From: Pararhizobium sp. IMCC3301
Lineage (GTDB): Bacteria; Pseudomonadota; Alphaproteobacteria; Rhizobiales; GCA-2746425
Direction: 5' to 3'
Length of the DNA: 64,000 nucleotides
NCBI RefSeq assembly: GCF_030758315.1
Contig: NZ_CP132336.1
Span: 2,075,001-2,139,000 of the forward strand
Part shown: piece by piece, positions 1-64,000 of the stretch
Layout of the letters: each line of letters opens with the position of its first letter
Position numbering within the stretch: the first letter of the stretch is position 1
Made by a program: the position numbers and the translations under genes
Notes under the pieces: model-generated
Databases searched by the model: none
Seen by the model: the letters and a program-made list of their open reading frames with translations, nothing else
Told to the model about the DNA's origin: nothing

Positions 1-1745
1 GTGGTGGCGCAATCCCGCAATCTGCCTCAATTCTGGGACCAAATGGCAAGGGCAACCGTTTTCGCCCGGAGGTCAAGGAAAAGCCCGCACGCCGCGTTAT
101 TCAGGTTTCGACCGTCAACCGGGAAGGCAACCGCGACTTTATTCGCGTCAAGCCATTTGTCCGCATCAAGGCGCCTCTTGCCCTGGAGACAACGGATCTG
201 ATCAGTGATGTACCGAACTTCAATCCTCTGGCGGTTTACACTGACGACCAGCCAGACGCCCGCCAGGGCGCATTGCCAACCATTACAACCGCGCAGGTTG
301 ATGGTGAGATTTCTATTCAGGTTCGCACGTTTCCGCTGGCCATGGGCGCGGTCGACATGTCGGTGCAGATGACTGACGCCGAAACAATGTCCGATATTAA
401 TGAAGTGGGCCGGTTCCTCAATGGCCAGGATGCCACTGTCATGAATGTGGCTGCCAACTCCGATGGCATTGGCCTGCCGGATGTCGATTCTATGTCTGAC
501 GATCTCACGGCCGCAGAAGCAGCCAATCCGTTCAGCATCACGATCGTCCCGGAAAATGTCTCCTTCATCGAGAAGTATGAAGATACCGGCGACAATTTTT
601 CTTACGAAGAGCACATCATTGATGTTGTTGAGGGCGACTCGCTTTCTGCAATCCTTGCTAAACAGAACGCCAATGAACCTGAAATCAACAGTGCGGTAGA
701 GGCGCTGATCTCGGCCCATGGCATTGCCCAGGTAAAACACGGTCAGAAAATCCGCATCGCCATGACAACCGCAGAGGATGGCAGCAACAGACTGCGACCG
801 GTGCGGGTATCGATCTATGAGAACAACGAGCATCTTGGCAGCGTTGCACTTAATGACCAGGGGCAGTTTGTTAAAGCAGCGGAACCCTATCTGGAAGCCG
901 ATCTGGGTGAAATCGCTGATGCAACTCCGGTCCCGAGCAATCTACCGACGCTTTATGACAGTCTTTACCAGACCGGCCTGTCACTGCAGATGCCGCGCGA
1001 ACTTGTAGGTGATCTGATTCGCATCTTCAGCTACGATCTGGATTTCCAGAAACGCATAACGCCCAGCGATTCCGTAGCTGTGCTTCATTCCACCCCGGAG
1101 CCCGGCAGTGATGAGCCGGGTAATGTTCTGTTTGCAGAGGTCACAATTGCGGGCAACACCAAGCAGTTCTACCGGTTCCGGACACCTGATGACGGCTATG
1201 TTGATTATTATGATGAATCGGGACGCAGCGCCAAAAAATTTCTGATGCGCAAACCCATGCCCAAAGGGGTTTTCCGTTCGGCGTTCGGAATGCGCAAACA
1301 TCCGATTACCCGGGTTTTCAAAATGCATTCCGGTGTCGATTGGGCGGCCAGCACCGGCACTCCGATCTATGCGGCTGGCGATGGCACAGTGAAGATTGCG
1401 CAATGGAGGGGTGGGCTGGGCCGGCATGTCCGCATCCAGCACGCCAACCGTTACGAAACCAGCTATTCGCATATGAACAAGATTGCCGCCGGCATCAAGC
1501 CGGGAACGCGGGTCCGGCAGGGACAGTTGATTGGCTATGTCGGCTCCACCGGTCTGTCCACCGGGCCCCACCTTCATTATGAAGTGCTGGTCAACAAGCG
1601 CCCGGTCAATCCGATGAAGATCAAATTGCCCAGAGGCCGCGTGCTGACGGGTGAAATGCTGACAAAATTCGATGAAGAACGTCAGCGCATCGCCTCCCTG
1701 ATCGCACTGGACGAAGAAGCAATCGTCGCAGCAGCAGTAAATTAG
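1..1745 (+). CDS. M23 family metallopeptidase (5' end outside window)
   Basis: Zinc endopeptidase of the LytM/M23 type, expected to cut peptidoglycan cross-links in the periplasm. The frame is open from base 3 without a convincing start, so the N-terminus lies upstream; the TTG at 273 is not needed as a start. The C-terminal third holds an intact LytM domain: MHSGVDW (zinc His at 1326, Asp four residues on) and HLHYEV (His at 1569 and 1575). A central stretch of about 200 residues resembles the LysM/OapA-like part usual in these long proteins. It converges on clpB and ends 32 bases before a strong hairpin. Family assignment is firm; the exact bond cut is unknown. Confidence 0.9.
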   Translation, partial: GGAIPQSASILGPNGKGNRFRPEVKEKPARRVIQVSTVNREGNRDFIRVKPFVRIKAPLALETTDLISDVPNFNPLAVYTDDQPDARQGALPTITTAQVDGEISIQVRTFPLAMGAVDMSVQMTDAETMSDINEVGRFLNGQDATVMNVAANSDGIGLPDVDSMSDDLTAAEAANPFSITIVPENVSFIEKYEDTGDNFSYEEHIIDVVEGDSLSAILAKQNANEPEINSAVEALISAHGIAQVKHGQKIRIAMTTAEDGSNRLRPVRVSIYENNEHLGSVALNDQGQFVKAAEPYLEADLGEIADATPVPSNLPTLYDSLYQTGLSLQMPRELVGDLIRIFSYDLDFQKRITPSDSVAVLHSTPEPGSDEPGNVLFAEVTIAGNTKQFYRFRTPDDGYVDYYDESGRSAKKFLMRKPMPKGVFRSAFGMRKHPITRVFKMHSGVDWAASTGTPIYAAGDGTVKIAQWRGGLGRHVRIQHANRYETSYSHMNKIAAGIKPGTRVRQGQLIGYVGSTGLSTGPHLHYEVLVNKRPVNPMKIKLPRGRVLTGEMLTKFDEERQRIASLIALDEEAIVAAAVN

Positions 1746-1777
1746 AACGCCTTCTGTACAGGTTGCCGTGGCAGCAA

Positions 1778-1801
1778 AAACCCCGCCTTCCGGCGGGGTT
1801 T
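1778..1801. terminator. Bidirectional intrinsic terminator between M23 gene and clpB
   Basis: Perfect inverted repeat AAACCCCGCC-TTCC-GGCGGGGTTT lying between two convergent stop codons. A-run on one side and T-run on the other allow it to serve both strands. Confidence 0.85.
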
Positions 1802-1812
1802 CGCATGTCTGC

Positions 1813-4395
1813 TTATTGCACTGTGAGCAACAACCGGTCGGTGCCATCCTGGACTTTGACGCGGGATCCATCAACGACCTCACCCCCCAGGATTTTCTCT
1901 GACAGCGGATCCTGAAGATATTTCTGGATCACCCGCTTCAGCGGCCGGGCACCATAGGCCGGCTCAAATCCTTTGTCCGCCAGCCATTGCTTTGCCCCGT
2001 CATCCAGCACCAGTTCGATCTTGCGATCTTCCAGCAGTGCGTCAAGCCGGCGGATTTGAATCTCGACAATGGCACCCATATCTTCCTGGCGCAGACGGTC
2101 AAACAGCACGATGTCATCGATCCTGTTGAGAAATTCCGGCCGGAAATGACCACGCACGGCTGTCATCACCTGGGCTTCCGTTTCTTTCGAAATCGTTTTG
2201 CCCAGATCAGCCAGCAGGAACTCTGACCCCAGATTGGATGTCATGATGATAATGGCGTTGCGAAAATCAACCGTGCGGCCCTGACTGTCAGTCAGCCGGC
2301 CATCATCAAGCACCTGCAACAGCACATTGAAGACGTCCGGATGGGCTTTTTCGATCTCATCGAACAACACTACCTGATAGGGTCGTCGCCGCAGGCTTTC
2401 GGTCAAAGCCCCGCCTTCATCATAGCCGACATAACCAGGTGGTGCGCCGATCAGCCGGGCAACGGAGTGCTTCTCCATATATTCCGACATGTCGAGACGC
2501 GTCATCGCGGTTTCATCGTCAAACAGAAATTCCGCCAGTGCCTTGGTCAGTTCCGTCTTGCCGACACCGGTTGGCCCAAGGAACATGAACGACCCCGTTG
2601 GCCGGTTTGGATCCTGCAAACCGGCACGCGCGCGCCGTACGGCCGTTGACACTGCCTTTACGGCTCTGCCCTGGCCCACCACTCGGGCCGCAAGATCATC
2701 TTCCATCGACAGTAATTTTTCACGTTCGCTGCCGAGCATTTTTTCCAGCGGTATACCGGTCCAGCGCGACACGATATGCGCGATATGATTTGGCATGACG
2801 GCTTCTTCAAGGAAGCCTTCCTGAACCGAATCATTGTTGTCTTCCTGATCGCGCAGGGTGCTTTCCAGATTGGGAATAACACCATAGGCGAGCTCTCCGG
2901 CCCGGGCCAGATTGCCTTCCCGCTGAGCTTTTTCAAGGGCAGAACGAGCTTCGTCCAGTTCCTCCTTCAGCTTTTGCGCGGATGACAGCTTGTCTTTTTC
3001 CGCATTCCACTTGCTCGACAGGGTGGCGGAGTCCTCCTCCAGATTGGCCAGATCCTTCTGCAGCTTTTCAAGCCGGTCCTTTGACGCCTGATCCGTCTCC
3101 TTCAGCAGCGCCTCGCGTTCGATCTTCAGCTGGATGATCTTGCGGTCCAACTCGTCAAGCGCCTCGGGCTTGCTGTCGATCTGCATGCGTAGACGTGCCG
3201 AGGCTTCGTCCATCAGATCAATCGCCTTGTCGGGCAGGAACCGGTCCGAGATATAGCGGTTCGACAGATTGGCAGCAGACACCAGGGCCGCATCCGAGAT
3301 TCGCACACCGTGGTGCAATTCGTATTTTTCCTTGATGCCGCGCAGGATCGAGATTGTATCGGCAACCGTTGGCTCACCCACCATGACGGGCTGGAAGCGG
3401 CGCGCAAGAGCTGCGTCTTTTTCCACATGCTTGCGGTATTCATCGAGCGTTGTTGCGCCCACACAATGCAGTTCACCACGCGCCAGGGCCGGCTTCAGCA
3501 GGTTTGATGCATCCATTGCGCCATCGGCCTTTCCGGCCCCGACCAGCGTGTGCATCTCATCAATAAAGAGAATGATTTTACCCGCTGCATGCTCGACTTC
3601 ATTGAGCACCGATTTGAGGCGCTCCTCGAATTCGCCGCGGTATTTCGCACCTGCGATCAGCGACCCCATATCCAGCGCCAGAAGGGATTTGTCCTTCAGT
3701 GATTCCGGCACATCGCCATTGACAATGCGCAACGCCAGACCTTCCGCAATCGCGGTCTTGCCGACGCCGGGCTCACCGATCAGAACCGGATTGTTCTTGG
3801 TGCGCCGCGACAGCACCTGAATTGCCCTGCGGATCTCGTCATCGCGGCCGATCACCGGATCGAGACGGCCTTCACGAGCGTCTGCGGTCAGATCGCGGGA
3901 GTATTTCTTGAGTGCGTCAAAATTGCCTTCCGAATTCGCCGAATCCGCCGTGCGGCCCTGCCGCAATGCGTCAATCGCCTGGCCCAGGGCCTGCGCGGAA
4001 ACAGCTCCCTCAGACAAGCTCTTTGACGTTGTTGCAGCCTTGACCATCGCCAGTGCCTGAAGCACGCGCTCGACGGTCACGAAGGAATCGCTGGCCTTGC
4101 TGGCATTGTCTTCAGCCTGCTTGAAAACCTTGGCAAGCGCCGGTGCAATGTAGAGCTGTCCGGAGCCGCCGGTCACTTTCGGCAAAGCTGCCAGAGCCGC
4201 ATCATTGGCCATTTTCACCCGGGCGACATCACCTTCGGAAGACTTGATCAGACTGGCCGCAAGGCCTTCAGTGTCATCAAGCAGGACTTTCAGAAGGTGC
4301 TCGGGCGCGAATTGCTGATGATCAGCCGCCAAGGCATTGCCCTGTGCAGATTGCACAAAACCGCGCAGTCGATCGGAATAGGAATCGATATTCAT
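1813..4395 (-). CDS. clpB: ATP-dependent chaperone ClpB
   Basis: Hexameric AAA+ disaggregase that works with DnaK/DnaJ to pull polypeptides out of aggregates in the cytoplasm. At 860 residues it has the usual ClpB length. The N-domain is followed by the first Walker A (GEPGVGKTA), a long coiled-coil middle domain rich in Glu/Lys (about residues 400-530), and the second Walker A (GPTGVGKTE). The middle domain and the lack of a ClpP-binding loop separate it from ClpA/ClpC. The ATG at 4395 ([10 protein letters not shown]) was chosen over an upstream in-frame start at 4446 because it carries a GGAG ribosome site and matches the family N-terminus. It lies downstream of the DUF4167 gene but is separated from it by a terminator. 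Confidence 0.97.
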
Positions 4396-4503
4396 ACTGA
4401 CACTCCAGGAACACATCACACCCGCAGGCATATGATGCAGATTCAAAAGAGACGAGCCCGCCAGAGCAGCGCCCGTGCACCGGATTTGGCCAGGTGCAGT
4501 TCA

Positions 4504-4531
4504 TATATAGTGTTGCCATTTCGCCACAAAA
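4504..4531 (-). promoter_or_regulatory. Candidate clpB promoter
   Basis: On the minus strand a TTTTGT hexamer and a TATATA hexamer are separated by 16 bases, about 110 bases upstream of the clpB ATG and downstream of the preceding terminator. The C-TATATATG context of the -10 could also be read by a heat-shock sigma factor, as expected for clpB, but the -35 is not a clear sigma-32 match. Confidence 0.35.
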
Positions 4532-4557
4532 GAGGCAGCAACCATTCTTTCAAACAA

Positions 4558-4587
4558 AAACGCGCCCCGGACTTCCGGGACGCGTTT
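4558..4587 (-). terminator. Intrinsic terminator after DUF4167 gene
   Basis: A 13-bp inverted repeat (AAACGCGCCCCGG / CCGGGACGCGTTT on the plus strand, one mismatch that is a G-U pair in the minus-strand RNA) with loop ACTT. In the minus-strand direction it ends in a T-run, so it terminates the DUF4167 transcript ahead of clpB. Confidence 0.75.
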
Positions 4588-4623
4588 CATCATTAATTCA
4601 GAGAAAGACAGTGGCGATCAGGC

Positions 4624-5310
4624 CTATTCGACAGCGTCAGGCTGTGGCACCAGTTCCAGTTCGTCATTTGCCTTGGGGCGGCGGGCGCGCGGTTTGCGGA
4701 CAGGCTTTTCAGCCACATCTTCGTCGCTCTTTTCGCCACTGACAACCTTCGGACGACGGCCACGGCGTGGCGCGGAAGGCTTTTCTTCTGCCGGGTCAAG
4801 CGCTGCCTGTTCCGAAGCGCCGCTGCTGCTCTCTTGTCCGGAAGAAGCTGCTTTCTCCGGGTCCGGTCTTGCCTTCGACGAATTCTCTTCAGAACTATTC
4901 TGACCGGGCTGAGATCCTGAATCATTGGTCTGGTCAGTGTCTGAAGCTTCCGACTGGTTGTCCTGGGCCTGCTGCGCTGCCTGTTGCTGATTCTGCTGAC
5001 TGGCTGCCTGTGCCGCAGCGATGATTCTGGAATAATGCTCTGCATGCTGCATATAGTTTTCAGCCAGAATCCGGTCCCCCGCCACTTGGGCATCGCGTGC
5101 CAGGGTGAGATATTTCTCAGCAACCTGCATGGCATTGCCGCGGATTTTTACATCCGGACCATTGCTTTCATAGCTGCGCTGCAGCGGGTTGGGACCACGC
5201 CGGTTATTATTGTTGCTGCTGCTGCTGCTGTTATTGTTGTTCCGCCCGCGATTGCGCTGACGGTTCTGATTGTTCCGCGAAGACGCGTCTCTGTTAGAAA
5301 CCCGGTTCAT
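4624..5310 (-). CDS. DUF4167 domain protein
   Basis: A 228-residue, strongly basic and low-complexity protein. The N-terminus is an Asn/Arg/Ser-rich tract with runs of Asn and Ser. It is followed by the conserved DUF4167 block (about residues 45-100, with NAMQVAEKYLTLARDAQ and a HAEHYSRII motif). The rest is Gln/Ser/Glu-rich with an Arg/Lys/Pro-rich end (KPRARRPKAN). The family is largely alphaproteobacterial and its function is not established; composition suggests nucleic-acid or ribosome contact, which is inference. The ATG at 5310 has a GGAGG site 11 bases upstream; a TTG at 5328 overlaps that site and is unlikely. The position next to prmC and prfA is the usual one in Rhizobiales. Confidence 0.88.
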   Translation of the reverse strand: MNRVSNRDASSRNNQNRQRNRGRNNNNSSSSSNNNNRRGPNPLQRSYESNGPDVKIRGNAMQVAEKYLTLARDAQVAGDRILAENYMQHAEHYSRIIAAAQAASQQNQQQAAQQAQDNQSEASDTDQTNDSGSQPGQNSSEENSSKARPDPEKAASSGQESSSGASEQAALDPAEEKPSAPRRGRRPKVVSGEKSDEDVAEKPVRKPRARRPKANDELELVPQPDAVE

Positions 5311-5775
5311 ACCAGAGCTATCCTCCAAGTTAATAATTCACCCGCAGCGCTTCAGGCGGTGCGATATCGAGAGCCAAAATTCATCAGACCGATTTCCTGT
5401 GGCCGATGCCCTGAAAGGGCAAAGAATCAGCAAGATGCATGATTCCGTCAGCAGCCGGTCAGTGAGGTTCAAATAGGCTTTGTTCCTGCCTCAGGTCAGA
5501 CTTCCAGGTTTCCGGAGTGCCACAAAGGCGATGGTAAAAACAGAAACGAGAAATTGTTTCGCAAAACCCACCTGAGTGAAAATCCCATAATCACCGGGAT
5601 CAGCACGGATTCTTCTTTGCCCCAATTAATTGGGTGATAGAAAAACCAAAGACTGTCGTCTGGATTGTATTCAAAGCGAGCATTCATTGTTCGCTTCGTA
5701 ACACCCCGGACTAAGCCACCGATTCAGGGATTTTTCAAGGCTTAACCTGTAAAAATTATCCCAAAAGTGATTTTT
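5311..5775. other. Intergenic region between prmC and the DUF4167 gene
   Basis: About 465 bases without a supported gene. It should hold the DUF4167 promoter. A perfect 14-bp palindrome CCCAATTAATTGGG sits at 5621-5634. A 63-codon minus-strand frame (5496-5687) spans the palindrome but has no convincing ribosome site and no recognisable family. The region is more AT-rich than its neighbours. Confidence 0.5.
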
Positions 5776-6684
5776 TTAGTGCTTTCGCACGATTTTCTGC
5801 CCGATCAGGACACGCGGATGGCCTGCCAGGTCCCTCAATACCTCTGACCTGTAGCCTGCCTGATGCAACAACGCTGCCACGTTCACAGCCTGATCGAACC
5901 CGATTTCGACTATCAAATACCCCTCAGGCCTCAGAAATGCCGCCGATTGCGTTGCCAGCCTGCGGTAGAACTCAAGACCGTCAACGCCGCCATCAAGTGC
6001 CCCTCTGGGATCATGATCGCGCACTTCACTGTCCAAACCGTCAATTACTGCACTGGCAATATAGGGTGGATTGCTGAGGATCAGATCAAATGGATCGCTA
6101 TCCTGCAGCCCGTCGAAAACATCACTCAGCCGGGTCGAAAACCGATCCGTCAGATGCAATCGGTCGGCATTTCGCCGCGCCGTTTTCAGCGCGTCGCTGC
6201 TGATATCAGTCCCCAGGGCTGACGCTGCCGGCCGCTCCGACAGGATGGCCAGAGCCAGGCAGCCGCTTCCAGTTCCAATATCAAGTATATGGCTCACCTG
6301 ATCACCGATCCGCGAAAGCGCGGCTTCCACCAGCAATTCACTGTCCTGGCGCGGCACCAGCGTCTCCGCCGACAGATAAAACGGCAGGCTCCAGAATTCC
6401 GTCTCACCGACCAGCCGCGCTACTGGAACCCCTGTTCCCCGCTCGACCGCCAGAGCCATCAGCGCCGTTGCCTGGACTGCTGTGACAGGGCGGTCGGCTG
6501 CGGCGATCAGCTCGGATCGGGACAGTTGCAAGTGATGCGCCAGCAGCAGGCGCGCATCAAGCCCGCCATCTTCGTGCCGCTGTCTGGCTTTGAAGCCATG
6601 CTCTATCAGCCGCCGCATTTTCTGTCTTGCAACGGCAATCGTGTCGCCGTGCAGGACGGCACCAGGCCGGTCCGGTGTTGGCAT
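5776..6684 (-). CDS. prmC: Peptide chain release factor N5-glutamine methyltransferase PrmC
   Basis: SAM-dependent enzyme (HemK family) that methylates the glutamine of the GGQ motif in release factors RF1 and RF2. At 302 residues it shows the N-terminal helical domain, the SAM-binding loop DIGTGSGCLALAI and the catalytic NPPY tetrapeptide in LSNPPYIAS. Its ATG overlaps the stop of prfA (TGATG), so it is translationally coupled to the gene for its own substrate. The arrangement prfA-prmC is near universal. Assignment is secure. Confidence 0.96.
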   Translation of the reverse strand: MPTPDRPGAVLHGDTIAVARQKMRRLIEHGFKARQRHEDGGLDARLLLAHHLQLSRSELIAAADRPVTAVQATALMALAVERGTGVPVARLVGETEFWSLPFYLSAETLVPRQDSELLVEAALSRIGDQVSHILDIGTGSGCLALAILSERPAASALGTDISSDALKTARRNADRLHLTDRFSTRLSDVFDGLQDSDPFDLILSNPPYIASAVIDGLDSEVRDHDPRGALDGGVDGLEFYRRLATQSAAFLRPEGYLIVEIGFDQAVNVAALLHQAGYRSEVLRDLAGHPRVLIGQKIVRKH

Positions 6685-7772
6685 CAGCTCTCGTTACCAA
6701 GACTGGCCAGAAGCTCAGCCTGATCTTCTGTAATCAGAGCATCGATAATATCATCGAGCGATTCACCCTCAATCACCTTATCGAGCTTGTAAAGCGTCAG
6801 ATTGATCCTGTGATCAGTCACCCTTCCCTGAGGGAAATTATAGGTGCGGATACGCTCCGACCGGTCACCGGAGCCAACTTGGCCCTTGCGGTTTTCAGCG
6901 CGTTCCTCTGCCAGTTTCTGGCGCTCCATGTCATACAGTCGCGCCCGCAGCACTTCCATCCCTCTGGCCCGGTTCTGGTGTTGCGATTTTTCCGCCTGAA
7001 CCACCACCACACCACTTGGGATGTGGGTTATGCGCACCGCCGAATCGGTTGTATTGACGTGCTGACCACCGGCACCTGAAGCCCGCATCGTATCAATGCG
7101 CAAATCCTCACTGCGGATTTCAATGTCAACTTCCTGAGCCTCGGGCAGCACGGCAACGGTGGCAGCGGATGTATGAATGCGGCCTCCGGATTCTGTTTCC
7201 GGCACGCGCTGGACCCGGTGAACCCCGGATTCAAACTTCAGTCTGGCAAACACGCCCTTGCCGGAAATCTTGGCGATGATTTCTTTGAATCCGCCGACAT
7301 CGCCTTCACTGGCTGAAATCAACTCCACCGCCCAGCCATGGTTGGCTGCATAGCGCTCATACATGCGATAAAGGGTTCCGGCAAACAGTGCCGCTTCATC
7401 GCCGCCGGTGCCGGCGCGTATTTCCAGCATGGCATTTTTTTGGTCCGCCGCATCCTTGGGCAGCAGCAGCAGGCGCACCTGATGGCTGAGGGCCTCGAGC
7501 AATTCGCCAAGCGAGCGCTCTTCCTCCTGGGCCATGGCGCGCATATCCGCGTCCATCTCAGGATCACCCAGCATTTCCTCCAGATCGGCATGTTCGGCTT
7601 CTGCCGCTTTCAGCGCCCGGATCTGGGCCACAACCGGATCAAGTTCGGCATATTCCTGCGACAGGGCGACATATTTTTCGGGGTCAGGATTATGCACCAT
7701 TTCGGCTTCAATCACGCTGAGGCGATTGACCAGCGCATTGAGCTTTTCCTGAGGCAATGTGGCAGCAGACAT
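6684..7772 (-). CDS. prfA: Peptide chain release factor 1
   Basis: Class I release factor reading UAA and UAG and triggering peptidyl-tRNA hydrolysis in the ribosomal A site. At 362 residues it has the normal RF1 length. The catalytic loop [16 protein letters not shown] carries the GGQ glutamine methylated by PrmC, and the C-terminal [16 protein letters not shown] block is typical of RF1. It is the first gene of the prfA-prmC pair, with one base of stop/start overlap. Confidence 0.97.
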
Positions 7773-7841
7773 GAAATCACTTATTCTTGGGCGGTGAACC
7801 GGGGGCGGCCGTCAGATCGTTTCACAGATACAATGAATGCT

Positions 7842-10112
7842 CTAATACGGTACCTGATGGGTTTTCGCAAAGTCTTCCAGCAAACCCCGCAGGCCGGGAT
7901 TTTCCGGCCCGTCTGTCAGCCATTCCGTGAATTTCAGTTGCAGCGTTTCAACCGGCAATGCCCGCAGCATTTCCTTGACCGGGCCGATCTGCGCAGGGGA
8001 CATGGAAATCTGCCGGAAACCAATGCCGATCAGACCCATTGCCGCCAATGGCCGCCCGGCCAGATCACCACACAGGGAGATCGATTTGCCGGCTCTTCCG
8101 GCGGCATCGCAAGCTTGTTTCAGCGCCCGGAAATAGGGGCAGCCAATTGAATCAAACCGTTCGGCAACACGGCTGTTACCGCGATCACTGGCCGTCATGA
8201 ATTGCAATAGATCATTCGACCCGACCGACACAAAATCGGCCACATCGAACAGCTCGTCAAGCTGATACAGCAGCGCTGGAACCTCAAGCATGGCACCGAG
8301 TTGCAATTTCGGCGGCGGCACATCGTAATGCCGCCTGACATGGTCGATTTCCCGCTCGACAGCAAGCCGGGCTTTTCGCAGTTCGGAGATTTCGGTGATC
8401 ATCGGAAACATGAGCCGCAACTCATTGTCTCTGGCAGCCAGCAGCAAGGCCCTGATCTGAGCGCGCATCAGCCCTGGCCGGTCAAGCCCCAGCCGAATCG
8501 CCCGCCATCCCATTGCCGGATTTTCCTCCACATCCATGCGCAGATATGGCAGCACCTTGTCGCCGCCCACATCAATCGAGCGGAAAGTGACTGGTTTTCC
8601 TTTGGCGTGGTCGAGCACCTGCTCATAGAGCGCCTGCTGTTCAGCCATTTTTGGAAATGACGAGGCCACCATGAATTGCAGCTCGGTGCGGAACAGCCCG
8701 ATTCCCGCTGCCCCGGCCTCTTCCAGATGGTCCATATCGACCAGCAGTCCGGCATTCATCAGCAGGTCGACATGCACGCCATCCTTGCTGATGCTGGGCA
8801 GATTGCGGTTTGCCCGAAACCGCTCCATTCGCCGGGCCCGAAAGCGCACCTTCTCGCCATAGGAATGCACGATTTCCGGCGTCGGACGCAGATGTACCTC
8901 GCCAGCATCGCCATCGATGATAATGTCATCTCCGGCCTCCGCCAGTGCCACCACATCGATCGCACGGCCAACGCTGGGCAGTCCCAGAGCGCGGGCAACA
9001 ATGCTGACATGGCTGGTCGGCGCGCTTTCCTCCAGCACCAGGCCACGCAGGTTGGAGCGGTTATAATCCAGCAGTTCCGCAGCCCCCATGGTGCGGGCGA
9101 TCAGAATGGCATTTTCCGGCAGTTCGGCGGACATGTCGGATTGCGGTCGGCCCATAAGGACGCGCAACAGCCGGTTCGCCAGATCCTCAAAATCATGCAG
9201 CCGGTCGAGCATATAGGGCTCGTTGGCCTGCCGCTTCATGCGTGCCCGTGTCTGGTTGTGGACACGCTCAACAGCCGCTTCCGCAGTCAGACCGGACTGT
9301 ACCGCTTCCTTGATTCGCCTGGCCCAGCCCTGATCATTGGCAAACATCCGATAGGCTTCCAGCACCTCGCGATGCGCGCCTCCGGCCGCCATGTCGCCGC
9401 GCGCCAGCATGTCATCCACCGACAGCCGCAGGCTTGCAATGGCTGCATCAAGCCGCCGCAGTTCGGTGGCGATATCTTCCGCAATCAGTTCTGTCACGAT
9501 CACCCGGGGCTCGTGCAGCACAACCGTGCCAAGCCCGATGCCTTCCGACAGGCTCGTACCGGAAAAATGGCAGGCCTGGCGGATATCAAGATCGCCGCCG
9601 GCTCCCGACAGGCCGCCCAATTCAGCAGAGGCCAGCACTTCAGCAATGACCATCGCCGTCGTCTGCAGCGCTTCCACCTCATCTTCCGCGTAGCTGCGCT
9701 GTGTCGCATTCTGCACCACAAGCACACCAACCAGGCGCCCTGCCCGTAATATAGGCACGCCCAGAAACGAATGGTACAGATCCTCGCCGGTTTCGGGCCG
9801 GTAGGCGAATTGCGGATGATTACGGGCTTCCGGCAAGTTCAGAGGCCGCGCATCGGAGGCGATCAGACCGACAAGCCCCTCGCCAATACGCAGCGTCGTC
9901 TGATGCACCGCATCCCGGTTGAGGCCTTCGGTGGCATACAGTTCCAAAGCCCGGTCTGCGCGCAATGCATAGATCGAGCAGACTTCTGCCACCATATTGG
10001 AAGCGATCAGGCTTGCGACTTTATCGAGCCGTTCCTGCGCCCCGATGGGTTCCGCCATTGTCGCCCGCAGGCTGCGGAGCAACAAGCGCGGCCCCGCATT
10101 TGCTCCGGACAT
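7842..10112 (-). CDS. ptsP: Phosphoenolpyruvate-protein phosphotransferase PtsP (enzyme I-Ntr)
   Basis: First enzyme of the nitrogen-related PTS: takes phosphate from PEP and passes it to NPr (PtsO). Of 756 residues, about 1-165 form a GAF sensory domain, followed by the EI N-domain, the phosphohistidine loop (PTSHVSIVARALGLPSVG) and the PEP-binding barrel (NPAMGWRAIRLGLDRPG and SVGSNDLLQFMTASDRGN). The ATG at 10112 has an AAGGA site eight bases upstream; the ATG at 10121 has no room for one. It sits downstream of lysC on the same strand, a common alphaproteobacterial neighbourhood. It is likely to affect nitrogen and potassium regulation, by analogy only. Confidence 0.95.
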   Translation of the reverse strand: MSGANAGPRLLLRSLRATMAEPIGAQERLDKVASLIASNMVAEVCSIYALRADRALELYATEGLNRDAVHQTTLRIGEGLVGLIASDARPLNLPEARNHPQFAYRPETGEDLYHSFLGVPILRAGRLVGVLVVQNATQRSYAEDEVEALQTTAMVIAEVLASAELGGLSGAGGDLDIRQACHFSGTSLSEGIGLGTVVLHEPRVIVTELIAEDIATELRRLDAAIASLRLSVDDMLARGDMAAGGAHREVLEAYRMFANDQGWARRIKEAVQSGLTAEAAVERVHNQTRARMKRQANEPYMLDRLHDFEDLANRLLRVLMGRPQSDMSAELPENAILIARTMGAAELLDYNRSNLRGLVLEESAPTSHVSIVARALGLPSVGRAIDVVALAEAGDDIIIDGDAGEVHLRPTPEIVHSYGEKVRFRARRMERFRANRNLPSISKDGVHVDLLMNAGLLVDMDHLEEAGAAGIGLFRTELQFMVASSFPKMAEQQALYEQVLDHAKGKPVTFRSIDVGGDKVLPYLRMDVEENPAMGWRAIRLGLDRPGLMRAQIRALLLAARDNELRLMFPMITEISELRKARLAVEREIDHVRRHYDVPPPKLQLGAMLEVPALLYQLDELFDVADFVSVGSNDLLQFMTASDRGNSRVAERFDSIGCPYFRALKQACDAAGRAGKSISLCGDLAGRPLAAMGLIGIGFRQISMSPAQIGPVKEMLRALPVETLQLKFTEWLTDGPENPGLRGLLEDFAKTHQVPY

Positions 10113-10168
10113 CCACGTCATCCTTTTTCACTCACAACTCATACAGGCCCCGACCGGTTCCGTTGTGA

Positions 10169-11434
10169 TCAGTCCTGCTTTTTGTCGAGGCCGTAAAGAC
10201 TATGCAAGGACCGTACCGCAAGTTCAGTATAGGCCGCATCGATCAGAATCGAAATCTTGATTTCGGATGTGGTGATAAGCTGAATATTGATGCCTTTTTC
10301 CGCCAGAGCATTGAACGCCTGTGCCGCGACGCCTGCGTGCGAGCGCATGCCGATGCCGATCACCGAGACTTTGACGACATCCTCAGAGCCGGACACCAAT
10401 TCGCAGCTGATTTCCCCGCTTTCGCGCTGATCATCGATGACTTTCCGGGCACGGGCGAAGTCGCCCTGCGGTACGGTGAAGGTGATGTCAGTGGTTTTGC
10501 CGTCTTCAGAAATATTCTGGACGATCATGTCGACATTGACATTGCCTTGCGACAGCGGAAGAAAAATTGCAGCCGCCACACCCGGCCGGTCTGCCACGCG
10601 TCGCAATGTAATTTTCGCCTCATCTTTGCTGTAGGCAATGCCGGTTACCAATTGCTGTTCCATAAATGCCTCTTCATCACAAATCAGGGTTCCCGGCGGC
10701 GTTGCGCCGGGACTGGAATCGATCGCCTCCGGATCATCGAAACTGGACCGCACAACCATCGGCACATTATGCACCATCGCCAGTTCCACCGAACGCACCT
10801 GTAGCACTTTTGCTCCCAGAGAAGCCATCTCAAGCATTTCCTCAAAGGCAACCCGCGCCATCCGTCTGGCCCCCGGCACCATGCGCGGATCGGTTGTGTA
10901 GACCCCGTCCACATCGGTATAGATATCGCAGCGGTCCGCGTTGATCGCCGCAGCAATGGCAACAGCACTGGTATCCGAGCCGCCACGTCCCAGTGTGGAA
11001 ATCCGGTTGTCCGGGCCAATCCCCTGAAAACCCGCAATCACCGCCACCTGGTTGATCTCAAGGCGTTCGATCAGACGCGCGCCATCAATACCGGTAATCC
11101 GGGCCACGCCGTGGGCGCCATCGGTCAGGATCGGGATCTGCCATCCGAGCCAGGACCGTGCATCAATTTCTAGGTTCTGCAATATGATCGCCAGCAGTCC
11201 AGCAGTGACCTGTTCCCCGGCCGCCACGACCGCATCATATTCACGCGCATCATGAAACGCACTGGCTTCACGGCACCAGCCGACCAGTTCATTGGTTGTG
11301 CCGGACATGGCGGATACGACGACAGCAACCTGGTGGCCCGCATTGATCTCGCGCTGAACATGGCGCGCCACATTCCTGATACGGTCGAGATCGGCAACTG
11401 AGGTACCGCCGAATTTCATCACAAGTCGGGCCAT
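10169..11434 (-). CDS. lysC: Aspartate kinase
   Basis: Phosphorylates aspartate in the first step to lysine, threonine, methionine and diaminopimelate. It has 421 residues, the size of the alpha form. The N-terminal KFGGTSV nucleotide motif is followed by the kinase fold with GRGGSDTSAVA and DVDGVYTTDPR, then two ACT domains (from about residue 265) for feedback control. The ATG at 11434 opens MARLVMKFGGTSV exactly as in relatives. It is divergent from ubiG across 201 bases and precedes ptsP. Confidence 0.96.
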   Translation of the reverse strand: MARLVMKFGGTSVADLDRIRNVARHVQREINAGHQVAVVVSAMSGTTNELVGWCREASAFHDAREYDAVVAAGEQVTAGLLAIILQNLEIDARSWLGWQIPILTDGAHGVARITGIDGARLIERLEINQVAVIAGFQGIGPDNRISTLGRGGSDTSAVAIAAAINADRCDIYTDVDGVYTTDPRMVPGARRMARVAFEEMLEMASLGAKVLQVRSVELAMVHNVPMVVRSSFDDPEAIDSSPGATPPGTLICDEEAFMEQQLVTGIAYSKDEAKITLRRVADRPGVAAAIFLPLSQGNVNVDMIVQNISEDGKTTDITFTVPQGDFARARKVIDDQRESGEISCELVSGSEDVVKVSVIGIGMRSHAGVAAQAFNALAEKGINIQLITTSEIKISILIDAAYTELAVRSLHSLYGLDKKQD

Positions 11435-11635
11435 TATTTCAGAACTCTTTGATGCAGTTGTTGCCGGGCGGCAGACCAGTCTTCTTTCGGTCTTTGGGCG
11501 CGGCCTTCATAAACGCTGGGTGAACAGGACGCAACCACACAGTAACAGCATTTGACCGCTTATCGTGGCAGTTTTGCTTGACATGCGCGCCCCGCCGACC
11601 ACGTTTGTCAGTGACAGACAGAAATTGCTGATGAG

Positions 11636-12406
11636 ATGAAGTTGCACATGGTTGACAAGACTGACACCGGCAAAACCACCATCGACGCTGCAGAAGTGGA
11701 GCGGTTTTCGAAAATGGCCACGGAATGGTGGGACCCCAGTGGAAAATTCAAGCCGCTGCATAAATTCAATCCGGTCCGCCTTGCCTATATCAAGGATAAG
11801 GTATCAAGCCATTTTGGCCGCGATATCAGCGCAATCGATACCTTCAACAATTTGCGCGTTCTCGATATCGGCTGTGGCGGCGGATTATTATGCGAGCCGA
11901 TGGCGCGTCTGGGCGCGGATGTGGTTGGTGTCGACCCCTCGGCCACCAATATCAATGTCGCCACGCTGCATGCCGGTCAAAGCGGTCTTGCCATCGATTA
12001 TCGCGCATCCAGCGCCGAAGCGTTGGCGGCGCAAGGCGAGACTTTTGATGTGATTCTCAACATGGAAGTGGTGGAGCACGTCGCCGACGTACCGCTGTTT
12101 CTGTCCCAATGCGCTAAAATGCTGCGCCCTGGCGGTTTGATGTTTGTCGCCACCATCAACCGCACCCTGAAAGCCTGGGGCCTGGCCATCATCGGTGCAG
12201 AACATGTTCTCAGATGGCTGCCAAAGGGCACGCATCAATACGAAAAACTGGTGCGGCCGGAAGAAATCAAAGCGCCTTTGAGCAGCCAGGGCCTGACCAT
12301 TCTGGAAACACAGGGCGTGTTCTACAATCTGCTGCACGATCAATGGCAATTGTCTGGCGATACCGATGTCAATTACATGATGCTGGCGGAACGGCCGAGC
12401 GCATAG
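11636..12406 (+). CDS. ubiG: Bifunctional ubiquinone biosynthesis O-methyltransferase UbiG
   Basis: SAM-dependent O-methyltransferase for the two O-methylation steps of ubiquinone synthesis. It has 256 residues; diagnostic segments are [19 protein letters not shown] near the start, the SAM loop [19 protein letters not shown] and [11 protein letters not shown]. The start could also be the internal ATG five codons on (MVDKTD); neither has a strong ribosome site. It is divergent from lysC and converges on an SDR gene with only six bases between stops. Confidence 0.95.
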
Positions 12407-12412
12407 AGCTTT

Positions 12413-13120
12413 TCATGACTTTCCGGTCACCGGGATCAGAGCGCCATGAATGGCATCACTGTCCGGTGACGCCAAAAACACTATGACCGCTGCCAGCTTG
12501 TCAAGCCTGACCCATTTCTCCGGATCTGCCTTCGGCATCGCTTTCCGGTTTTCCGGCGTGTCCAGAACACTGGGCAGAACGGCATTCACATTGATATTGT
12601 TTTGCTTCAATTCCGCAGAGGCGCTTTCGGTGGCGCGCATGACGGCGGACTTGGCTGCCACATAAGGCCCCATGCCAGCCCCGCCTTTCAGCGCGGCGGA
12701 GGCGCCAACGGCAATAATTTTTCCGGTGCCGCGCTGTTTCATGCCCGGCGTCACCGCAGCCAACGCGGATAGGAATGTCCCCAGATTAAGCTCCTGCATC
12801 CTTTGCCAGGCCTGCAGCGGCGCTTCATCCACCCGCTTGCCCATATCAAATCCGCCGGCAAGTGCAATCAGACAATCGACAGCTGCAAACCGGCTTTCCG
12901 CCTGCGCGACCGCAGCGGCAACGGCGTCCCGGTCCAGCAGATCCAGTGCCGCCACCATATGCGAGCCGGGCAGCATTTCACTCAATGCCTCAAGCGCCGC
13001 GCTGTTTCTGCCCAGCAACACCAGAGAGGCACCGTCTGCGGCCATGCGCCGGGCGGTTTCCTCGCCAAGATTGCCCGAGGCGCCGGTAATCAGTGCAGTC
13101 TTGCCAGTAAAATGACCCAT
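12413..13120 (-). CDS. SDR family oxidoreductase
   Basis: Short-chain dehydrogenase/reductase of 235 residues with a Rossmann fold: the dinucleotide loop TGASGNLGEETARRMA near the N-terminus, an LAGG segment in place of NNAG, a Ser (VGASAAL) and the YVAAK active-site pair. It ends with PDSDAIHGALIPVTG, typical of SDRs. The substrate cannot be told from sequence. The ATG at 13120 (MGHFTGKTALITG) has a GAGG site; an upstream in-frame TTG at 13141 overlaps it. Codon use looks like its neighbours. Confidence 0.85.
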   Translation of the reverse strand: MGHFTGKTALITGASGNLGEETARRMAADGASLVLLGRNSAALEALSEMLPGSHMVAALDLLDRDAVAAAVAQAESRFAAVDCLIALAGGFDMGKRVDEAPLQAWQRMQELNLGTFLSALAAVTPGMKQRGTGKIIAVGASAALKGGAGMGPYVAAKSAVMRATESASAELKQNNINVNAVLPSVLDTPENRKAMPKADPEKWVRLDKLAAVIVFLASPDSDAIHGALIPVTGKS

Positions 13121-13300
13121 CTGTCTGTGATCCTCAATCAATGCGTGTTGCGGTGTGGCGAACTGTGATGCGACGGCCGTAAAAAGCGAAATCGTCCCGA
13201 CCTGCGAATTTATCCGGTTGGACGGTCAGTGTAACAGCCAGCCATGTCGGATGACACCGCTTTGGTTTGAAAAGCGCTTTTGCCAAGGTCCTGCCGCAAC

Positions 13301-13702
13301 TCATGCAACATAGCTTACCACTTCAAATTCGATCAGGTCGGCATCGCGAAAGTAAAACCGCCGGCCGGGCTCATAATCAGCATGGGAATGGGTCTTGAAG
13401 CCCATTGCCAGAACCTTTTCCTCCACCGCACCCAGATCGGCTACCACAATGCCGATATGATTCAGTCCGCCGCGTGTTGAATAACTGTCATCCCTGCCCT
13501 GTTTCATTTCACCCAGCGAATAGACCGCAAGATAGGTATCCTCGGAGCCAACATGTACGGTTGTTCCGCCATGGATCGCCTCGCCATGCCAGCGGATTGT
13601 CCAGTCGAACAGATCGCACAGCATCTGTGCGGTTTTAAAAGGGTCACTGACAGTAACATTGACATGTTCCAGCGTTGCGATTTCAGGGGCATTCATATTC
13701 AT
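13301..13702 (-). CDS. VOC family protein (glyoxalase/bleomycin resistance fold), SoxR-controlled
   Basis: A 133-residue single-domain vicinal-oxygen-chelate protein. It opens with ATLEHVNVTVSDPFKTA, has an RWHGEAIHGGTTVHVG core and ends RRFYFRDADLIEFEVVSY, whose Glu/His pattern fits a metal-binding betaalphabetabetabeta fold. The substrate is unknown; relatives act in aldehyde detoxification or resistance. The ATG at 13702 has a GGAG site six bases upstream. It is divergent from soxR, and its promoter contains a SoxR box in a 19-base spacer, so it is very probably induced by redox-cycling compounds. Confidence 0.85.
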   Translation of the reverse strand: MNMNAPEIATLEHVNVTVSDPFKTAQMLCDLFDWTIRWHGEAIHGGTTVHVGSEDTYLAVYSLGEMKQGRDDSYSTRGGLNHIGIVVADLGAVEEKVLAMGFKTHSHADYEPGRRFYFRDADLIEFEVVSYVA

Positions 13703-13732
13703 CAATCTCTCCAGGTAAATATCATCTGAAGC

Positions 13733-13763
13733 ACTCTAATTCCTCAAGTTCACTTGAGGTCAA
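13733..13763 (-). promoter_or_regulatory. SoxR-type promoter of the VOC gene
   Basis: On the minus strand TTGACC (13763-13758) and TAGAGT (13738-13733) are separated by exactly 19 bases, the overlong spacing typical of MerR/SoxR-activated promoters. The SoxR box overlaps this spacer. It lies about 30 bases upstream of the VOC start codon. Confidence 0.8.
13742..13759. promoter_or_regulatory. SoxR box operator
   Basis: CCTCAAGTTCACTTGAGG, an 18-bp dyad differing by one central base from the classical enterobacterial soxS operator CCTCAAGTTAACTTGAGG. It lies between soxR and the divergent VOC gene and so can serve both activation of the VOC gene and autoregulation of soxR. Confidence 0.9.
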
Positions 13764-13825
13764 GCTTTTTATGTTTTACCCTATAGGTCTGCAACCTTGT
13801 TGATTTATAGGGGAATTTTCATATC

Positions 13826-14290
13826 ATGAAACCCACTGATCGGCTTTCAATTGGCCAACTGGCAGATCGCACAGGGCTGTCCGTGTCGGCAATCCGTTAT
13901 TACGAAACGCAGAATCTGATCGAATCAGAGCGCAATTCAGGCGGGCAAAGGCGCTTTCTGCGTTCCGATATCAGGCGTCTGTCCTTTGTCCAGATCACTC
14001 AGCAATTCGGGTTTTCCATCGAGCAGATCAGAACGCTTCTGGACACGCTGCCACATGGGCGGACGCCCAACAAGGCCGACTGGCGGCGGATCAGCCGCAG
14101 CATCCGCATGCATCTCGACAGCCGGATCGAAACTCTGGAACGGCTGCGCGACAATCTGGATGGCTGTATCGGCTGCGGCTGCCTGTCGCTGCGCAAATGC
14201 GCCCTGTACAATCCCGACGATCAGGCGGGTGCCAATGGTGTCGGCCCAAGATACCTGCTCGGCGAGCGGCCAAAACCCGTGGCAAAATAA
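13826..14290 (+). CDS. soxR: Redox-sensitive transcriptional activator SoxR
   Basis: MerR-family regulator of 154 residues. The winged-helix DNA-binding domain (LSIGQLADRTGLSVSAIRYY) is followed by the dimerisation helix and the [2Fe-2S] ligand cluster CIGCGCLSLRKC, which has the C-x2-C-x-C-x5-C spacing specific to SoxR. Oxidation of the cluster switches on the target promoter. No soxS lies nearby, as is usual outside enterics, where SoxR controls small detoxification genes directly. Its operator and the divergent VOC gene are adjacent. It converges on xth. Confidence 0.95.
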   Translation: MKPTDRLSIGQLADRTGLSVSAIRYYETQNLIESERNSGGQRRFLRSDIRRLSFVQITQQFGFSIEQIRTLLDTLPHGRTPNKADWRRISRSIRMHLDSRIETLERLRDNLDGCIGCGCLSLRKCALYNPDDQAGANGVGPRYLLGERPKPVAK

Positions 14291-14315
14291 GCCGCCTGCC
14301 TGGATCGGTTCTTAC

Positions 14316-15125
14316 CTACCCGAATACCGCCCTGATGGGCACATGATCCGACGGCTTCCGCCAGCCCCGTGCCTCGCTCAGAATATCGATCGAAGACAGA
14401 TGTTTTGCCACTTCGGGATGAGACCAGATGTGATCCAGCCGGCGGCCCCTGTTGGAGGTTTCCCAGTCTTTGGAGCGATAGCTCCACCATGAATAAAGCC
14501 GCTCCGGTTCGGGAAAGTGCTGGCGCACCAGATCAACAAAGCCGCCCGAATTGAACACGTCTGCAAGCCGTTCCACTTCAACCGGCGTATGACTGACAAC
14601 CTTCAAAAGCTGCTTGTGCGACCAGACATCATGCTCGCTGGGCGCAATATTCAGATCCCCCACCACAATGTTCAATTCGTCTTTGAATCGCTCGCCGAAA
14701 TGACCGGTCATTTCATCGAGAAATTTCAGCTTGTGATCAAATTTCGGATTTTTGACGATGTCCGGTTCATCACCGCCTGCCGGAACATAGAAATTATGCA
14801 GCAGCACCGGGTCGGCGATGCCCGGAATAGCATGGCGCGTCGACATGTGGCGCGTATCGCCCATTTCGCAGAATTCCAGCCAGTCCGCGTCTGCCTCAAA
14901 CGGATACCGGGAAATCGTTGCCACGCCATGGTAACCCTTTTGCCCATGCGCCGCGATGTGGTCATAACCCAGCTTTTTGAAAGCCGCGCTGGGGAACTGA
15001 TCATTCGGGCATTTGGTTTCCTGAAGGCAGAGAATGTCGGGCTGCCAGAGCTGCAGCAATTGCTGCACAATGGGCATGCGCAGCCGCACCGAATTGATAT
15101 TCCAGGTGACGATAGAAAAGGCCAT
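14316..15125 (-). CDS. xth: Exodeoxyribonuclease III
   Basis: Mg-dependent AP endonuclease and 3'-5' exonuclease of base-excision repair. It has 269 residues of the EEP fold: VTWNINSVRLRM near the start, CLQETKCPNDQFP carrying the metal-binding Glu, VVGDLNIAPSEHDVW, and the C-terminal RRLDHIW and PSDHVPI motifs with the catalytic His/Asp. Both termini match the family. Confidence 0.95.
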   Translation of the reverse strand: MAFSIVTWNINSVRLRMPIVQQLLQLWQPDILCLQETKCPNDQFPSAAFKKLGYDHIAAHGQKGYHGVATISRYPFEADADWLEFCEMGDTRHMSTRHAIPGIADPVLLHNFYVPAGGDEPDIVKNPKFDHKLKFLDEMTGHFGERFKDELNIVVGDLNIAPSEHDVWSHKQLLKVVSHTPVEVERLADVFNSGGFVDLVRQHFPEPERLYSWWSYRSKDWETSNRGRRLDHIWSHPEVAKHLSSIDILSEARGWRKPSDHVPIRAVFG

Positions 15126-15187
15126 AATAACAATCCTGCAGGTAATTTGGGATCAGATGGCCGGATTCGGTAGGGGAAGACAAGCCC

Positions 15188-15613
15188 TCAATCGAAATTC
15201 GGCTTTTTCCGCGCCTGTTTGACCGATCCGCGTCTGGCTTTGTGTTCCAGCCGACGTTTCTTCGATGCCAGCGTCGGACGCGTCGGTTTGCGAAATTTGG
15301 GCCGCTGACTGGCTTGTTTCAGCAACTCCAGAAGTCGCGCCCGCGCATCCTCTCGATTCTGCTCCTGGGTGCGGAAGCGCTCCGCCTGAATCAGAATTTC
15401 GCCGCTCTTGGTAAGGCGGCTGCCGGCAAGCTGCGCTGCACGGGATTTGATATAGGGGGACAGCGTTTCGCAGTGTGTCAGATCGAACCGCAACAAAACA
15501 GCGGTCGAAACTTTATTGACGTTCTGACCGCCCGGACCGGACGAACGGACAAACTGCTCGGTAAAATCAGCTTCGGAAATATAGTTAGAGCCGGAGATCG
15601 GATAATGTTCCAT
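15188..15613 (-). CDS. arfB: Alternative ribosome-rescue factor ArfB (YaeJ)
   Basis: Codon-independent peptidyl-tRNA hydrolase that frees ribosomes stalled at mRNA ends. It has 141 residues, with the GGQ catalytic loop in SSGPGGQNVNKVSTAV and a basic C-terminal tail (KKRRLEHKARRGSVKQARKK) that in the family enters the empty mRNA channel. The ATG at 15613 (MEHYPISGSNYISEADFTEQFVR is the family start region) is preferred; the frame runs 63 codons further upstream, but that extension overlaps lpd and is not family-like. It is the last gene of the TCA block. Confidence 0.9.
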   Translation of the reverse strand: MEHYPISGSNYISEADFTEQFVRSSGPGGQNVNKVSTAVLLRFDLTHCETLSPYIKSRAAQLAGSRLTKSGEILIQAERFRTQEQNREDARARLLELLKQASQRPKFRKPTRPTLASKKRRLEHKARRGSVKQARKKPNFD

Positions 15614-15692
15614 CCCCGGCTCATAACACAGGCACAGGTACTGGCAAATCGCAGCCTTTCCAGTGCACCCTGTCGGCCGACAGCAATGCCGA

Positions 15693-17105
15693 TTACATGT
15701 GAATCGGCTTGCCAAAGGTTGCCAGCGCGGCCTCGCGGACAGCTTCCGACAAGGTCGGATGCGCATGGCAGATGCGGCCAAGATCTTCAGATGAGCCGCC
15801 AAATTCCATCAGTACTGCTGCTTCATGGATCATATCCCCGGCACTGTGGCCGAGAATGTGAACACCCAGAACCCGGTCGGTCGTCTTGTCCGCCAGTATT
15901 TTCACAAATCCGTCCGTAGCCAGCATCGCGCGGGCACGGCCATTGGCGCTGAAGGGGAATTTTCCCGCCTTGTAGTCAATCCCGGCAGCTTTCAGTTCCT
16001 CTTCAGTCTTGCCGACTGAAGCCACTTCAGGTGCCGTGTAAACCACGCTTGGAATAACGTCGTAATTCACATGGCCAGCCTGACCGGCCAGAATTTCAGC
16101 CACGGCCATGCCTTCATCTTCCGCCTTGTGAGCCAGCATCGGCCCGGCAACCACATCGCCAATGGCGTAAATGCCATCAACATTAGTCTTGAAATGGTCA
16201 TCGATCTCGACGCGGCCGGCCTTGTCCAGCTTGACGCCGATGCCTTCCAGCCCAAGCGCGTCGGTATAGGGGCGTCGGCCAGTGGCCACCAGAACCACAT
16301 CCGCATCAACTGCCACAGATTTTCCACCAGCCACCGGCTCATAGGTAACTTTCGCGCCGGTGTCGGTGGATTCAACCCCGGTGACTTTCGAGGAAAGCTT
16401 TATCTCCAGGCCCTGCTTGCCGAGCATCCGCTGAAACTGTTTTGAAACCTCGCCGTCCATCCCGCCGAGAATTTTGTCCATGAATTCAATCACTGTGACT
16501 TTCGCGCCAAGCCGGCTCCACACCGAACCCAGTTCCAATCCGATCACGCCACCGCCGACGACGACCATATGCTCCGGTACTTTTTCCAGTTCCAGCGCAC
16601 CGGTCGACGAGACAATGATTTTTTCATCAAACTCGATATCGACGCCGGGTATGCCTGCAACATCGGACCCTGTGGCAATCACGATATTCTTCGCGGCCAC
16701 GGTCTGAACATCGCCGTTATCCGCCGTCACTTCAATTTCACCGGCAGCAGCAATCCGGCCAGCCCCGTGAAAGGTGTCGATTTTGTTTTTCTTGAACAGA
16801 AATGCCACACCATCGACATTTGATTTTACGGTCTCATCCTTGTGAACCATCATCTGCGGCAGGTTCAGCTTGGCCGTGCCGACGTCAATGCCCAGGGTTT
16901 TCAGCTTGTGATCTGTATCGTCCAGAACTTCCGAGGCATAGAGCATCGCCTTGGAAGGAATGCAGCCAATGTTCAGGCAAGTACCGCCAAAAGTAGCGCG
17001 TTTTTCAACGACCGCTGTCTTCAGCCCCAGTTGAGCCGCCTTGATGGCACAGACATAGCCCCCCGGCCCGGTTCCGATTACGACGAGGTCATATTGGTCA
17101 GCCAT
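15693..17105 (-). CDS. lpdA: Dihydrolipoyl dehydrogenase (E3)
   Basis: FAD enzyme reoxidising dihydrolipoamide with NAD+, here clearly the E3 of 2-oxoglutarate dehydrogenase. It has 470 residues: FAD loop VIGTGPGGYVCAIKAAQLG, redox disulfide CLNIGCIPSK, NAD loop VVGGGVIGLELGSVWSRLG, and the C-terminal His-Glu dyad region HAHPTLSEAVREA. The ATG at 17105 (MADQYDLVVIG) has an AAGGA site; an 18-codon upstream extension is not family-like. It follows sucA, sucB and an SDR gene on the same strand. Confidence 0.97.
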   Translation of the reverse strand: MADQYDLVVIGTGPGGYVCAIKAAQLGLKTAVVEKRATFGGTCLNIGCIPSKAMLYASEVLDDTDHKLKTLGIDVGTAKLNLPQMMVHKDETVKSNVDGVAFLFKKNKIDTFHGAGRIAAAGEIEVTADNGDVQTVAAKNIVIATGSDVAGIPGVDIEFDEKIIVSSTGALELEKVPEHMVVVGGGVIGLELGSVWSRLGAKVTVIEFMDKILGGMDGEVSKQFQRMLGKQGLEIKLSSKVTGVESTDTGAKVTYEPVAGGKSVAVDADVVLVATGRRPYTDALGLEGIGVKLDKAGRVEIDDHFKTNVDGIYAIGDVVAGPMLAHKAEDEGMAVAEILAGQAGHVNYDVIPSVVYTAPEVASVGKTEEELKAAGIDYKAGKFPFSANGRARAMLATDGFVKILADKTTDRVLGVHILGHSAGDMIHEAAVLMEFGGSSEDLGRICHAHPTLSEAVREAALATFGKPIHM

Positions 17106-17127
17106 GTTTTGATCCTTGTAGTTTGGG

Positions 17128-17874
17128 CTAGCGCCCACCAGACACATCCAGAATTGCACCCGTCACATAGGATGCCTGTTCCGAAATCAGAAATAAAATC
17201 GTCGCGGCAACTTCCTGTGCCGTTCCCTCGCGCTGCATCGGCACAGCACCACGCATTTGCGCCACCCGATCCGGCTGGCCGCCGCTGGCATGAATACCGG
17301 TATCGATGATCCCCGGTCGCACCGCATTGACCCGGATACCTTGTGCCGCCACTTCAACCGCAAGGCCAACAGTCAGCGTATCAATTGCCCCTTTGGAAGC
17401 AGCATAATCGACATATTGATGCGAGCCACCCAGTTTGGCCGCCAGCGAGGACAGATTGACGATGCATCCGCCGGCCCCGCCAGCATCGGTTGACATCCGC
17501 CGCACGGCCTCTCTGGCATAGATCATCGGGCCGATGACATTAACCTGCATCATCCGCTGCAGCCGCTGGCCCGACATATCCGCCAGAGGGGAGGCCGTAT
17601 CGACAATGCCGGCATTGTTGATCAGCGCCGTCAATCTCAGACCCGACTGATCGATCTGTGAGAAAACCTTCAGGGTATCCTCTTCGACCGCGGCATCGGC
17701 CTGAATGGCAAAGCCACGCCGTGACGCAGCCTCAACTGCTTTGACAACAGCGGCTGCCGCTTCGTGGTCAGCCCGGTAAGTCAGGCAGACATCAAAACCT
17801 GCCTTTGCCGCCGCAACCGCAACCGCGGCACCAATGCCGCGACTGCCGCCTGTGACCAGAAGGAGACCGGACAT
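17128..17874 (-). CDS. SDR family oxidoreductase in the suc-lpd cluster
   Basis: A 248-residue short-chain dehydrogenase/reductase: VTGGSRGIGAAVAVAAAKAG cofactor loop, INNAGI, Ser in NLSSLAAKLGGSHQYVDYAASKGA with the YxxxK pair, and the typical RPGIIDTGIHA and SYVTGAILDVSGGR end. It resembles glucose/3-oxoacyl reductases but the substrate is not identifiable. It lies 18 bases after sucB and 22 before lpd, so it is very likely co-transcribed with the 2-oxoglutarate dehydrogenase genes. Confidence 0.9.
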   Translation of the reverse strand: MSGLLLVTGGSRGIGAAVAVAAAKAGFDVCLTYRADHEAAAAVVKAVEAASRRGFAIQADAAVEEDTLKVFSQIDQSGLRLTALINNAGIVDTASPLADMSGQRLQRMMQVNVIGPMIYAREAVRRMSTDAGGAGGCIVNLSSLAAKLGGSHQYVDYAASKGAIDTLTVGLAVEVAAQGIRVNAVRPGIIDTGIHASGGQPDRVAQMRGAVPMQREGTAQEVAATILFLISEQASYVTGAILDVSGGR

Positions 17875-17892
17875 CGGTTCCGGACCGCCGTC

Positions 17893-19158
17893 CTAAAGGT
17901 CCAGCACCAGCCGTTGCGGATCTTCAATCGCCTCTTTGACGCGCACCAGGAACGTTACAGCTTCCTTGCCGTCGACAATGCGATGATCGTAAGACAGTGC
18001 CAGATACATCATCGGGCGAATCTTGATCTTGCCGCCGACCACCATCGGCCGTTCCTGAATTTTGTGCATGCCGAGAATACCGGATTGCGGCGCATTCAGG
18101 ATTGGCGTCGACATCAGGGAGCCGTAGACGCCGCCATTTGAAATTGTGAATGTGCCGCCCTGCATATCCGCAATCGACAATTGCCCGTCCCGGGCCTTCT
18201 TGCCCAACGCGCCAATCGTCTTTTCAACCTCGGCAATTGACAGCGTATCCGCTTCGCGGACCACCGGAACCACCAGGCCCTTTTCGGTGCCGACCGCGAC
18301 GCCGATATGATAGTAGTTCTTGTAGATGATGTCGGTTCCGTCGATCTCGGCATTGACCGCAGGCACATCTTTCAGCGCCTGAATGACCGCCTTGGCGAAA
18401 AACCCCATAAAGCCCAGCTTGACGCCATGTTTCTGTTCAAACAGCTCTTTGTAATCTTTGCGCAACTCCATCACATTGGTCATGTCGACTTCATTGAATG
18501 TGGTCAGCATGGCCGCTGTATTCTGCGCATCCTTCAGACGCCGCGCCACGGTCTGACGCAATTTTGTCATGCGCACGCGTTCTTCGCGGGACCCATCATC
18601 CTGAGGGCTTGCAGGGCGTGGTTTCTCGGCTGCCGGAGCTGGTTTTGATTCCGCAGTCGGCTCAGACACTTTCATCGCATCGGCAATTCCCTTGTCGAGC
18701 GACGCCATCACATCCTCTTTCAGAATCTGGCCGCGCTTGCCGGTGCCTTCGACCTCATCGGCCGACAGATCGTTTTCCGCCATTTTCTTGGCGGCAGAAG
18801 GCGCTGGCGGCATGTCCGATGATGGCGCATCCTTTGCGGGCACCTCCGGTTTTTTATCCGCCTTTGTTTCAGTGGTCTTTTCCGGCTCCGGGGCTGCTTT
18901 GGCAGGCGCAGCAGCAGAGGCGCCCGCATCAAGTGCCGCAAGCAAGGCTCCCACTTCAACTGTTTCGCCTTCCTGCGCGATGATCTCGCTCAACACGCCG
19001 GCACTGGGAGCTGGCACTTCGACAGTGACTTTGTCGGTTTCCAGTTCCACCAGGGGCTCATCGGCATTCACCGCGTCGCCAACTTTCTTGTACCACTGTC
19101 CGATTGTGGCTTCGGTGACGGATTCGCCCAGTGTCGGGACCCGGATTTCAGTTGCCAT
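17893..19158 (-). CDS. sucB: 2-oxoglutarate dehydrogenase E2, dihydrolipoyl succinyltransferase
   Basis: Core of the 2-oxoglutarate dehydrogenase complex, transferring succinyl from lipoyl to CoA. It has 421 residues: an N-terminal lipoyl domain with the modified Lys43 in [15 protein letters not shown], an Ala/Pro/Lys/Glu linker, a peripheral subunit-binding domain (about 120-160, [20 protein letters not shown]-like) and the catalytic domain with the active-site motif [10 protein letters not shown]. The gene lies between sucA (36 bases upstream) and the SDR. Confidence 0.97.
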
Positions 19159-19194
19159 ATTGAAGCTCTCTCATTTGCAAAATGTGTTTGATGA

Positions 19195-22161
19195 TCAGGA
19201 CAGGGCCTGATCGAGGAATTCAGCCCGTTGTGCCAGATGCTTTGACATAAGCCCTGTTGCCGTCGCCGCCGAGGCCGCGCGTCCGACATAGATAGGGCGT
19301 AGCGAGGCGGCACCAATATGGTTCAGAACCCATTCGATATAGCTTTCCGCGAAGCTCCAGGCACCCTGATTTTTCGGCTCTTCCTGACACCACACCATCT
19401 CAGCCTCCCTGAAGCGTGACAATTCAGTCACCAGCGCTTTGGCAGGAAACGGATAAAGTTGCTCCAGCCGCAGCAGATAGACATCATCTGTGCCGCGCTC
19501 CTCGCGTTCTTCATACAGATCGTAATAGACCTTGCCGGTACACATCACGACGCGGCGAATCTTGTCGTCGGGCGCAAGCTTGATTTTCTCGTCCGGCAGA
19601 TATTCAGCATCGTCCCAGAGCAGCCGGTGAAACGCCGACTGCGGCCCCATTTCCTCCAGCGTGGATTGCGCCCGTTTGTGACGCAGCAGGGATTTCGGTG
19701 TCATCAGGATCAGCGGCTTGCGGAAATTGCGCTTTAACTGGCGCCGCAGAATATGGTAATAATTTGCCGGCGTCGTACAATTTGCGACCTGCATATTGTC
19801 TTCCGCACAAGCCTGCAGAAAACGTTCCGGGCGGGCCGAGGAATGCTCCGGACCCTGGCCTTCATAGCCATGCGGCAGCAACATCACCAACCCGCACATG
19901 CGCAGCCATTTGCGCTCGCCCGCCGACAGGAACTGGTCGATCACCACCTGAGCACCATTGACGAAATCGCCGAACTGGGCTTCCCACAGGGTCAGACCAT
20001 TCGGCTCGGCCAGCGAATAACCATATTCGTAAGCCAGCACCGCTTCTTCTGACAGCATCGAATTGATGATATCAAATTTCGCCTGACCTTCAGAGACGTG
20101 ATTGAGCGGGATGTAGCGCTCCTCGGTTTCCTGATCATACAGCACGGAATGACGCTGGGAGAAGGTTCCCCGCTCACAATCCTGACCCGACAGTCGGACC
20201 CTGTGGCCCTCCTCGACAAGCGTGCCAAAGGCCAGGGCTTCGGCCATCGCCCAATCGATTCCATCGCCATTTTCCATCATCTTCGCACGGTTGTTCATAA
20301 ACCGCTTGATGGTTTTATGAATGTTGAAATCCTCTGGAGTATCGGCCAGACGTTTGCCGATTTCTCTTAAATTTTCAAGATCATAGCCAGTTTCACCGAG
20401 GCGTTTTTCATCTGCAACGTCAGGCCTGCTCAGGCCCGACCATGCGCCATCGAGCCAATCCGCCTTGTTCGGCTTGAAGGAATTGCCGATTTCAAATTCT
20501 TCATCCAGATGGGCGCGCCACGCCGCCTTTTGCGCATCAAGATCACTCTGCGACAAAAGCCCTTCGGCCAGCAGTTTCTCGCCGTAGATTTCCAGCGTCG
20601 TCGGATGGCTGCGAATTTTCTTGTACATGATGGGCTGCGTAAACGCCGGCTCATCGCCCTCATTGTGGCCAAACCGGCGGTAACAGAACATGTCGATGAC
20701 CACCGGCTTGCCGAATTTCTGGCGGAACTCGATGGCAACCTTGGCGGCATAGACAACCGCTTCCGGATCATCGCCATTGACGTGGAAAATAGGCGCTTCG
20801 ATCATCTTCGCCACATCGGAAGGATAGGGCGAAGACCGCGACAGCCGCGGATCGGTGGTAAAGCCGATCTGATTGTTGATGATAAAATGCACCGAGCCAC
20901 CGGTGCGGTGGCCTTTCAACCCGGACAATCCGAAACATTCCGCAATCACACCCTGACCGGCAAAGGCCGCATCGCCATGCAGCAGCAAAGGCAGCACGGC
21001 AGACCGGTCACCATCATACACGGTATCCTGCTTGGCGCGCGACTTGCCCAGCACCACAGGATCGACGATTTCCAGATGCGAGGGGTTGGCGGTCAGCGAC
21101 AGATGCACATTATTGTCATCGAATTCCCGGTCGGAAGATGCGCCCAGATGATATTTTACATCGCCCGAGCCCTCGACATCTTCGGGGGTGAAGGAGCCAC
21201 CCTTGAATTCATGAAAAATAGCCCGGTGCGGCTTAGCCATCACCTGGGCCAGCACATTCAACCGGCCGCGATGGGCCATGCCCAGCACAATTTCTTTGAC
21301 GCCCAGCTGGCCGCCGCGCTTGATGATCTGTTCCAGCGCCGGAACAAGCGATTCTCCACCATCCAGACCAAAGCGTTTTGTACCGGTATATTTAACGTCA
21401 ATGAATTTCTCAAAGCCCTCGGCTTCGACAAGTTTGTTGAAGATCGCCTTCTTGCCTTCAGGCGTAAACGATACCTGCTTGTCCGGACCTTCGATACGCG
21501 CCTGAATCCAGCCCTTTTCCTCAGGATCGGAAATATGCATGAATTCCACAGCCATGGTCGAACAATAGGTTCGGCGCAGAATTTGCAGCATTTCGGGAAT
21601 CGTGGCGAATTCCAGCCCGAGCACATGATCGAGGAAAATCTTGCGGTCATAATCCGCTTCACTGAAACCGTAAGAGGAGGGATGCAGCTCCTCATGATCC
21701 TTTTCCTCGGCAAGGCCCAGCGGATCCAGATCGGCATGCAGGTGGCCGCGCATCCGGTAAGCCCGGATCATCATGATCGCGCGCACTGAATCCCGGGTTG
21801 CGCTGTGGACTTGGGCATCGGACAGATCGACCCCATTTTTGCTCGCCCGTTCGGAGATTTTCCCGCCGACAGCTTTCGTCACCGTTTCCGGCGGCACTTC
21901 ACCCCAGTCGCTGTCGAGCGCCGAGACCCATTCTCCATTGGCCCTGACCGGCCAGTCGGCCCGTTTCCATGAAGCGCCGCGGGCGTTGGCTTCAATGTCC
22001 TGAGGCGCATCATTCAGCTTGGCGAAAAACTCGTTCCACTGCGCGTCAACCGAACCGGGATCAGCCTGATAGCGGGCATACATTTCATCAATATATGTGG
22101 CGTTGCCACCATACAGAAATGACGTTCCGGCAAAAATTTCGTTCGCCTCTTCACGAGCCAT
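19195..22161 (-). CDS. sucA: 2-oxoglutarate dehydrogenase E1 component
   Basis: Thiamine-diphosphate enzyme decarboxylating 2-oxoglutarate and succinylating the E2 lipoyl. It has 988 residues, normal for alphaproteobacteria. The N-terminal E2-binding segment (TSFLYGGNATYIDEMYARYQ) is followed by GMAHRGRLNVLAQV, the HGDAAFAGQGVIAE thiamine region and a C-terminal half ending PIYVGRAASAATATGLMSKH. The ATG at 22161 (MAREEANE) is preferred to a GTG two codons upstream by family comparison; no strong ribosome site is visible. It lies 132 bases after sucD. Confidence 0.97.
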   Translation of the reverse strand: MAREEANEIFAGTSFLYGGNATYIDEMYARYQADPGSVDAQWNEFFAKLNDAPQDIEANARGASWKRADWPVRANGEWVSALDSDWGEVPPETVTKAVGGKISERASKNGVDLSDAQVHSATRDSVRAIMMIRAYRMRGHLHADLDPLGLAEEKDHEELHPSSYGFSEADYDRKIFLDHVLGLEFATIPEMLQILRRTYCSTMAVEFMHISDPEEKGWIQARIEGPDKQVSFTPEGKKAIFNKLVEAEGFEKFIDVKYTGTKRFGLDGGESLVPALEQIIKRGGQLGVKEIVLGMAHRGRLNVLAQVMAKPHRAIFHEFKGGSFTPEDVEGSGDVKYHLGASSDREFDDNNVHLSLTANPSHLEIVDPVVLGKSRAKQDTVYDGDRSAVLPLLLHGDAAFAGQGVIAECFGLSGLKGHRTGGSVHFIINNQIGFTTDPRLSRSSPYPSDVAKMIEAPIFHVNGDDPEAVVYAAKVAIEFRQKFGKPVVIDMFCYRRFGHNEGDEPAFTQPIMYKKIRSHPTTLEIYGEKLLAEGLLSQSDLDAQKAAWRAHLDEEFEIGNSFKPNKADWLDGAWSGLSRPDVADEKRLGETGYDLENLREIGKRLADTPEDFNIHKTIKRFMNNRAKMMENGDGIDWAMAEALAFGTLVEEGHRVRLSGQDCERGTFSQRHSVLYDQETEERYIPLNHVSEGQAKFDIINSMLSEEAVLAYEYGYSLAEPNGLTLWEAQFGDFVNGAQVVIDQFLSAGERKWLRMCGLVMLLPHGYEGQGPEHSSARPERFLQACAEDNMQVANCTTPANYYHILRRQLKRNFRKPLILMTPKSLLRHKRAQSTLEEMGPQSAFHRLLWDDAEYLPDEKIKLAPDDKIRRVVMCTGKVYYDLYEEREERGTDDVYLLRLEQLYPFPAKALVTELSRFREAEMVWCQEEPKNQGAWSFAESYIEWVLNHIGAASLRPIYVGRAASAATATGLMSKHLAQRAEFLDQALS

Positions 22162-22293
22162 TTTCACATTTCGCGGAAAGCTTTCGCCTCCGTGCCTTTT
22201 CCTCTTTAATCGTAAATTCCACTGTGTTCTTTTGCCGCCGCACCGTCAACAGCACGGCGACCCAAGATTGTGTGACCAGGCCTCATGCAAGGA

Positions 22294-23214
22294 TCATCCG
22301 TTAAGCAATTCAACCAGCGTTTTGCCAAGTTTGGCAGGCGATGGCGAGACACGGATGCCGGCCTCTTCCAGCGCCGCGATCTTGTCTTCAGCGCCGCCCT
22401 TGCCGCCGGAAATCACAGCGCCTGCGTGGCCCATGGTGCGACCCGGAGGCGCAGTCCGCCCGGCAATAAATCCGACTGTCGGTTTTGACCGTCCCTTTTT
22501 GGCTTCATCAGCCAGGAACCGCGCCGCGTCTTCTTCAGCCGATCCGCCAATTTCGCCGATCATGATAATTGATCGAGTTTCATCATCGGCAAGGAACATC
22601 TCCAGGATATCAATGAATTCCGTACCCTTCACCGGATCGCCGCCAATTCCCACTGCGGTGGTCTGGCCAAGGCCCTCATTGGTGGTCTGGAACACAGCTT
22701 CATAAGTCAGTGTTCCGGACCGCGAGACGATCCCGACATTGCCTTTCTTGAAGATGTTGCCCGGCATGATGCCGATCTTGCATTCGTCAGGGGTCATGAC
22801 GCCGGGGCAGTTCGGCCCCAGCAGCCGCGAATTGGAACCTGCCAGCCGTGCCTTGACCTTCACCATATCAATCACCGGTATGCCTTCTGTAATACAGGTG
22901 ATGAACGGAATATCGGCATCAATGGCCTCAATGATGGCCGCTGCCGCGCCTGCTGGCGGCACATAAATCACCGATGCATCAGCGCCGGTTGCCTGTTTGG
23001 CTTCAGCGACAGTCGCAAAAATCGGCAGCTCTTTACCGGCGGCAGGTCCAGCGCCCTCGCCGGCGGTCCAGCGCTGACCACCCTTTTTGGGATGAACGCC
23101 ACCAACCATCTGGGTGCCGTGATAGGCCAGAGCCTGTTCGGTGTGGAAGGTGCCGGTCTTGCCGGTCATGCCCTGAACGATGATCTTGGTATTCTTGTCG
23201 ACCAGAATGGACAT
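22294..23214 (-). CDS. sucD: Succinyl-CoA ligase alpha subunit
   Basis: CoA-binding subunit of succinyl-CoA synthetase, which makes ATP or GTP from succinyl-CoA. It has 306 residues: the CoA-binding Rossmann start ([20 protein letters not shown]), the [12 protein letters not shown] segment, and the phosphohistidine loop [16 protein letters not shown]. Its ATG directly follows the sucC stop (TAAATG), which indicates coupled translation. Confidence 0.97.
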
Positions 23215-24414
23215 TTACGCGCCCTCCTTCACTGCTTTGACGATCTTCTGTGCTGCATCATCCAGATCGTCTGCCGCAATGACATTGAGGCCGGATTGAT
23301 TGATGATCTGCTTGCCGCGCTGCACATTGGTGCCTTCCAGCCGCACCACCAGGGGGACCTGCAGACCGACATCCTTGACCGCAGTGACAACACCTTCAGC
23401 AATCACGTCGCAGCGCATGATGCCGCCGAAGATATTCACCAGGATACCCTTCACATTGGGATCGGCAGTGATGATCTTGAAAGCGGCGGTGACCTTCTCC
23501 GTGGTCGCGCCGCCACCAACGTCAAGGAAGTTGGCAGGCTCAGAGCCATAGAGTTTGATGATGTCCATGGTTGCCATCGCCAGACCCGCACCATTGACCA
23601 TGCAGCCAATATCGCCTTCCAGCGCGACATAGGCCAGATCATATTTCGAGGCTTCGATTTCCTTTTCGTCCTCTTCGCTGGTGTCGCGCAGAGCCATCAC
23701 ATCATCGTGGCGGAACAGCGCATTGCCATCGAACGACATTTTCGCATCCAGCACCCGCAGCCGGCCATCTTTCATGACGATCAGCGGGTTGATCTCCAGA
23801 AGGCTCATATCCTTCTCGACAAAGGCGGTATAGAGAATTGGAAACAGCGAATGGCCATCTTTACGGGCTGCACTGTCAAGTTTCAGCGCATCGCAGATTC
23901 TGTCGGCCACTGCGGCGCTCACGCCTTCGTCAAAATCCACATCTATCGTATGAATTTTTTCCGGCGTATCCTCGGCAACGGCTTCAATATCCATTCCGCC
24001 TTCCGTAGACGCAACAAAGGAAATCTTGCCGGTCTCGCGATTCACCAGAAGTGACAGATATAATTCCCGCTCAATGTCGGCACCATCTTCGATATACAGC
24101 CTGTTGACCAGCTTGCCGGCAGGACCGGTCTGTTTCGTCACCAGCGTATTACCCAGCATTTCCCTGGCATTGGCCACCACATCCTCCAGCGAAAAGGCCA
24201 GACGCACACCACCTTTCGCATCGGGGCCGAGTTCCTTGAACTTGCCCTTGCCTCGACCACCGGCGTGAATCTGTGACTTAACCACCCAGAGCGGGCCGCC
24301 CAGTTGTCTGGCAGCTGCTTCTGCTTCATCCGCAGAAAAAATCGGCACGCCACCGGAAATCGGTGCACCATATTCTTTCAACAGCGCCTTGGCCTGATAT
24401 TCATGGATATTCAT
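23215..24414 (-). CDS. sucC: Succinyl-CoA ligase beta subunit
   Basis: Nucleotide-binding beta subunit of succinyl-CoA synthetase. It has 399 residues, starting with the invariant [16 protein letters not shown] and carrying the ATP-grasp domain ([19 protein letters not shown]), the LEINPLIV segment and the C-terminal ligase domain with [17 protein letters not shown] and [15 protein letters not shown]. It lies 36 bases after mdh and abuts sucD. Confidence 0.97.
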
Positions 24415-24450
24415 GGATTACTCTTCCTTCATTATGCTCGGAACCAGCAA

Positions 24451-25551
<1,101 letters not shown>

Positions 25552-25592
25552 TTAATGACTGGCTGGCTTTCAGCAGCCGTTGCACACGCTCG

Positions 25593-25610
25593 GTTGACGT
25601 ATACGTCAAC
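25593..25610. promoter_or_regulatory. Perfect 18-bp palindrome, candidate operator
   Basis: GTTGACGTATACGTCAAC, a perfect dyad between the mdh 5' region and the zapE 3' end, about 180 bases upstream of the mdh ATG. It has no loop or T-run, so it is not a terminator. The TTGACG...CGTCAA half-sites resemble operators of MerR-type LiuR regulators from memory. The bound factor and target gene are not known. Confidence 0.5.
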
Positions 25611-25621
25611 ATGAAATCATC

Positions 25622-26776
25622 TCAGGCGGCTGCAGAATCCGCTACCAGTCCATGAGGCTCGGCCAGATAATCTGCCGATTGCATTTCAATCAAACGCGAC
25701 ACGGTACGGTCAAAGGCGAATAATTCATTGCCCGAATTTGCGCTGTACAGCCGGTCCGGCGCAGCCGCTGCAGATGCCAGCAGCTTGACCCGGTAATTAT
25801 ACAGAGCATCGATCAGATTGATGAATCGTCTTGCCGGATTGGCCGATTCCCGGGACAGGCGGGGAATGTCATCCAGAATGACGGTGTGGTAGCGCTGCGC
25901 AATGGCCAGATAGTCTGCCGCACTGAGCGGCTTGTTGCACAATTCGTCAAACGATGCGCGCGCCACGCCCTGTGCGGTGTGCGGGATCACGACATGCCGC
26001 CCCTTCATTTCAATTTTTGCTGGCTCGCCCGCTGCCTTGCTGCCGGTTAGCTCTGCCCATGCCCGGTCCAGTCCGGCGCGGGCCGCAGCGTCAAGCGGAG
26101 TGAAATAGGTCTGTGCCCGGCTTAGTTTTTCAAGGCGGAAATCTGTCCGCGCAACCAGTTCGACCACATCAACATGGCGCTTCAGCAATTTGATGAAAGG
26201 CAGAAACAGCTCTCTGTTCAGACCATCAGGATACAGCGCGTCCGGTTCCACATTTGACGTGGCAACCAGCGTCACTCCGTTTTCGAAAAATCGGTCGAAC
26301 AGCCGGCCCAGAATCATCGCGTCGGCAATATCCACCACATAAAATTCATCGAAACACAGCAGTTTCATATTTTCCGATATGGCATCCGCGACTGGCGGAA
26401 TCGGATCCCCGTTCCTTGTCTTATCCTGCTTGATGCGGCGGCGCTGTTCGTGGATCCGCTCATGCACATCCGCCATAAACGCATGAAAATGAAATCGCTT
26501 TTTCTGCCGCAGCGGAGATTCTTCGAAAAACAGGTCCATCAGCATTGTCTTGCCACGACCGACCCCGCCCCAGATGTAAAGCCCGGGGGGCGAAGTTTTC
26601 GGTGCCGATTTGGCAAACAGCCAACCCAGCGCGCTTTTCTTAGAAGCCAGTTCCTGTTTCTTCAGCGCCTCGTTCAACGCTGTAAATCGTTCAATCAGCA
26701 GTATCTGCGCCGGATCACGCTCAATGCTTCCGGCTTCGACAAGCCGCTGATAACGCGTTTGAATGGCTTGCGACAT
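25622..26776 (-). CDS. zapE: Cell division protein ZapE (AFG1-family ATPase)
   Basis: AFG1/ZapE P-loop ATPase of 384 residues. The Walker A is in LYIWGGVGRGKTMLMDLFFE and the Walker B in LLCFDEFYVVDIADAMIL; an Arg-rich DIPRLSRESANPARRFINLIDALYNY block follows, characteristic of the family. In E. coli ZapE binds the Z ring and destabilises FtsZ polymers; mitochondrial AFG1 works in protein quality control. The gene lies between the Omp19-like gene and mdh on the same strand. Confidence 0.93.
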   Translation of the reverse strand: MSQAIQTRYQRLVEAGSIERDPAQILLIERFTALNEALKKQELASKKSALGWLFAKSAPKTSPPGLYIWGGVGRGKTMLMDLFFEESPLRQKKRFHFHAFMADVHERIHEQRRRIKQDKTRNGDPIPPVADAISENMKLLCFDEFYVVDIADAMILGRLFDRFFENGVTLVATSNVEPDALYPDGLNRELFLPFIKLLKRHVDVVELVARTDFRLEKLSRAQTYFTPLDAAARAGLDRAWAELTGSKAAGEPAKIEMKGRHVVIPHTAQGVARASFDELCNKPLSAADYLAIAQRYHTVILDDIPRLSRESANPARRFINLIDALYNYRVKLLASAAAAPDRLYSANSGNELFAFDRTVSRLIEMQSADYLAEPHGLVADSAAA

Positions 26777-26803
26777 GAGCGGGCCGGAAACTGCTGTTAC
26801 AGG

Positions 26804-27523
26804 TTAACGGCTGACGGACACCTGAGCGCCGCTATTAGTCTGGCCGGAAAAGCGGTTTCCGCCTGCCGACACCAGAGAGGCGACCTGTGTCCCGGTCGCG
26901 CCGACCAGGACAACCCGATTATTTTCCAGATCCCACGCCGTGATATTTGATAATTCCGTCGAGGAGCAGCCTTTTGTGGTCGCTCGATAACCGCCGGTCC
27001 ACGTCGTCAGCGTCATGAACAATTGGCAATTATCCGATGCGGCTGCCAACTGCCACGCGCCCAGCATATCTGCCCGGCTCAACTGCACGCTGGAGGCTGC
27101 TGGTTGTACCGGCTGTGTCAACGGTGCGGCAGACTGAACCGTATGATCGGCTGTCGGCGTCTGCAGTTGCGCGGACGCAGAGTTGGTCGCTTCTCCGGCA
27201 TCGAACGGTTCAGGACTCGGCTGGGCCATCATCGGCGCCTGCGCATTTGGATCGAATGCCTGTCCCGAGTTCATGCTATCAGAGGAGGCAAGCGGCGGAA
27301 GTTCACCGGTTTGAACCCGTCCCTTTGACGCCCCTGAAAACGGATTGGGCAGGCGCGTCTGACAGGCCGCAAGCAGAAAGGTGGCTGCCAGAACGACAAG
27401 ACCGCTTCGCACAGCGGCACTCTTCACGAATCCCGGGCCGGTAAACAAGGCCCGTTTGTTTCCGGTATTAGCGGAGCACCTGGCGGATTTGACAGTCGCA
27501 GCTTCCAAATTCTGTCCGGACAT
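26804..27523 (-). CDS. Omp19-like lipoprotein with AprI/Inh protease-inhibitor domain
   Basis: Predicted outer-membrane lipoprotein. A hydrophobic segment ends in the lipobox LLAAC (FLLAACQTRLP), followed by a Pro/Ser/Ala/Gln-rich spacer and a C-terminal beta-barrel inhibitor domain of about 95 residues (ADMLGAWQLAAASDNCQLF ... RFSGQTNSGAQVSVSR). The layout and the last 20 residues resemble Brucella Omp19, which inhibits host proteases. The ATG at 27523 has a GAGGAAG site but places about 32 residues before the signal peptide. A GTG 32 codons in would give a textbook lipoprotein signal (MKSAAVRSGLVVLAAT). The start is therefore open. Confidence 0.8.
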   Translation of the reverse strand: MSGQNLEAATVKSARCSANTGNKRALFTGPGFVKSAAVRSGLVVLAATFLLAACQTRLPNPFSGASKGRVQTGELPPLASSDSMNSGQAFDPNAQAPMMAQPSPEPFDAGEATNSASAQLQTPTADHTVQSAAPLTQPVQPAASSVQLSRADMLGAWQLAAASDNCQLFMTLTTWTGGYRATTKGCSSTELSNITAWDLENNRVVLVGATGTQVASLVSAGGNRFSGQTNSGAQVSVSR

Positions 27524-27958
27524 TATACTTCCTCTGTGACCCAAACTCGTAGATATTTTTCGGAGTCGGTGAACCAGCCCCGTCTTTAGACCTGATATGC
27601 TGAATGTTTTATTGACGCCATGGCTGAAAAAATCAATGGCCAATGCAAACAACAGGTAAAGGCCTTAAGTATGGCTCGTGTTGGAATTGTGGCAGATTCG
27701 GGGGCTTTCGGCAGGTTTTGTCTTTGTCGCGCCATTTGCTGGCGGCACGAAGCTGAACATTCGGCCAGCTCAGTTGTTTTGTTAAAGCCTTGAACACGTC
27801 GAACGATTGTCATAAATCTTTGATAGCTAGCGGAACAGCAACCTGCAGCATGAATTGAATGGCTGTCAGGCATTTTCACAGCGGAATCGAAAGCTGGGGA
27901 AAGGGTCGTAGCCAAATGCAGGCCGGACTATGGACTGTAACAAGGACAGGGGGTCGCC
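27524..27958. other. Intergenic region between Omp19-like and acyltransferase genes
   Basis: About 435 bases between divergent genes, presumably with both promoters. A 109-codon minus-strand frame (27586-27915) crosses it, but its Cys/Gln/Arg-rich translation resembles no family and has no ribosome site. No RNA gene was recognised. Confidence 0.5.
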
Positions 27959-28879
27959 ATGGCTCTTTACGCTCAAACCTCATCTGAACAACAGGTGTCT
28001 GAAGCGCGTCTGGCCTATTCGCGCGCTGCGGTAGAACGGCATGACCATATTGTCGATGTGCTGATAGCCGAGCGCGCCATCGGGCTTGCCTCGCACTTGT
28101 CCTGGCCGCTGATCCGCCCGTTACTTTACCGATTGCTGGGCTATAAGCGCGCTGTCGCGATGGCTGATTGTGTGGCCGACAAATCTGGCGCTGATGCAAT
28201 GGCACTTGTCACAAAGATGCTGAATCTCGAGCTGGATCTGTCCGGCCTTGACCGCATTCCCCGGACCGGTCCCTTCATTCTGGCCGCCAATCATCCCACC
28301 GGAATTGCAGATGGTGTCGCGGTTCACGCGCTGGTCGAGGCCGTTCGGTCCGACATTGCGATTTTTACAAACCGCGATGCGGCGCGGGTCAACCCGCGCT
28401 TTGACGAAGTGCTGATCCCTGTAGAATGGCGCGAAGAACACAAAAGCCGTGAAAAAACCAAGGAAACCCTGGTCCGTACGGCGGAAGCCTTCGAAGACGG
28501 CAAAGCCGTGGTGATGTTCCCCTCAGGACGCATCGCCTATTGGGCGCAGAACCAGTTGAATGAGCGCCCCTGGCAGGCGACGCTTGTGACCCTGGCGAAG
28601 CGATACAAAGTTCCGATCATTCCAGTCCATGTCAGCAGCCGCAATTCCGGGCTGTTCTACCTCTTTAGCCGATTGTCGAACGAGTTGAGAGACATGACCG
28701 TATTCTATGAGCTTCTCAACAAATCGGGCACCTGTTTCGGATTGACTGTTGGCCAACCGATCAGCCACGAACTTCTGACCGGCGATGCCTCCGAACTGGC
28801 AGCCGAATTACAGTTTCATACTGTATCAACACTGGCAGACGATAAGAATGCGGTATTTCGCGGCAGCGCATCGTCCTGA
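27959..28879 (+). CDS. Lysophospholipid acyltransferase family protein (PlsC-like)
   Basis: Probable acyl transfer to a lysolipid at the inner membrane. It has 306 residues. Block I is AANHPTGIADG, where the His and Asp are five residues apart rather than the canonical four; this NHPxGxxDG form is used by a hemolysin-like/ornithine-lipid-like branch of the family. Block III is FPSGRIAYW and block IV PIIPVHV. An AGGGGG site sits five bases before the ATG. It is divergent from the Omp19-like gene and converges on the VTT gene. Glycerolipid versus ornithine-lipid substrate cannot be decided here. Confidence 0.8.
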   Translation: MALYAQTSSEQQVSEARLAYSRAAVERHDHIVDVLIAERAIGLASHLSWPLIRPLLYRLLGYKRAVAMADCVADKSGADAMALVTKMLNLELDLSGLDRIPRTGPFILAANHPTGIADGVAVHALVEAVRSDIAIFTNRDAARVNPRFDEVLIPVEWREEHKSREKTKETLVRTAEAFEDGKAVVMFPSGRIAYWAQNQLNERPWQATLVTLAKRYKVPIIPVHVSSRNSGLFYLFSRLSNELRDMTVFYELLNKSGTCFGLTVGQPISHELLTGDASELAAELQFHTVSTLADDKNAVFRGSASS

Positions 28880-28915
28880 CGCGCGCCGAATGGTACCATC
28901 CGGCTGTCCAATGCA

Positions 28916-29530
28916 TCAGACAATATTCCAGAAGACGTACCCAAACCAGGCGTAGAACACCACCCAGATGAACAGGGCCAGCCGCATCAACCCGACGCGG
29001 CGCAGGCGGGTATACAATAAATACCGCAGCGCGCCGGACACGGCCACAATTGCGATAAAACGAGACAGCCGCGCAATCGCTGCCGGTTGCAGAAACGCCT
29101 GCAGCGGTGCAATGCTGGCCTCATAGGCAGTGGCGGCGAAAATCTTGAACGGGACACCGGTGAAACCGCCGAAAAACAGCGCGCTCAACGGCTCATCAGC
29201 CATATCGACCGAGACGGTCCGCAGCAGTTCTTCGGAGATTCCGGGAACAGTCAGGATAAATGTCCGGACGGTTTCCGGATTCACCCGTGCCCATTCATAC
29301 AGTACAATACCGCCGAGCAGGGCACCGATCAAAGCCGCCAGAGTGGGAACCATCGCCCGCAACACACCGAACCGCATCACAGCAAGGCTGATCAGCACAT
29401 CCACCATGATGAAAAACCATACGGCTTCTGCAAACGCCCAGATGAATGCCACCAGTGACCACACCAGCAGCCAGCTCCATGTCAGCGCATCTCTGGGAGA
29501 CAGGGGACGGATCAAAGGCATCCCGATCAT
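28916..29530 (-). CDS. VTT/DedA-like membrane protein
   Basis: A 204-residue integral membrane protein with about five hydrophobic helices (near residues 17-60, 63-80, 112-135, 150-168 and 180-200). The Gly/Pro-containing segment FFGGFTGVPFKIFAATAY corresponds to the re-entrant loop motif of the SNARE-associated/VTT (DedA, YqaA) family, some members of which move phospholipid or undecaprenyl phosphate. It starts 15 bases after the sdhB stop, so it probably shares the sdh transcript. Its specific role is unknown. Confidence 0.75.
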   Translation of the reverse strand: MIGMPLIRPLSPRDALTWSWLLVWSLVAFIWAFAEAVWFFIMVDVLISLAVMRFGVLRAMVPTLAALIGALLGGIVLYEWARVNPETVRTFILTVPGISEELLRTVSVDMADEPLSALFFGGFTGVPFKIFAATAYEASIAPLQAFLQPAAIARLSRFIAIVAVSGALRYLLYTRLRRVGLMRLALFIWVVFYAWFGYVFWNIV

Positions 29531-29545
29531 AGCCGATCCAAAGTC

Positions 29546-30322
29546 TTACACGCGCCTCTCGACCATCAGCTTCTTGATTTCAGCAATTGCCTTGGCCGGG
29601 TTGAGACCCTTCGGGCAAGCCTGCGCGCAATTCAAAATGGTGTGACAGCGATACAGTCTGAAGGGATCTTCCAGATCGTCCAGCCGCGCGCCGGTTGCCT
29701 CATCGCGGCTGTCAATCAACCAGCGATAGGACTGCAGCAGAACGGCAGGGCCAAGATAGCGGTCGCCATTCCACCAGTAACTCGGGCACGAAGTGGAACA
29801 GCAGGCGCACAGAATGCACTCATACAGCCCGTCCAGCTTTTCCCGGTCGCCCTTGCTCTGCTTCCATTCTTTTTCCGGCGTTGGAGTCGTGGTCTGCAAC
29901 CAGGGTTCAATCGAGCGGTGCTGGGCGTAGAAATGTGTCAGATCCGGCACCAGATCCTTGACCACCGGCAGATGCGGCAGCGGATAGATTTTCACATCGC
30001 CATTGATCTCATCCATGCCTTTGGTGCAGGCCAGCGTATTGGTGCCATCAATATTCATCGCACAGGAACCGCAGATCCCTTCGCGGCACGAGCGCCGGAA
30101 AGTCAGGGTCGGATCGATCTTGCTCTTGATCCAGATCAGCGCATCCAGAACCATCGGCCCACAATCATTCATATCGACATGATAGGTGTCGACCTGCGGA
30201 TTGCCGTCACCATCCGGGTTCCATCGGTAAATCCGGAATTCGCGCAGATTGCTGCCTTGCGGCTTCTCCCAGGTTTTACCCTGTTTGATCTGGGAATTTT
30301 TAGGCAGTGTCAGTTGAACCAT
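29546..30322 (-). CDS. sdhB: Succinate dehydrogenase iron-sulfur subunit
   Basis: Electron-transfer subunit of complex II. It has 258 residues: an N-terminal plant-type ferredoxin domain with [15 protein letters not shown] ([2Fe-2S]) and a C-terminal domain with [16 protein letters not shown] and [11 protein letters not shown] carrying the [4Fe-4S] and [3Fe-4S] ligands. It lies 30 bases after sdhA in the sdhCDAB operon. Confidence 0.97.
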
Positions 30323-30352
30323 GGTTGAAAGGCTCTCTCTGCTGAAACGAAA

Positions 30353-32167
30353 TTAATAGACGCGCTTTTTCGGGGCGATCTTTTCCTGTGATATTTCATC
30401 GGACAATGGATCGACATGAACCGGCCGGGAATCCAGTGTCACCTTGCCATCCTCGGAAATCCAGGACAGCGTATGCTTGCGCCAGTTCGTGTCATCGCGG
30501 TCAGGAAAGTCCTCGCGGGCATGGGCACCGCGGCTTTCGGTCCGCGCTTCTGCAGAAAACACCGTGGCAATCGCGTTCACCATCAAATTCTCGTATTCAA
30601 TGGTTTCGACAAGATCCGTATTCCAGATCATCGACCGGTCGGTCACACTGATATCGTCCCGTGCACTCCAGATGTCCGAAATGCGTTCACAACCGCTCTG
30701 CAAAGTTTCGGCGGTGCGGAAAACCGCGGCATCTTCCTGCATCGCCTTTTGCATCTTCAGGCGCAGATCCGCAGTTCTGCTGCTGCCATCGGCAAAACGC
30801 AGTTTGTCAAACCGTTGAATGGCCTTGTCGACAGAGGCCTGATTGAGCTTGCCATTGCCCGCTTTCGGATCAACAATTTCGCCAGCCCGGATTGAAGCGG
30901 CACGTCCGAACACAACAAGATCGATCAGCGAATTGGAGCCAAGGCGATTGGCACCATGAACCGAGGCGCAGGCAGCTTCGCCCACAGCCATCAGACCGGC
31001 AACCTGGCTATCCGGGTTGCCGTCCTTCAGGGTCATCACCTCGCCCCAGTAATTCGTTGGAATCCCGCCCATATTATAATGCACCGTAGGCAGCACCGGG
31101 ATCGGTTCCTTGGTCAGATCCACCCCGGCGAAAATACGCGCGGATTCAGAAATGCCAGGCAGCCGTTCAGCCAGAGTTGCTGGCGGCAGGTGGTCCAGAT
31201 GCAGATGAATGTGATCTTTGTCAGTGCCAACACCACGGCCCTCGCGGATTTCCATCGTCATACAGCGCGACACCACATCGCGCGAGGCAAGATCCTTGTA
31301 GGTCGGCGCATAGCGCTCCATGAAACGCTCGCCCTCTGAATTGGTCAGATAACCGCCTTCGCCGCGTGCGCCTTCCGTAATCAGACATCCGGCCCCATAG
31401 ATACCGGTCGGATGAAACTGAACAAATTCCATATCCTGCAACGGCAATCCGGCGCGGGCCACCATGGCATTACCATCGCCGGTACAGGTATGGGCGGAGG
31501 TCGCCGAGAAATAGGTCCGTCCGTAACCACCCGTTGCCAGCACCACCATTTTGGAGTTGAAGGCATGCAGCGTTCCATCATCCAGCTTCCACGCCAGAAT
31601 GCCCTGGCAGGTGCCCTCATCCGACATGATCAGGTCAATTGCCAGATATTCGATGAAGAATTCCGCGTTGTGTTTCAGTGACTGGCCGTAAAGCGTGTGA
31701 AGAATGGCATGGCCGGTCCGGTCCGCCGCCGCGCAGGTGCGCTGAACTGGCGGGCCTTCGCCATATTCCGTGGTGTGGCCGCCGAACGGGCGCTGATAGA
31801 TTTCGCCCTCTTCCGTGCGCGAAAACGGCACGCCGTAATGTTCCAGCTCATAGACAGCTTTGGGCGCTTCGCGGACCATATATTCAATCGCGTCATGATC
31901 GCCGAGCCAGTCAGACCCTTTCACCGTGTCATACATATGCCACTGCCAGGAATCCGGCCCCATATTGCTGAGGCTGGCTGCAATGCCGCCCTGCGCCGCA
32001 ACCGTATGCGAGCGGGTCGGAAACACCTTGGTCACACAAGCCGTTCGCAATCCCTGTTCGGCCATACCCAATGTGGCGCGCAGCCCGGAGCCGCCAGCGC
32101 CAACCACGACTACATCGAAGGTATGTTCGATGACTTCATAGGCCTTGCCATTTGCAGCAGTTACCAC
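30353..32167 (-). CDS. sdhA: Succinate dehydrogenase flavoprotein subunit
   Basis: Catalytic FAD subunit of complex II, oxidising succinate to fumarate. It has 604 residues: [20 protein letters not shown] dinucleotide fold, the flavin-linking His in [14 protein letters not shown], the active-site [21 protein letters not shown] segment and the C-terminal helical domain. It starts three bases after sdhD. Confidence 0.97.
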
Positions 32168-32170
32168 GAA

Positions 32171-32551
32171 CTACCCTCCAAAACTCAATTTCAGGATTGA
32201 GAACACCGATATCAAGGCGATTGCCGCCGAAAAAAAAGTGTTCCCCAGTAAGAGCGCTATTTTCATGCCCTCTGCTTGAATATAATCTTCAATCACCACC
32301 TGCATACCCAACCGCATATGCCAGGTCACAGACAGGATCGCACCAATAAGTATCGCCGCACCCAGAGGCGATCCGGCAGTGGCGACAAATTCTGAATGAG
32401 AACTGCCTGACAGCATGATCACCATCACGATGAACCCGATGACGAGTGGCACGTTGAAAACCGCGGTCAGTCTTTGTTGCCAAAAATGGCTGGTGCCGCT
32501 TTTGGCTGACCCCAGATAGCGAACCCTTTTCAAAGGTGTAAGCATGGACAT
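32171..32551 (-). CDS. sdhD: Succinate dehydrogenase membrane anchor subunit SdhD
   Basis: Small membrane subunit contributing to heme b and quinone sites. It has 126 residues and three transmembrane helices (about 30-50, 60-80, 98-120). TWHMRLGMQVVIEDYI carries the conserved heme-ligand His, and the N-terminal GSAKSGTSHFWQQRLTA motif is typical of alphaproteobacterial SdhD. An AGGAG site lies about ten bases before the ATG. It is placed between sdhC (12-base gap) and sdhA. Confidence 0.93.
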   Translation of the reverse strand: MSMLTPLKRVRYLGSAKSGTSHFWQQRLTAVFNVPLVIGFIVMVIMLSGSSHSEFVATAGSPLGAAILIGAILSVTWHMRLGMQVVIEDYIQAEGMKIALLLGNTFFSAAIALISVFSILKLSFGG

Positions 32552-32563
32552 GTTGATCTGCTC

Positions 32564-32980
32564 CTATCGAACCATGTAACCGATGATCCACACCACAGGT
32601 GTCAGAATCACTGACCCTGCCAGAGTGGCTTTGGCCAGGGTCTCGCGCTCAAATTTTCCCAGACCATGCGCGGTATCCCAGATAAAATGGCGCAGCCCGC
32701 CAAGCATGTGGTGCAGCATTGCCCAGGTAAGCCCGAACAGGAGTATCTGTCCGACCCAGGACCCGAAAAACCCTCCAACCCTGTCGAAATAGGATTCTCC
32801 GCTGGCCGCCGCCATAAGCCACAAAGCCAACAACACCATGCCGAAATACAGACCCACGCCGGTAATCCGGTGCACGATTGACATAATCATGGTGAACAGC
32901 GGTGTGTAAATCTGCAGATGCGGGGAAAGCGGCCTGTCCGCGCCCGTGCGCGGATGGGAACTGGGTGTCGTCTCGGACAT
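32564..32980 (-). CDS. sdhC: Succinate dehydrogenase cytochrome b556 subunit
   Basis: Membrane subunit of complex II, 138 residues and three transmembrane helices. The family signature RPLSPHLQIY, SIVHRITGVGLYFG and the heme-ligand segment MLHHMLGGLRHFIWD are all present. It is the first gene of sdhCDAB; the 280 bases upstream should hold the operon promoter. Confidence 0.95.
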   Translation of the reverse strand: MSETTPSSHPRTGADRPLSPHLQIYTPLFTMIMSIVHRITGVGLYFGMVLLALWLMAAASGESYFDRVGGFFGSWVGQILLFGLTWAMLHHMLGGLRHFIWDTAHGLGKFERETLAKATLAGSVILTPVVWIIGYMVR

Positions 32981-33260
32981 AATTTACGCCTTCATTTTCT
33001 TGCAAAGCCAACAGGCAGGGCAGTTGCCGGACAGGACGGGCTTCAAATCCGCGCCGGTGTTGCCTTTAAGAACCCTGTTCTTAGAAAACTTCCAGAGCCA
33101 CGTCAAAGTAACCTTTCGCCCCAGGCACAGTTCTTCCTGCTGGTGGCCGAACGCGCATCCCGACATCATATCAGGTTTGTGCGATCAATTCTCATCGGCC
33201 CGCCGAACCTGGCCGGCTTCGCAGCCTCCGGCACGGCCAGAATTTCAATTTACAGTTGTG

Positions 33261-33464
33261 TCAATGCTCGGACAACGTGATGTTTTCTGAATAGATTCCC
33301 TCGACTTCCTTCACCACAGCCTGTCCGCACATCATTGTGCCGGTTTCAGGATTGTGCGCCAGTGTCGGACTTCCATGCAGATTCCAGCCGCCGCTCAGAG
33401 CCTTCGAAACGCACTTGCAAAAAGCCGAATCGTCCGCTCCGGTGATATATCTGTAAAGCCTCAT
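33261..33464 (-). CDS. DUF1737 protein
   Basis: A 67-residue cytoplasmic protein matching the DUF1737 pattern: MRLYRYITGADDSAFCKCVSKALSGGWNL at the start region, followed by HGSPTLAHNPETG and MMCGQAVVKEV. The function of the family is unknown. The ATG at 33464 gives the family start; nine more upstream codons are open but not conserved. It follows the CoA-ester lyase gene by 36 bases on the same strand and precedes sdhC by 280 bases. Confidence 0.85.
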   Translation of the reverse strand: MRLYRYITGADDSAFCKCVSKALSGGWNLHGSPTLAHNPETGTMMCGQAVVKEVEGIYSENITLSEH

Positions 33465-33500
33465 GCCAAATCCTGTATCTAAATTGCGCAATTCGTCTGT

Positions 33501-34382
33501 TCAGGGCAGCAGGCCTGCCTTCATCAGCGTTCGCCTTGCCGCTTTAAGATGGAGAAATTCGACCATTTTATTGTTCACTGTCAACACCGCCTTGCCGGAG
33601 TTCTGCGGCTCGGCAAACGCTCTGCAGATCGCTTCAGCTTCGTGGATCTCGGCCTCTGACGGCGTAAAAGCTGCGCTGCAGATTGCAATTTGTCCAGGAT
33701 GGATCAGGCTTTTTCCGTCCAGACCCAATGCCACGCCCTGTTCACACTCATCCTTGAAACCGGTTTTGTTGTGCAGATCGGTATAAACACCATCAATCAG
33801 CGCCACGCCATGGGCGCGCGCTGCCGCAAGGCATTGCATGATCCATGGCAGATAGGCCTGCCGGCCGTCGATCAGCGGCGTTCCGGTAATCAGGGCCAGA
33901 TCGTTGGTGCCCAGCATAAGCGCTTCCAGCCTTGGATCATCACCCTTCGCCATTGCCGCGATCTCAGCACAGTTCAACACCGCGAGCGGGCTTTCAATCA
34001 TCGCCCACAGCCGGATTGATGGTGATGCATCGCTGGCCTCGAACGCGCTCAGCGCTGCCTCTATGTCAGCAGCACTGTCAACTTTCGGCAGGACGATCCC
34101 GTCTGGCGCCATTGCCAGAACCGCCAGAAAATCCTCTGCGCCCGATGCACTGTCGAGCGGGTTGATGCGCACCAGAATGCGGGTCGCAGGCCGCGGTCCC
34201 GCCAGGGCCTGGCGCAACGCCTCGCGTGCCTCCGCTTTCCGCAGCGGCGCCACCGCGTCTTCCAGATCAAAAATCACTGCGTCAGCGCCCAGTGCATCGG
34301 GGCTGTCCAGAACTTTTGCCAGGGCTCGTGGATTGACGGCCGGCACATAAAGAATACTGCGATAGGAAGATGGTTTGGCCAT
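33501..34382 (-). CDS. HpcH/HpaI (CitE-like) CoA-ester lyase
   Basis: TIM-barrel CoA-ester lyase or thioesterase of 293 residues. Family motifs are RSILYVPAVNPRAL at the start, DAVIFDLEDAVAPLRKAEAR with metal-ligand acids, RINPLDS, IVLPKVDS and the C-terminal GLDGKSLIHPGQI. Members include citrate lyase beta, L-malyl-CoA lyase and (3S)-malyl-CoA thioesterase. No citD or citF is nearby, so a malyl-CoA or methylmalyl-CoA activity is more likely than citrate lyase. It lies upstream of the DUF1737 gene and the sdh operon, and divergent from the flavoenzyme gene. Confidence 0.88.
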   Translation of the reverse strand: MAKPSSYRSILYVPAVNPRALAKVLDSPDALGADAVIFDLEDAVAPLRKAEAREALRQALAGPRPATRILVRINPLDSASGAEDFLAVLAMAPDGIVLPKVDSAADIEAALSAFEASDASPSIRLWAMIESPLAVLNCAEIAAMAKGDDPRLEALMLGTNDLALITGTPLIDGRQAYLPWIMQCLAAARAHGVALIDGVYTDLHNKTGFKDECEQGVALGLDGKSLIHPGQIAICSAAFTPSEAEIHEAEAICRAFAEPQNSGKAVLTVNNKMVEFLHLKAARRTLMKAGLLP

Positions 34383-34515
34383 AGTTGATCCAACAAATCG
34401 TTTTTACCTTATTGCCAAGAAACCGCCTGCCTGTCAGCAGTCTTTTCATGGCGCGGCCGATTCGAACCTGTTACACCCACGGTCAGATGCCAGGTGCATA
34501 AGCCAGCGGTTCCAA

Positions 34516-35682
34516 GTGCAGAATATATTTGATGTCATCATTATCGGAAGTGGTATTGTCGGTGTATCAACCGCTTGGCATTTAAGAGCTCTCGGCTTTG
34601 CCGGTACGATAGCCATTGTTGAACGCGACCCCAGCTTCAGCCACGCTTCAACCAGCCTGTCAGTTGCCGGAATCTGGCAGCAGTTTTCGCTCAAAGAAAA
34701 CATCCAGATGTCGCTCTATGGTGCAAAATTTCTCAAGGAATTTGCCAAGGAACAAAATGTCGATCTTGGCTTTCAGCAACATGGCTATCTGTTTCTCGCC
34801 AGACAGGAGGGCAAAGATGCCTTGTCGGCTAATGTCGCAAGACAGCGCAAACTGAAAGCAGACATCGCGCTGCTGACACCGGCCCTGCTGCAACAGCATT
34901 TTCCCTGGCTGGCAACAGACGATCTGGCTGCAGGCGCTTTGGGCCTGTCAAATGAGGGCTGGTTTGATTCTCACCGCTTGCACAGCTCGATGCGCAGCGC
35001 CGTCCGCGATTGGGATGTCACGCTGATAAAGGGTTATGTCGCCGAGATCGACCATTCCGATACGGAAATCAGGTCCGTCATGCTGGATGCCGGGCGACGC
35101 TTGAAATGCGGCCATCTGGTCAACGCCACCGGTCCGAACGCCGGGACATTCTCGCGAATGGCGCGCATTCGTTTGCCGGTCGAACCTAGAAAACGAACCG
35201 TGTTTGTCGTTCATGGCGGCGCTGCCCTGACCGAAATGCCGGCTCTGGTAGACCCGACGGGTGTCTATCTGCGCCCCGAAGAACCCTTCCATTTATGCGG
35301 CGTTTCGCCGCATATGGCAGAAGATCAGCGCTGCGATGCCGACGATTTTGAACCCGACCATGAGCTGTTCGAACGCATCATTAAACCAGCTCTGATGGCG
35401 CGTATCCCGGCCCTGAAATCCCTCAAACCGATCCGAGCCTGGGCAGGTCACTATGATTATAACAGCTTTGATCAAACTGCGGTTCTGGGGCCACATACCC
35501 GTCTGGCCAATTTCTACTTTGCCAACGGATTCTCCGGCATCGGCCTGCAGCAGGGCCCGGCTGCGGGACGTGGCGTTGCCGAACTGATTCTCCATGGCGC
35601 CTATCAGACCCTCGATCTGTCCCGACTTGGCTTTGAGCGGATTGTCGAAAAACAACCCTTGCAGGAGGAAAACCTGATCTGA
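34516..35682 (+). CDS. FAD-dependent oxidoreductase, DAO family, FOXRED1-like
   Basis: Flavoenzyme of about 388 residues. It has the N-terminal FAD loop VIIIGSGIVGVSTAWHL and a C-terminal segment HYDYNSFDQTAVLGPH...FANGFSGIGLQQGPAAGR that closely resembles mitochondrial FOXRED1, a complex I assembly factor. The in-frame GTG at 34516 (MQNIFDVIIIG) was chosen because it starts just before the dinucleotide fold; the frame is open from 34375 with a TTG, but that stretch is unlike the family. The stop overlaps the next start (TGATG), so it is coupled to the pyridoxal kinase gene. The substrate is unknown; related enzymes oxidise amines or imino acids. Confidence 0.82.
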   Translation: MQNIFDVIIIGSGIVGVSTAWHLRALGFAGTIAIVERDPSFSHASTSLSVAGIWQQFSLKENIQMSLYGAKFLKEFAKEQNVDLGFQQHGYLFLARQEGKDALSANVARQRKLKADIALLTPALLQQHFPWLATDDLAAGALGLSNEGWFDSHRLHSSMRSAVRDWDVTLIKGYVAEIDHSDTEIRSVMLDAGRRLKCGHLVNATGPNAGTFSRMARIRLPVEPRKRTVFVVHGGAALTEMPALVDPTGVYLRPEEPFHLCGVSPHMAEDQRCDADDFEPDHELFERIIKPALMARIPALKSLKPIRAWAGHYDYNSFDQTAVLGPHTRLANFYFANGFSGIGLQQGPAAGRGVAELILHGAYQTLDLSRLGFERIVEKQPLQEENLI

Positions 35683-36626
35683 TGCCCTCGCCTCTTCAGA
35701 AAAACGCCAGACCGGCGGTTCTTGTTATTTCAAGCCTTGTCGCCGATGGATCAGTAGGCGGCCGTCTCGCCTGCTTTGCTCTGGAGCGGCTCGGCTTTCC
35801 GGTATGGTTTGTGCCCACCGTCAGCCTGCCGCGTCACCCCGGCCGCCAGCCGTCGGTGCGCGACGTCACCTCGACAGAGTTTTTGCGCGGATGTCTGAAC
35901 GATCTGGTGAAGCTGGCTGAACAGCAGGACATCGCGGCAGTTCTCACCGGATATATTGGCGATGCCGCACAAATCCCTGTCATAGCCGAGGCCATCAACA
36001 GGTTGAAGACGATCCATCCTGAACTGATCTATCTGTGCGACCCGGTGCTTGGTGATGGCGACAAGCTGTATATTTCAGACGCCGTGGCAAATGCGATGCG
36101 CGATCAACTCTGGCCGCTTTGTGATATCGCCACCCCCAACGTATTTGAACTGTGCTGGCTGGAACGCGCCAAAACTGCATTGCAACAGGGCACCGAACGA
36201 ACAGCGCCGGCCGCGCTGGCGCAACTGGCAGGCAACGCCGCGCCGGGACGAATCGCCGTGACCAGCGTCTGCGGGCTGATGGCCAATCATATTGGCAATC
36301 TGCTGACAGCACCGCAGGCGTCAGCGCTGCTGTTCGAGCATCTTGCCATGCCCCATGCGCCCCATGGCACCGGCGATCTGTTTGCCGCTCTGCTGCTCGG
36401 CCATCATCTCCTCACGGGTGATCTGGAACAGGCCACGGAACGCGCCAGTTCCGCCCTGTTTGAACTGACCGCAAGGGCCGCCCGTTCCGGTCTGGAGGAT
36501 CTGCCGCTGATCGCCGAGCAGACTTCGCTGGAGCGACCGATGGCGATGGTGTCAAAGCGTGTAATCGGTCCGCACCGGCAGACAGTTGGCAGTAAAAGCC
36601 AGACGCCGAAACCACACCCACTTTGA
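35682..36626 (+). CDS. Pyridoxal kinase PdxY-like
   Basis: Ribokinase-superfamily enzyme of 314 residues that phosphorylates pyridoxal in vitamin B6 salvage. Matches include VISSLVADGSVGGRLACFAL near the start, LTGYIGDAAQ, YLCDPVLGDGDKLY, TPNVFELCWL and the catalytic-Asp loop PHGTGDLFAALLLGH. The last 35 residues are a non-conserved basic tail. It is translationally coupled to the flavoenzyme upstream and overlaps or abuts the PLP-enzyme gene downstream, suggesting cofactor supply for that enzyme (inference). Confidence 0.85.
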   Translation: MPSPLQKNARPAVLVISSLVADGSVGGRLACFALERLGFPVWFVPTVSLPRHPGRQPSVRDVTSTEFLRGCLNDLVKLAEQQDIAAVLTGYIGDAAQIPVIAEAINRLKTIHPELIYLCDPVLGDGDKLYISDAVANAMRDQLWPLCDIATPNVFELCWLERAKTALQQGTERTAPAALAQLAGNAAPGRIAVTSVCGLMANHIGNLLTAPQASALLFEHLAMPHAPHGTGDLFAALLLGHHLLTGDLEQATERASSALFELTARAARSGLEDLPLIAEQTSLERPMAMVSKRVIGPHRQTVGSKSQTPKPHPL

Positions 36627-36661
36627 CAGAATTTCGAACCGGAGCCGGATTGCGAAACCAA

Positions 36662-37588
36662 ATGATCAGCCCTGACATCATCCAAAAAGCCCATCAGCGC
36701 ATCAGACCCTATATAAGGCGCACCCCGGTGATGCTCAGCGATGGTGACTTTTGCAACCATGACACGCCGGTTTCCCTGAAACTGGAACTGTTCCAGCACA
36801 CCGGTTCTTTCAAACCCCGTGGCGCCTTCAATAATCTGCTCAGCCGGACGGTTCCCGAAGCCGGTGTGACCGCGGCCTCCGGCGGCAATCACGGCGCTGC
36901 CGTTGCCTTTGCTGCGGCGCGGCTCGGCCACAAAGCCAGAATCTTCGTGCCGGAGGTCTCCAGCGCAGCAAAACAGGCCAAAATCCGCAATGCCGGAGCG
37001 GAACTTGTTGTGGCGGGCGCGCACTATGCAGATGCGCTCGCCCTGTGCGAGGCCTATCAGCAGGAAAGTGGAGCCCTGGCGGTGCACGCCTATGATGCTG
37101 CCGAAACCATCGCCGGACAGGGAACTGTTGCCGTAGAGTGGCTCGACCAGGCTGGGCCACTCGATACTCTGCTGGTGGCGGTTGGCGGAGGCGGTCTGAT
37201 CAGCGGAATTCTTGCCGCTTGCGGGAATCAGTGCCAGGTGGTTGCGGTGGAGCCTGAGGGGTCCGCCTGCCTGTCCAGGGCCATGGCAGCGGGAAAACCC
37301 GTAAATGTTGAAAACAATTCGGTCGCCATCGACAGTCTTGGAGCAAAATCAATTGGCTGTCTGCCCTATCAGATCTGCCGCGATCTTCTGTCGGCTTCCG
37401 TGACTGTTCCCGATGCTGCCATAATCGCTGCTCAGAAGGCTATATGGAATAAATTTCAGATAGTTACCGAAGCCGGTGGTGCCACTGCTCTGGCTGCTTT
37501 GATGCATGGAACCTATTGTCCAAAACCTGGCGAACGGGTCGGTGTGCTGCTATGCGGCGCAAATGCTGATCTGCAGCACCTGTTATGA
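36662..37588 (+). CDS. PLP-dependent threonine/serine dehydratase family protein
   Basis: Fold-type II PLP enzyme of 308 residues. The PLP Lys is in HTGSFKPRGAFN; SGGNHGAAVAFAA binds the substrate carboxylate, GGGGLISGI the cofactor phosphate, and TEAGGATALAAL lies near the end. There is no ACT domain, so it is a catabolic-type threonine/serine dehydratase, a serine racemase or a related ammonia-lyase. The ATG at 36662 (MISPDIIQKAHQRI) fits the family; a TTG at 36623 overlapping the kinase stop gives 13 extra residues and would couple the genes. It ends the three-gene cassette before a terminator. Confidence 0.85.
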   Translation: MISPDIIQKAHQRIRPYIRRTPVMLSDGDFCNHDTPVSLKLELFQHTGSFKPRGAFNNLLSRTVPEAGVTAASGGNHGAAVAFAAARLGHKARIFVPEVSSAAKQAKIRNAGAELVVAGAHYADALALCEAYQQESGALAVHAYDAAETIAGQGTVAVEWLDQAGPLDTLLVAVGGGGLISGILAACGNQCQVVAVEPEGSACLSRAMAAGKPVNVENNSVAIDSLGAKSIGCLPYQICRDLLSASVTVPDAAIIAAQKAIWNKFQIVTEAGGATALAALMHGTYCPKPGERVGVLLCGANADLQHLL

Positions 37589-37614
37589 TTGTTGTAAAAG
37601 AGTCTTGAAACTGT

Positions 37615-37634
37615 AGCCCTTCAGGGCTTATTTT
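37615..37634 (+). terminator. Terminator after the dehydratase gene
   Basis: Short hairpin AGCCC-TTCA-GGGCT followed by TATTTT, 27 bases after the dehydratase stop codon. The stem is short but the placement is apt. Confidence 0.55.
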
Positions 37635-37867
37635 AGAGATGCGTCTGGTGTATGCCACCCGCAAAGGTAAATAGCCGTTCACTCAAACGAGATTTTATGA
37701 TCGTTGACCGTGTGGCCGTTATCGGAAAATTTCTTCGCATGAAAGCCGGGGCTTTGATGTGGCTGGTCTGTTTGGGCTGGCCCGGACAGCACTTCTCCGG
37801 CACCTGACATGACAGAGATATTCCAACGGCAGGCTTGTTGAAACAAGAAAGGATAAAAACCCTGACC

Positions 37868-38326
37868 ATGCCATTACAGGCTCCGTCCTCCGACACTGCG
37901 CCGAAAAAGCGCGGGAGCGTGCCGTCAGCACCGTCCCTGTCAGAGGCAGCGGCAGAATCCGGAATTACTTCGGAAGACGCCCTCAAAATTGTCCTTGCCA
38001 GTCTGGATGACTCCAAGGCCGAAGAAACCCTTCCCATCGATATAACCGGTAAATCTCCCCTGTTCGATCACATCGTAGTCGCCAGCGGGCGTTCCCATCG
38101 GCATGTCAATGCGATTGCCGATCACCTGCTGCGCGATCTGAAAACCGCAGGCCTTGGCCGTGCATCTGTTGAGGGCCTGCCGGCCTGCGACTGGGTGCTG
38201 GTCGATACCGGTGATGTTGTTGTGCACATCTTCCGCCCTGAAGTGCGGGAGTTTTACAACATCGAAAAAATCTGGCGTGCACAGGACGATGATATGAAAC
38301 CAGCTACAGTCCCGGCAAACGCTTGA
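37868..38326 (+). CDS. rsfS: Ribosome silencing factor RsfS
   Basis: Binds uL14 on the 50S subunit and blocks subunit joining when nutrients are scarce. About 152 residues, with a disordered Ala/Pro/Ser-rich N-terminus and the RsfS domain from about residue 40: VLASLDDSKAEETLPIDITG, DHIVVASGRSHRHVNAIADH, WVLVDTGDVVVHIFRPEVRE and FYNIEKIW. The ATG at 37868 is used; a TTG at 37835 with 11 more codons is possible, as the AAAGGA site is 14 bases from the ATG. It lies four bases before rlmH. Confidence 0.93.
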   Translation: MPLQAPSSDTAPKKRGSVPSAPSLSEAAAESGITSEDALKIVLASLDDSKAEETLPIDITGKSPLFDHIVVASGRSHRHVNAIADHLLRDLKTAGLGRASVEGLPACDWVLVDTGDVVVHIFRPEVREFYNIEKIWRAQDDDMKPATVPANA

Positions 38327-38330
38327 GCCT

Positions 38331-38813
38331 GTGAAACTGGTGATTGCCGCCATCGGGCGGATGAAACGCGGCGCGGAACAGGATTTGTGCGCGCGCTATA
38401 CAAAGCGCATCGACAAGGCCGGACGCGGGCTCGGACTTGGACCGTTGCGGATCGTCGAATTCAACGAGTCGCGCGCGCCTCGGCCGGCTGAACGTAAAGC
38501 GCAGGAAGCTGAATTGTTGCTGAATGCAGCGCCTCCGGAGGCTGCAAAATTTGTCCTTGACGAGCACGGAAGTGGACATAGCAGCCGCAGCTTTACTGAC
38601 CTTCTGTCGGCCCGGCGCGATGACGGCGTAGCGGAAGCCTGGTTTTTTATCGGCGGTGCAGATGGACATGGCGATGCCCTGCTGACAGCGGCGACTGACA
38701 AGATCGCGTTGGGTCAAATGACCTGGCCGCATCAGATCGTGCGCTGCCTGCTGGCCGAACAGATTTATCGCGCCATCACAATTCTGTCGGGGCATCCCTA
38801 TCACCGCGACTGA
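38331..38813 (+). CDS. rlmH: 23S rRNA pseudouridine1915-N3 methyltransferase RlmH
   Basis: SPOUT-class methyltransferase of 160 residues with a GTG start (MKLVIAAIGRMKRGAEQ). The knot region shows the SAM-binding FIGGADGHG and the closing LGQMTWPHQIVRCLLAEQIYRA followed by HPYH. It directly follows rsfS, as in most bacteria. Confidence 0.95.
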   Translation: MKLVIAAIGRMKRGAEQDLCARYTKRIDKAGRGLGLGPLRIVEFNESRAPRPAERKAQEAELLLNAAPPEAAKFVLDEHGSGHSSRSFTDLLSARRDDGVAEAWFFIGGADGHGDALLTAATDKIALGQMTWPHQIVRCLLAEQIYRAITILSGHPYHRD

Positions 38814-39031
38814 ACCGGTCCAGACTGCGAATTGCCGCTTTTGACTGGAGCACCGGCACGTTTTATGAATGATGCTGTAATTGATGAATCAGATTTCCTC
38901 GTCAGGCCAGGCAAGCAACATTTCGCGGTGCAGCGCATCGGGTGCGTCGCTGTCACCAAATGCTCGAGGGATTGGGTTCAGCAATGCTCGTTATTCATAA
39001 AATGTGCTCCAGTGTGCGGTAAACAGGCCTC

Positions 39032-40417
39032 ATGATTTCTTTCCTCATCCGCTGTGTGGTTCTGACGGTCCTGAGTGTCTCGGCAGGATCGGGTTTTGCC
39101 GAAACGCCGCGCGAAGCCAAATTGCGGCTGGAAATGGAGCAGCGCACCAAGGATCTGGCCAATCTGCAGAAAACCATGAAGGTCAGCGCGGAACGCGAGG
39201 CTGAATTGGCGGCGGATGTCACCACACTGGAGCAGACCCGCGCCACGCTCAATACCGAACTCATTCAGGCCGCGCAGCGCTCCAGAACGCTGGAGGACCG
39301 CATTTCCAATTCAGAAGTCCGGCTCGATGCCTCTCTCCAGACCGAGGAAGTCATCCGCCTGTCGCTGCTGAAACGCAGGGCTCTGCTGTCTGAAATTCTC
39401 GCCACGCTGCAACGCATGGGCCGCTCACCTCCTCCGGCACTGCTGGTCCGGCCAGAAGATGTCATGAGCGCCATCCGCAGCGCCATACTGATCGGCGCAG
39501 TTTTGCCCGATGTCCGGGAACAGGCAGAAACGCTGGCCAAAGATCTGGACGAACTGGTCGCTGTCCGCACCGAAATTGAGGAAGCCACCAACCAGTTGCG
39601 CACCGATTATCAGTCTCTGAGTGAAGAACAGACGCGGCTTGCACTGCTGATCGACAAGAAACGCGAGGAAGCCAGCGAATCAACATCGGAACTTGCCATC
39701 CAGCAACAGAAGGCGGCTGAACTGGCAAAACAGGCGGTCAGTCTTAAAGAATTGATCGGTTCGATGGAAAGTCAGATTGCAGCCGTGCAGAAAGCGCAAC
39801 AGGATTCCGTCAAAGCCGCGGAAGCGGCGCAGCGCAAGGCCGCAGACCGGGCAGCAGTACGCACCAAGCAGGCCAAGTTGCGAGCGCTCGGCGACCAGGG
39901 CCGCATCGCACCCGCAATTCCGTTCGAAGACGCCAGGGGTCTGTTGCCCCTGCCGGTTAACGGGGCTTTGCAGACAGCCTTTGGGGCACCGGACGAAACC
40001 GGCGTCAACAGCAAGGGCATCACCCTGACATCCCGCGCCGAGAGCCGGGTGATATCCCCTGCCGACGGCTGGGTCGTCTATGCCGGTCCATTCCGCACCT
40101 ATGGACAATTGATTATTCTCAATGCAGGTGATGATTATCATCTGGTTCTGGCCGGCATGGAGACAATCAACGTGGAATTAGGTCAATTTGTTCTGTCCGG
40201 CGAACCGATTGCCACAATGGGGTCACGCAGACTTGTCAGTCTGGAAATTGAAAACGTGGCAGCCACCACCGCATCTGACGCACAATCCCTAACGGATAGT
40301 AAGGTGACAGACAGGCCCGTCGCGCTATATGTTGAGTTTCGAAAAGACGGAAATTCGATCGATCCGTCACCTTGGTGGGTAGTCAAATTATCCACCGAAA
40401 ATGATTTGGATGGATAA
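39032..40417 (+). CDS. EnvC-like murein hydrolase activator (degenerate M23)
   Basis: Periplasmic protein of 461 residues. A signal peptide (cleavage near GSGFAETP) is followed by a long coiled coil (about residues 25-290) and a C-terminal LytM domain. Zinc ligands are missing: the HxxxD position reads NSKGITLTS and the HxH position reads ALYVEF. It is therefore predicted to be inactive as a peptidase and to activate an N-acetylmuramoyl-L-alanine amidase during division, as EnvC does. It is followed by ctpA in the conserved rlmH-envC-ctpA order. Confidence 0.9.
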   Translation: MISFLIRCVVLTVLSVSAGSGFAETPREAKLRLEMEQRTKDLANLQKTMKVSAEREAELAADVTTLEQTRATLNTELIQAAQRSRTLEDRISNSEVRLDASLQTEEVIRLSLLKRRALLSEILATLQRMGRSPPPALLVRPEDVMSAIRSAILIGAVLPDVREQAETLAKDLDELVAVRTEIEEATNQLRTDYQSLSEEQTRLALLIDKKREEASESTSELAIQQQKAAELAKQAVSLKELIGSMESQIAAVQKAQQDSVKAAEAAQRKAADRAAVRTKQAKLRALGDQGRIAPAIPFEDARGLLPLPVNGALQTAFGAPDETGVNSKGITLTSRAESRVISPADGWVVYAGPFRTYGQLIILNAGDDYHLVLAGMETINVELGQFVLSGEPIATMGSRRLVSLEIENVAATTASDAQSLTDSKVTDRPVALYVEFRKDGNSIDPSPWWVVKLSTENDLDG

Positions 40418-40460
40418 ACTTTTGCGGTAAACTATCCGGCAAGGAAATTTGAAGGGCATA

Positions 40461-41798
40461 ATGATGATAAACAAATCAGTTGTCACTCTGGTTGCAGGCG
40501 TCCTGATTGGCGCTGCAGGCATGGTAGGCGTAACCCAATTGCCGGTTATTGGCGCTCCTGCGGAAGCAGCGAGCCGCGACACATATCGCCAGCTCAACCT
40601 GTTTGGTGATGTGTTTGAGCGCATACGCAGCGATTATGTTGAAGAACCGGGTGACAGCGATCTGATCGAATCGGCTATCAACGGTATGCTGACCTCGCTT
40701 GATCCGCATTCAAGCTTCATGAATGCGAAGGCTTTCCAGGATATGCGGGTTCAGACTCGCGGTGAATTTGGCGGCCTTGGAATTGAAGTCACGATGGAAG
40801 ACGGCTACGTCAAAGTCGTGACGCCTATTGACGATACACCGGCTGCCAAAGCCGGGGTTCAACCCGGCGACCTGATCACCCACCTGGATGGAGAGCAGAT
40901 TCAGGGGCTGACGCTCAATGAGGCAGTTGAAAAGATGCGGGGCGCGGTCAAAGAACCGCTGACGGTCACGATACGCCGCGGCGACGGCGCGCCGTTTGAT
41001 ATCACCATCATACGCGATATCATCAAAATCCGCTCTGTCCGCTTCCGTCTGGAAGACGGGATCGGGTACATCCGGCTGACCCAGTTCACCGATCAGACCT
41101 ATGATGGTCTCAAAGATGCCATAGCGGAAATAAAGCAAACTCTGCCCGAAGATGAGCTGAAAGGCTATGTCCTGGATTTACGCAATAATCCCGGTGGTCT
41201 TCTGGATCAGGCGATTGCCGTTTCCGATGCGTTTCTGGAACGCGGTGAAATTGTCTCCACCCGTGGCCGCAACAATGAGGACAGCCAGCGCTTTTCCGCT
41301 CGCAGCGGCGATTTGATCGATGGCAAACCAATCATTGTTCTGGTCAATGGCGGTGCCGCTTCCGCTTCGGAAATTGTTGCCGGTGCACTTCAGGATCACC
41401 GCCGCGCGACCATCCTTGGAACCCGGTCCTTCGGCAAGGGTTCGGTGCAGACCATTATCCCGCTGGGCTCTGAGGGCGCAATGAGACTGACAACGGCGCG
41501 TTATTACACCCCTGCGGGCCGGTCAATTCAGGCCAAGGGTATTGTTCCGGACATTCGCATTATTCAGGAACTGCCGGAAGATATGAAAGGGCGTGAAGAG
41601 CCCCGCGGAGAAGCGTCACTGCCTGGCCACCTTACGAATGAAAACCAGGCCGATGAAGAAGAAAAATCCGGATCTTCGGCCTATGTGCCGCCTGACCCGA
41701 AAGATGACAAGCAACTCAATTTTGCCTACGATTTGCTGAAAGGTATTCAGGTCAATGCCAGCTTCCCACCGGACCCCTCGCAGGGCATTCCGAACTAA
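40461..41798 (+). CDS. ctpA: Carboxy-terminal processing protease CtpA (S41)
   Basis: Periplasmic serine protease of about 445 residues. An N-terminal signal or anchor (VTLVAGVLIGAAGMVGVTQL) is followed by a PDZ domain (about 85-165, containing AAKAGVQPGDLITHLDG) and the S41 catalytic core with NGGAASASEIVAGAL (Ser) and TRSFGKGSVQTI (Lys). The C-terminus is acidic and low complexity. The ATG pair at 40461/40464 has a GAAGGG site; a TTG at 40449 overlaps it. A strong terminator follows. Confidence 0.95.
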   Translation: MMINKSVVTLVAGVLIGAAGMVGVTQLPVIGAPAEAASRDTYRQLNLFGDVFERIRSDYVEEPGDSDLIESAINGMLTSLDPHSSFMNAKAFQDMRVQTRGEFGGLGIEVTMEDGYVKVVTPIDDTPAAKAGVQPGDLITHLDGEQIQGLTLNEAVEKMRGAVKEPLTVTIRRGDGAPFDITIIRDIIKIRSVRFRLEDGIGYIRLTQFTDQTYDGLKDAIAEIKQTLPEDELKGYVLDLRNNPGGLLDQAIAVSDAFLERGEIVSTRGRNNEDSQRFSARSGDLIDGKPIIVLVNGGAASASEIVAGALQDHRRATILGTRSFGKGSVQTIIPLGSEGAMRLTTARYYTPAGRSIQAKGIVPDIRIIQELPEDMKGREEPRGEASLPGHLTNENQADEEEKSGSSAYVPPDPKDDKQLNFAYDLLKGIQVNASFPPDPSQGIPN

Positions 41799-41844
41799 AG
41801 CGCCGATCTGACGCCGCTGGTGGATACCTGCCAGCCAAACAGAC

Positions 41845-41885
41845 CGCAAAGCCCGCCGGTTCATTCCGGCGGGCTTTGCGCTTTT
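41845..41885 (+). terminator. Strong intrinsic terminator after ctpA
   Basis: A perfect 15-bp inverted repeat, CGCAAAGCCCGCCGG with loop TTCATT and its complement, followed by CTTTT. It lies 47 bases after the ctpA stop. Confidence 0.9.
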
Positions 41886-41903
41886 AACAAGTGCTGCTAA
41901 CTG

Positions 41904-41945
41904 CCGGAGTATTCCATGATTACATTGAAACATGGAACACTCCGG
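41904..41945. repeat. Imperfect 15-bp inverted repeat upstream of the deacetylase
   Basis: CCGGAGTATTCCATG and CATGGAACACTCCGG with one mismatch and a 12-base loop. There is no T-run. The TTCCATG-N-TTACA-N-TGAA part recurs at 44576-44592 upstream of the PPOX gene, so it may be a binding site or a remnant of a small repeat rather than a terminator. Confidence 0.5.
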
Positions 41946-42060
41946 ATGAGCCGGCCCGGACATTGCGCGGGGCAGACACCCGAAAGAAACCAATTCTTCA
42001 CCATGTACCTGCTAGTTTTGCGCCTCTAAAACCGGGGTAACAGGCTGAAAGCAGTGTCAC

Positions 42061-42566
42061 TTGACTGATTTTTCCGTTCCATTGGCTGAACCACAACAGG
42101 ATTCCGCCGAAAAAAAGTCCGGGTCATCCGGTCCGGCCATGATTGGGCTTACCGTTGTCAGCGCCATTTTGCTGGCAGCAATGGGTCTTTGGGTGCTTCT
42201 GGTGAATGATCCGCTGGGCGGCCGGCCACAGGCAAGTGTGTTCATCGAAACAGATACGATTCTGATCGATGCGGGGCTTGTCGGTGTCGCAAATGTCCGT
42301 CCCAGCATGACGCCAGATCCCGATGATGTCTCCACTGTGACACTATCACCCCCGCGCGCAACAGTTCTGGCCGAAGTAACAGCACAACGGCAGGCCGGTG
42401 TCTCAGATGCCCCTGCATCTCAGCAGGAAGACGTCCCGGTAGCAGCCAATCCGTCGATCACCAATGAATTCGTGTCCTCCAGTTCTGACCTGCAGCGCCT
42501 GTCGGTCTTTCCCGTCGATAATCTGGTCAGCCGTTCCGGCGCGGGCCTCATTCCTAAACGCTTGTC
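42061..42566 (+). pseudogene. Divergent polysaccharide deacetylase, 5' fragment (split by IS110 element)
   Basis: The first 168 codons of a YibQ-type protein. A TTG start (the next in-frame ATG is 26 codons on) is followed by a cytoplasmic tail, one transmembrane helix (about residues 27-48, MIGLTVVSAILLAAMGLWV) and a Pro/Ser/Thr-rich periplasmic linker. The frame ends in the conserved pre-domain stretch VDNLVSRSGAGLIPKRL, then runs into the insertion element and stops at 42681 after 38 foreign codons. Joined to the 3' fragment it would give a 421-residue protein of normal layout. Position between ctpA and rppH is the usual one for this family in Rhizobiales. Confidence 0.88.
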
Positions 42567-42573
42567 TTATGAT

Positions 42574-42771
42574 TTTCCCGGCCATTCTGCGAAGAATGAG
42601 CCACTGCACGCCCCGTCATTTGTGGCGTGCAGTGGCGGCGGCTGGATCGTCAAACGCTTGGTCAGAAAAGGACCGTATTAGAGTGTGATCAGCCGTCGTC
42701 TTCGCCTGAGGCCTGAACGGATACAGAGCGGCGCAAAGCCCTCTACGACAAGCATAGGACACGCGAAGACA
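42574..42771 (+). ncRNA. Candidate bridge RNA in the IS110 left end
   Basis: Non-coding left end with the layout known for IS621 bridge RNA. (1) A perfect 13-bp stem at 42600-42612/42624-42636 with an 11-base loop. (2) A target loop: AAACGCTTG (42652-42660) identical to the left genomic flank 42556-42564, then stem GGTC/GACC (42660-42663/42671-42674). (3) A donor loop: ACGGATAC (42717-42724) identical to the element's right end 43710-43717, stem AGAGcGGC/GCCCTCT (42725-42744), then CATAGGA (42753-42759), able to pair with core plus left end TCTTATG with one G-T wobble. A right-target guide was not found. The RNA ends are guesses. Confidence 0.65.
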
Positions 42772-43704
42772 ATGAAAGATACCATCGGAATAGACATCTC
42801 GAAAGCCACTCTCGACGCCCATCGCCTGAGCACCGGCGAGGCGGCGCATTTTACCAATTCCCCGGCCGGTCTGCGTGCGCTACGACTCTGGATCGGCGCG
42901 CAAATGCCTCACCTGGTTGTCTATGAGGCGACCGGCGCCTATCACGCCGCCCTTGAGCATTGCTTTGCCGGGGTCTTGCCAATGGTGAAGGTGAACCCGC
43001 TACAGGCAAGACGCTTTGCCCAGGCGCGTGGCACACGGGCCAAGACCGACGCGGTAGATGCGCGCATTCTCGCCGTGATGGGGTCGGCGCTTGATCTTGT
43101 GCCAGATCGCCCGGCGGACAAAAACCAACACGCACTCAAGCAGTTGCAGATTGCCCGCATGGCTCTGGTCAAGGAACGCACCCGCCTCTTGAACCGGATG
43201 AAGACGCAGACCCTGGCCATCTTGAAACGCCAATCCAAGGCGCGCCTCGATCAGATCAAACGCCAGCTCGCCGAGGTGGAAGAGGCATCGCTGGCGCTTC
43301 TGCGCAGATCGCCCAAGCGCGTGAGGGCATTGGACATTCTTTCCTCCATTCCAGGCCTCGGGCAGGTTACAGCCGTCGCGATTCTCGTCGAATGCCCCGA
43401 GATCGGCACGCTGGGCAGAAAACAAGCCGCCAGCCTTGCAGGTCTCGCCCCGATGACACGTCAATCCGGCCAATGGCGCGGCAAAGCGTTCATCCAGGGC
43501 GGGCGAAAATTCCTGCGCGACGCGCTCTACATGCCCGCCCTCGTCGCCGCTCGCTACAACCCGGACCTCCGGCAAAAGTACCAGGCCATGATCCAGGCCG
43601 GAAAACCCGCGAAAGTCGCGCTGACAGCCCTGATGAGAAAGCTGATCGAACTGGCCAACACCCTCATCAGACAGGATCGAAACTGGACACCAAAAACAGC
43701 TTGA
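42772..43704 (+). CDS. IS110 family transposase
   Basis: A 310-residue recombinase. The N-terminal RuvC-like DEDD domain shows Asp8 (IGIDISKATLD), Glu52 (VYEATGAYH) and Asp93/Asp96 (KTDAVDARIL). A coiled linker follows (about 130-195), then the transposase-20 domain with SSIPGLGQVTAVAILVECP and the conserved Ser232 (MTRQSGQWRGK), which is the second catalytic site of this family. The ATG at 42772 was chosen because residues upstream of it to 42685 fall in the bridge-RNA region and are not family-like. The gene looks intact, so the element may be active. Confidence 0.95.
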   Translation: MKDTIGIDISKATLDAHRLSTGEAAHFTNSPAGLRALRLWIGAQMPHLVVYEATGAYHAALEHCFAGVLPMVKVNPLQARRFAQARGTRAKTDAVDARILAVMGSALDLVPDRPADKNQHALKQLQIARMALVKERTRLLNRMKTQTLAILKRQSKARLDQIKRQLAEVEEASLALLRRSPKRVRALDILSSIPGLGQVTAVAILVECPEIGTLGRKQAASLAGLAPMTRQSGQWRGKAFIQGGRKFLRDALYMPALVAARYNPDLRQKYQAMIQAGKPAKVALTALMRKLIELANTLIRQDRNWTPKTA

Positions 43705-43717
43705 TCAAGACGGATAC

Positions 43718-44479
43718 TCCAGTGACGGACAGACAGCCTTTTCCGCTTATGCTCGCCCGGCAAAATTCATTCCTGATGGACCGAAGATCGCTCTGATCAT
43801 CGGCGGAGTCGGATTATCCGAGCGCGCCACTGAGGAAGCTATCATTGCCCTGCCACCGACGACAGCACTGGCGTTTTCCAGCTACTCCGGCAAGCGTGAA
43901 AAATGGAAAAAACAGGCGCGCGAAAACGGCTTTGAATTGTTGATTGAGGCCCCCATGGAGCCGTTCAATTTTCCCGACAATGATCCTGGCCCGCACACGC
44001 TTCTGGTTGATGCAAGCGTGATCGAGAACCAGTCGAAACTGGAGTGGATTCTGTCCCGGTGGACGAATTATATCGGGGTCATTCCATCGATGGGCGCCCG
44101 TTTTACCGCAGATAAACCGGCATTGACGGCTCTGATGACCGAGCTGAACAGGCGCGGTCTGGCCTTTGTCGACCCGGCTACTTCCGTGCGCAGTGTGGCA
44201 AAAGACTCAGCGGCGGAGGTTTCGACCGATAAATTCGGCCATATGCCTTTTCTGAGAGTGGATGTAGTGCTGGACAAGGAACCAACACGGGCATCGATTG
44301 AACAACATCTGATCCAGCTGGAGGAACTCTCCAGCCGGAATGGTCTGGCTGTGGGATATGCCGAACTGCGTTCAGCGACCGTGGAAACTCTGGCCGAATG
44401 GGCGCGCCTGACCCAACAGCGCGGAATTACCCTGATTCCACTCAGCACGGCGATCAATCTGTCCATACCCGGGATCTGA
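43718..44479 (+). pseudogene. Divergent polysaccharide deacetylase, 3' fragment
   Basis: A 253-codon remainder in frame with the 5' fragment across the element. It holds the whole NodB-like barrel of the family: KIALIIGGVGLSERATEEAI, LAFSSYSGKREKWKKQAREN, EAPMEPFNFPDNDPGPHTL, MGARFTADKPAL and a C-terminal LIPLSTAINL. No ribosome site or good start lies at its head; internal starts at 43937 (TTG) or 43967 (ATG) would lose the first strands. It is therefore probably not functional, although the domain itself has no frameshift, suggesting a recent insertion. Confidence 0.85.
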
Positions 44480-44496
44480 TACCGGCAATGCTGGTT

Positions 44497-44529
44497 CGCA
44501 AGATCCTGGCTGTGTCGCAGGATCTTGCG
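44497..44529 (+). terminator. Hairpin after the deacetylase remnant
   Basis: A perfect 12-bp inverted repeat CGCAAGATCCTG / CAGGATCTTGCG with a nine-base loop, 18 bases after the stop. There is no T-run, so it could be a weak terminator or an mRNA 3'-end stabiliser. Confidence 0.5.
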
Positions 44530-44627
44530 TCAACTTCGATTGTATTGCCGAATGCACGGTGGCAGGTTAGATCGTTCCATGTTTACAGTGAACCACGACA
44601 ACATCTAAAGCCGGAACCCGCCCCGTC

Positions 44628-45206
44628 ATGACCCTGGTAACCGAGATATCTCAACTTGAAGCTCTTTATGGCAGCATCCCGGAAGCCGCATTGATCAAGG
44701 TCCGTGACCACATCACCCATCAGTATCAGCGCTTGATTGAAGCCGCTCCCTTCGTCGCCTTGGCAACTATCGGACCACAAGGGCTGGATTGCTCTCCGCG
44801 CGGCGACGCCGGTCAGGCCGTCTTCGTTCGGGATCGGAAAACGCTGTTGATCCCGGATCGCCCAGGCAATAACAGACTGGATTCTCTGCGCAACATCGTG
44901 CTGAATCCACAAATAGCGTTGCTGTTACTGATACCGGGGACCAACACCACCCTGCGCGTCAACGGAACGGCTGTTATCAGCATAGATCCTGACCTCCTCA
45001 CAGCTCACAGCGTCGGGGGCAAAGCGCCCCGCTCGGTCATTATCATCACCATTCAGGAAATCTATTTTCAATGCGCCAAGGCACTGAAACGCGCCGGCCT
45101 CTGGGACCCGGAGAGGTTCCATGCCGCCGCCAGTCTGCCTTCGCCCGGCGAGATCATGCAGGAACTCAAAGAGGATTTTAATGGCAGGGTCTATGAAACA
45201 GAATAA
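44628..45206 (+). CDS. Pyridoxamine 5'-phosphate oxidase-like FMN-binding protein
   Basis: A 192-residue split-barrel flavin protein of the PPOX superfamily, MSMEG_1061-like group: PFVALATIGPQGLDCSPRGDAG, RKTLLIPDRPGNNRLDSLRNI and LLLIPGTNTTLRVNGTAVIS. Such proteins bind FMN or F420 and reduce diverse substrates; the physiological reaction is unknown. It stands between the deacetylase and rppH, 148 bases after the former and 35 before the latter. Confidence 0.85.
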   Translation: MTLVTEISQLEALYGSIPEAALIKVRDHITHQYQRLIEAAPFVALATIGPQGLDCSPRGDAGQAVFVRDRKTLLIPDRPGNNRLDSLRNIVLNPQIALLLLIPGTNTTLRVNGTAVISIDPDLLTAHSVGGKAPRSVIIITIQEIYFQCAKALKRAGLWDPERFHAAASLPSPGEIMQELKEDFNGRVYETE

Positions 45207-45241
45207 TCAAAGCCGCCAAAACAAGCCCTGTGGCCAGCGCC

Positions 45242-45778
45242 ATGGATAACACAGACACTCAGCTGCCCTATCGCGCCAATGTCGGGATCGCCCTGTTCAA
45301 TAAATCAGGCAAGGTCTGGGTCGGTCGCCGGGCGGGAATGCCAGAGACTTTGCCCGAACAGGACGACATGAGCTTTGCCTGGCAAATGCCGCAAGGCGGC
45401 ATCGATAAGGGGGAAGATCCGCTTCCGGCCGCCCACCGCGAACTGTTTGAGGAAACCAGCGTGCGCAGCACTGAATTACTGGCCGAAGCGCCGGACTGGT
45501 TCACCTATGAACTGACGCCCCAGATCATCAAAAAGGACTGGCGGCGGAAATATCGCGGCCAGCGGCAAAAATGGTTTGCTTTCCTGTTCACCGGCGATGA
45601 GTCCGAGATTAATGTTCAGGCTCCGGGTGGCGGAGCCTTCGAGGCCGAATTTTCCGATTGGCGCTGGGTCGATCTGCAGCAGGTCCCTGACCTGATCGTA
45701 CCGTTCAAACGCAGCGTCTACGAGCAGGTTGCCGATATCTTCGGCGGCATTGCCGACAATCTGAAACTGAACCAGTAA
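45242..45778 (+). CDS. rppH: RNA pyrophosphohydrolase RppH
   Basis: Nudix hydrolase removing pyrophosphate from 5'-triphosphate RNA and starting mRNA decay; relatives also cleave dinucleoside polyphosphates. It has 178 residues. The Nudix box GGIDKGEDPLPAAHRELFEE is intact, and YRANVGIALFN, WQMPQGG and GQRQKWFAFLF are family signatures. The ATG at 45242 gives the shorter form; a GTG at 45230 adds four residues, and neither has a strong ribosome site. A terminator follows. Confidence 0.93.
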   Translation: MDNTDTQLPYRANVGIALFNKSGKVWVGRRAGMPETLPEQDDMSFAWQMPQGGIDKGEDPLPAAHRELFEETSVRSTELLAEAPDWFTYELTPQIIKKDWRRKYRGQRQKWFAFLFTGDESEINVQAPGGGAFEAEFSDWRWVDLQQVPDLIVPFKRSVYEQVADIFGGIADNLKLNQ

Positions 45779-45783
45779 CAGAA

Positions 45784-45807
45784 AGCCCGGCGCAGTCCGG
45801 GCTCTTT
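45784..45807 (+). terminator. Intrinsic terminator after rppH
   Basis: Hairpin AGCCCGG-CGCAGT-CCGGGCT followed by CTTT, starting five bases after the rppH stop. Confidence 0.8.
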
Positions 45808-45980
45808 GCAGTAAATGGTGCCGATCTACTTCACCTTCGCTGTTGCCGACCAAGAGCCGAAAAATGCCTCCAGGTTCTGCCGAGAATCTCTGCCTGCTGA
45901 TTTTCAGGAGATCTGCATAGACGCGATGGCTTGGTCAGAATTGGCCTGTATAGGGAGCCTGCCTGAATGGAAAACCGGAC

Positions 45981-46859
45981 ATGAAAGACTGCATCATCGT
46001 GGGTGGCGGCCCTGCGGGACTGACCGCTGCGCTTTATCTTGCCAGGTTCCTGCGGAGCGTTACGGTTTATGACGCTCAGGAAGGGCGGGCCCGGATGATT
46101 CCGAAAACGCACAATCTGGCGCCATTCCCAGACGGCATATCCGGGCGTGATCTTCTTGACCGGATGCGCGCTCATGCGGAACTCTATGGTGCCAGAATCG
46201 AAACCGGGACAGTCGGCGCGGTCGAAAAGCAGGATGACCTGTTCCATATCACAACCGATCACCGTGTCGAAACCGCGCGCAACGTCATCTTCGCCTCCGG
46301 TGTCGTCAATCATCGGCCGCCCCTGTCTATCAGCAACCACGATCAGGGTCTGGGCAACGGGTTGATCCGTTACTGCCCGGTCTGCGACGCCTTTGAAATC
46401 CGCGGCAAGCGCATCGCCGTCCTCGGCAGTGGTGCGCACGGCTTTGCTGAAGCGCGCTTCATCCGCGACTATTCAACAACGGTTACGCTGATTCCGAACG
46501 ACGGCTCTCTGGCGATTGCAAAGGACGGTATCGGCGTTCTGGAATCACCTATGAAATACCTGTCGCTATCGGATTCGCACGTCATCGCAACGCTTGAAAA
46601 TGGCGTGACACGGAATTTTGACACACTCTACGTCGCCTTGGGCACGACCGCGCGTTCAGACCTGGTGTCCAGGCTCGGTGCACGCCTGTGTGAGGACGGT
46701 TGCGTCGTCACCGACGCCAAGCAGCGAACCAGCATCGATGGAGTTTATGCTATCGGAGACGTTACGGACGGGCTTGATCAGATCGCCTATGCGATGGGCC
46801 AAGCCGCCGTGGCGGCAACGGCGATCCACAACGATTTGCCTCGAACTGCACTTGGATAG
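45981..46859 (+). CDS. NAD(P)/FAD-dependent oxidoreductase, thioredoxin-reductase-like
   Basis: A 292-residue two-dinucleotide-domain flavoprotein. The FAD loop is CIIVGGGPAGLTAALYLARF, the redox-active CPVC disulfide lies in RYCPVCDAFEI, the NAD(P) loop is IAVLGSGAHGFAEARFI, and the C-terminal FAD motif is SIDGVYAIGDVTDG. It is shorter than, and divergent from, housekeeping TrxB. No thioredoxin or peroxiredoxin gene is adjacent, so its electron acceptor is unknown. Confidence 0.85.
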   Translation: MKDCIIVGGGPAGLTAALYLARFLRSVTVYDAQEGRARMIPKTHNLAPFPDGISGRDLLDRMRAHAELYGARIETGTVGAVEKQDDLFHITTDHRVETARNVIFASGVVNHRPPLSISNHDQGLGNGLIRYCPVCDAFEIRGKRIAVLGSGAHGFAEARFIRDYSTTVTLIPNDGSLAIAKDGIGVLESPMKYLSLSDSHVIATLENGVTRNFDTLYVALGTTARSDLVSRLGARLCEDGCVVTDAKQRTSIDGVYAIGDVTDGLDQIAYAMGQAAVAATAIHNDLPRTALG

Positions 46860-47042
46860 CCGCCGACAGCGTCACGGAGGCGATGGCTCCAAGAGCGGTC
46901 GGATAGCCAATTTTGACCGCCCCGACCAAAGCAGAAATCGAAAGCGACCCTTCGGCCCGGGGGCGCATCATGTAATGCCAGAGGCTGAGACGCAGGCCGC
47001 GCTCTTGTTCATATCTGGATTGCTTGCTGTTGCGGTTTGCGA
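46860..47042. other. Short unassigned stretch between reductase gene and atpC
   Basis: About 183 bases between convergent genes. A minus-strand frame reads through (RPRAEGSLSISALVGAVKIG, then YPTALGAIASVTLSA) and looks like part of a membrane protein, but it has no start or stop of its own. It may be a relic. No clear terminator hairpin was seen. Confidence 0.3.
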
Positions 47043-47444
47043 TCAAAGCGCCAGCGAGTTTTTGATATGCTCCAGATCGGACAGGTGCAGGCCCGCCACA
47101 TCTTTTGCATCGCCTTCAGCTTCATTGACAGCATCCTGAGCATGTTTCAGGCGCGCAGCCAGCGTTTCGCTGTCCAGCTCACTGGTCAGCATGGCAATTT
47201 CCGCTAGCAGGCTCAGGCCGTTATCATTGATGTCAGCAAACCCGCCTTCAACAAAAATGGTTTCTTCGCTGCCATCGGCACGCTTGACCACAACCAGACC
47301 CGGTTTCACCGTTGTCATGGCCGGCGCGTGATTTTTCATCACCGTCATCTGGCCTTCGGAAGCCGGAATCAGCACCTGGATCACATCTTCTGACAGGATC
47401 AGGCGCTCCGGGGACACCAGTTCAAACGGAAAGGTTTCGGCCAT
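47043..47444 (-). CDS. atpC: ATP synthase F1 epsilon subunit
   Basis: Rotor subunit linking gamma to the c-ring and restraining ATP hydrolysis. It has 133 residues: the N-terminal beta-sandwich (FELVSPERLILSEDVIQVLIPASEGQMTV) and two C-terminal helices. The ATG at 47444 has an AGAGG site. It is the last gene of atpHAGDC. Confidence 0.95.
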   Translation of the reverse strand: MAETFPFELVSPERLILSEDVIQVLIPASEGQMTVMKNHAPAMTTVKPGLVVVKRADGSEETIFVEGGFADINDNGLSLLAEIAMLTSELDSETLAARLKHAQDAVNEAEGDAKDVAGLHLSDLEHIKNSLAL

Positions 47445-47479
47445 CACACTGCCTCTTCTTGATTACCAGGACCTGCAGC

Positions 47480-49809
<2,330 letters not shown>

Positions 49810-49917
49810 GGTAGTCTACTTTTTCCTGGATGAGACGGCACTGCCATCAATCATGCATTTTGCATTTATCCTGAAAACGCCCTTCCAATCAAAGACGGCT
49901 TCGCCCCGCAACCCGAC

Positions 49918-51447
49918 TTACGCGAAATTTTTCGCGTAAGCGTCAATCGTTGATTTCAGCTTGGTCTTGATGTCATCCGTCAGCGCTTTTTCGGTGCGGA
50001 TCGCCTTCAGCAATTCAGCATTTTCATTGCGCAGAAGGGACAGCAATCCCTCTTCAAACGGCCGCACTTCGCTAACCTTCAGCTTGTCGAGATAGCCGTT
50101 CACGCCGGCATAGATCACTGCGACCTGCTCTTCGGTTTTCAGCGGCGAGAACTGTGGCTGTTTCAGCAACTCCACAAGCCGCGCACCACGGTTAAGAAGC
50201 CGCTGTGTCGAGGCATCAAGATCGGAACCAAACTGGGCGAAGGCCGCCATTTCACGATATTGCGCCAACTCCCCCTTAATTGTGCCGGCAACCTGTTTCA
50301 TGGCCTTGATCTGGGCAGCAGATCCGACACGGGAGACGGACAGACCGACATTCACCGCCGGCCGGATACCCTGATAGAACAGATCGGTTTCCAGGAAGAT
50401 CTGGCCATCGGTGATGGAGATCACATTGGTCGGAATATAGGCCGACACGTCATTTGCCTGGGTTTCAATAACCGGCAATGCGGTCAGCGAACCGGAGCCA
50501 TTGTCTTCATTCAGCTTCGCCGCACGTTCCAGCAGGCGGGAATGCAGATAGAACACGTCACCAGGATAGGCTTCACGGCCCGGCGGACGGCGCAACAGCA
50601 GCGACATCTGACGATAGGCAACCGCCTGCTTCGACAGATCATCATAACAGATCAGCGCGTGCATGCCATTATCGCGGAAATATTCGCCCATCGCACATCC
50701 GGCAAACGGTGCCAGGAACTGCAAAGGTGCCGGATCAGACGCGGTTGCTGCGACAATGATGGAATATTCAAGCGCGCCGCGCTCTTCCAGCACTTTCACA
50801 AATTGCGCAACTGTAGAGCGTTTCTGGCCGATGGCGACATAGACGCAATACAGTTTTTCGTTCTCATCACCGCTTTCATGCAGGGATTTCTGATTAAGGA
50901 TCGTATCCAGCAGAATGGCGGTTTTGCCGGTCTGACGGTCACCGATCACCAATTCGCGCTGACCACGGCCAATGGGGATCATCGCATCGATGGCTTTCAG
51001 ACCGGTCGACATCGGCTCATGCACCGACTTGCGCGGAATAATACCGGGCGCTTTGACATCCACCAGGCGGCGTTCGTCGGATTCAATCGGACCCTTGCCG
51101 TCGAGCGGATTGCCGAGCGGATCGACCACGCGGCCCAGCAGGCCCTTGCCAACCGGCACGTCCACAATTGCGCCGGTCCGTTTGACCGTGTCGCCTTCTT
51201 TAATGTCACGGTCGGATCCGAAAATCACGACACCGACATTATCGGTTTCAAGGTTCAGCGCCATACCGCGGATATTACCGGGAAATTCCACCATTTCACC
51301 GGCCTGAACATTGTCCAGACCATAGACGCGAGCGATACCATCACCCACAGACAGAACCTGGCCGACCTCAGAAACTTCAGCCTCAGCGCCGAAATTTTTG
51401 ATCTGCTCCTTGAGGATTGCGGATATTTCCGCGGCCCGAATGTCCAT
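49918..51447 (-). CDS. atpA: ATP synthase F1 alpha subunit
   Basis: Non-catalytic nucleotide-binding subunit of 509 residues: the N-terminal [13 protein letters not shown] segment that meets delta, [16 protein letters not shown]-loop, and the [13 protein letters not shown] motif. The ATG overlaps the atpH stop (TGATG), so the two are translationally coupled. Confidence 0.98.
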
Positions 51448-52037
51448 CAGCCAACCTCTTTCAATGCAATTTTAAGGGAGTTGAGTTTGGTGCGCAAAGA
51501 TGTGTCGATCATTTTGGAGCCAACCTTGACGGTCAACCCTCCCAAAATCGACGGGTCCACACGCACATTGAGAGCGACGTCCTTGCCAAGACTCTTTTTC
51601 AGAGCCTTTTTCAGATCGTCAAGTTGTGTTTTGTCCAGTTTCTGCGCCGCAACCACATCGGCGGACACTTCGCCGCGATGTTTGGCGGCAAGCCGGTGGA
51701 AAGCGGTAATCATTCCGGGAACAGCAAACAGTCTTCGGTTCTTCGCGGCAACCTTGATGAGATTAGCAGCGGACCCGGAAAAACCGGCTTTTTCAAAGAT
51801 CTTGCTGAGGACGGCCAGTTGTTCATCTGCGGAAAAAACCGGGCTTTTCACCAGACGTTGCAGGTCTTTGCTGTCCGCTATCAGGTCCGAAAAAGATTTC
51901 AGATCGGACTCAATCCGGTCAAGCGAATTTTCCTCCAGACCAAGATCAAACAGCGCAGTTGCATAACGCGTCGCGACGCCGGACAACACTGTATCTGTCC
52001 GCGCAGCAGATTTTTCTTGAGAAACAGTCTCGGTCAC
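51447..52037 (-). CDS. atpH: ATP synthase F1 delta subunit
   Basis: Peripheral-stalk subunit (OSCP homolog) joining F1 to the b subunits. It has 196 residues: [35 protein letters not shown] and the C-terminal [19 protein letters not shown] signature. It is the first gene of atpHAGDC; the promoter should lie in the 236 bases up to the DUF4345-like gene. Confidence 0.95.
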
Positions 52038-52273
52038 CTTTGCCCCGTCTCCTCAGGATCAAGAATCTTTTTCACCGCCCGCCGCAACGGGTTTCCGACA
52101 AGTAATCCTGTGTTTTTTCAACGCCTTGGCAAAAGGCGGAGATATCTTCACAAAAACGTAGCCGGTGAAATCGCGCTTGACCTATCATATGGTTCAGCGC
52201 GGTGCAATATGGCTGTGGGTGTCTTTCGGCGGTCTCGCCGCTGGATTCGTGATGAAAATTCAGTTTCAGCGGG

Positions 52274-52633
52274 TTACGACAATACCAAAGCCGCGGGCAG
52301 TGCTGCCACCCCGAGGCCAAACTCGAACAGGATGGAGCCGGTATTGAACCGTGTCCGGCCATTATCCAGCACCATCGAAATCCCGCGTCCGGAACCGGTG
52401 AACAGCCAGCCCAGCGCCAGCGCCCAATAGGCTCCGGCAGAGGGGGCCAACAGACACAGCAAACCGACCCCCAGATAAAAGCCCGCAAGAGTTCCGCGCC
52501 CTTCTGCCACCGCTTCCGGGCGGCTGGCTATGGTTTGAAGATGGATCAGTTTCAGGGAATAGCGCGGCGCTATAAGACAGGTGAGACCGAAACCAACGGT
52601 AATGAGGGCAGACAGACCGGCAAGATAAAACAT
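52274..52633 (-). CDS. Small four-helix membrane protein, DUF4345-like
   Basis: A 119-residue hydrophobic protein with four predicted helices (about 3-22, 45-62, 66-84, 98-117). The loop WLFTGSGRGISMVLDNG resembles the conserved part of DUF4345 proteins. Function is unknown. It lies between priA and atpH on the same strand. Confidence 0.6.
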   Translation of the reverse strand: MFYLAGLSALITVGFGLTCLIAPRYSLKLIHLQTIASRPEAVAEGRGTLAGFYLGVGLLCLLAPSAGAYWALALGWLFTGSGRGISMVLDNGRTRFNTGSILFEFGLGVAALPAALVLS

Positions 52634-52685
52634 CGGGAAAACCCTTTTTGTGTCGCTGTTGTTACGAAGCTGCAGGCAGGCCAGA

Positions 52686-54911
52686 CTAGAAAAAACTCAC
52701 CGGATCCATATCCACTGAAACGCGCACGCTGCCGCGCGCCTTGGGAGCCGCGCCGAGCCATTCGCGCACATAGCGCGATAAATCGAAACCCCGCGAGGCC
52801 CGCGCCAGCATTCTGAAGCGGTGCCGGCCGCGAACCAGAGACATCGGTGCTTCAGCCGGTCCCAGCACCCGCACACCCTCAGTGCGTGGTGCCGCCCGGG
52901 ACAGCGCCGCCGCGTGAGACGCTGTCGCTGCCTTGTCTTCACCGGAAACGATCAGTGCTGCCAGCCTGCCGAAAGGCGGCAGCCCGCCTGCCTTGCGTTC
53001 AGCCAGTTCGCGCTCATAAAACAAATGCGGTTCGCCCTTGACCAGCGCATCGATCACCGGATGGTCCGGCTGGTAGGATTGAATCAGCCCGACGCTGCTG
53101 CCACCGGCCCGCCCAGCCCTTCCCGTCACCTGCGCCAGCAACTGAAAGCAGCGCTCGGCCGCCCGCGGGTCACCTTGGCCAAGGGCCAGATCCGCATCGA
53201 GAACCCCGACCAGCCGCATCAGCGGGAAATGATGGCCTTTGGCAACAAGCTGGGTGCCGACGACAATATCCACATCGCCCCTGGTGACCGCTTCCAGTTC
53301 CAGCCGCATCCGGCGCACGCCGCCCTGCAAATCCGATGACAACATCAGGGTCCGGGCCTGCGGAAACAGCAGTTCGACTTCTTCGGCAATGCGTTCCACC
53401 CCCGGACCGCAAGGCACCAGACTGTCCGTACTGTGGCATTCCGGGCAGGCCTCCGGCTTCTTCTGGGTGTGGCCGCAATGGTGGCACGCAAGGGTGCCGC
53501 GAAACCGGTGTTCAACCAGCCAAGCAGAGCAATTCTCGCATTGAAAGCGGTGGCCGCATTTCCGGCACAGAGTCAGAGGCGCATAGCCGCGCCGGTTCAA
53601 AAACAGCAGGCTTTGCTGGCCGGCAGCCAGTGTGTCACCCAGGGCCGCAATCAGCTTCGGGGCCAGCCAGTGGCCGCGCTCCGGCCCGTCAATGCGCATG
53701 TCGATGGTGGCAAGCGCGGGCAGTTCCGCCTCGGCGTAACGCTCGCTCAGTTCCACATGTTTGTAGCGCCCGGTGCGGGCGTTGTTGAGGCTCTCCACAG
53801 AAGGTGTCGCCGAAGACAGAATGACCGGAAAACCGGCCCTGTGCGCCCGCACCACCGCCATGTCGCGGGCATGATAGATGGCACCCTCTTCCTGCTTGTA
53901 AGCTGGTTCATGTTCTTCATCGACAATCGCCAGGCCCAATTCACGAAATGGCAGAAACAGCCCGGACCGCGCGCCGGCGACGGCCCGCACCGATCCATCG
54001 GCCACCCCGCGCCAGACCTGCGCCCGGCGTTTGGGCGGCACATCTGAATGCCATTCAGCCGGGCGCGTGCCGAAGCGGTCGGTAAACCGGTCGAGAAACC
54101 CGCTGGTCAGAGAGATTTCCGGCAGCAGCAGCAGCACCTGTTTGCCAAGATCAAGCGCTCTGGCAACTGCTTCAAAATAGACTTCCGTCTTGCCCGATCC
54201 GGTAATGCCTTCCAGCAGAATCGGTTGAAATCCACCCGCATCGACTGCCGCCACCAGTACGTCCGCCGCGCCTTGCTGCGCGTCGCTCAATTGCGGAACA
54301 CCGTAGGATGTATCCGGCGGCAGCAACGCATGCTGCGGCGGCAGCATCACTTTATCCACCGCACCCAGCTTCTCAAGACCGTCTATGACGCTGGTGCCAA
54401 CGCCCGCCGCTTCGGCAAGGCCGCGTTTGGTCCAGGCAAAGCCTTCCTGCAACTGGTCCAGCACACGTCTGCGTGCCGGTGTCAGCCGCTCAGGCACAAC
54501 CAGGCCCAGCCGAAAGCCGGGCAGCGGCTTTGCCGGCTCCAGGGCGGCAGGCGCTCGCAGCACCATGCGCAGCACCATACCCAGCGGCGCCAATGTGTAA
54601 CCTGCCAGCCAGGCGATAAAATCCAGCAGATCATCGCGCAGCGGCGGCACATCATGTTGCGCCAGAACCGGTTTCAGTTTTGCCGAAGGCACATCCGCGT
54701 CGTTACGCTGGGACGGCCAGACAACGCCGGTCACCTCGCGCGGCCCCAGCGGCACCACGACAAGCGCACCTGGCTGCAGAACCATGCCATCAGGAACCAG
54801 ATAGCTGTAAGGCCGGTCAATCGCGACAGGAACCAGCACATCGACAATCGTATTGCTGATATTGTCCGGAAAATCCGGTTGCTTGTTCAGGCGGGTTTTG
54901 CTGGCATCCAT
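52686..54911 (-). CDS. priA: Primosomal replication helicase PriA
   Basis: Superfamily 2 DNA helicase that restarts stalled forks by loading DnaB. It has 741 residues: an N-terminal fork-binding domain (VDVLVPVAIDRPYSYLVP), Walker A GITGSGKTEVYFEAV, the DEEH box, and the zinc-binding insertion CRKCGHRFQCENC with CHHCGHTQKKPEACPEC. Motif VTGRAGRAG follows. The ATG at 54911 gives about 20 residues before the conserved start. Convergent or overlapping genes are absent. Confidence 0.95.
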   Translation of the reverse strand: MDASKTRLNKQPDFPDNISNTIVDVLVPVAIDRPYSYLVPDGMVLQPGALVVVPLGPREVTGVVWPSQRNDADVPSAKLKPVLAQHDVPPLRDDLLDFIAWLAGYTLAPLGMVLRMVLRAPAALEPAKPLPGFRLGLVVPERLTPARRRVLDQLQEGFAWTKRGLAEAAGVGTSVIDGLEKLGAVDKVMLPPQHALLPPDTSYGVPQLSDAQQGAADVLVAAVDAGGFQPILLEGITGSGKTEVYFEAVARALDLGKQVLLLLPEISLTSGFLDRFTDRFGTRPAEWHSDVPPKRRAQVWRGVADGSVRAVAGARSGLFLPFRELGLAIVDEEHEPAYKQEEGAIYHARDMAVVRAHRAGFPVILSSATPSVESLNNARTGRYKHVELSERYAEAELPALATIDMRIDGPERGHWLAPKLIAALGDTLAAGQQSLLFLNRRGYAPLTLCRKCGHRFQCENCSAWLVEHRFRGTLACHHCGHTQKKPEACPECHSTDSLVPCGPGVERIAEEVELLFPQARTLMLSSDLQGGVRRMRLELEAVTRGDVDIVVGTQLVAKGHHFPLMRLVGVLDADLALGQGDPRAAERCFQLLAQVTGRAGRAGGSSVGLIQSYQPDHPVIDALVKGEPHLFYERELAERKAGGLPPFGRLAALIVSGEDKAATASHAAALSRAAPRTEGVRVLGPAEAPMSLVRGRHRFRMLARASRGFDLSRYVREWLGAAPKARGSVRVSVDMDPVSFF

Positions 54912-55008
54912 ATCATTGTCTTAGAGCCAGACCGGGCGGCCCTGCAAGACGGATTTGAATGAAGTCGTGAACCCGCCCTGGATTGTTTCCAAGCCAGTGT
55001 GAAGCGGT

Positions 55009-57165
55009 CTAGAATTGCAAACTCAGTTTGGACGCGATCCAATGCTGCGGCGCGCCGCCTTCGCTCGTTACATTTCCCGTAATGGAAAAGGTCGTTTCCC
55101 CGAACTGCGCTTCAACGCCAAGTCCCGCCCGCAGCCAGTTCTGCTTGCGCGACCCGGACGCAAAATCAAAGCTTCCAAGACCGATCACCTGCCCGGAAAC
55201 GGCGCTGCCCTCATCCTCCAGCCGGTGCACAGCTTCAACAGTGCCGGTCAAACTGATTGTCTCGCTGACAGGAACCTTGCCATCCACGCCGACCCGCAAT
55301 TCATTGGACCGCTCACACCGTCTGTCGAACCGCGCCGGAAACGCTCCGCCTGTTTCAGTATATCCATCCAGACATGCCGATACATGGGATAATTCCGCAT
55401 AGGGCGAGGTGTATGGCAGCAGATTTTCCCACTGCAGGCGCGCCCGGAGACCGAACCCATAGACATCCGTGCGGCCATCGGAGCTGTCAACCAGCCCGCC
55501 ATTGATCAGATAATTTCGTGAAATATCCGCCTTACCCAGAAGTCCTGTACCGCCGATCAGTGCCCACAGGCCACCATTTTCCGTCGAATGAAGCTTATGC
55601 AGCGCTTCAAATTTGGCATAGGTGCTCAGAACCTCGGTTTTTCCGCCCAGCAGCGTATCTTCTGTCGTACCGGTAATACCCAGCGCCCCGTTGAGCTGGA
55701 ACACACCGAAATTATGGCCGTATCCAATTTCGCCAAGCGCCACATTACTATCCGTTCTGCCGCGGTCCGTCCGTCCCAGATCACCTCCAAGCCAGACGAT
55801 CGATTTCCCCACCGGCGTACGCCGGTCAAGCGGACGGCTGCCTGCTCCGTTGAGCAGCAGCCCCAGTCCGCCGACTACAGAATTGTTGGCCGAAGCGGCA
55901 TTGGCCAGACTGTTTCGCAAATCATTCAGCATGATCAGGCCAGTACCGCCGCCACTGCCACCGCCGCCGCCACCGCCCGTATCTCCACCGCCCGTATCTC
56001 CACCGCCTGTACCTCCGCCGCCCGTATCTCCGCCACCTGTACCTCCGCCGCCACCTGACCCGCTGGCAGTTTCACCGGTTCCCCGTGCAATGAAAAGATA
56101 CTCCTTGCCCGACCAGGGAAAGGTTTCACCAATGATGACGCTGCCATCCTCATTCGCCGCCCGCGCATTGTAAGTGGTTCCGTCGAGGACGCTGGTGGCC
56201 CCGCTGTCGCGAAGCCATTGCTCAATGGTCTGCATTCCAGTGGCTTCAGTCCAGCGGAACCCGGCCGGAACACCAGGGCTGTCTGCGCTGCCAACCACAA
56301 CCAGACCATTGCCGGAGACACCATAGGCAACTGAGCGCCGCTCTTCATTATTGTAGCTGCCAAGTTTGATAACTTCACCACCACGCCACAAAACACCTGT
56401 TTGTCCGCTGGCACCGTCTGAGGCTGTACCGACAATCACCGTCCCGTCATTCGACACGTCATAAGCCGCCGAATACTCTTCGCCGGCCAGATAAGGCAGT
56501 GGGCTTGTGGTGTTGGTATCCTGGTGCCAGACAAAGGCACGCGTTTTCGTGAAGGAATCTAGATATGAAGACGTTCCGACAACGACCGACCCGTCAAAAG
56601 ATGCGCCCCAGGCGGTCGCAGTTGTTTCGCGATCATCCATACGCGCCAGACTTTGCATTCCCGCACCGTCAGTCCAGCGGAATGCCGCAGTCCGGGACGC
56701 CGATGTATCGAAAGCCCAGCCAACGATGACATTCCCGTCCCCGGAGACGCCATGGGCAATGGAATTATTGTTCCCCAGATGTCCCAGATCCTGAAATCCA
56801 CCTGTCTGGGTCCAGCGATAGGCTCTGTTGCCGGTACTCGGTGATCCCAGCACGCCATGCGTTGCCGTACCCACGATGACCGCCCCGTCATCGGAGACAT
56901 CAACCGCATCAAGCTGGAATCCGAGGGTGTTCGCCACTCCGCCGACATTCTGCACACCTGTGGCCTCGGTCCATACAAAGCCATGAGGATCATACGACAA
57001 CGTACTGTCCGATCCGACGAAGACCGTCCCGTCGGCTGAAATACCGCCCGCCCGGCCAGGTTCCGCAAATACATCTATGCCCTGGCCGGACGCGCCGTGG
57101 GAAATCAGGCTTACGCCGCTCACTAATGCGGCTACTCGGAGCCATTTGGGTACGCTTACTGACAT
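55009..57165 (-). CDS. Autotransporter with HAF-repeat passenger
   Basis: Predicted type V secreted outer-membrane protein of 718 residues. A signal peptide (cleavage near SHGASGQG) is followed by a passenger of seven HAF-like repeats (about 37-360), each with an S-x-DG-x-(V/I)-(I/V/F)-(V/I)-G core (GISADGTVFVG, DVSDDGAVIVG, GVSGDGNVIVG and others), suggesting a beta-propeller. A Gly/Thr/Asp linker (about 366-408) leads to a beta-barrel ending in SLQF with the terminal Phe needed for BAM insertion. A GGGGAA site lies six bases before the ATG. The ligand is unknown; adhesion or surface binding is inference. Confidence 0.85.
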   Translation of the reverse strand: MSVSVPKWLRVAALVSGVSLISHGASGQGIDVFAEPGRAGGISADGTVFVGSDSTLSYDPHGFVWTEATGVQNVGGVANTLGFQLDAVDVSDDGAVIVGTATHGVLGSPSTGNRAYRWTQTGGFQDLGHLGNNNSIAHGVSGDGNVIVGWAFDTSASRTAAFRWTDGAGMQSLARMDDRETTATAWGASFDGSVVVGTSSYLDSFTKTRAFVWHQDTNTTSPLPYLAGEEYSAAYDVSNDGTVIVGTASDGASGQTGVLWRGGEVIKLGSYNNEERRSVAYGVSGNGLVVVGSADSPGVPAGFRWTEATGMQTIEQWLRDSGATSVLDGTTYNARAANEDGSVIIGETFPWSGKEYLFIARGTGETASGSGGGGGTGGGDTGGGGTGGGDTGGGDTGGGGGGGSGGGTGLIMLNDLRNSLANAASANNSVVGGLGLLLNGAGSRPLDRRTPVGKSIVWLGGDLGRTDRGRTDSNVALGEIGYGHNFGVFQLNGALGITGTTEDTLLGGKTEVLSTYAKFEALHKLHSTENGGLWALIGGTGLLGKADISRNYLINGGLVDSSDGRTDVYGFGLRARLQWENLLPYTSPYAELSHVSACLDGYTETGGAFPARFDRRCERSNELRVGVDGKVPVSETISLTGTVEAVHRLEDEGSAVSGQVIGLGSFDFASGSRKQNWLRAGLGVEAQFGETTFSITGNVTSEGGAPQHWIASKLSLQF
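55973..56047. repeat. Five tandem 15-bp coding repeats in the autotransporter linker
   Basis: Five 15-base units of the type CCGCCCGTATCTCCA, with variants at a few positions, encoding GGDTG or GGGTG pentapeptides on the minus strand. Flanking GCC/CCG triplets extend the low-complexity tract to about 55941-56060. Unit number may vary between strains by slippage. Confidence 0.8.
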
Positions 57166-57508
57166 GACAAATTCCCCATTGGATCGGACAAGCCAAAAAC
57201 ACGCCTACCCATCGTTGCAAAGTGAATGGAACGGGCCTGCCGGGCTATCCCCCGAACAGGGGAGTTCAGGCGTTTGATGGTGAGCGCAATACGCGCTGTC
57301 CGATCATTTTCTCTTCAAAATTCCGGACAGGTTGCAAAACCAGAATTTGGGCCGGTAGAGCCAGAACATTTCACAGGAAATATGAAAGTTGCGCTGTTGA
57401 TTGCTAAACAATAGTAGCTACGCCAAATCTTCCATAGCGCTGCAATTCAGAATATGCGATTGAACGCCATACCAAGATACAGCCTCTAGAAATACGGAAG
57501 GATCCGCC
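57166..57508. other. Intergenic region between the autotransporter and aldolase genes
   Basis: About 343 bases between divergent genes, so it should hold both promoters. No conserved operator or RNA was recognised. The ribosome site of the aldolase gene (GGAAGGA) lies at its right edge. Confidence 0.5.
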
Positions 57509-58162
57509 ATGAAATTTTTTGTTGATACGGCAGATATCAAAGAAATCACCGAGATGAACGATACCGGTCTGCTCGATGGGGTCACGACCAACCCGTCCCT
57601 GATCATGAAATCCGGGCGCGATATCCTGGAAGTCACCAAGGAAATCTGTCAGATCGTCGAAGGCCCGGTGTCCGCCGAAGTCACTGCCACCGAGTATGAC
57701 GACATGATGAAGGAAGCAGCTGTGCTGGCAAAGATTGCGGACAATATCTGCATCAAGGTGCCGCTCACCCTGGACGGGCTGAAAGCCTGCAAGGCGCTGA
57801 CATCCGATGGTCACAAGACCAATGTCACTTTGTGCTTTTCAGCCAACCAGGCGCTTCTGGCGGCAAAGTGCGGCGCGACCTATGTCTCGCCCTTTGTCGG
57901 CCGGCTCGATGATATGAGCGTTGACGGCATGGATCTGATTGCTGACATCCGCATCATCTTTGACAATTACGATTTCCAGACCCAGATTCTGGCTGCTTCG
58001 ATCCGTACCGTCGAGCATGTCAGACAGGCTGCTCTGATCGGTGCTGATGTGGTGACGGCGCCGCCGGCAACCCTGAAAGCACTGGTGAAACATCCGCTGA
58101 CGGATAAGGGCCTTGCGGCGTTTTTGGAAGACTGGAAAAAAACCGGCCAGTCGATCGCCTGA
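57509..58162 (+). CDS. Fructose-6-phosphate aldolase / transaldolase family protein
   Basis: Class I aldolase of 217 residues, the short transaldolase type. Motifs are [27 protein letters not shown], the Schiff-base Lys in [28 protein letters not shown] and PFVGRLDD. Enzymes of this size act either as transaldolase (TalC, pentose phosphate pathway) or as fructose-6-phosphate aldolase; the Phe in LCFSANQ leans towards transaldolase. A GGAAGGA site precedes the ATG. It lies close to priA and the atp genes, as in other Rhizobiales. Confidence 0.93.
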
Positions 58163-58172
58163 TTTCGCAGTC

Positions 58173-58892
58173 TTACTCGGGCGGCTGGGACTGTTCAGCC
58201 GCCCGTGATCCCAAAATGGCGCTGCCGACGCGCACATGGCTCGCGCCAAGCATGATCGCCGTATCAAAATCACCGCTCATGCCCATCGACAGCCCGGACA
58301 CACCGGCTTCCTCCGCCAGTTGACGCAGCAGCGCAAAATGCGGTGCAGCCACCTCATCGGCGGGTGGAATGCACATCAACCCGGCAATATTCAGACCGAT
58401 TTCGTCGCGGCAGGCCCTGACGAAAGCCACCGCCTCCGCCGGGGTCACCCCGGCCTTTTGCGTCTCGTCTCCGGTGTTGACCTGAACGAAGAAACTCCGC
58501 TTCACACCAAGCTTGTCCTCCGCCTTTTTCAGAACCTTGGCAATTTTGATGCGGTCAACCGTTTCAATGACATCAAACAGGGCGATGGCATCTTCCGCCT
58601 TGTTGGATTGCAATGGTCCGATCAGATGAAGCTCCAGATCGGGATAAAGCTCCCGCAATACAGGCCATTTGCCCTGCGCTTCCTGCACCCGGTTTTCGCC
58701 GAAAACCCGCTGACCCTGCTGAAACAGCGGCTCCAGCGCCTCGGCCGCAAAGGTCTTGCTGACCGCCACCAGATGGATGGCTGCCGGGTCGCGTTCATAA
58801 CGCTGCGCCGCTTCGGCGATTTCGCCGCGTACTTTTGCAAGCCGGGCGATGGTCTCGTCCGGATCTGGAGTTGGTGAGGGAGCCCACGCCAT
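58173..58892 (-). CDS. YggS family PLP homeostasis protein
   Basis: PLP-binding protein of 239 residues with the fold of an alanine racemase barrel and no catalytic domain. Matches: HLVAVSKTF with the PLP Lys, FGENRVQEAQGKWP, LHLIGPLQSNKAEDAI, and the C-terminal LSMGMSGDFDTAIMLGASHVRVGSAIFG-type end. The family controls free PLP and amino-acid pools. It converges on the aldolase gene and is divergent from leuS. Confidence 0.92.
   Translation of the reverse strand: MAWAPSPTPDPDETIARLAKVRGEIAEAAQRYERDPAAIHLVAVSKTFAAEALEPLFQQGQRVFGENRVQEAQGKWPVLRELYPDLELHLIGPLQSNKAEDAIALFDVIETVDRIKIAKVLKKAEDKLGVKRSFFVQVNTGDETQKAGVTPAEAVAFVRACRDEIGLNIAGLMCIPPADEVAAPHFALLRQLAEEAGVSGLSMGMSGDFDTAIMLGASHVRVGSAILGSRAAEQSQPPE
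58178..58205. terminator. Inverted repeat at the yggS/aldolase convergence
   Basis: A perfect 10-bp repeat CGGGCGGCTG / CAGCCGCCCG with an eight-base loop, lying just after the aldolase stop and inside the last codons of the yggS-like gene. It could end aldolase transcription, but there is no T-run. Confidence 0.4.
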
Positions 58893-59015
58893 GAATTGGT
58901 CCTGTTGCTGATGATTCCACTGCCCTGCCTTTTATTGCAGTTGACCGCCGCTGTCATTTCTGGTGTTTGTCTCGCCGAGATTTGAAAGCAACTTCCGGAA
59001 ATTTGAGCGCGAAAT

Positions 59016-61616
59016 ATGGCCTCCGCAAAAGTGCAGACAGAACGTTATAACCCGCAGATCGTTGAGCCCCACTGGCAGAAAGTCTGGACCGGCCAGGAGC
59101 TGTTCACGACGCAGACTGACGACCCGCGCGAAAAATATTATGTGCTTGAAATGTTTCCCTACCCCTCGGGCCGCATTCATGTCGGCCATGTGCGCAATTA
59201 TGCCATGGGTGACGTGGTGGCCCGGTTCAAACGGGCAAAAGGTTTCAACGTGCTGCACCCGATGGGGTGGGACGCGTTTGGCATGCCGGCTGAAAATGCC
59301 GCGATGAAGAACAAGGTCCATCCCAAGGCCTGGACCTATGCCAATATTGCCGCCATGCGCAGCCAGCTTAAATCCATGGGTCTGTCGCTCGATTGGCAAC
59401 GCGAATTCGCCACCTGCGATGTCGCCTATTATCACCAGCAGCAGAAACTGTTTCTGGATTTTCTTCAGGCGGGCATTGCTTACCGCAAGAAATCCAAGGT
59501 CAACTGGGACCCGGTCGACCGCACCGTGCTGGCCAATGAACAGGTCATCGACGGAAAAGGCTGGCGTTCCGGCGCGGATGTCGAACAGCGCGAACTCACC
59601 CAGTGGTTTTTCAGGATTTCGGACTATTCCGAAGATCTGCTGACAGCGCTGGACGGACTTACGCGCTGGCCCGACAAGGTCCGCCTGATGCAGAAAAACT
59701 GGATCGGCCGGTCGGAAGGCATGTCCGTCCGGTTTGCGTTTGACGGCGCCGGCAGGGAGCCGCTGGAAATCTTCACCACACGGCAGGATACCTTGTTCGG
59801 AGCCAGCTTCATGGCGCTGTCACCGGACCATCCGCTGACGGAGGATCTGGCCAAAGACAATGCGGAACTGGCGGCTTTTGTTGCCGAATGCCGCAAACAG
59901 GGCACCAGCGTCGTTGCTGTGGAAACCGCCGAAAAACGCGGCTTTGACACTGGACTGCGCGTCAAGCATCCGCTTCAGGCAGGCACTTTGCCGGTCTATG
60001 TCGCCAATTTCGTGCTGATGGATTACGGCACCGGCGCGATTTTCGGCTGTCCGGCCCATGACCAGCGTGACCTCGACTTTGCCAACAAGTATAAATTGCC
60101 GGTGACCCCTGTTGTCCTGCCATCGGATGCCGATGCCGCCGGCTTCACGATTGACAATGAGGCCTATACCGGCCCCGGCAGTATTTTCAATTCTGGATTT
60201 CTGGACGGTCTCAGCATTGAAGCGGCCAAGCAGGCGGTCGCCGAGCACCTTGAGCAGGCCCTGCTCGACGGCGCACCTCAGGGCACGCGGCAGATCAATT
60301 ATCGCCTGCGCGACTGGGGCATTTCGCGGCAGCGCTACTGGGGCTGTCCGATACCGATCATCCATTGCCCCAGCTGTGGCCCACAGCCGGTTCCCGAAGA
60401 CCAGTTGCCGGTCGAACTGCCGGACGAGATTGATTTTGAAACGCCTGGCAACCCGCTTGATCGCCATGCCAGTTGGAAACAAGTGGCCTGCCCGGCCTGC
60501 GGCCAGGATTCTGTCCGCGAAACCGATACGATGGATACGTTCGTCGATTCGTCCTGGTATTTCGCCCGCTTCACCGCGCCGCGCAGCACCACGCCGACCG
60601 ATCCGCAGGCCGCCGATGCCTGGCTGCCGGTCAATCAGTATATTGGCGGTGTTGAACATGCGATTCTGCATCTGCTGTATTCGCGGTTTTTCGCCCGCGC
60701 CATGTCGCGCTGCGGACACATGTCCATAGAAGAGCCATTTGAAGGTCTGTTTACCCAAGGCATGGTGGTCCATGAAGCCTATCATGACGGCCAGGAGCGC
60801 GCCTGGTTTGCGCCCGCTGAACTACGGTTTGAGGGCGAAGGCACCGAGCGCAGGGCATTCCTGATTGACGGAGGTCAGGAAGTGACCATCGGCAAGATCG
60901 AGAAAATGTCGAAATCCAAACGCAACACCGTCGATCCTGACGATATTATTCGCACCTATGGCGCGGATACGGCGCGCTGGTTCGTGCTGTCTGATTCGCC
61001 GCCGGAACGCGATGTCATCTGGACTGACGCCGGGGTTGAAGGCGCGCATCGTTTTGTTCAGCGCGTCTGGCGCCTGGTTCAGGAAGTTGCGGCGCTCGAT
61101 TCGGCGGCAGGCTCCCCCCAGGATCACGCATTGACCGCAGCTGCGCATAAGGCGCTGCATGCTGTGGAAGCGGACATTGATGGCCTGCGTTTCAATCGTG
61201 CCGTCGCTCAGATTTATGAATTGGCAAATGCGATTTCAGCTCAGCTCAGCAAGGCCGATGCTCAGGACAGCACAAATGGTGCCATCCGCGGCGCTTTTGA
61301 AATGATGCTCCATGCTTTGGCCCCAATGATGCCGCATCTGGCCGAGGAATGCTGGCAGCATCTGGGACATTCCGATTTGATTGCAAGCCGTCCCTGGCCT
61401 AAGGTGAATGAGGCGCTGCTTTCGCAGGACACTGTCATTCTGCCAGTGCAGATCAACGGCAAGCGGCGCGCCGAAATCACGGTGCCGAAAGAAGCCTCAA
61501 AACAGGCAGTGGAAGAGGCAGTTCTGACCATCCCGGCCGTGCTGAAAGCACTGGATGGCAGGGCTCCGAAGAAGCTGATTGTCGTGCCTGGACGCATTGT
61601 GAACGTGGTTGTTTGA
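59016..61616 (+). CDS. leuS: Leucyl-tRNA synthetase
   Basis: Class Ia aminoacyl-tRNA synthetase of 866 residues. The HIGH motif reads HVGH ([16 protein letters not shown]), the editing domain (about 225-420) contains [12 protein letters not shown] and the catalytic Asp region [12 protein letters not shown], and the KMSKS loop is EKMSKSKRN. The C-terminal domain is complete. It is followed by lptE and holA on the same strand. Confidence 0.98.
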
Positions 61617-61668
61617 TTAACTTAATAATGAGATGTTGCAGCAGTTTATCGTGAGCGAGAACACACAG

Positions 61669-62199
61669 ATGCATTTGATTTTGCGAATTCTCAAATCCCC
61701 GACCCCGGCCATTATAGCGCTGGCCCTGCTGACCGCAGCCTGTAACGTCCGGCCCGTCTATGGGCCAGGCAGCGGCTCCGGCGTTGAACAGGTATCTGAT
61801 GAAATGGCCGCAATCGCCATTGATCCGGCCAAAGACCGGATATCTCAGGAGCTGCGCAACCGGCTTATTTTCAATTTCAATCTCGGCCGTTCTATTGCCG
61901 AAAAGAAATACCAGATGAGCTACACTCTCAAACAGTCAGATGATGCCATTGCCATTGAGGCCCGCAGCGGTGCTCCGGCGTCCTACCGCCTGACTGCAAT
62001 TGTCAAATTCCGCATACTGGACCCAGTGGCCAACACCACACTGACCGCGGGCACAGTGCGCGCCAGCGCCTCCTATGACCGCTCATCGCAGAGCTTTGCC
62101 AACATCCGCGCCCGCCGCGACGCGGAAAACCGCGCAGCAAAATCGGCTGCCGACGAAATCACAGCCCGGATCTCCACCTATTTTGCCACCCAGCGGTAA
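61669..62199 (+). CDS. lptE: LPS assembly lipoprotein LptE
   Basis: Outer-membrane lipoprotein plugging LptD and delivering LPS to the surface. About 176 residues. The lipoprotein signal ends in the lipobox LTAAC (IIALALLTAACNVRPVYGP), and the NVRPVYGPGS start of the mature protein is typical of alphaproteobacterial LptE. The ATG at 61669 gives a 22-residue signal; an ATG at 61633 would add 12 polar residues. It lies between leuS and holA, a near-universal order. Confidence 0.88.
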   Translation: MHLILRILKSPTPAIIALALLTAACNVRPVYGPGSGSGVEQVSDEMAAIAIDPAKDRISQELRNRLIFNFNLGRSIAEKKYQMSYTLKQSDDAIAIEARSGAPASYRLTAIVKFRILDPVANTTLTAGTVRASASYDRSSQSFANIRARRDAENRAAKSAADEITARISTYFATQR

Positions 62200-62201
62200 T
62201 T

Positions 62202-63242
62202 ATGGCGGTTCTGCAGAAGGAAGCACTGAATTCCTATCTGAAAAACCCGTCAATCCGGTATCGCATGGTTCTGGTGTTCGGGCCGGACAGAGGGCTGGTG
62301 TCGGAACGCGCCAGCGCCATTCTTGATGGGCTGCAGCGATTGTCAGGCGGCAATTCCGACGACCCCTTCGGTCTGACCCGCATTGCCACAGAAGACCTCA
62401 ACAGCGATCCTCAACGGCTGGCAAATGAGGCTTATACCATCTCGCTGTTCGGCGGCGCCCGTTTTATCCATGCCAAGGCTCATGGTGCCCGCAACCTGCA
62501 GGACCAGATCGCTCCACTGCTGAAAGATCCGCCGCAGGACGCCTTCATCGTAATCGAAGCGGGAGATTTGAAAAAGGGCACAGCCGTCCGCAAATTGATT
62601 GAAAACAGCAATGACGCTGCCGCCATCGCGTGTTTTGCCGATGATACTGCCAGCCTCAATCAGTTGATCAGCGAAGAACTGGAAGCCTTCGGCCTCAGCA
62701 TGACGAAAGACGCCAGACACAGGCTTGTCAGCCAATTGGGAGGAGATCGTCTTGCCAGCCGCCGCGAAATTCAGAAACTCTGCCTTTTCGCAGCCGATAA
62801 GGGTACGATCAGCGAGGAGGATGTCCTGGCCCTGTCCGGTGACACGTCTGTTCTGTCTGCCGATGCACTCAGCGATGCCGCCGCCCTTGGGCAGATGCCT
62901 GCTCTGATGGATGCACTGGCGCGGATGGATGCAGGCAGCCTCAGTCCCGCCGCCGCAGGCCCACTGATATTGCGCAATTTTCAGGTTTTGCACAAAGCCC
63001 GAATCATGGTTGAACAGGGTGTTCCGGCTGCTCAGGTGGTGGAAAGGGTAACTCCACCGATTTTTTTCATGCGCAAAGGCGTGGTTCGCAAACAGTTGGG
63101 AATGTGGACAGTTGCGCGGTTGGAGCGTGCCCTTGCGCTGCTGTCCGATGCGGTTTTGAAAAGCCGCCAGCAGCAGGGACTTGCAACCGCCCATCTGGGA
63201 GATGCGTTAATCCGTATAGCGGGAAACGCCCGTCGCGGATAA
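62202..63242 (+). CDS. holA: DNA polymerase III delta subunit
   Basis: Clamp-loader subunit that opens the beta sliding clamp. It has 346 residues: an AAA-like N-domain without a functional P-loop (RMVLVFGPDRGLVSERA), and the C-terminal collar with VSQLGGDRLASRREIQKLCLF and GMWTVARLERALALL. It starts two bases after lptE. Confidence 0.92.
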   Translation: MAVLQKEALNSYLKNPSIRYRMVLVFGPDRGLVSERASAILDGLQRLSGGNSDDPFGLTRIATEDLNSDPQRLANEAYTISLFGGARFIHAKAHGARNLQDQIAPLLKDPPQDAFIVIEAGDLKKGTAVRKLIENSNDAAAIACFADDTASLNQLISEELEAFGLSMTKDARHRLVSQLGGDRLASRREIQKLCLFAADKGTISEEDVLALSGDTSVLSADALSDAAALGQMPALMDALARMDAGSLSPAAAGPLILRNFQVLHKARIMVEQGVPAAQVVERVTPPIFFMRKGVVRKQLGMWTVARLERALALLSDAVLKSRQQQGLATAHLGDALIRIAGNARRG

Positions 63243-63375
63243 GGCGTCCGGCACTGGAACAAAACACCACATTATCGGGACAATTTAGTCGCTGGAACGT
63301 CGCAATCAACTTACAACTGGCCTAATTTCGCGACTTGGCTCCACTTGGTCTCACACGATTGGAAGAAATGCGTTT

Positions 63376-64000
63376 ATGACCTTTGAACAAATCTTTCTGT
63401 TTGGTCTGTTTGCGGCAGTCTTTGCCATGCTGATCTGGGGCAGATACCGCTATGATCTGGTCGCTTTCGGTGCGTTGGTAGTGGCACTGATTGTCGGCGT
63501 TGTGCCTTACTCGGAGGCATTTTCCGGTTTTGGCCATCCGGCGACCATCATCATCGCCCTTGTGCTGGTAGTCTCAAGCGGCCTGATCAATTCCGGGGCC
63601 ATCGATCTCATCACACGGCGGCTTCTGGCGACAGAAAGGCCGATCTCCCAGCATATCGGCATTCTCGGCGTGGTCGGCGGCGTTCTGTCCGCCTTCATCA
63701 ACAATGTTGCCGCCCTTGCCATTCTCATGCCGGTCGACATGCAGGCGGCCGGCAAGGCAAAACGCATTGTCGGCATTACCCTGATGCCGCTTGCCTTTTC
63801 AACAATTCTGGGCGGCATGATCACCCTCATCGGCACACCGCCGAACATCATTATTGCCGCCTATCGGGGAACCGTAACAGGTGTTCCCTTTTCCATGTTC
63901 GATTTCGCCCCTGTGGGGATTGCCTGCACCATTGCAGGCATTGCCTTCATTGCCCTTGTGGGGTGGCGGCTCATTCCGGTGGACACTTCAAAGTCGGAAC
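63376..64000 (+). CDS. SLC13/DASS-type permease (3' end outside window)
   Basis: The first 208 codons of a multi-span membrane transporter, still open at the window edge. Helices appear at about residues 5-20, 25-43, 52-72 and 91-115. NNVAALAILMP and ILGGMITLIGTPPNIIIA are the paired NxxA-type and GGxxTLIGTxPN motifs of the CitT/SLC13 and related ion-transporter families. Substrate could be a dicarboxylate or sulfate; regulatory TrkA-C domains typical of the longer members would lie beyond the window. A GGAAG site lies about ten bases before the ATG. Confidence 0.85.
   Translation, partial: MTFEQIFLFGLFAAVFAMLIWGRYRYDLVAFGALVVALIVGVVPYSEAFSGFGHPATIIIALVLVVSSGLINSGAIDLITRRLLATERPISQHIGILGVVGGVLSAFINNVAALAILMPVDMQAAGKAKRIVGITLMPLAFSTILGGMITLIGTPPNIIIAAYRGTVTGVPFSMFDFAPVGIACTIAGIAFIALVGWRLIPVDTSKSE

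What the first reader, a model, noticed from the sequence alone, without database searches (positions are those of the whole stretch)
42574..42771. Bridge RNA of an IS110 element with three of four guides readable against its own insertion site
The 9-mer AAACGCTTG in the non-coding left end (42652-42660) equals the genomic left flank (42556-42564) and stops exactly before the TC core. The 8-mer ACGGATAC (42717-42724) equals the element's right end (43710-43717) and also stops exactly before TC. CATAGGA (42753-42759) can pair with TC plus the left end (TCTTATG) with one wobble. Their order after a 13-bp hairpin matches the IS621 bridge RNA plan (5' stem-loop, target loop, donor loop). The core is TC rather than the CT of IS621. 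The right-target guide (expected near CACTGGA) was not seen. This would be a bridge-RNA recombinase with an unlisted core and target.
Basis: partly seen in the sequence, partly recalled or inferred. Interest (0 to 1): 0.85.

Follow-up and report, generated by a model that had tools for sequence, protein, structure and literature searches.

The report
Ordinary IS110 element with bridge RNA
A small mobile DNA element carries its own guide RNA that tells its recombinase where to insert; the guide RNA looks real, but the element uses the usual CT junction of this family rather than the new TC junction first proposed, and its usual landing site looks to be the ends of a repeated sequence scattered through related genomes.

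Summary
The bridge RNA is well supported; the unlisted TC core is not. The window holds an intact IS110-group element (cores 42561-42562 and 43717-43718, recombinase 42772-43704). Its left end encodes a bridge RNA with the IS621 plan: 5' stem-loop, target loop, donor loop. Three results fix the core as CT. CT lies at both ends in 34 of 36 elements read at both ends, TC in 28 of 36. The first target base after CT varies, and the right-target guide pairs with it in 33 of 33. In 4 of 4 congeneric orthologues of the interrupted gene the length fits a CT junction; TC leaves an extra Leu. Corrected guides: LTG AAACG+CU, RTG UAUUAGAG (the 'missing' guide), LDG ACGGAUAC, RDG GACAAG; CATAGGA lies partly in the donor-loop stem. 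Guides match their flanks far better than under re-pairing (0 of 20,000 shuffles). In the same genus, four related copies sit at ends of a dispersed ~260-bp repeat; the window copy sits at a near-cognate site in a deacetylase gene. A new member of a known kind.

The parts
42561..42562 (+). left core dinucleotide CT (recombination junction)
42552..42560 (+). left target flank TCCTAAACG inside the deacetylase gene
42563..42771 (+). left end (LE), 209 nt, non-coding, encodes the bridge RNA
42568..42573 (+). TATGAT, -10-like half of a promoter completed only when right end and left end join in a circle (TTGATC-17-TATGAT)
   Evidence: consensus match only
42600..42636 (+). 5' stem-loop of the bridge RNA (13-bp stem 42600-42612/42624-42636)
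   Evidence: (compensatory changes)
42640..42694 (+). target-binding loop, closed by 42640-42648/42687-42694, with inner stem-loop 42660-42663/42671-42674
42652..42658 (+). left target guide AAACG plus core-pairing CU
42676..42683 (+). right target guide UAUUAGAG; pairs CT+CCAGTG with 1 mismatch and 2 G.U pairs here
42684..42685 (+). proposed handshake guide UG next to the RTG (by analogy with IS621 positions 81-82)
   Evidence: position only
42698..42770 (+). donor-binding loop, outer stem 42698-42705/42763-42770, inner stem 42711-42714/42756-42760
   Evidence: outer stem from the single-sequence fold; inner stem; coordinates
42717..42724 (+). left donor guide ACGGAUAC (right-end ACGGATA plus first core base)
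42747..42752 (+). right donor guide GACAAG, complementary to CTTGTC = core plus first four bases of LE
42772..43704 (+). IS110 DEDD/serine recombinase, 310 aa from ATG
43705..43716 (+). right end (RE), 12 nt after the stop codon, ending ACGGATA
43717..43718 (+). right core dinucleotide CT
43719..43726 (+). right target flank CCAGTGAC inside the deacetylase gene

Best explanation
An intact IS110-group insertion sequence. On excision (inferred) it forms a circle whose right-end/left-end junction (ACGGATA-CT-TGTC) completes a promoter that transcribes the left end into a bridge RNA. The donor loop (LDG ACGGAUAC, RDG GACAAG) reads the circle junction. The target loop (LTG AAACG-CU, RTG UAUUAGAG) reads a target of the type AAACG-CT-CTA. 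The DEDD/serine recombinase exchanges strands at the CT core. Shown by sequence: boundaries, CT core, empty-site length, RNA architecture with compensatory changes, guide-target covariation in relatives, catalytic motifs. Inferred: circle, transcription, recombination activity. The usual target is probably the terminal repeat of a dispersed ~260-bp MITE-like repeat of this genus; this copy landed at a near-cognate site (AAACG-CT-CCAGTG) and split a divergent polysaccharide deacetylase gene.
For: Recombinase: PF01548 and PF02371, NCBIfam 'IS110 family RNA-guided transposase' 199.2 bits against a cut-off of 140, ISCro4 and IS621 the only PDB matches at E <= 0.01, motifs aligned. RNA: fold z -4.8; 30 aligned left ends, 38 consensus pairs, 23 with at least one kept double change. 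Guides: left 185 of 266 positions vs 124.4 +/- 5.9 under re-pairing; right 150 of 198 vs 73.1 +/- 6.3; 0 of 20,000 shuffles each, also 0 each in relatives under 60% identity. Core: CT at both ends in 34 of 36, TC in 28 of 36; RTG pairs with the first RT base in 33 of 33, 8 of them not C; 4 of 4 congeneric orthologues fit the CT empty site. Repeat.
Against: For the window copy alone the target match is moderate: LTG 5 of 7 non-core bases, RTG 3 Watson-Crick (5 with wobble) of 6. Its LTG fits the flanks of L026 (7) and L007 (6) better than its own (5). Among the window element and its six closest relatives, LTG-LT pairing is not better than shuffled (2,091 of 20,000). The shuffles do not correct for relatedness. 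The junction promoter is weak evidence. No expression or activity data. No Rfam family matches.
Confidence: 0.95

Rival explanations
1. One reading: bridge RNA with a TC core, RDG CATAGGA, and no readable RTG.
For: TC is found at both ends in this copy and in 28 of 36 elements read at both ends; AAACGCTTG matches 9 nt in flank and RNA.
Against: The left TC belongs to the near-constant left end TGTC and the right C to the variable target; 8 of 36 lack the TC repeat, and in all 8 the RTG pairs with the changed base. The TC empty site carries an extra Leu absent from 4 of 4 orthologues. More distant elements such as L047 match the flank up to GC and then diverge.
Confidence: 0.02
2. The matches are chance or a by-product of repeated sequence; the structured left end is only a regulatory leader of the transposase.
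For: Single words of 6-9 nt are weak evidence on their own; in the closest group left pairing is not better than shuffled.
Against: Covariation with 0 of 20,000 shuffles on both target sides, in divergent relatives too; three guide words together in 0 of 5,000 shuffled left ends.
Confidence: 0.02
3. The window copy reached its site by homologous recombination or another route rather than bridge-RNA targeting, so the guide-flank agreement at this one site is partly accidental.
For: RTG pairs imperfectly (3 Watson-Crick and 2 wobble of 6) and the site is coding, not the repeat end.
Against: CT-exact boundaries and AAACG+CT agreement at the exact junction.
Confidence: 0.04

Closest known systems
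IS621 (IS110 group; PMC11208160, PMC11208158)
   Same: DEDD + serine recombinase, CT core, bridge RNA in the left end with 5' stem-loop, target loop and donor loop, an 8-nt LDG (A123-C130), an RDG whose last four positions pair core + TG, promoter across the circle junction, target in a dispersed repeat
   Different: Only about 100 bits of protein similarity; relatives of this element pair up to 6 RT bases beyond the core, against a 4-nt RTG including the core in IS621; RDG here is a contiguous GACAAG, where IS621 pairs discontiguously; different target
ISCro4 (PDB 9t56)
   Same: nearest solved recombinase by sequence, about 105 bits
   Different: its RNA and core were not compared here
ISRm19, ISPpu9, ISPpu10, ISPa11 in REP repeats (PMC1525189, passages)
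   Same: IS110 elements specific for dispersed palindromic repeats
   Different: other hosts and repeats; here a ~260-bp MITE-like repeat; their sequences were not aligned here
IS1111 group (PMC11208160 passages; seekRNA paper PMC11187229, listing and abstract start only)
   Same: a guide RNA selects the target in the same wider family
   Different: RNA lies in a long right end there; here the right end is 12 nt and the RNA is in the left end

Membership tests
IS110 group (IS621-like) | DEDD_Tnp_IS110 and Transposase_20 domains with catalytic D, E, D, D and Ser | tested here: met
   GID, YEATG, KTDAVDA and QSG align with IS621 at those motifs
IS110 group (IS621-like) | long left end, short right end, bridge RNA in the left end | tested here: met
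   209 nt versus 12 nt; RNA fold
IS110 group (IS621-like) | 5' stem-loop, target loop and donor loop | tested here: met
IS110 group (IS621-like) | CT core at both ends, scarless junction | tested here: met
IS110 group (IS621-like) | guides covary with target | tested here: met
   moderate for this copy alone, absent in the closest group of seven (left side)
IS110 group (IS621-like) | guides pair with the donor junction | tested here: met
   LDG ACGGAUAC and RDG GACAAG fit RE and LE; nearly invariant, so covariation was not tested
IS110 group (IS621-like) | promoter re-formed across the circle junction | tested here: inconclusive
   TTGATC-17-TATGAT, 9 of 12, in the window element; 9 or more in 12 of 38 junctions (repeats of one RNA and two duplicates included) against 5% of null joins; none found in 6 of 38, as in 16% of null
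IS110 group (IS621-like) | RNA expression and RNA-guided recombination | not testable with these tools
   no transcript or activity data
IS1111 group | guide RNA in a long right end | tested here: not met
   right end 12 nt

The most novel reading that the evidence does not exclude
The target guide of this IS110 lineage follows species-specific variants of a MITE terminal repeat. In the window's genome repeat ends read GAAACG or GAAGCG and never GAAAGG (8, 8 and 0 of 18 ends read), and its two readable LTGs hold AAACG; in the congener G002 ends read GAAAGG (18 of 20) and its guide reads AAAAG, inserted at AAAGG. The bridge RNA would be co-evolving with a non-autonomous repeat used as a low-cost landing site.
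Probability: 0.3. Interest if true: 0.45.

Novelty: new member of a known kind. Interest (0 to 1): 0.22.

Why it matters
It is another natural bridge-RNA recombinase with all four guides assigned, from a lineage only about 100 bits from IS621, with a contiguous RDG. The case also warns that a core dinucleotide read from one copy can be several bases off where target and element end share letters; relatives and the empty site settle it. The repeat-end preference is a testable example of how such elements may choose low-cost sites.

Tried and rejected
Rfam search gave nothing. Viral contigs gave 3 relatives. A sigma-70 scan of 42400-43800 found no promoter; a promoter-like site appears only when the ends are joined. 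TC core and CATAGGA as RDG were considered and rejected. No structure was predicted, because IS621 and ISCro4 structures exist. A search for IS110, bridge RNA and MITE returned mostly papers on mites the animals (20 of 91 listed); IS110 targeting of REPs is in print. Papers: PMC11208160, section 6 and passages; PMC11208158, passages; PMC1525189, passages; PMC11187229, listing and abstract start only.

Rows and conditions. L045 (same contig as L022) and L110 (near-duplicate of L098) were left out and of the shuffles, but are in the 55 right ends and the 38 junctions; without them one search gives 53. L006 and L009 (same RNA as L008) were left out of the shuffles but are and the right-end counts. 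L050 and L109 (left guide misparsed) are in the left test and left out of that. Ends and guides were found with short patterns, so conservation of those letters is conditioned on them: left end TGT[CT]T[TC]A, right end GGATA/G, right guide required to end in AG (or AN). The four-way best offset was allowed in observed and shuffled left tests alike. 14 of 68 plasmid records were fetched.

Full report
What is there. The window carries an intact IS110 element. Pfam finds DEDD_Tnp_IS110 and Transposase_20, and NCBIfam finds its 'IS110 family RNA-guided transposase' above cut-off. The PDB matches are ISCro4 and IS621, and the D, E, D, D and Ser motifs align with those named for IS621. The recombinase is 42772-43704. 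The element is 42563-43716 with CT on either side (42561-42562, 43717-43718).

They are not chance: AAACGCTTG came up in 3 and ACGGATAC in 4 of 5,000 dinucleotide shuffles of the left end, and AAACGCT, ACGGATAC and GACAAG all together in none.

The core is CT, not TC. First, in 36 elements with both ends read, the window's included, CT lies at both ends in 34 and TC in 28. The two exceptions to CT are L111 (GT left, CT right) and L054 (TT left, CT right). Second, the base after the right CT varies: among 55 right ends C 44, T 5, A 4, G 2, or C 43, T 4, A 4, G 2 of 53 without two duplicates; one right end (L100) reads TT instead of CT. The right-target guide pairs with that base in 33 of 33 elements where both are known, including 8 in which it is not C. 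So that base is target and not core. Third, the element splits a divergent polysaccharide deacetylase gene (the downstream part is PF04748). With a CT junction the empty site reads LIPKR-SSDG, the length of the orthologues in 4 of 4 other genomes of the genus. With a TC junction it reads LIPKR-L-SSDG, one residue too long. In G002 the repeat interrupted by copies L006 and L008 has uninterrupted copies ending GAAAGG-CT-CTA, as a CT junction predicts.

All four guides. LTG: AAACG plus CU, 42652-42658. RTG: UAUUAGAG, 42676-42683; against the actual CT-CCAGTG it pairs both core bases, then C-G, a C/A mismatch, A-U, a G.U pair, T-A and a second G.U pair. LDG: ACGGAUAC, 42717-42724; IS621 has an 8-nt LDG too (A123-C130). 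RDG: GACAAG, 42747-42752, complementary to CT+TGTC.

Covariation. I parsed left flank, left guide, right guide and right flank in the relatives (dropped rows and pattern conditions are listed under Tried and rejected). Left: 185 of 266 positions match against 124.4 +/- 5.9 when flanks are re-dealt among elements (38 elements, best of four offsets in both cases). Right: 150 of 198 Watson-Crick against 73.1 +/- 6.3 (33 elements). None of 20,000 shuffles reached either value, nor when only relatives under 60% protein identity were used (20 and 19 elements). These shuffles do not correct for relatedness. Against this: among the window element and its six closest relatives with a readable left end the left match is not better than shuffled (2,091 of 20,000), and the window copy itself matches 5 of 7 left bases and 3 (5 with wobble) of 6 right bases.

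RNA structure. The stretch 42567-42771 folds at -86.3 kcal/mol, z -4.8. Thirty aligned left ends give a consensus with 5' stem-loop, target loop with its inner hairpin, and donor loop; 23 of 38 pairs show at least one kept double change. The consensus also pairs the extreme left end with the 3' end of the region, which I do not interpret. The outer donor stem 42698-42705/42763-42770 is from the single-sequence fold, not from the consensus.

Expression. The integrated element shows no sigma-70-like site, but joining right end, core and left end gives TTGATC-17-TATGAT (9 of 12). Scores of 9 or more occurred in 12 of 38 junctions and in about 5% of null joins; 6 of 38 junctions had no site by the rule used, about as in the null. 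Part of the TTGA is the stop codon, so its conservation is not independent evidence. Durrant et al. report such a reconstituted promoter for IS621 (PMC11208160, passages).

Where it lands. The genus has a ~260-bp repeat with inverted ends. A query from G002 (the copy interrupted in L008) hit 76 places in G002, 18 in G000 (the window's genome), 8 in G004, 3 in G003 and none in G001; partial and reverse-end hits are included, and in G002 and G004 only 40 of the first-look candidates were scored. L006 and L008 lie at the end of an otherwise full repeat. The truncated own-genome copy L007 lies at the end of a shortened copy: its left flank matches G000 repeats over about 110 bases at 76-78%, up to or within a few bases of the junction, and a GAAACGCTCTAG end lies about 140 bp away. 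L009 lies beside a partial copy (51 bases at 80%, up to the junction). The flank of the decayed own-genome remnant L010 gave no match to the repeat. GAAACGCTCTAR occurs 11 times in G000 (1 in the reversed-pattern control), 2 in G002, 4 in G003, 4 in G004 and 0 in G001; 4 of the 11 lie at a repeat hit, and the one beside L007 makes five. GAAAGGCTCTAR occurs 0 times in G000 (control 2), 19 in G002 (control 4), 6 in G004, 2 in G003 and 1 in G001; 16 of the 19 lie at repeat hits. Read directly, 18 ends of 9 G000 repeats are GAAACG 8, GAAGCG 8, GAAACA 1, GCAACG 1; 20 ends of 10 G002 repeats are GAAAGG 18, others 2. The window LTG (AAACG) and the L007 LTG (GAAACG) fit about half of those G000 ends. 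The G002 guide reads AAAAG and has one mismatch to its own sites. Both facts weaken a strict co-evolution reading. The window copy is best seen as an insertion at a near-cognate site, AAACG-CT-CCAGTG.

Placement. This is a new member of the IS110 group with an IS621-type bridge RNA and the ordinary CT core. Targeting of repeats by IS110 elements is in print (PMC1525189, passages; PMC11208160, passages).

Noticed in passing
G000:C1:2456773-2457012 (L003/L007): A second, truncated copy of a related element in the same genome: left end 84% alike with about the first 43 codons; its LTG equals the 7 bases left of its core exactly.
   Followed up: yes
G000:C1:1164502-1165233 (L002/L014) and G000:C1:3484772-3484838 (L004/L010): Two further remnants in the same genome: a right part with about 240 recombinase residues (70%), and 67 bp of a decayed left end beside GAAACACT.
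   Followed up: partly
loci L063-L092 (G000, G002, G003, G004): A dispersed ~260-bp MITE-like repeat with inverted ends of the type CTAGAGC.TTTC...GAAA.GCTCTAG and species-specific end variants; its own mobilising transposase was not sought.
   Followed up: partly
L049 (G345:C218), 2632 and 2731: Two IS110 left ends of different subtypes head to head about 100 bp apart, with a palindromic sequence between them.
   Followed up: no
L023: The donor loop of this relative carries a 36-nt insertion between CCTGAAC and GGATAC, interrupting the left donor guide.
   Followed up: no
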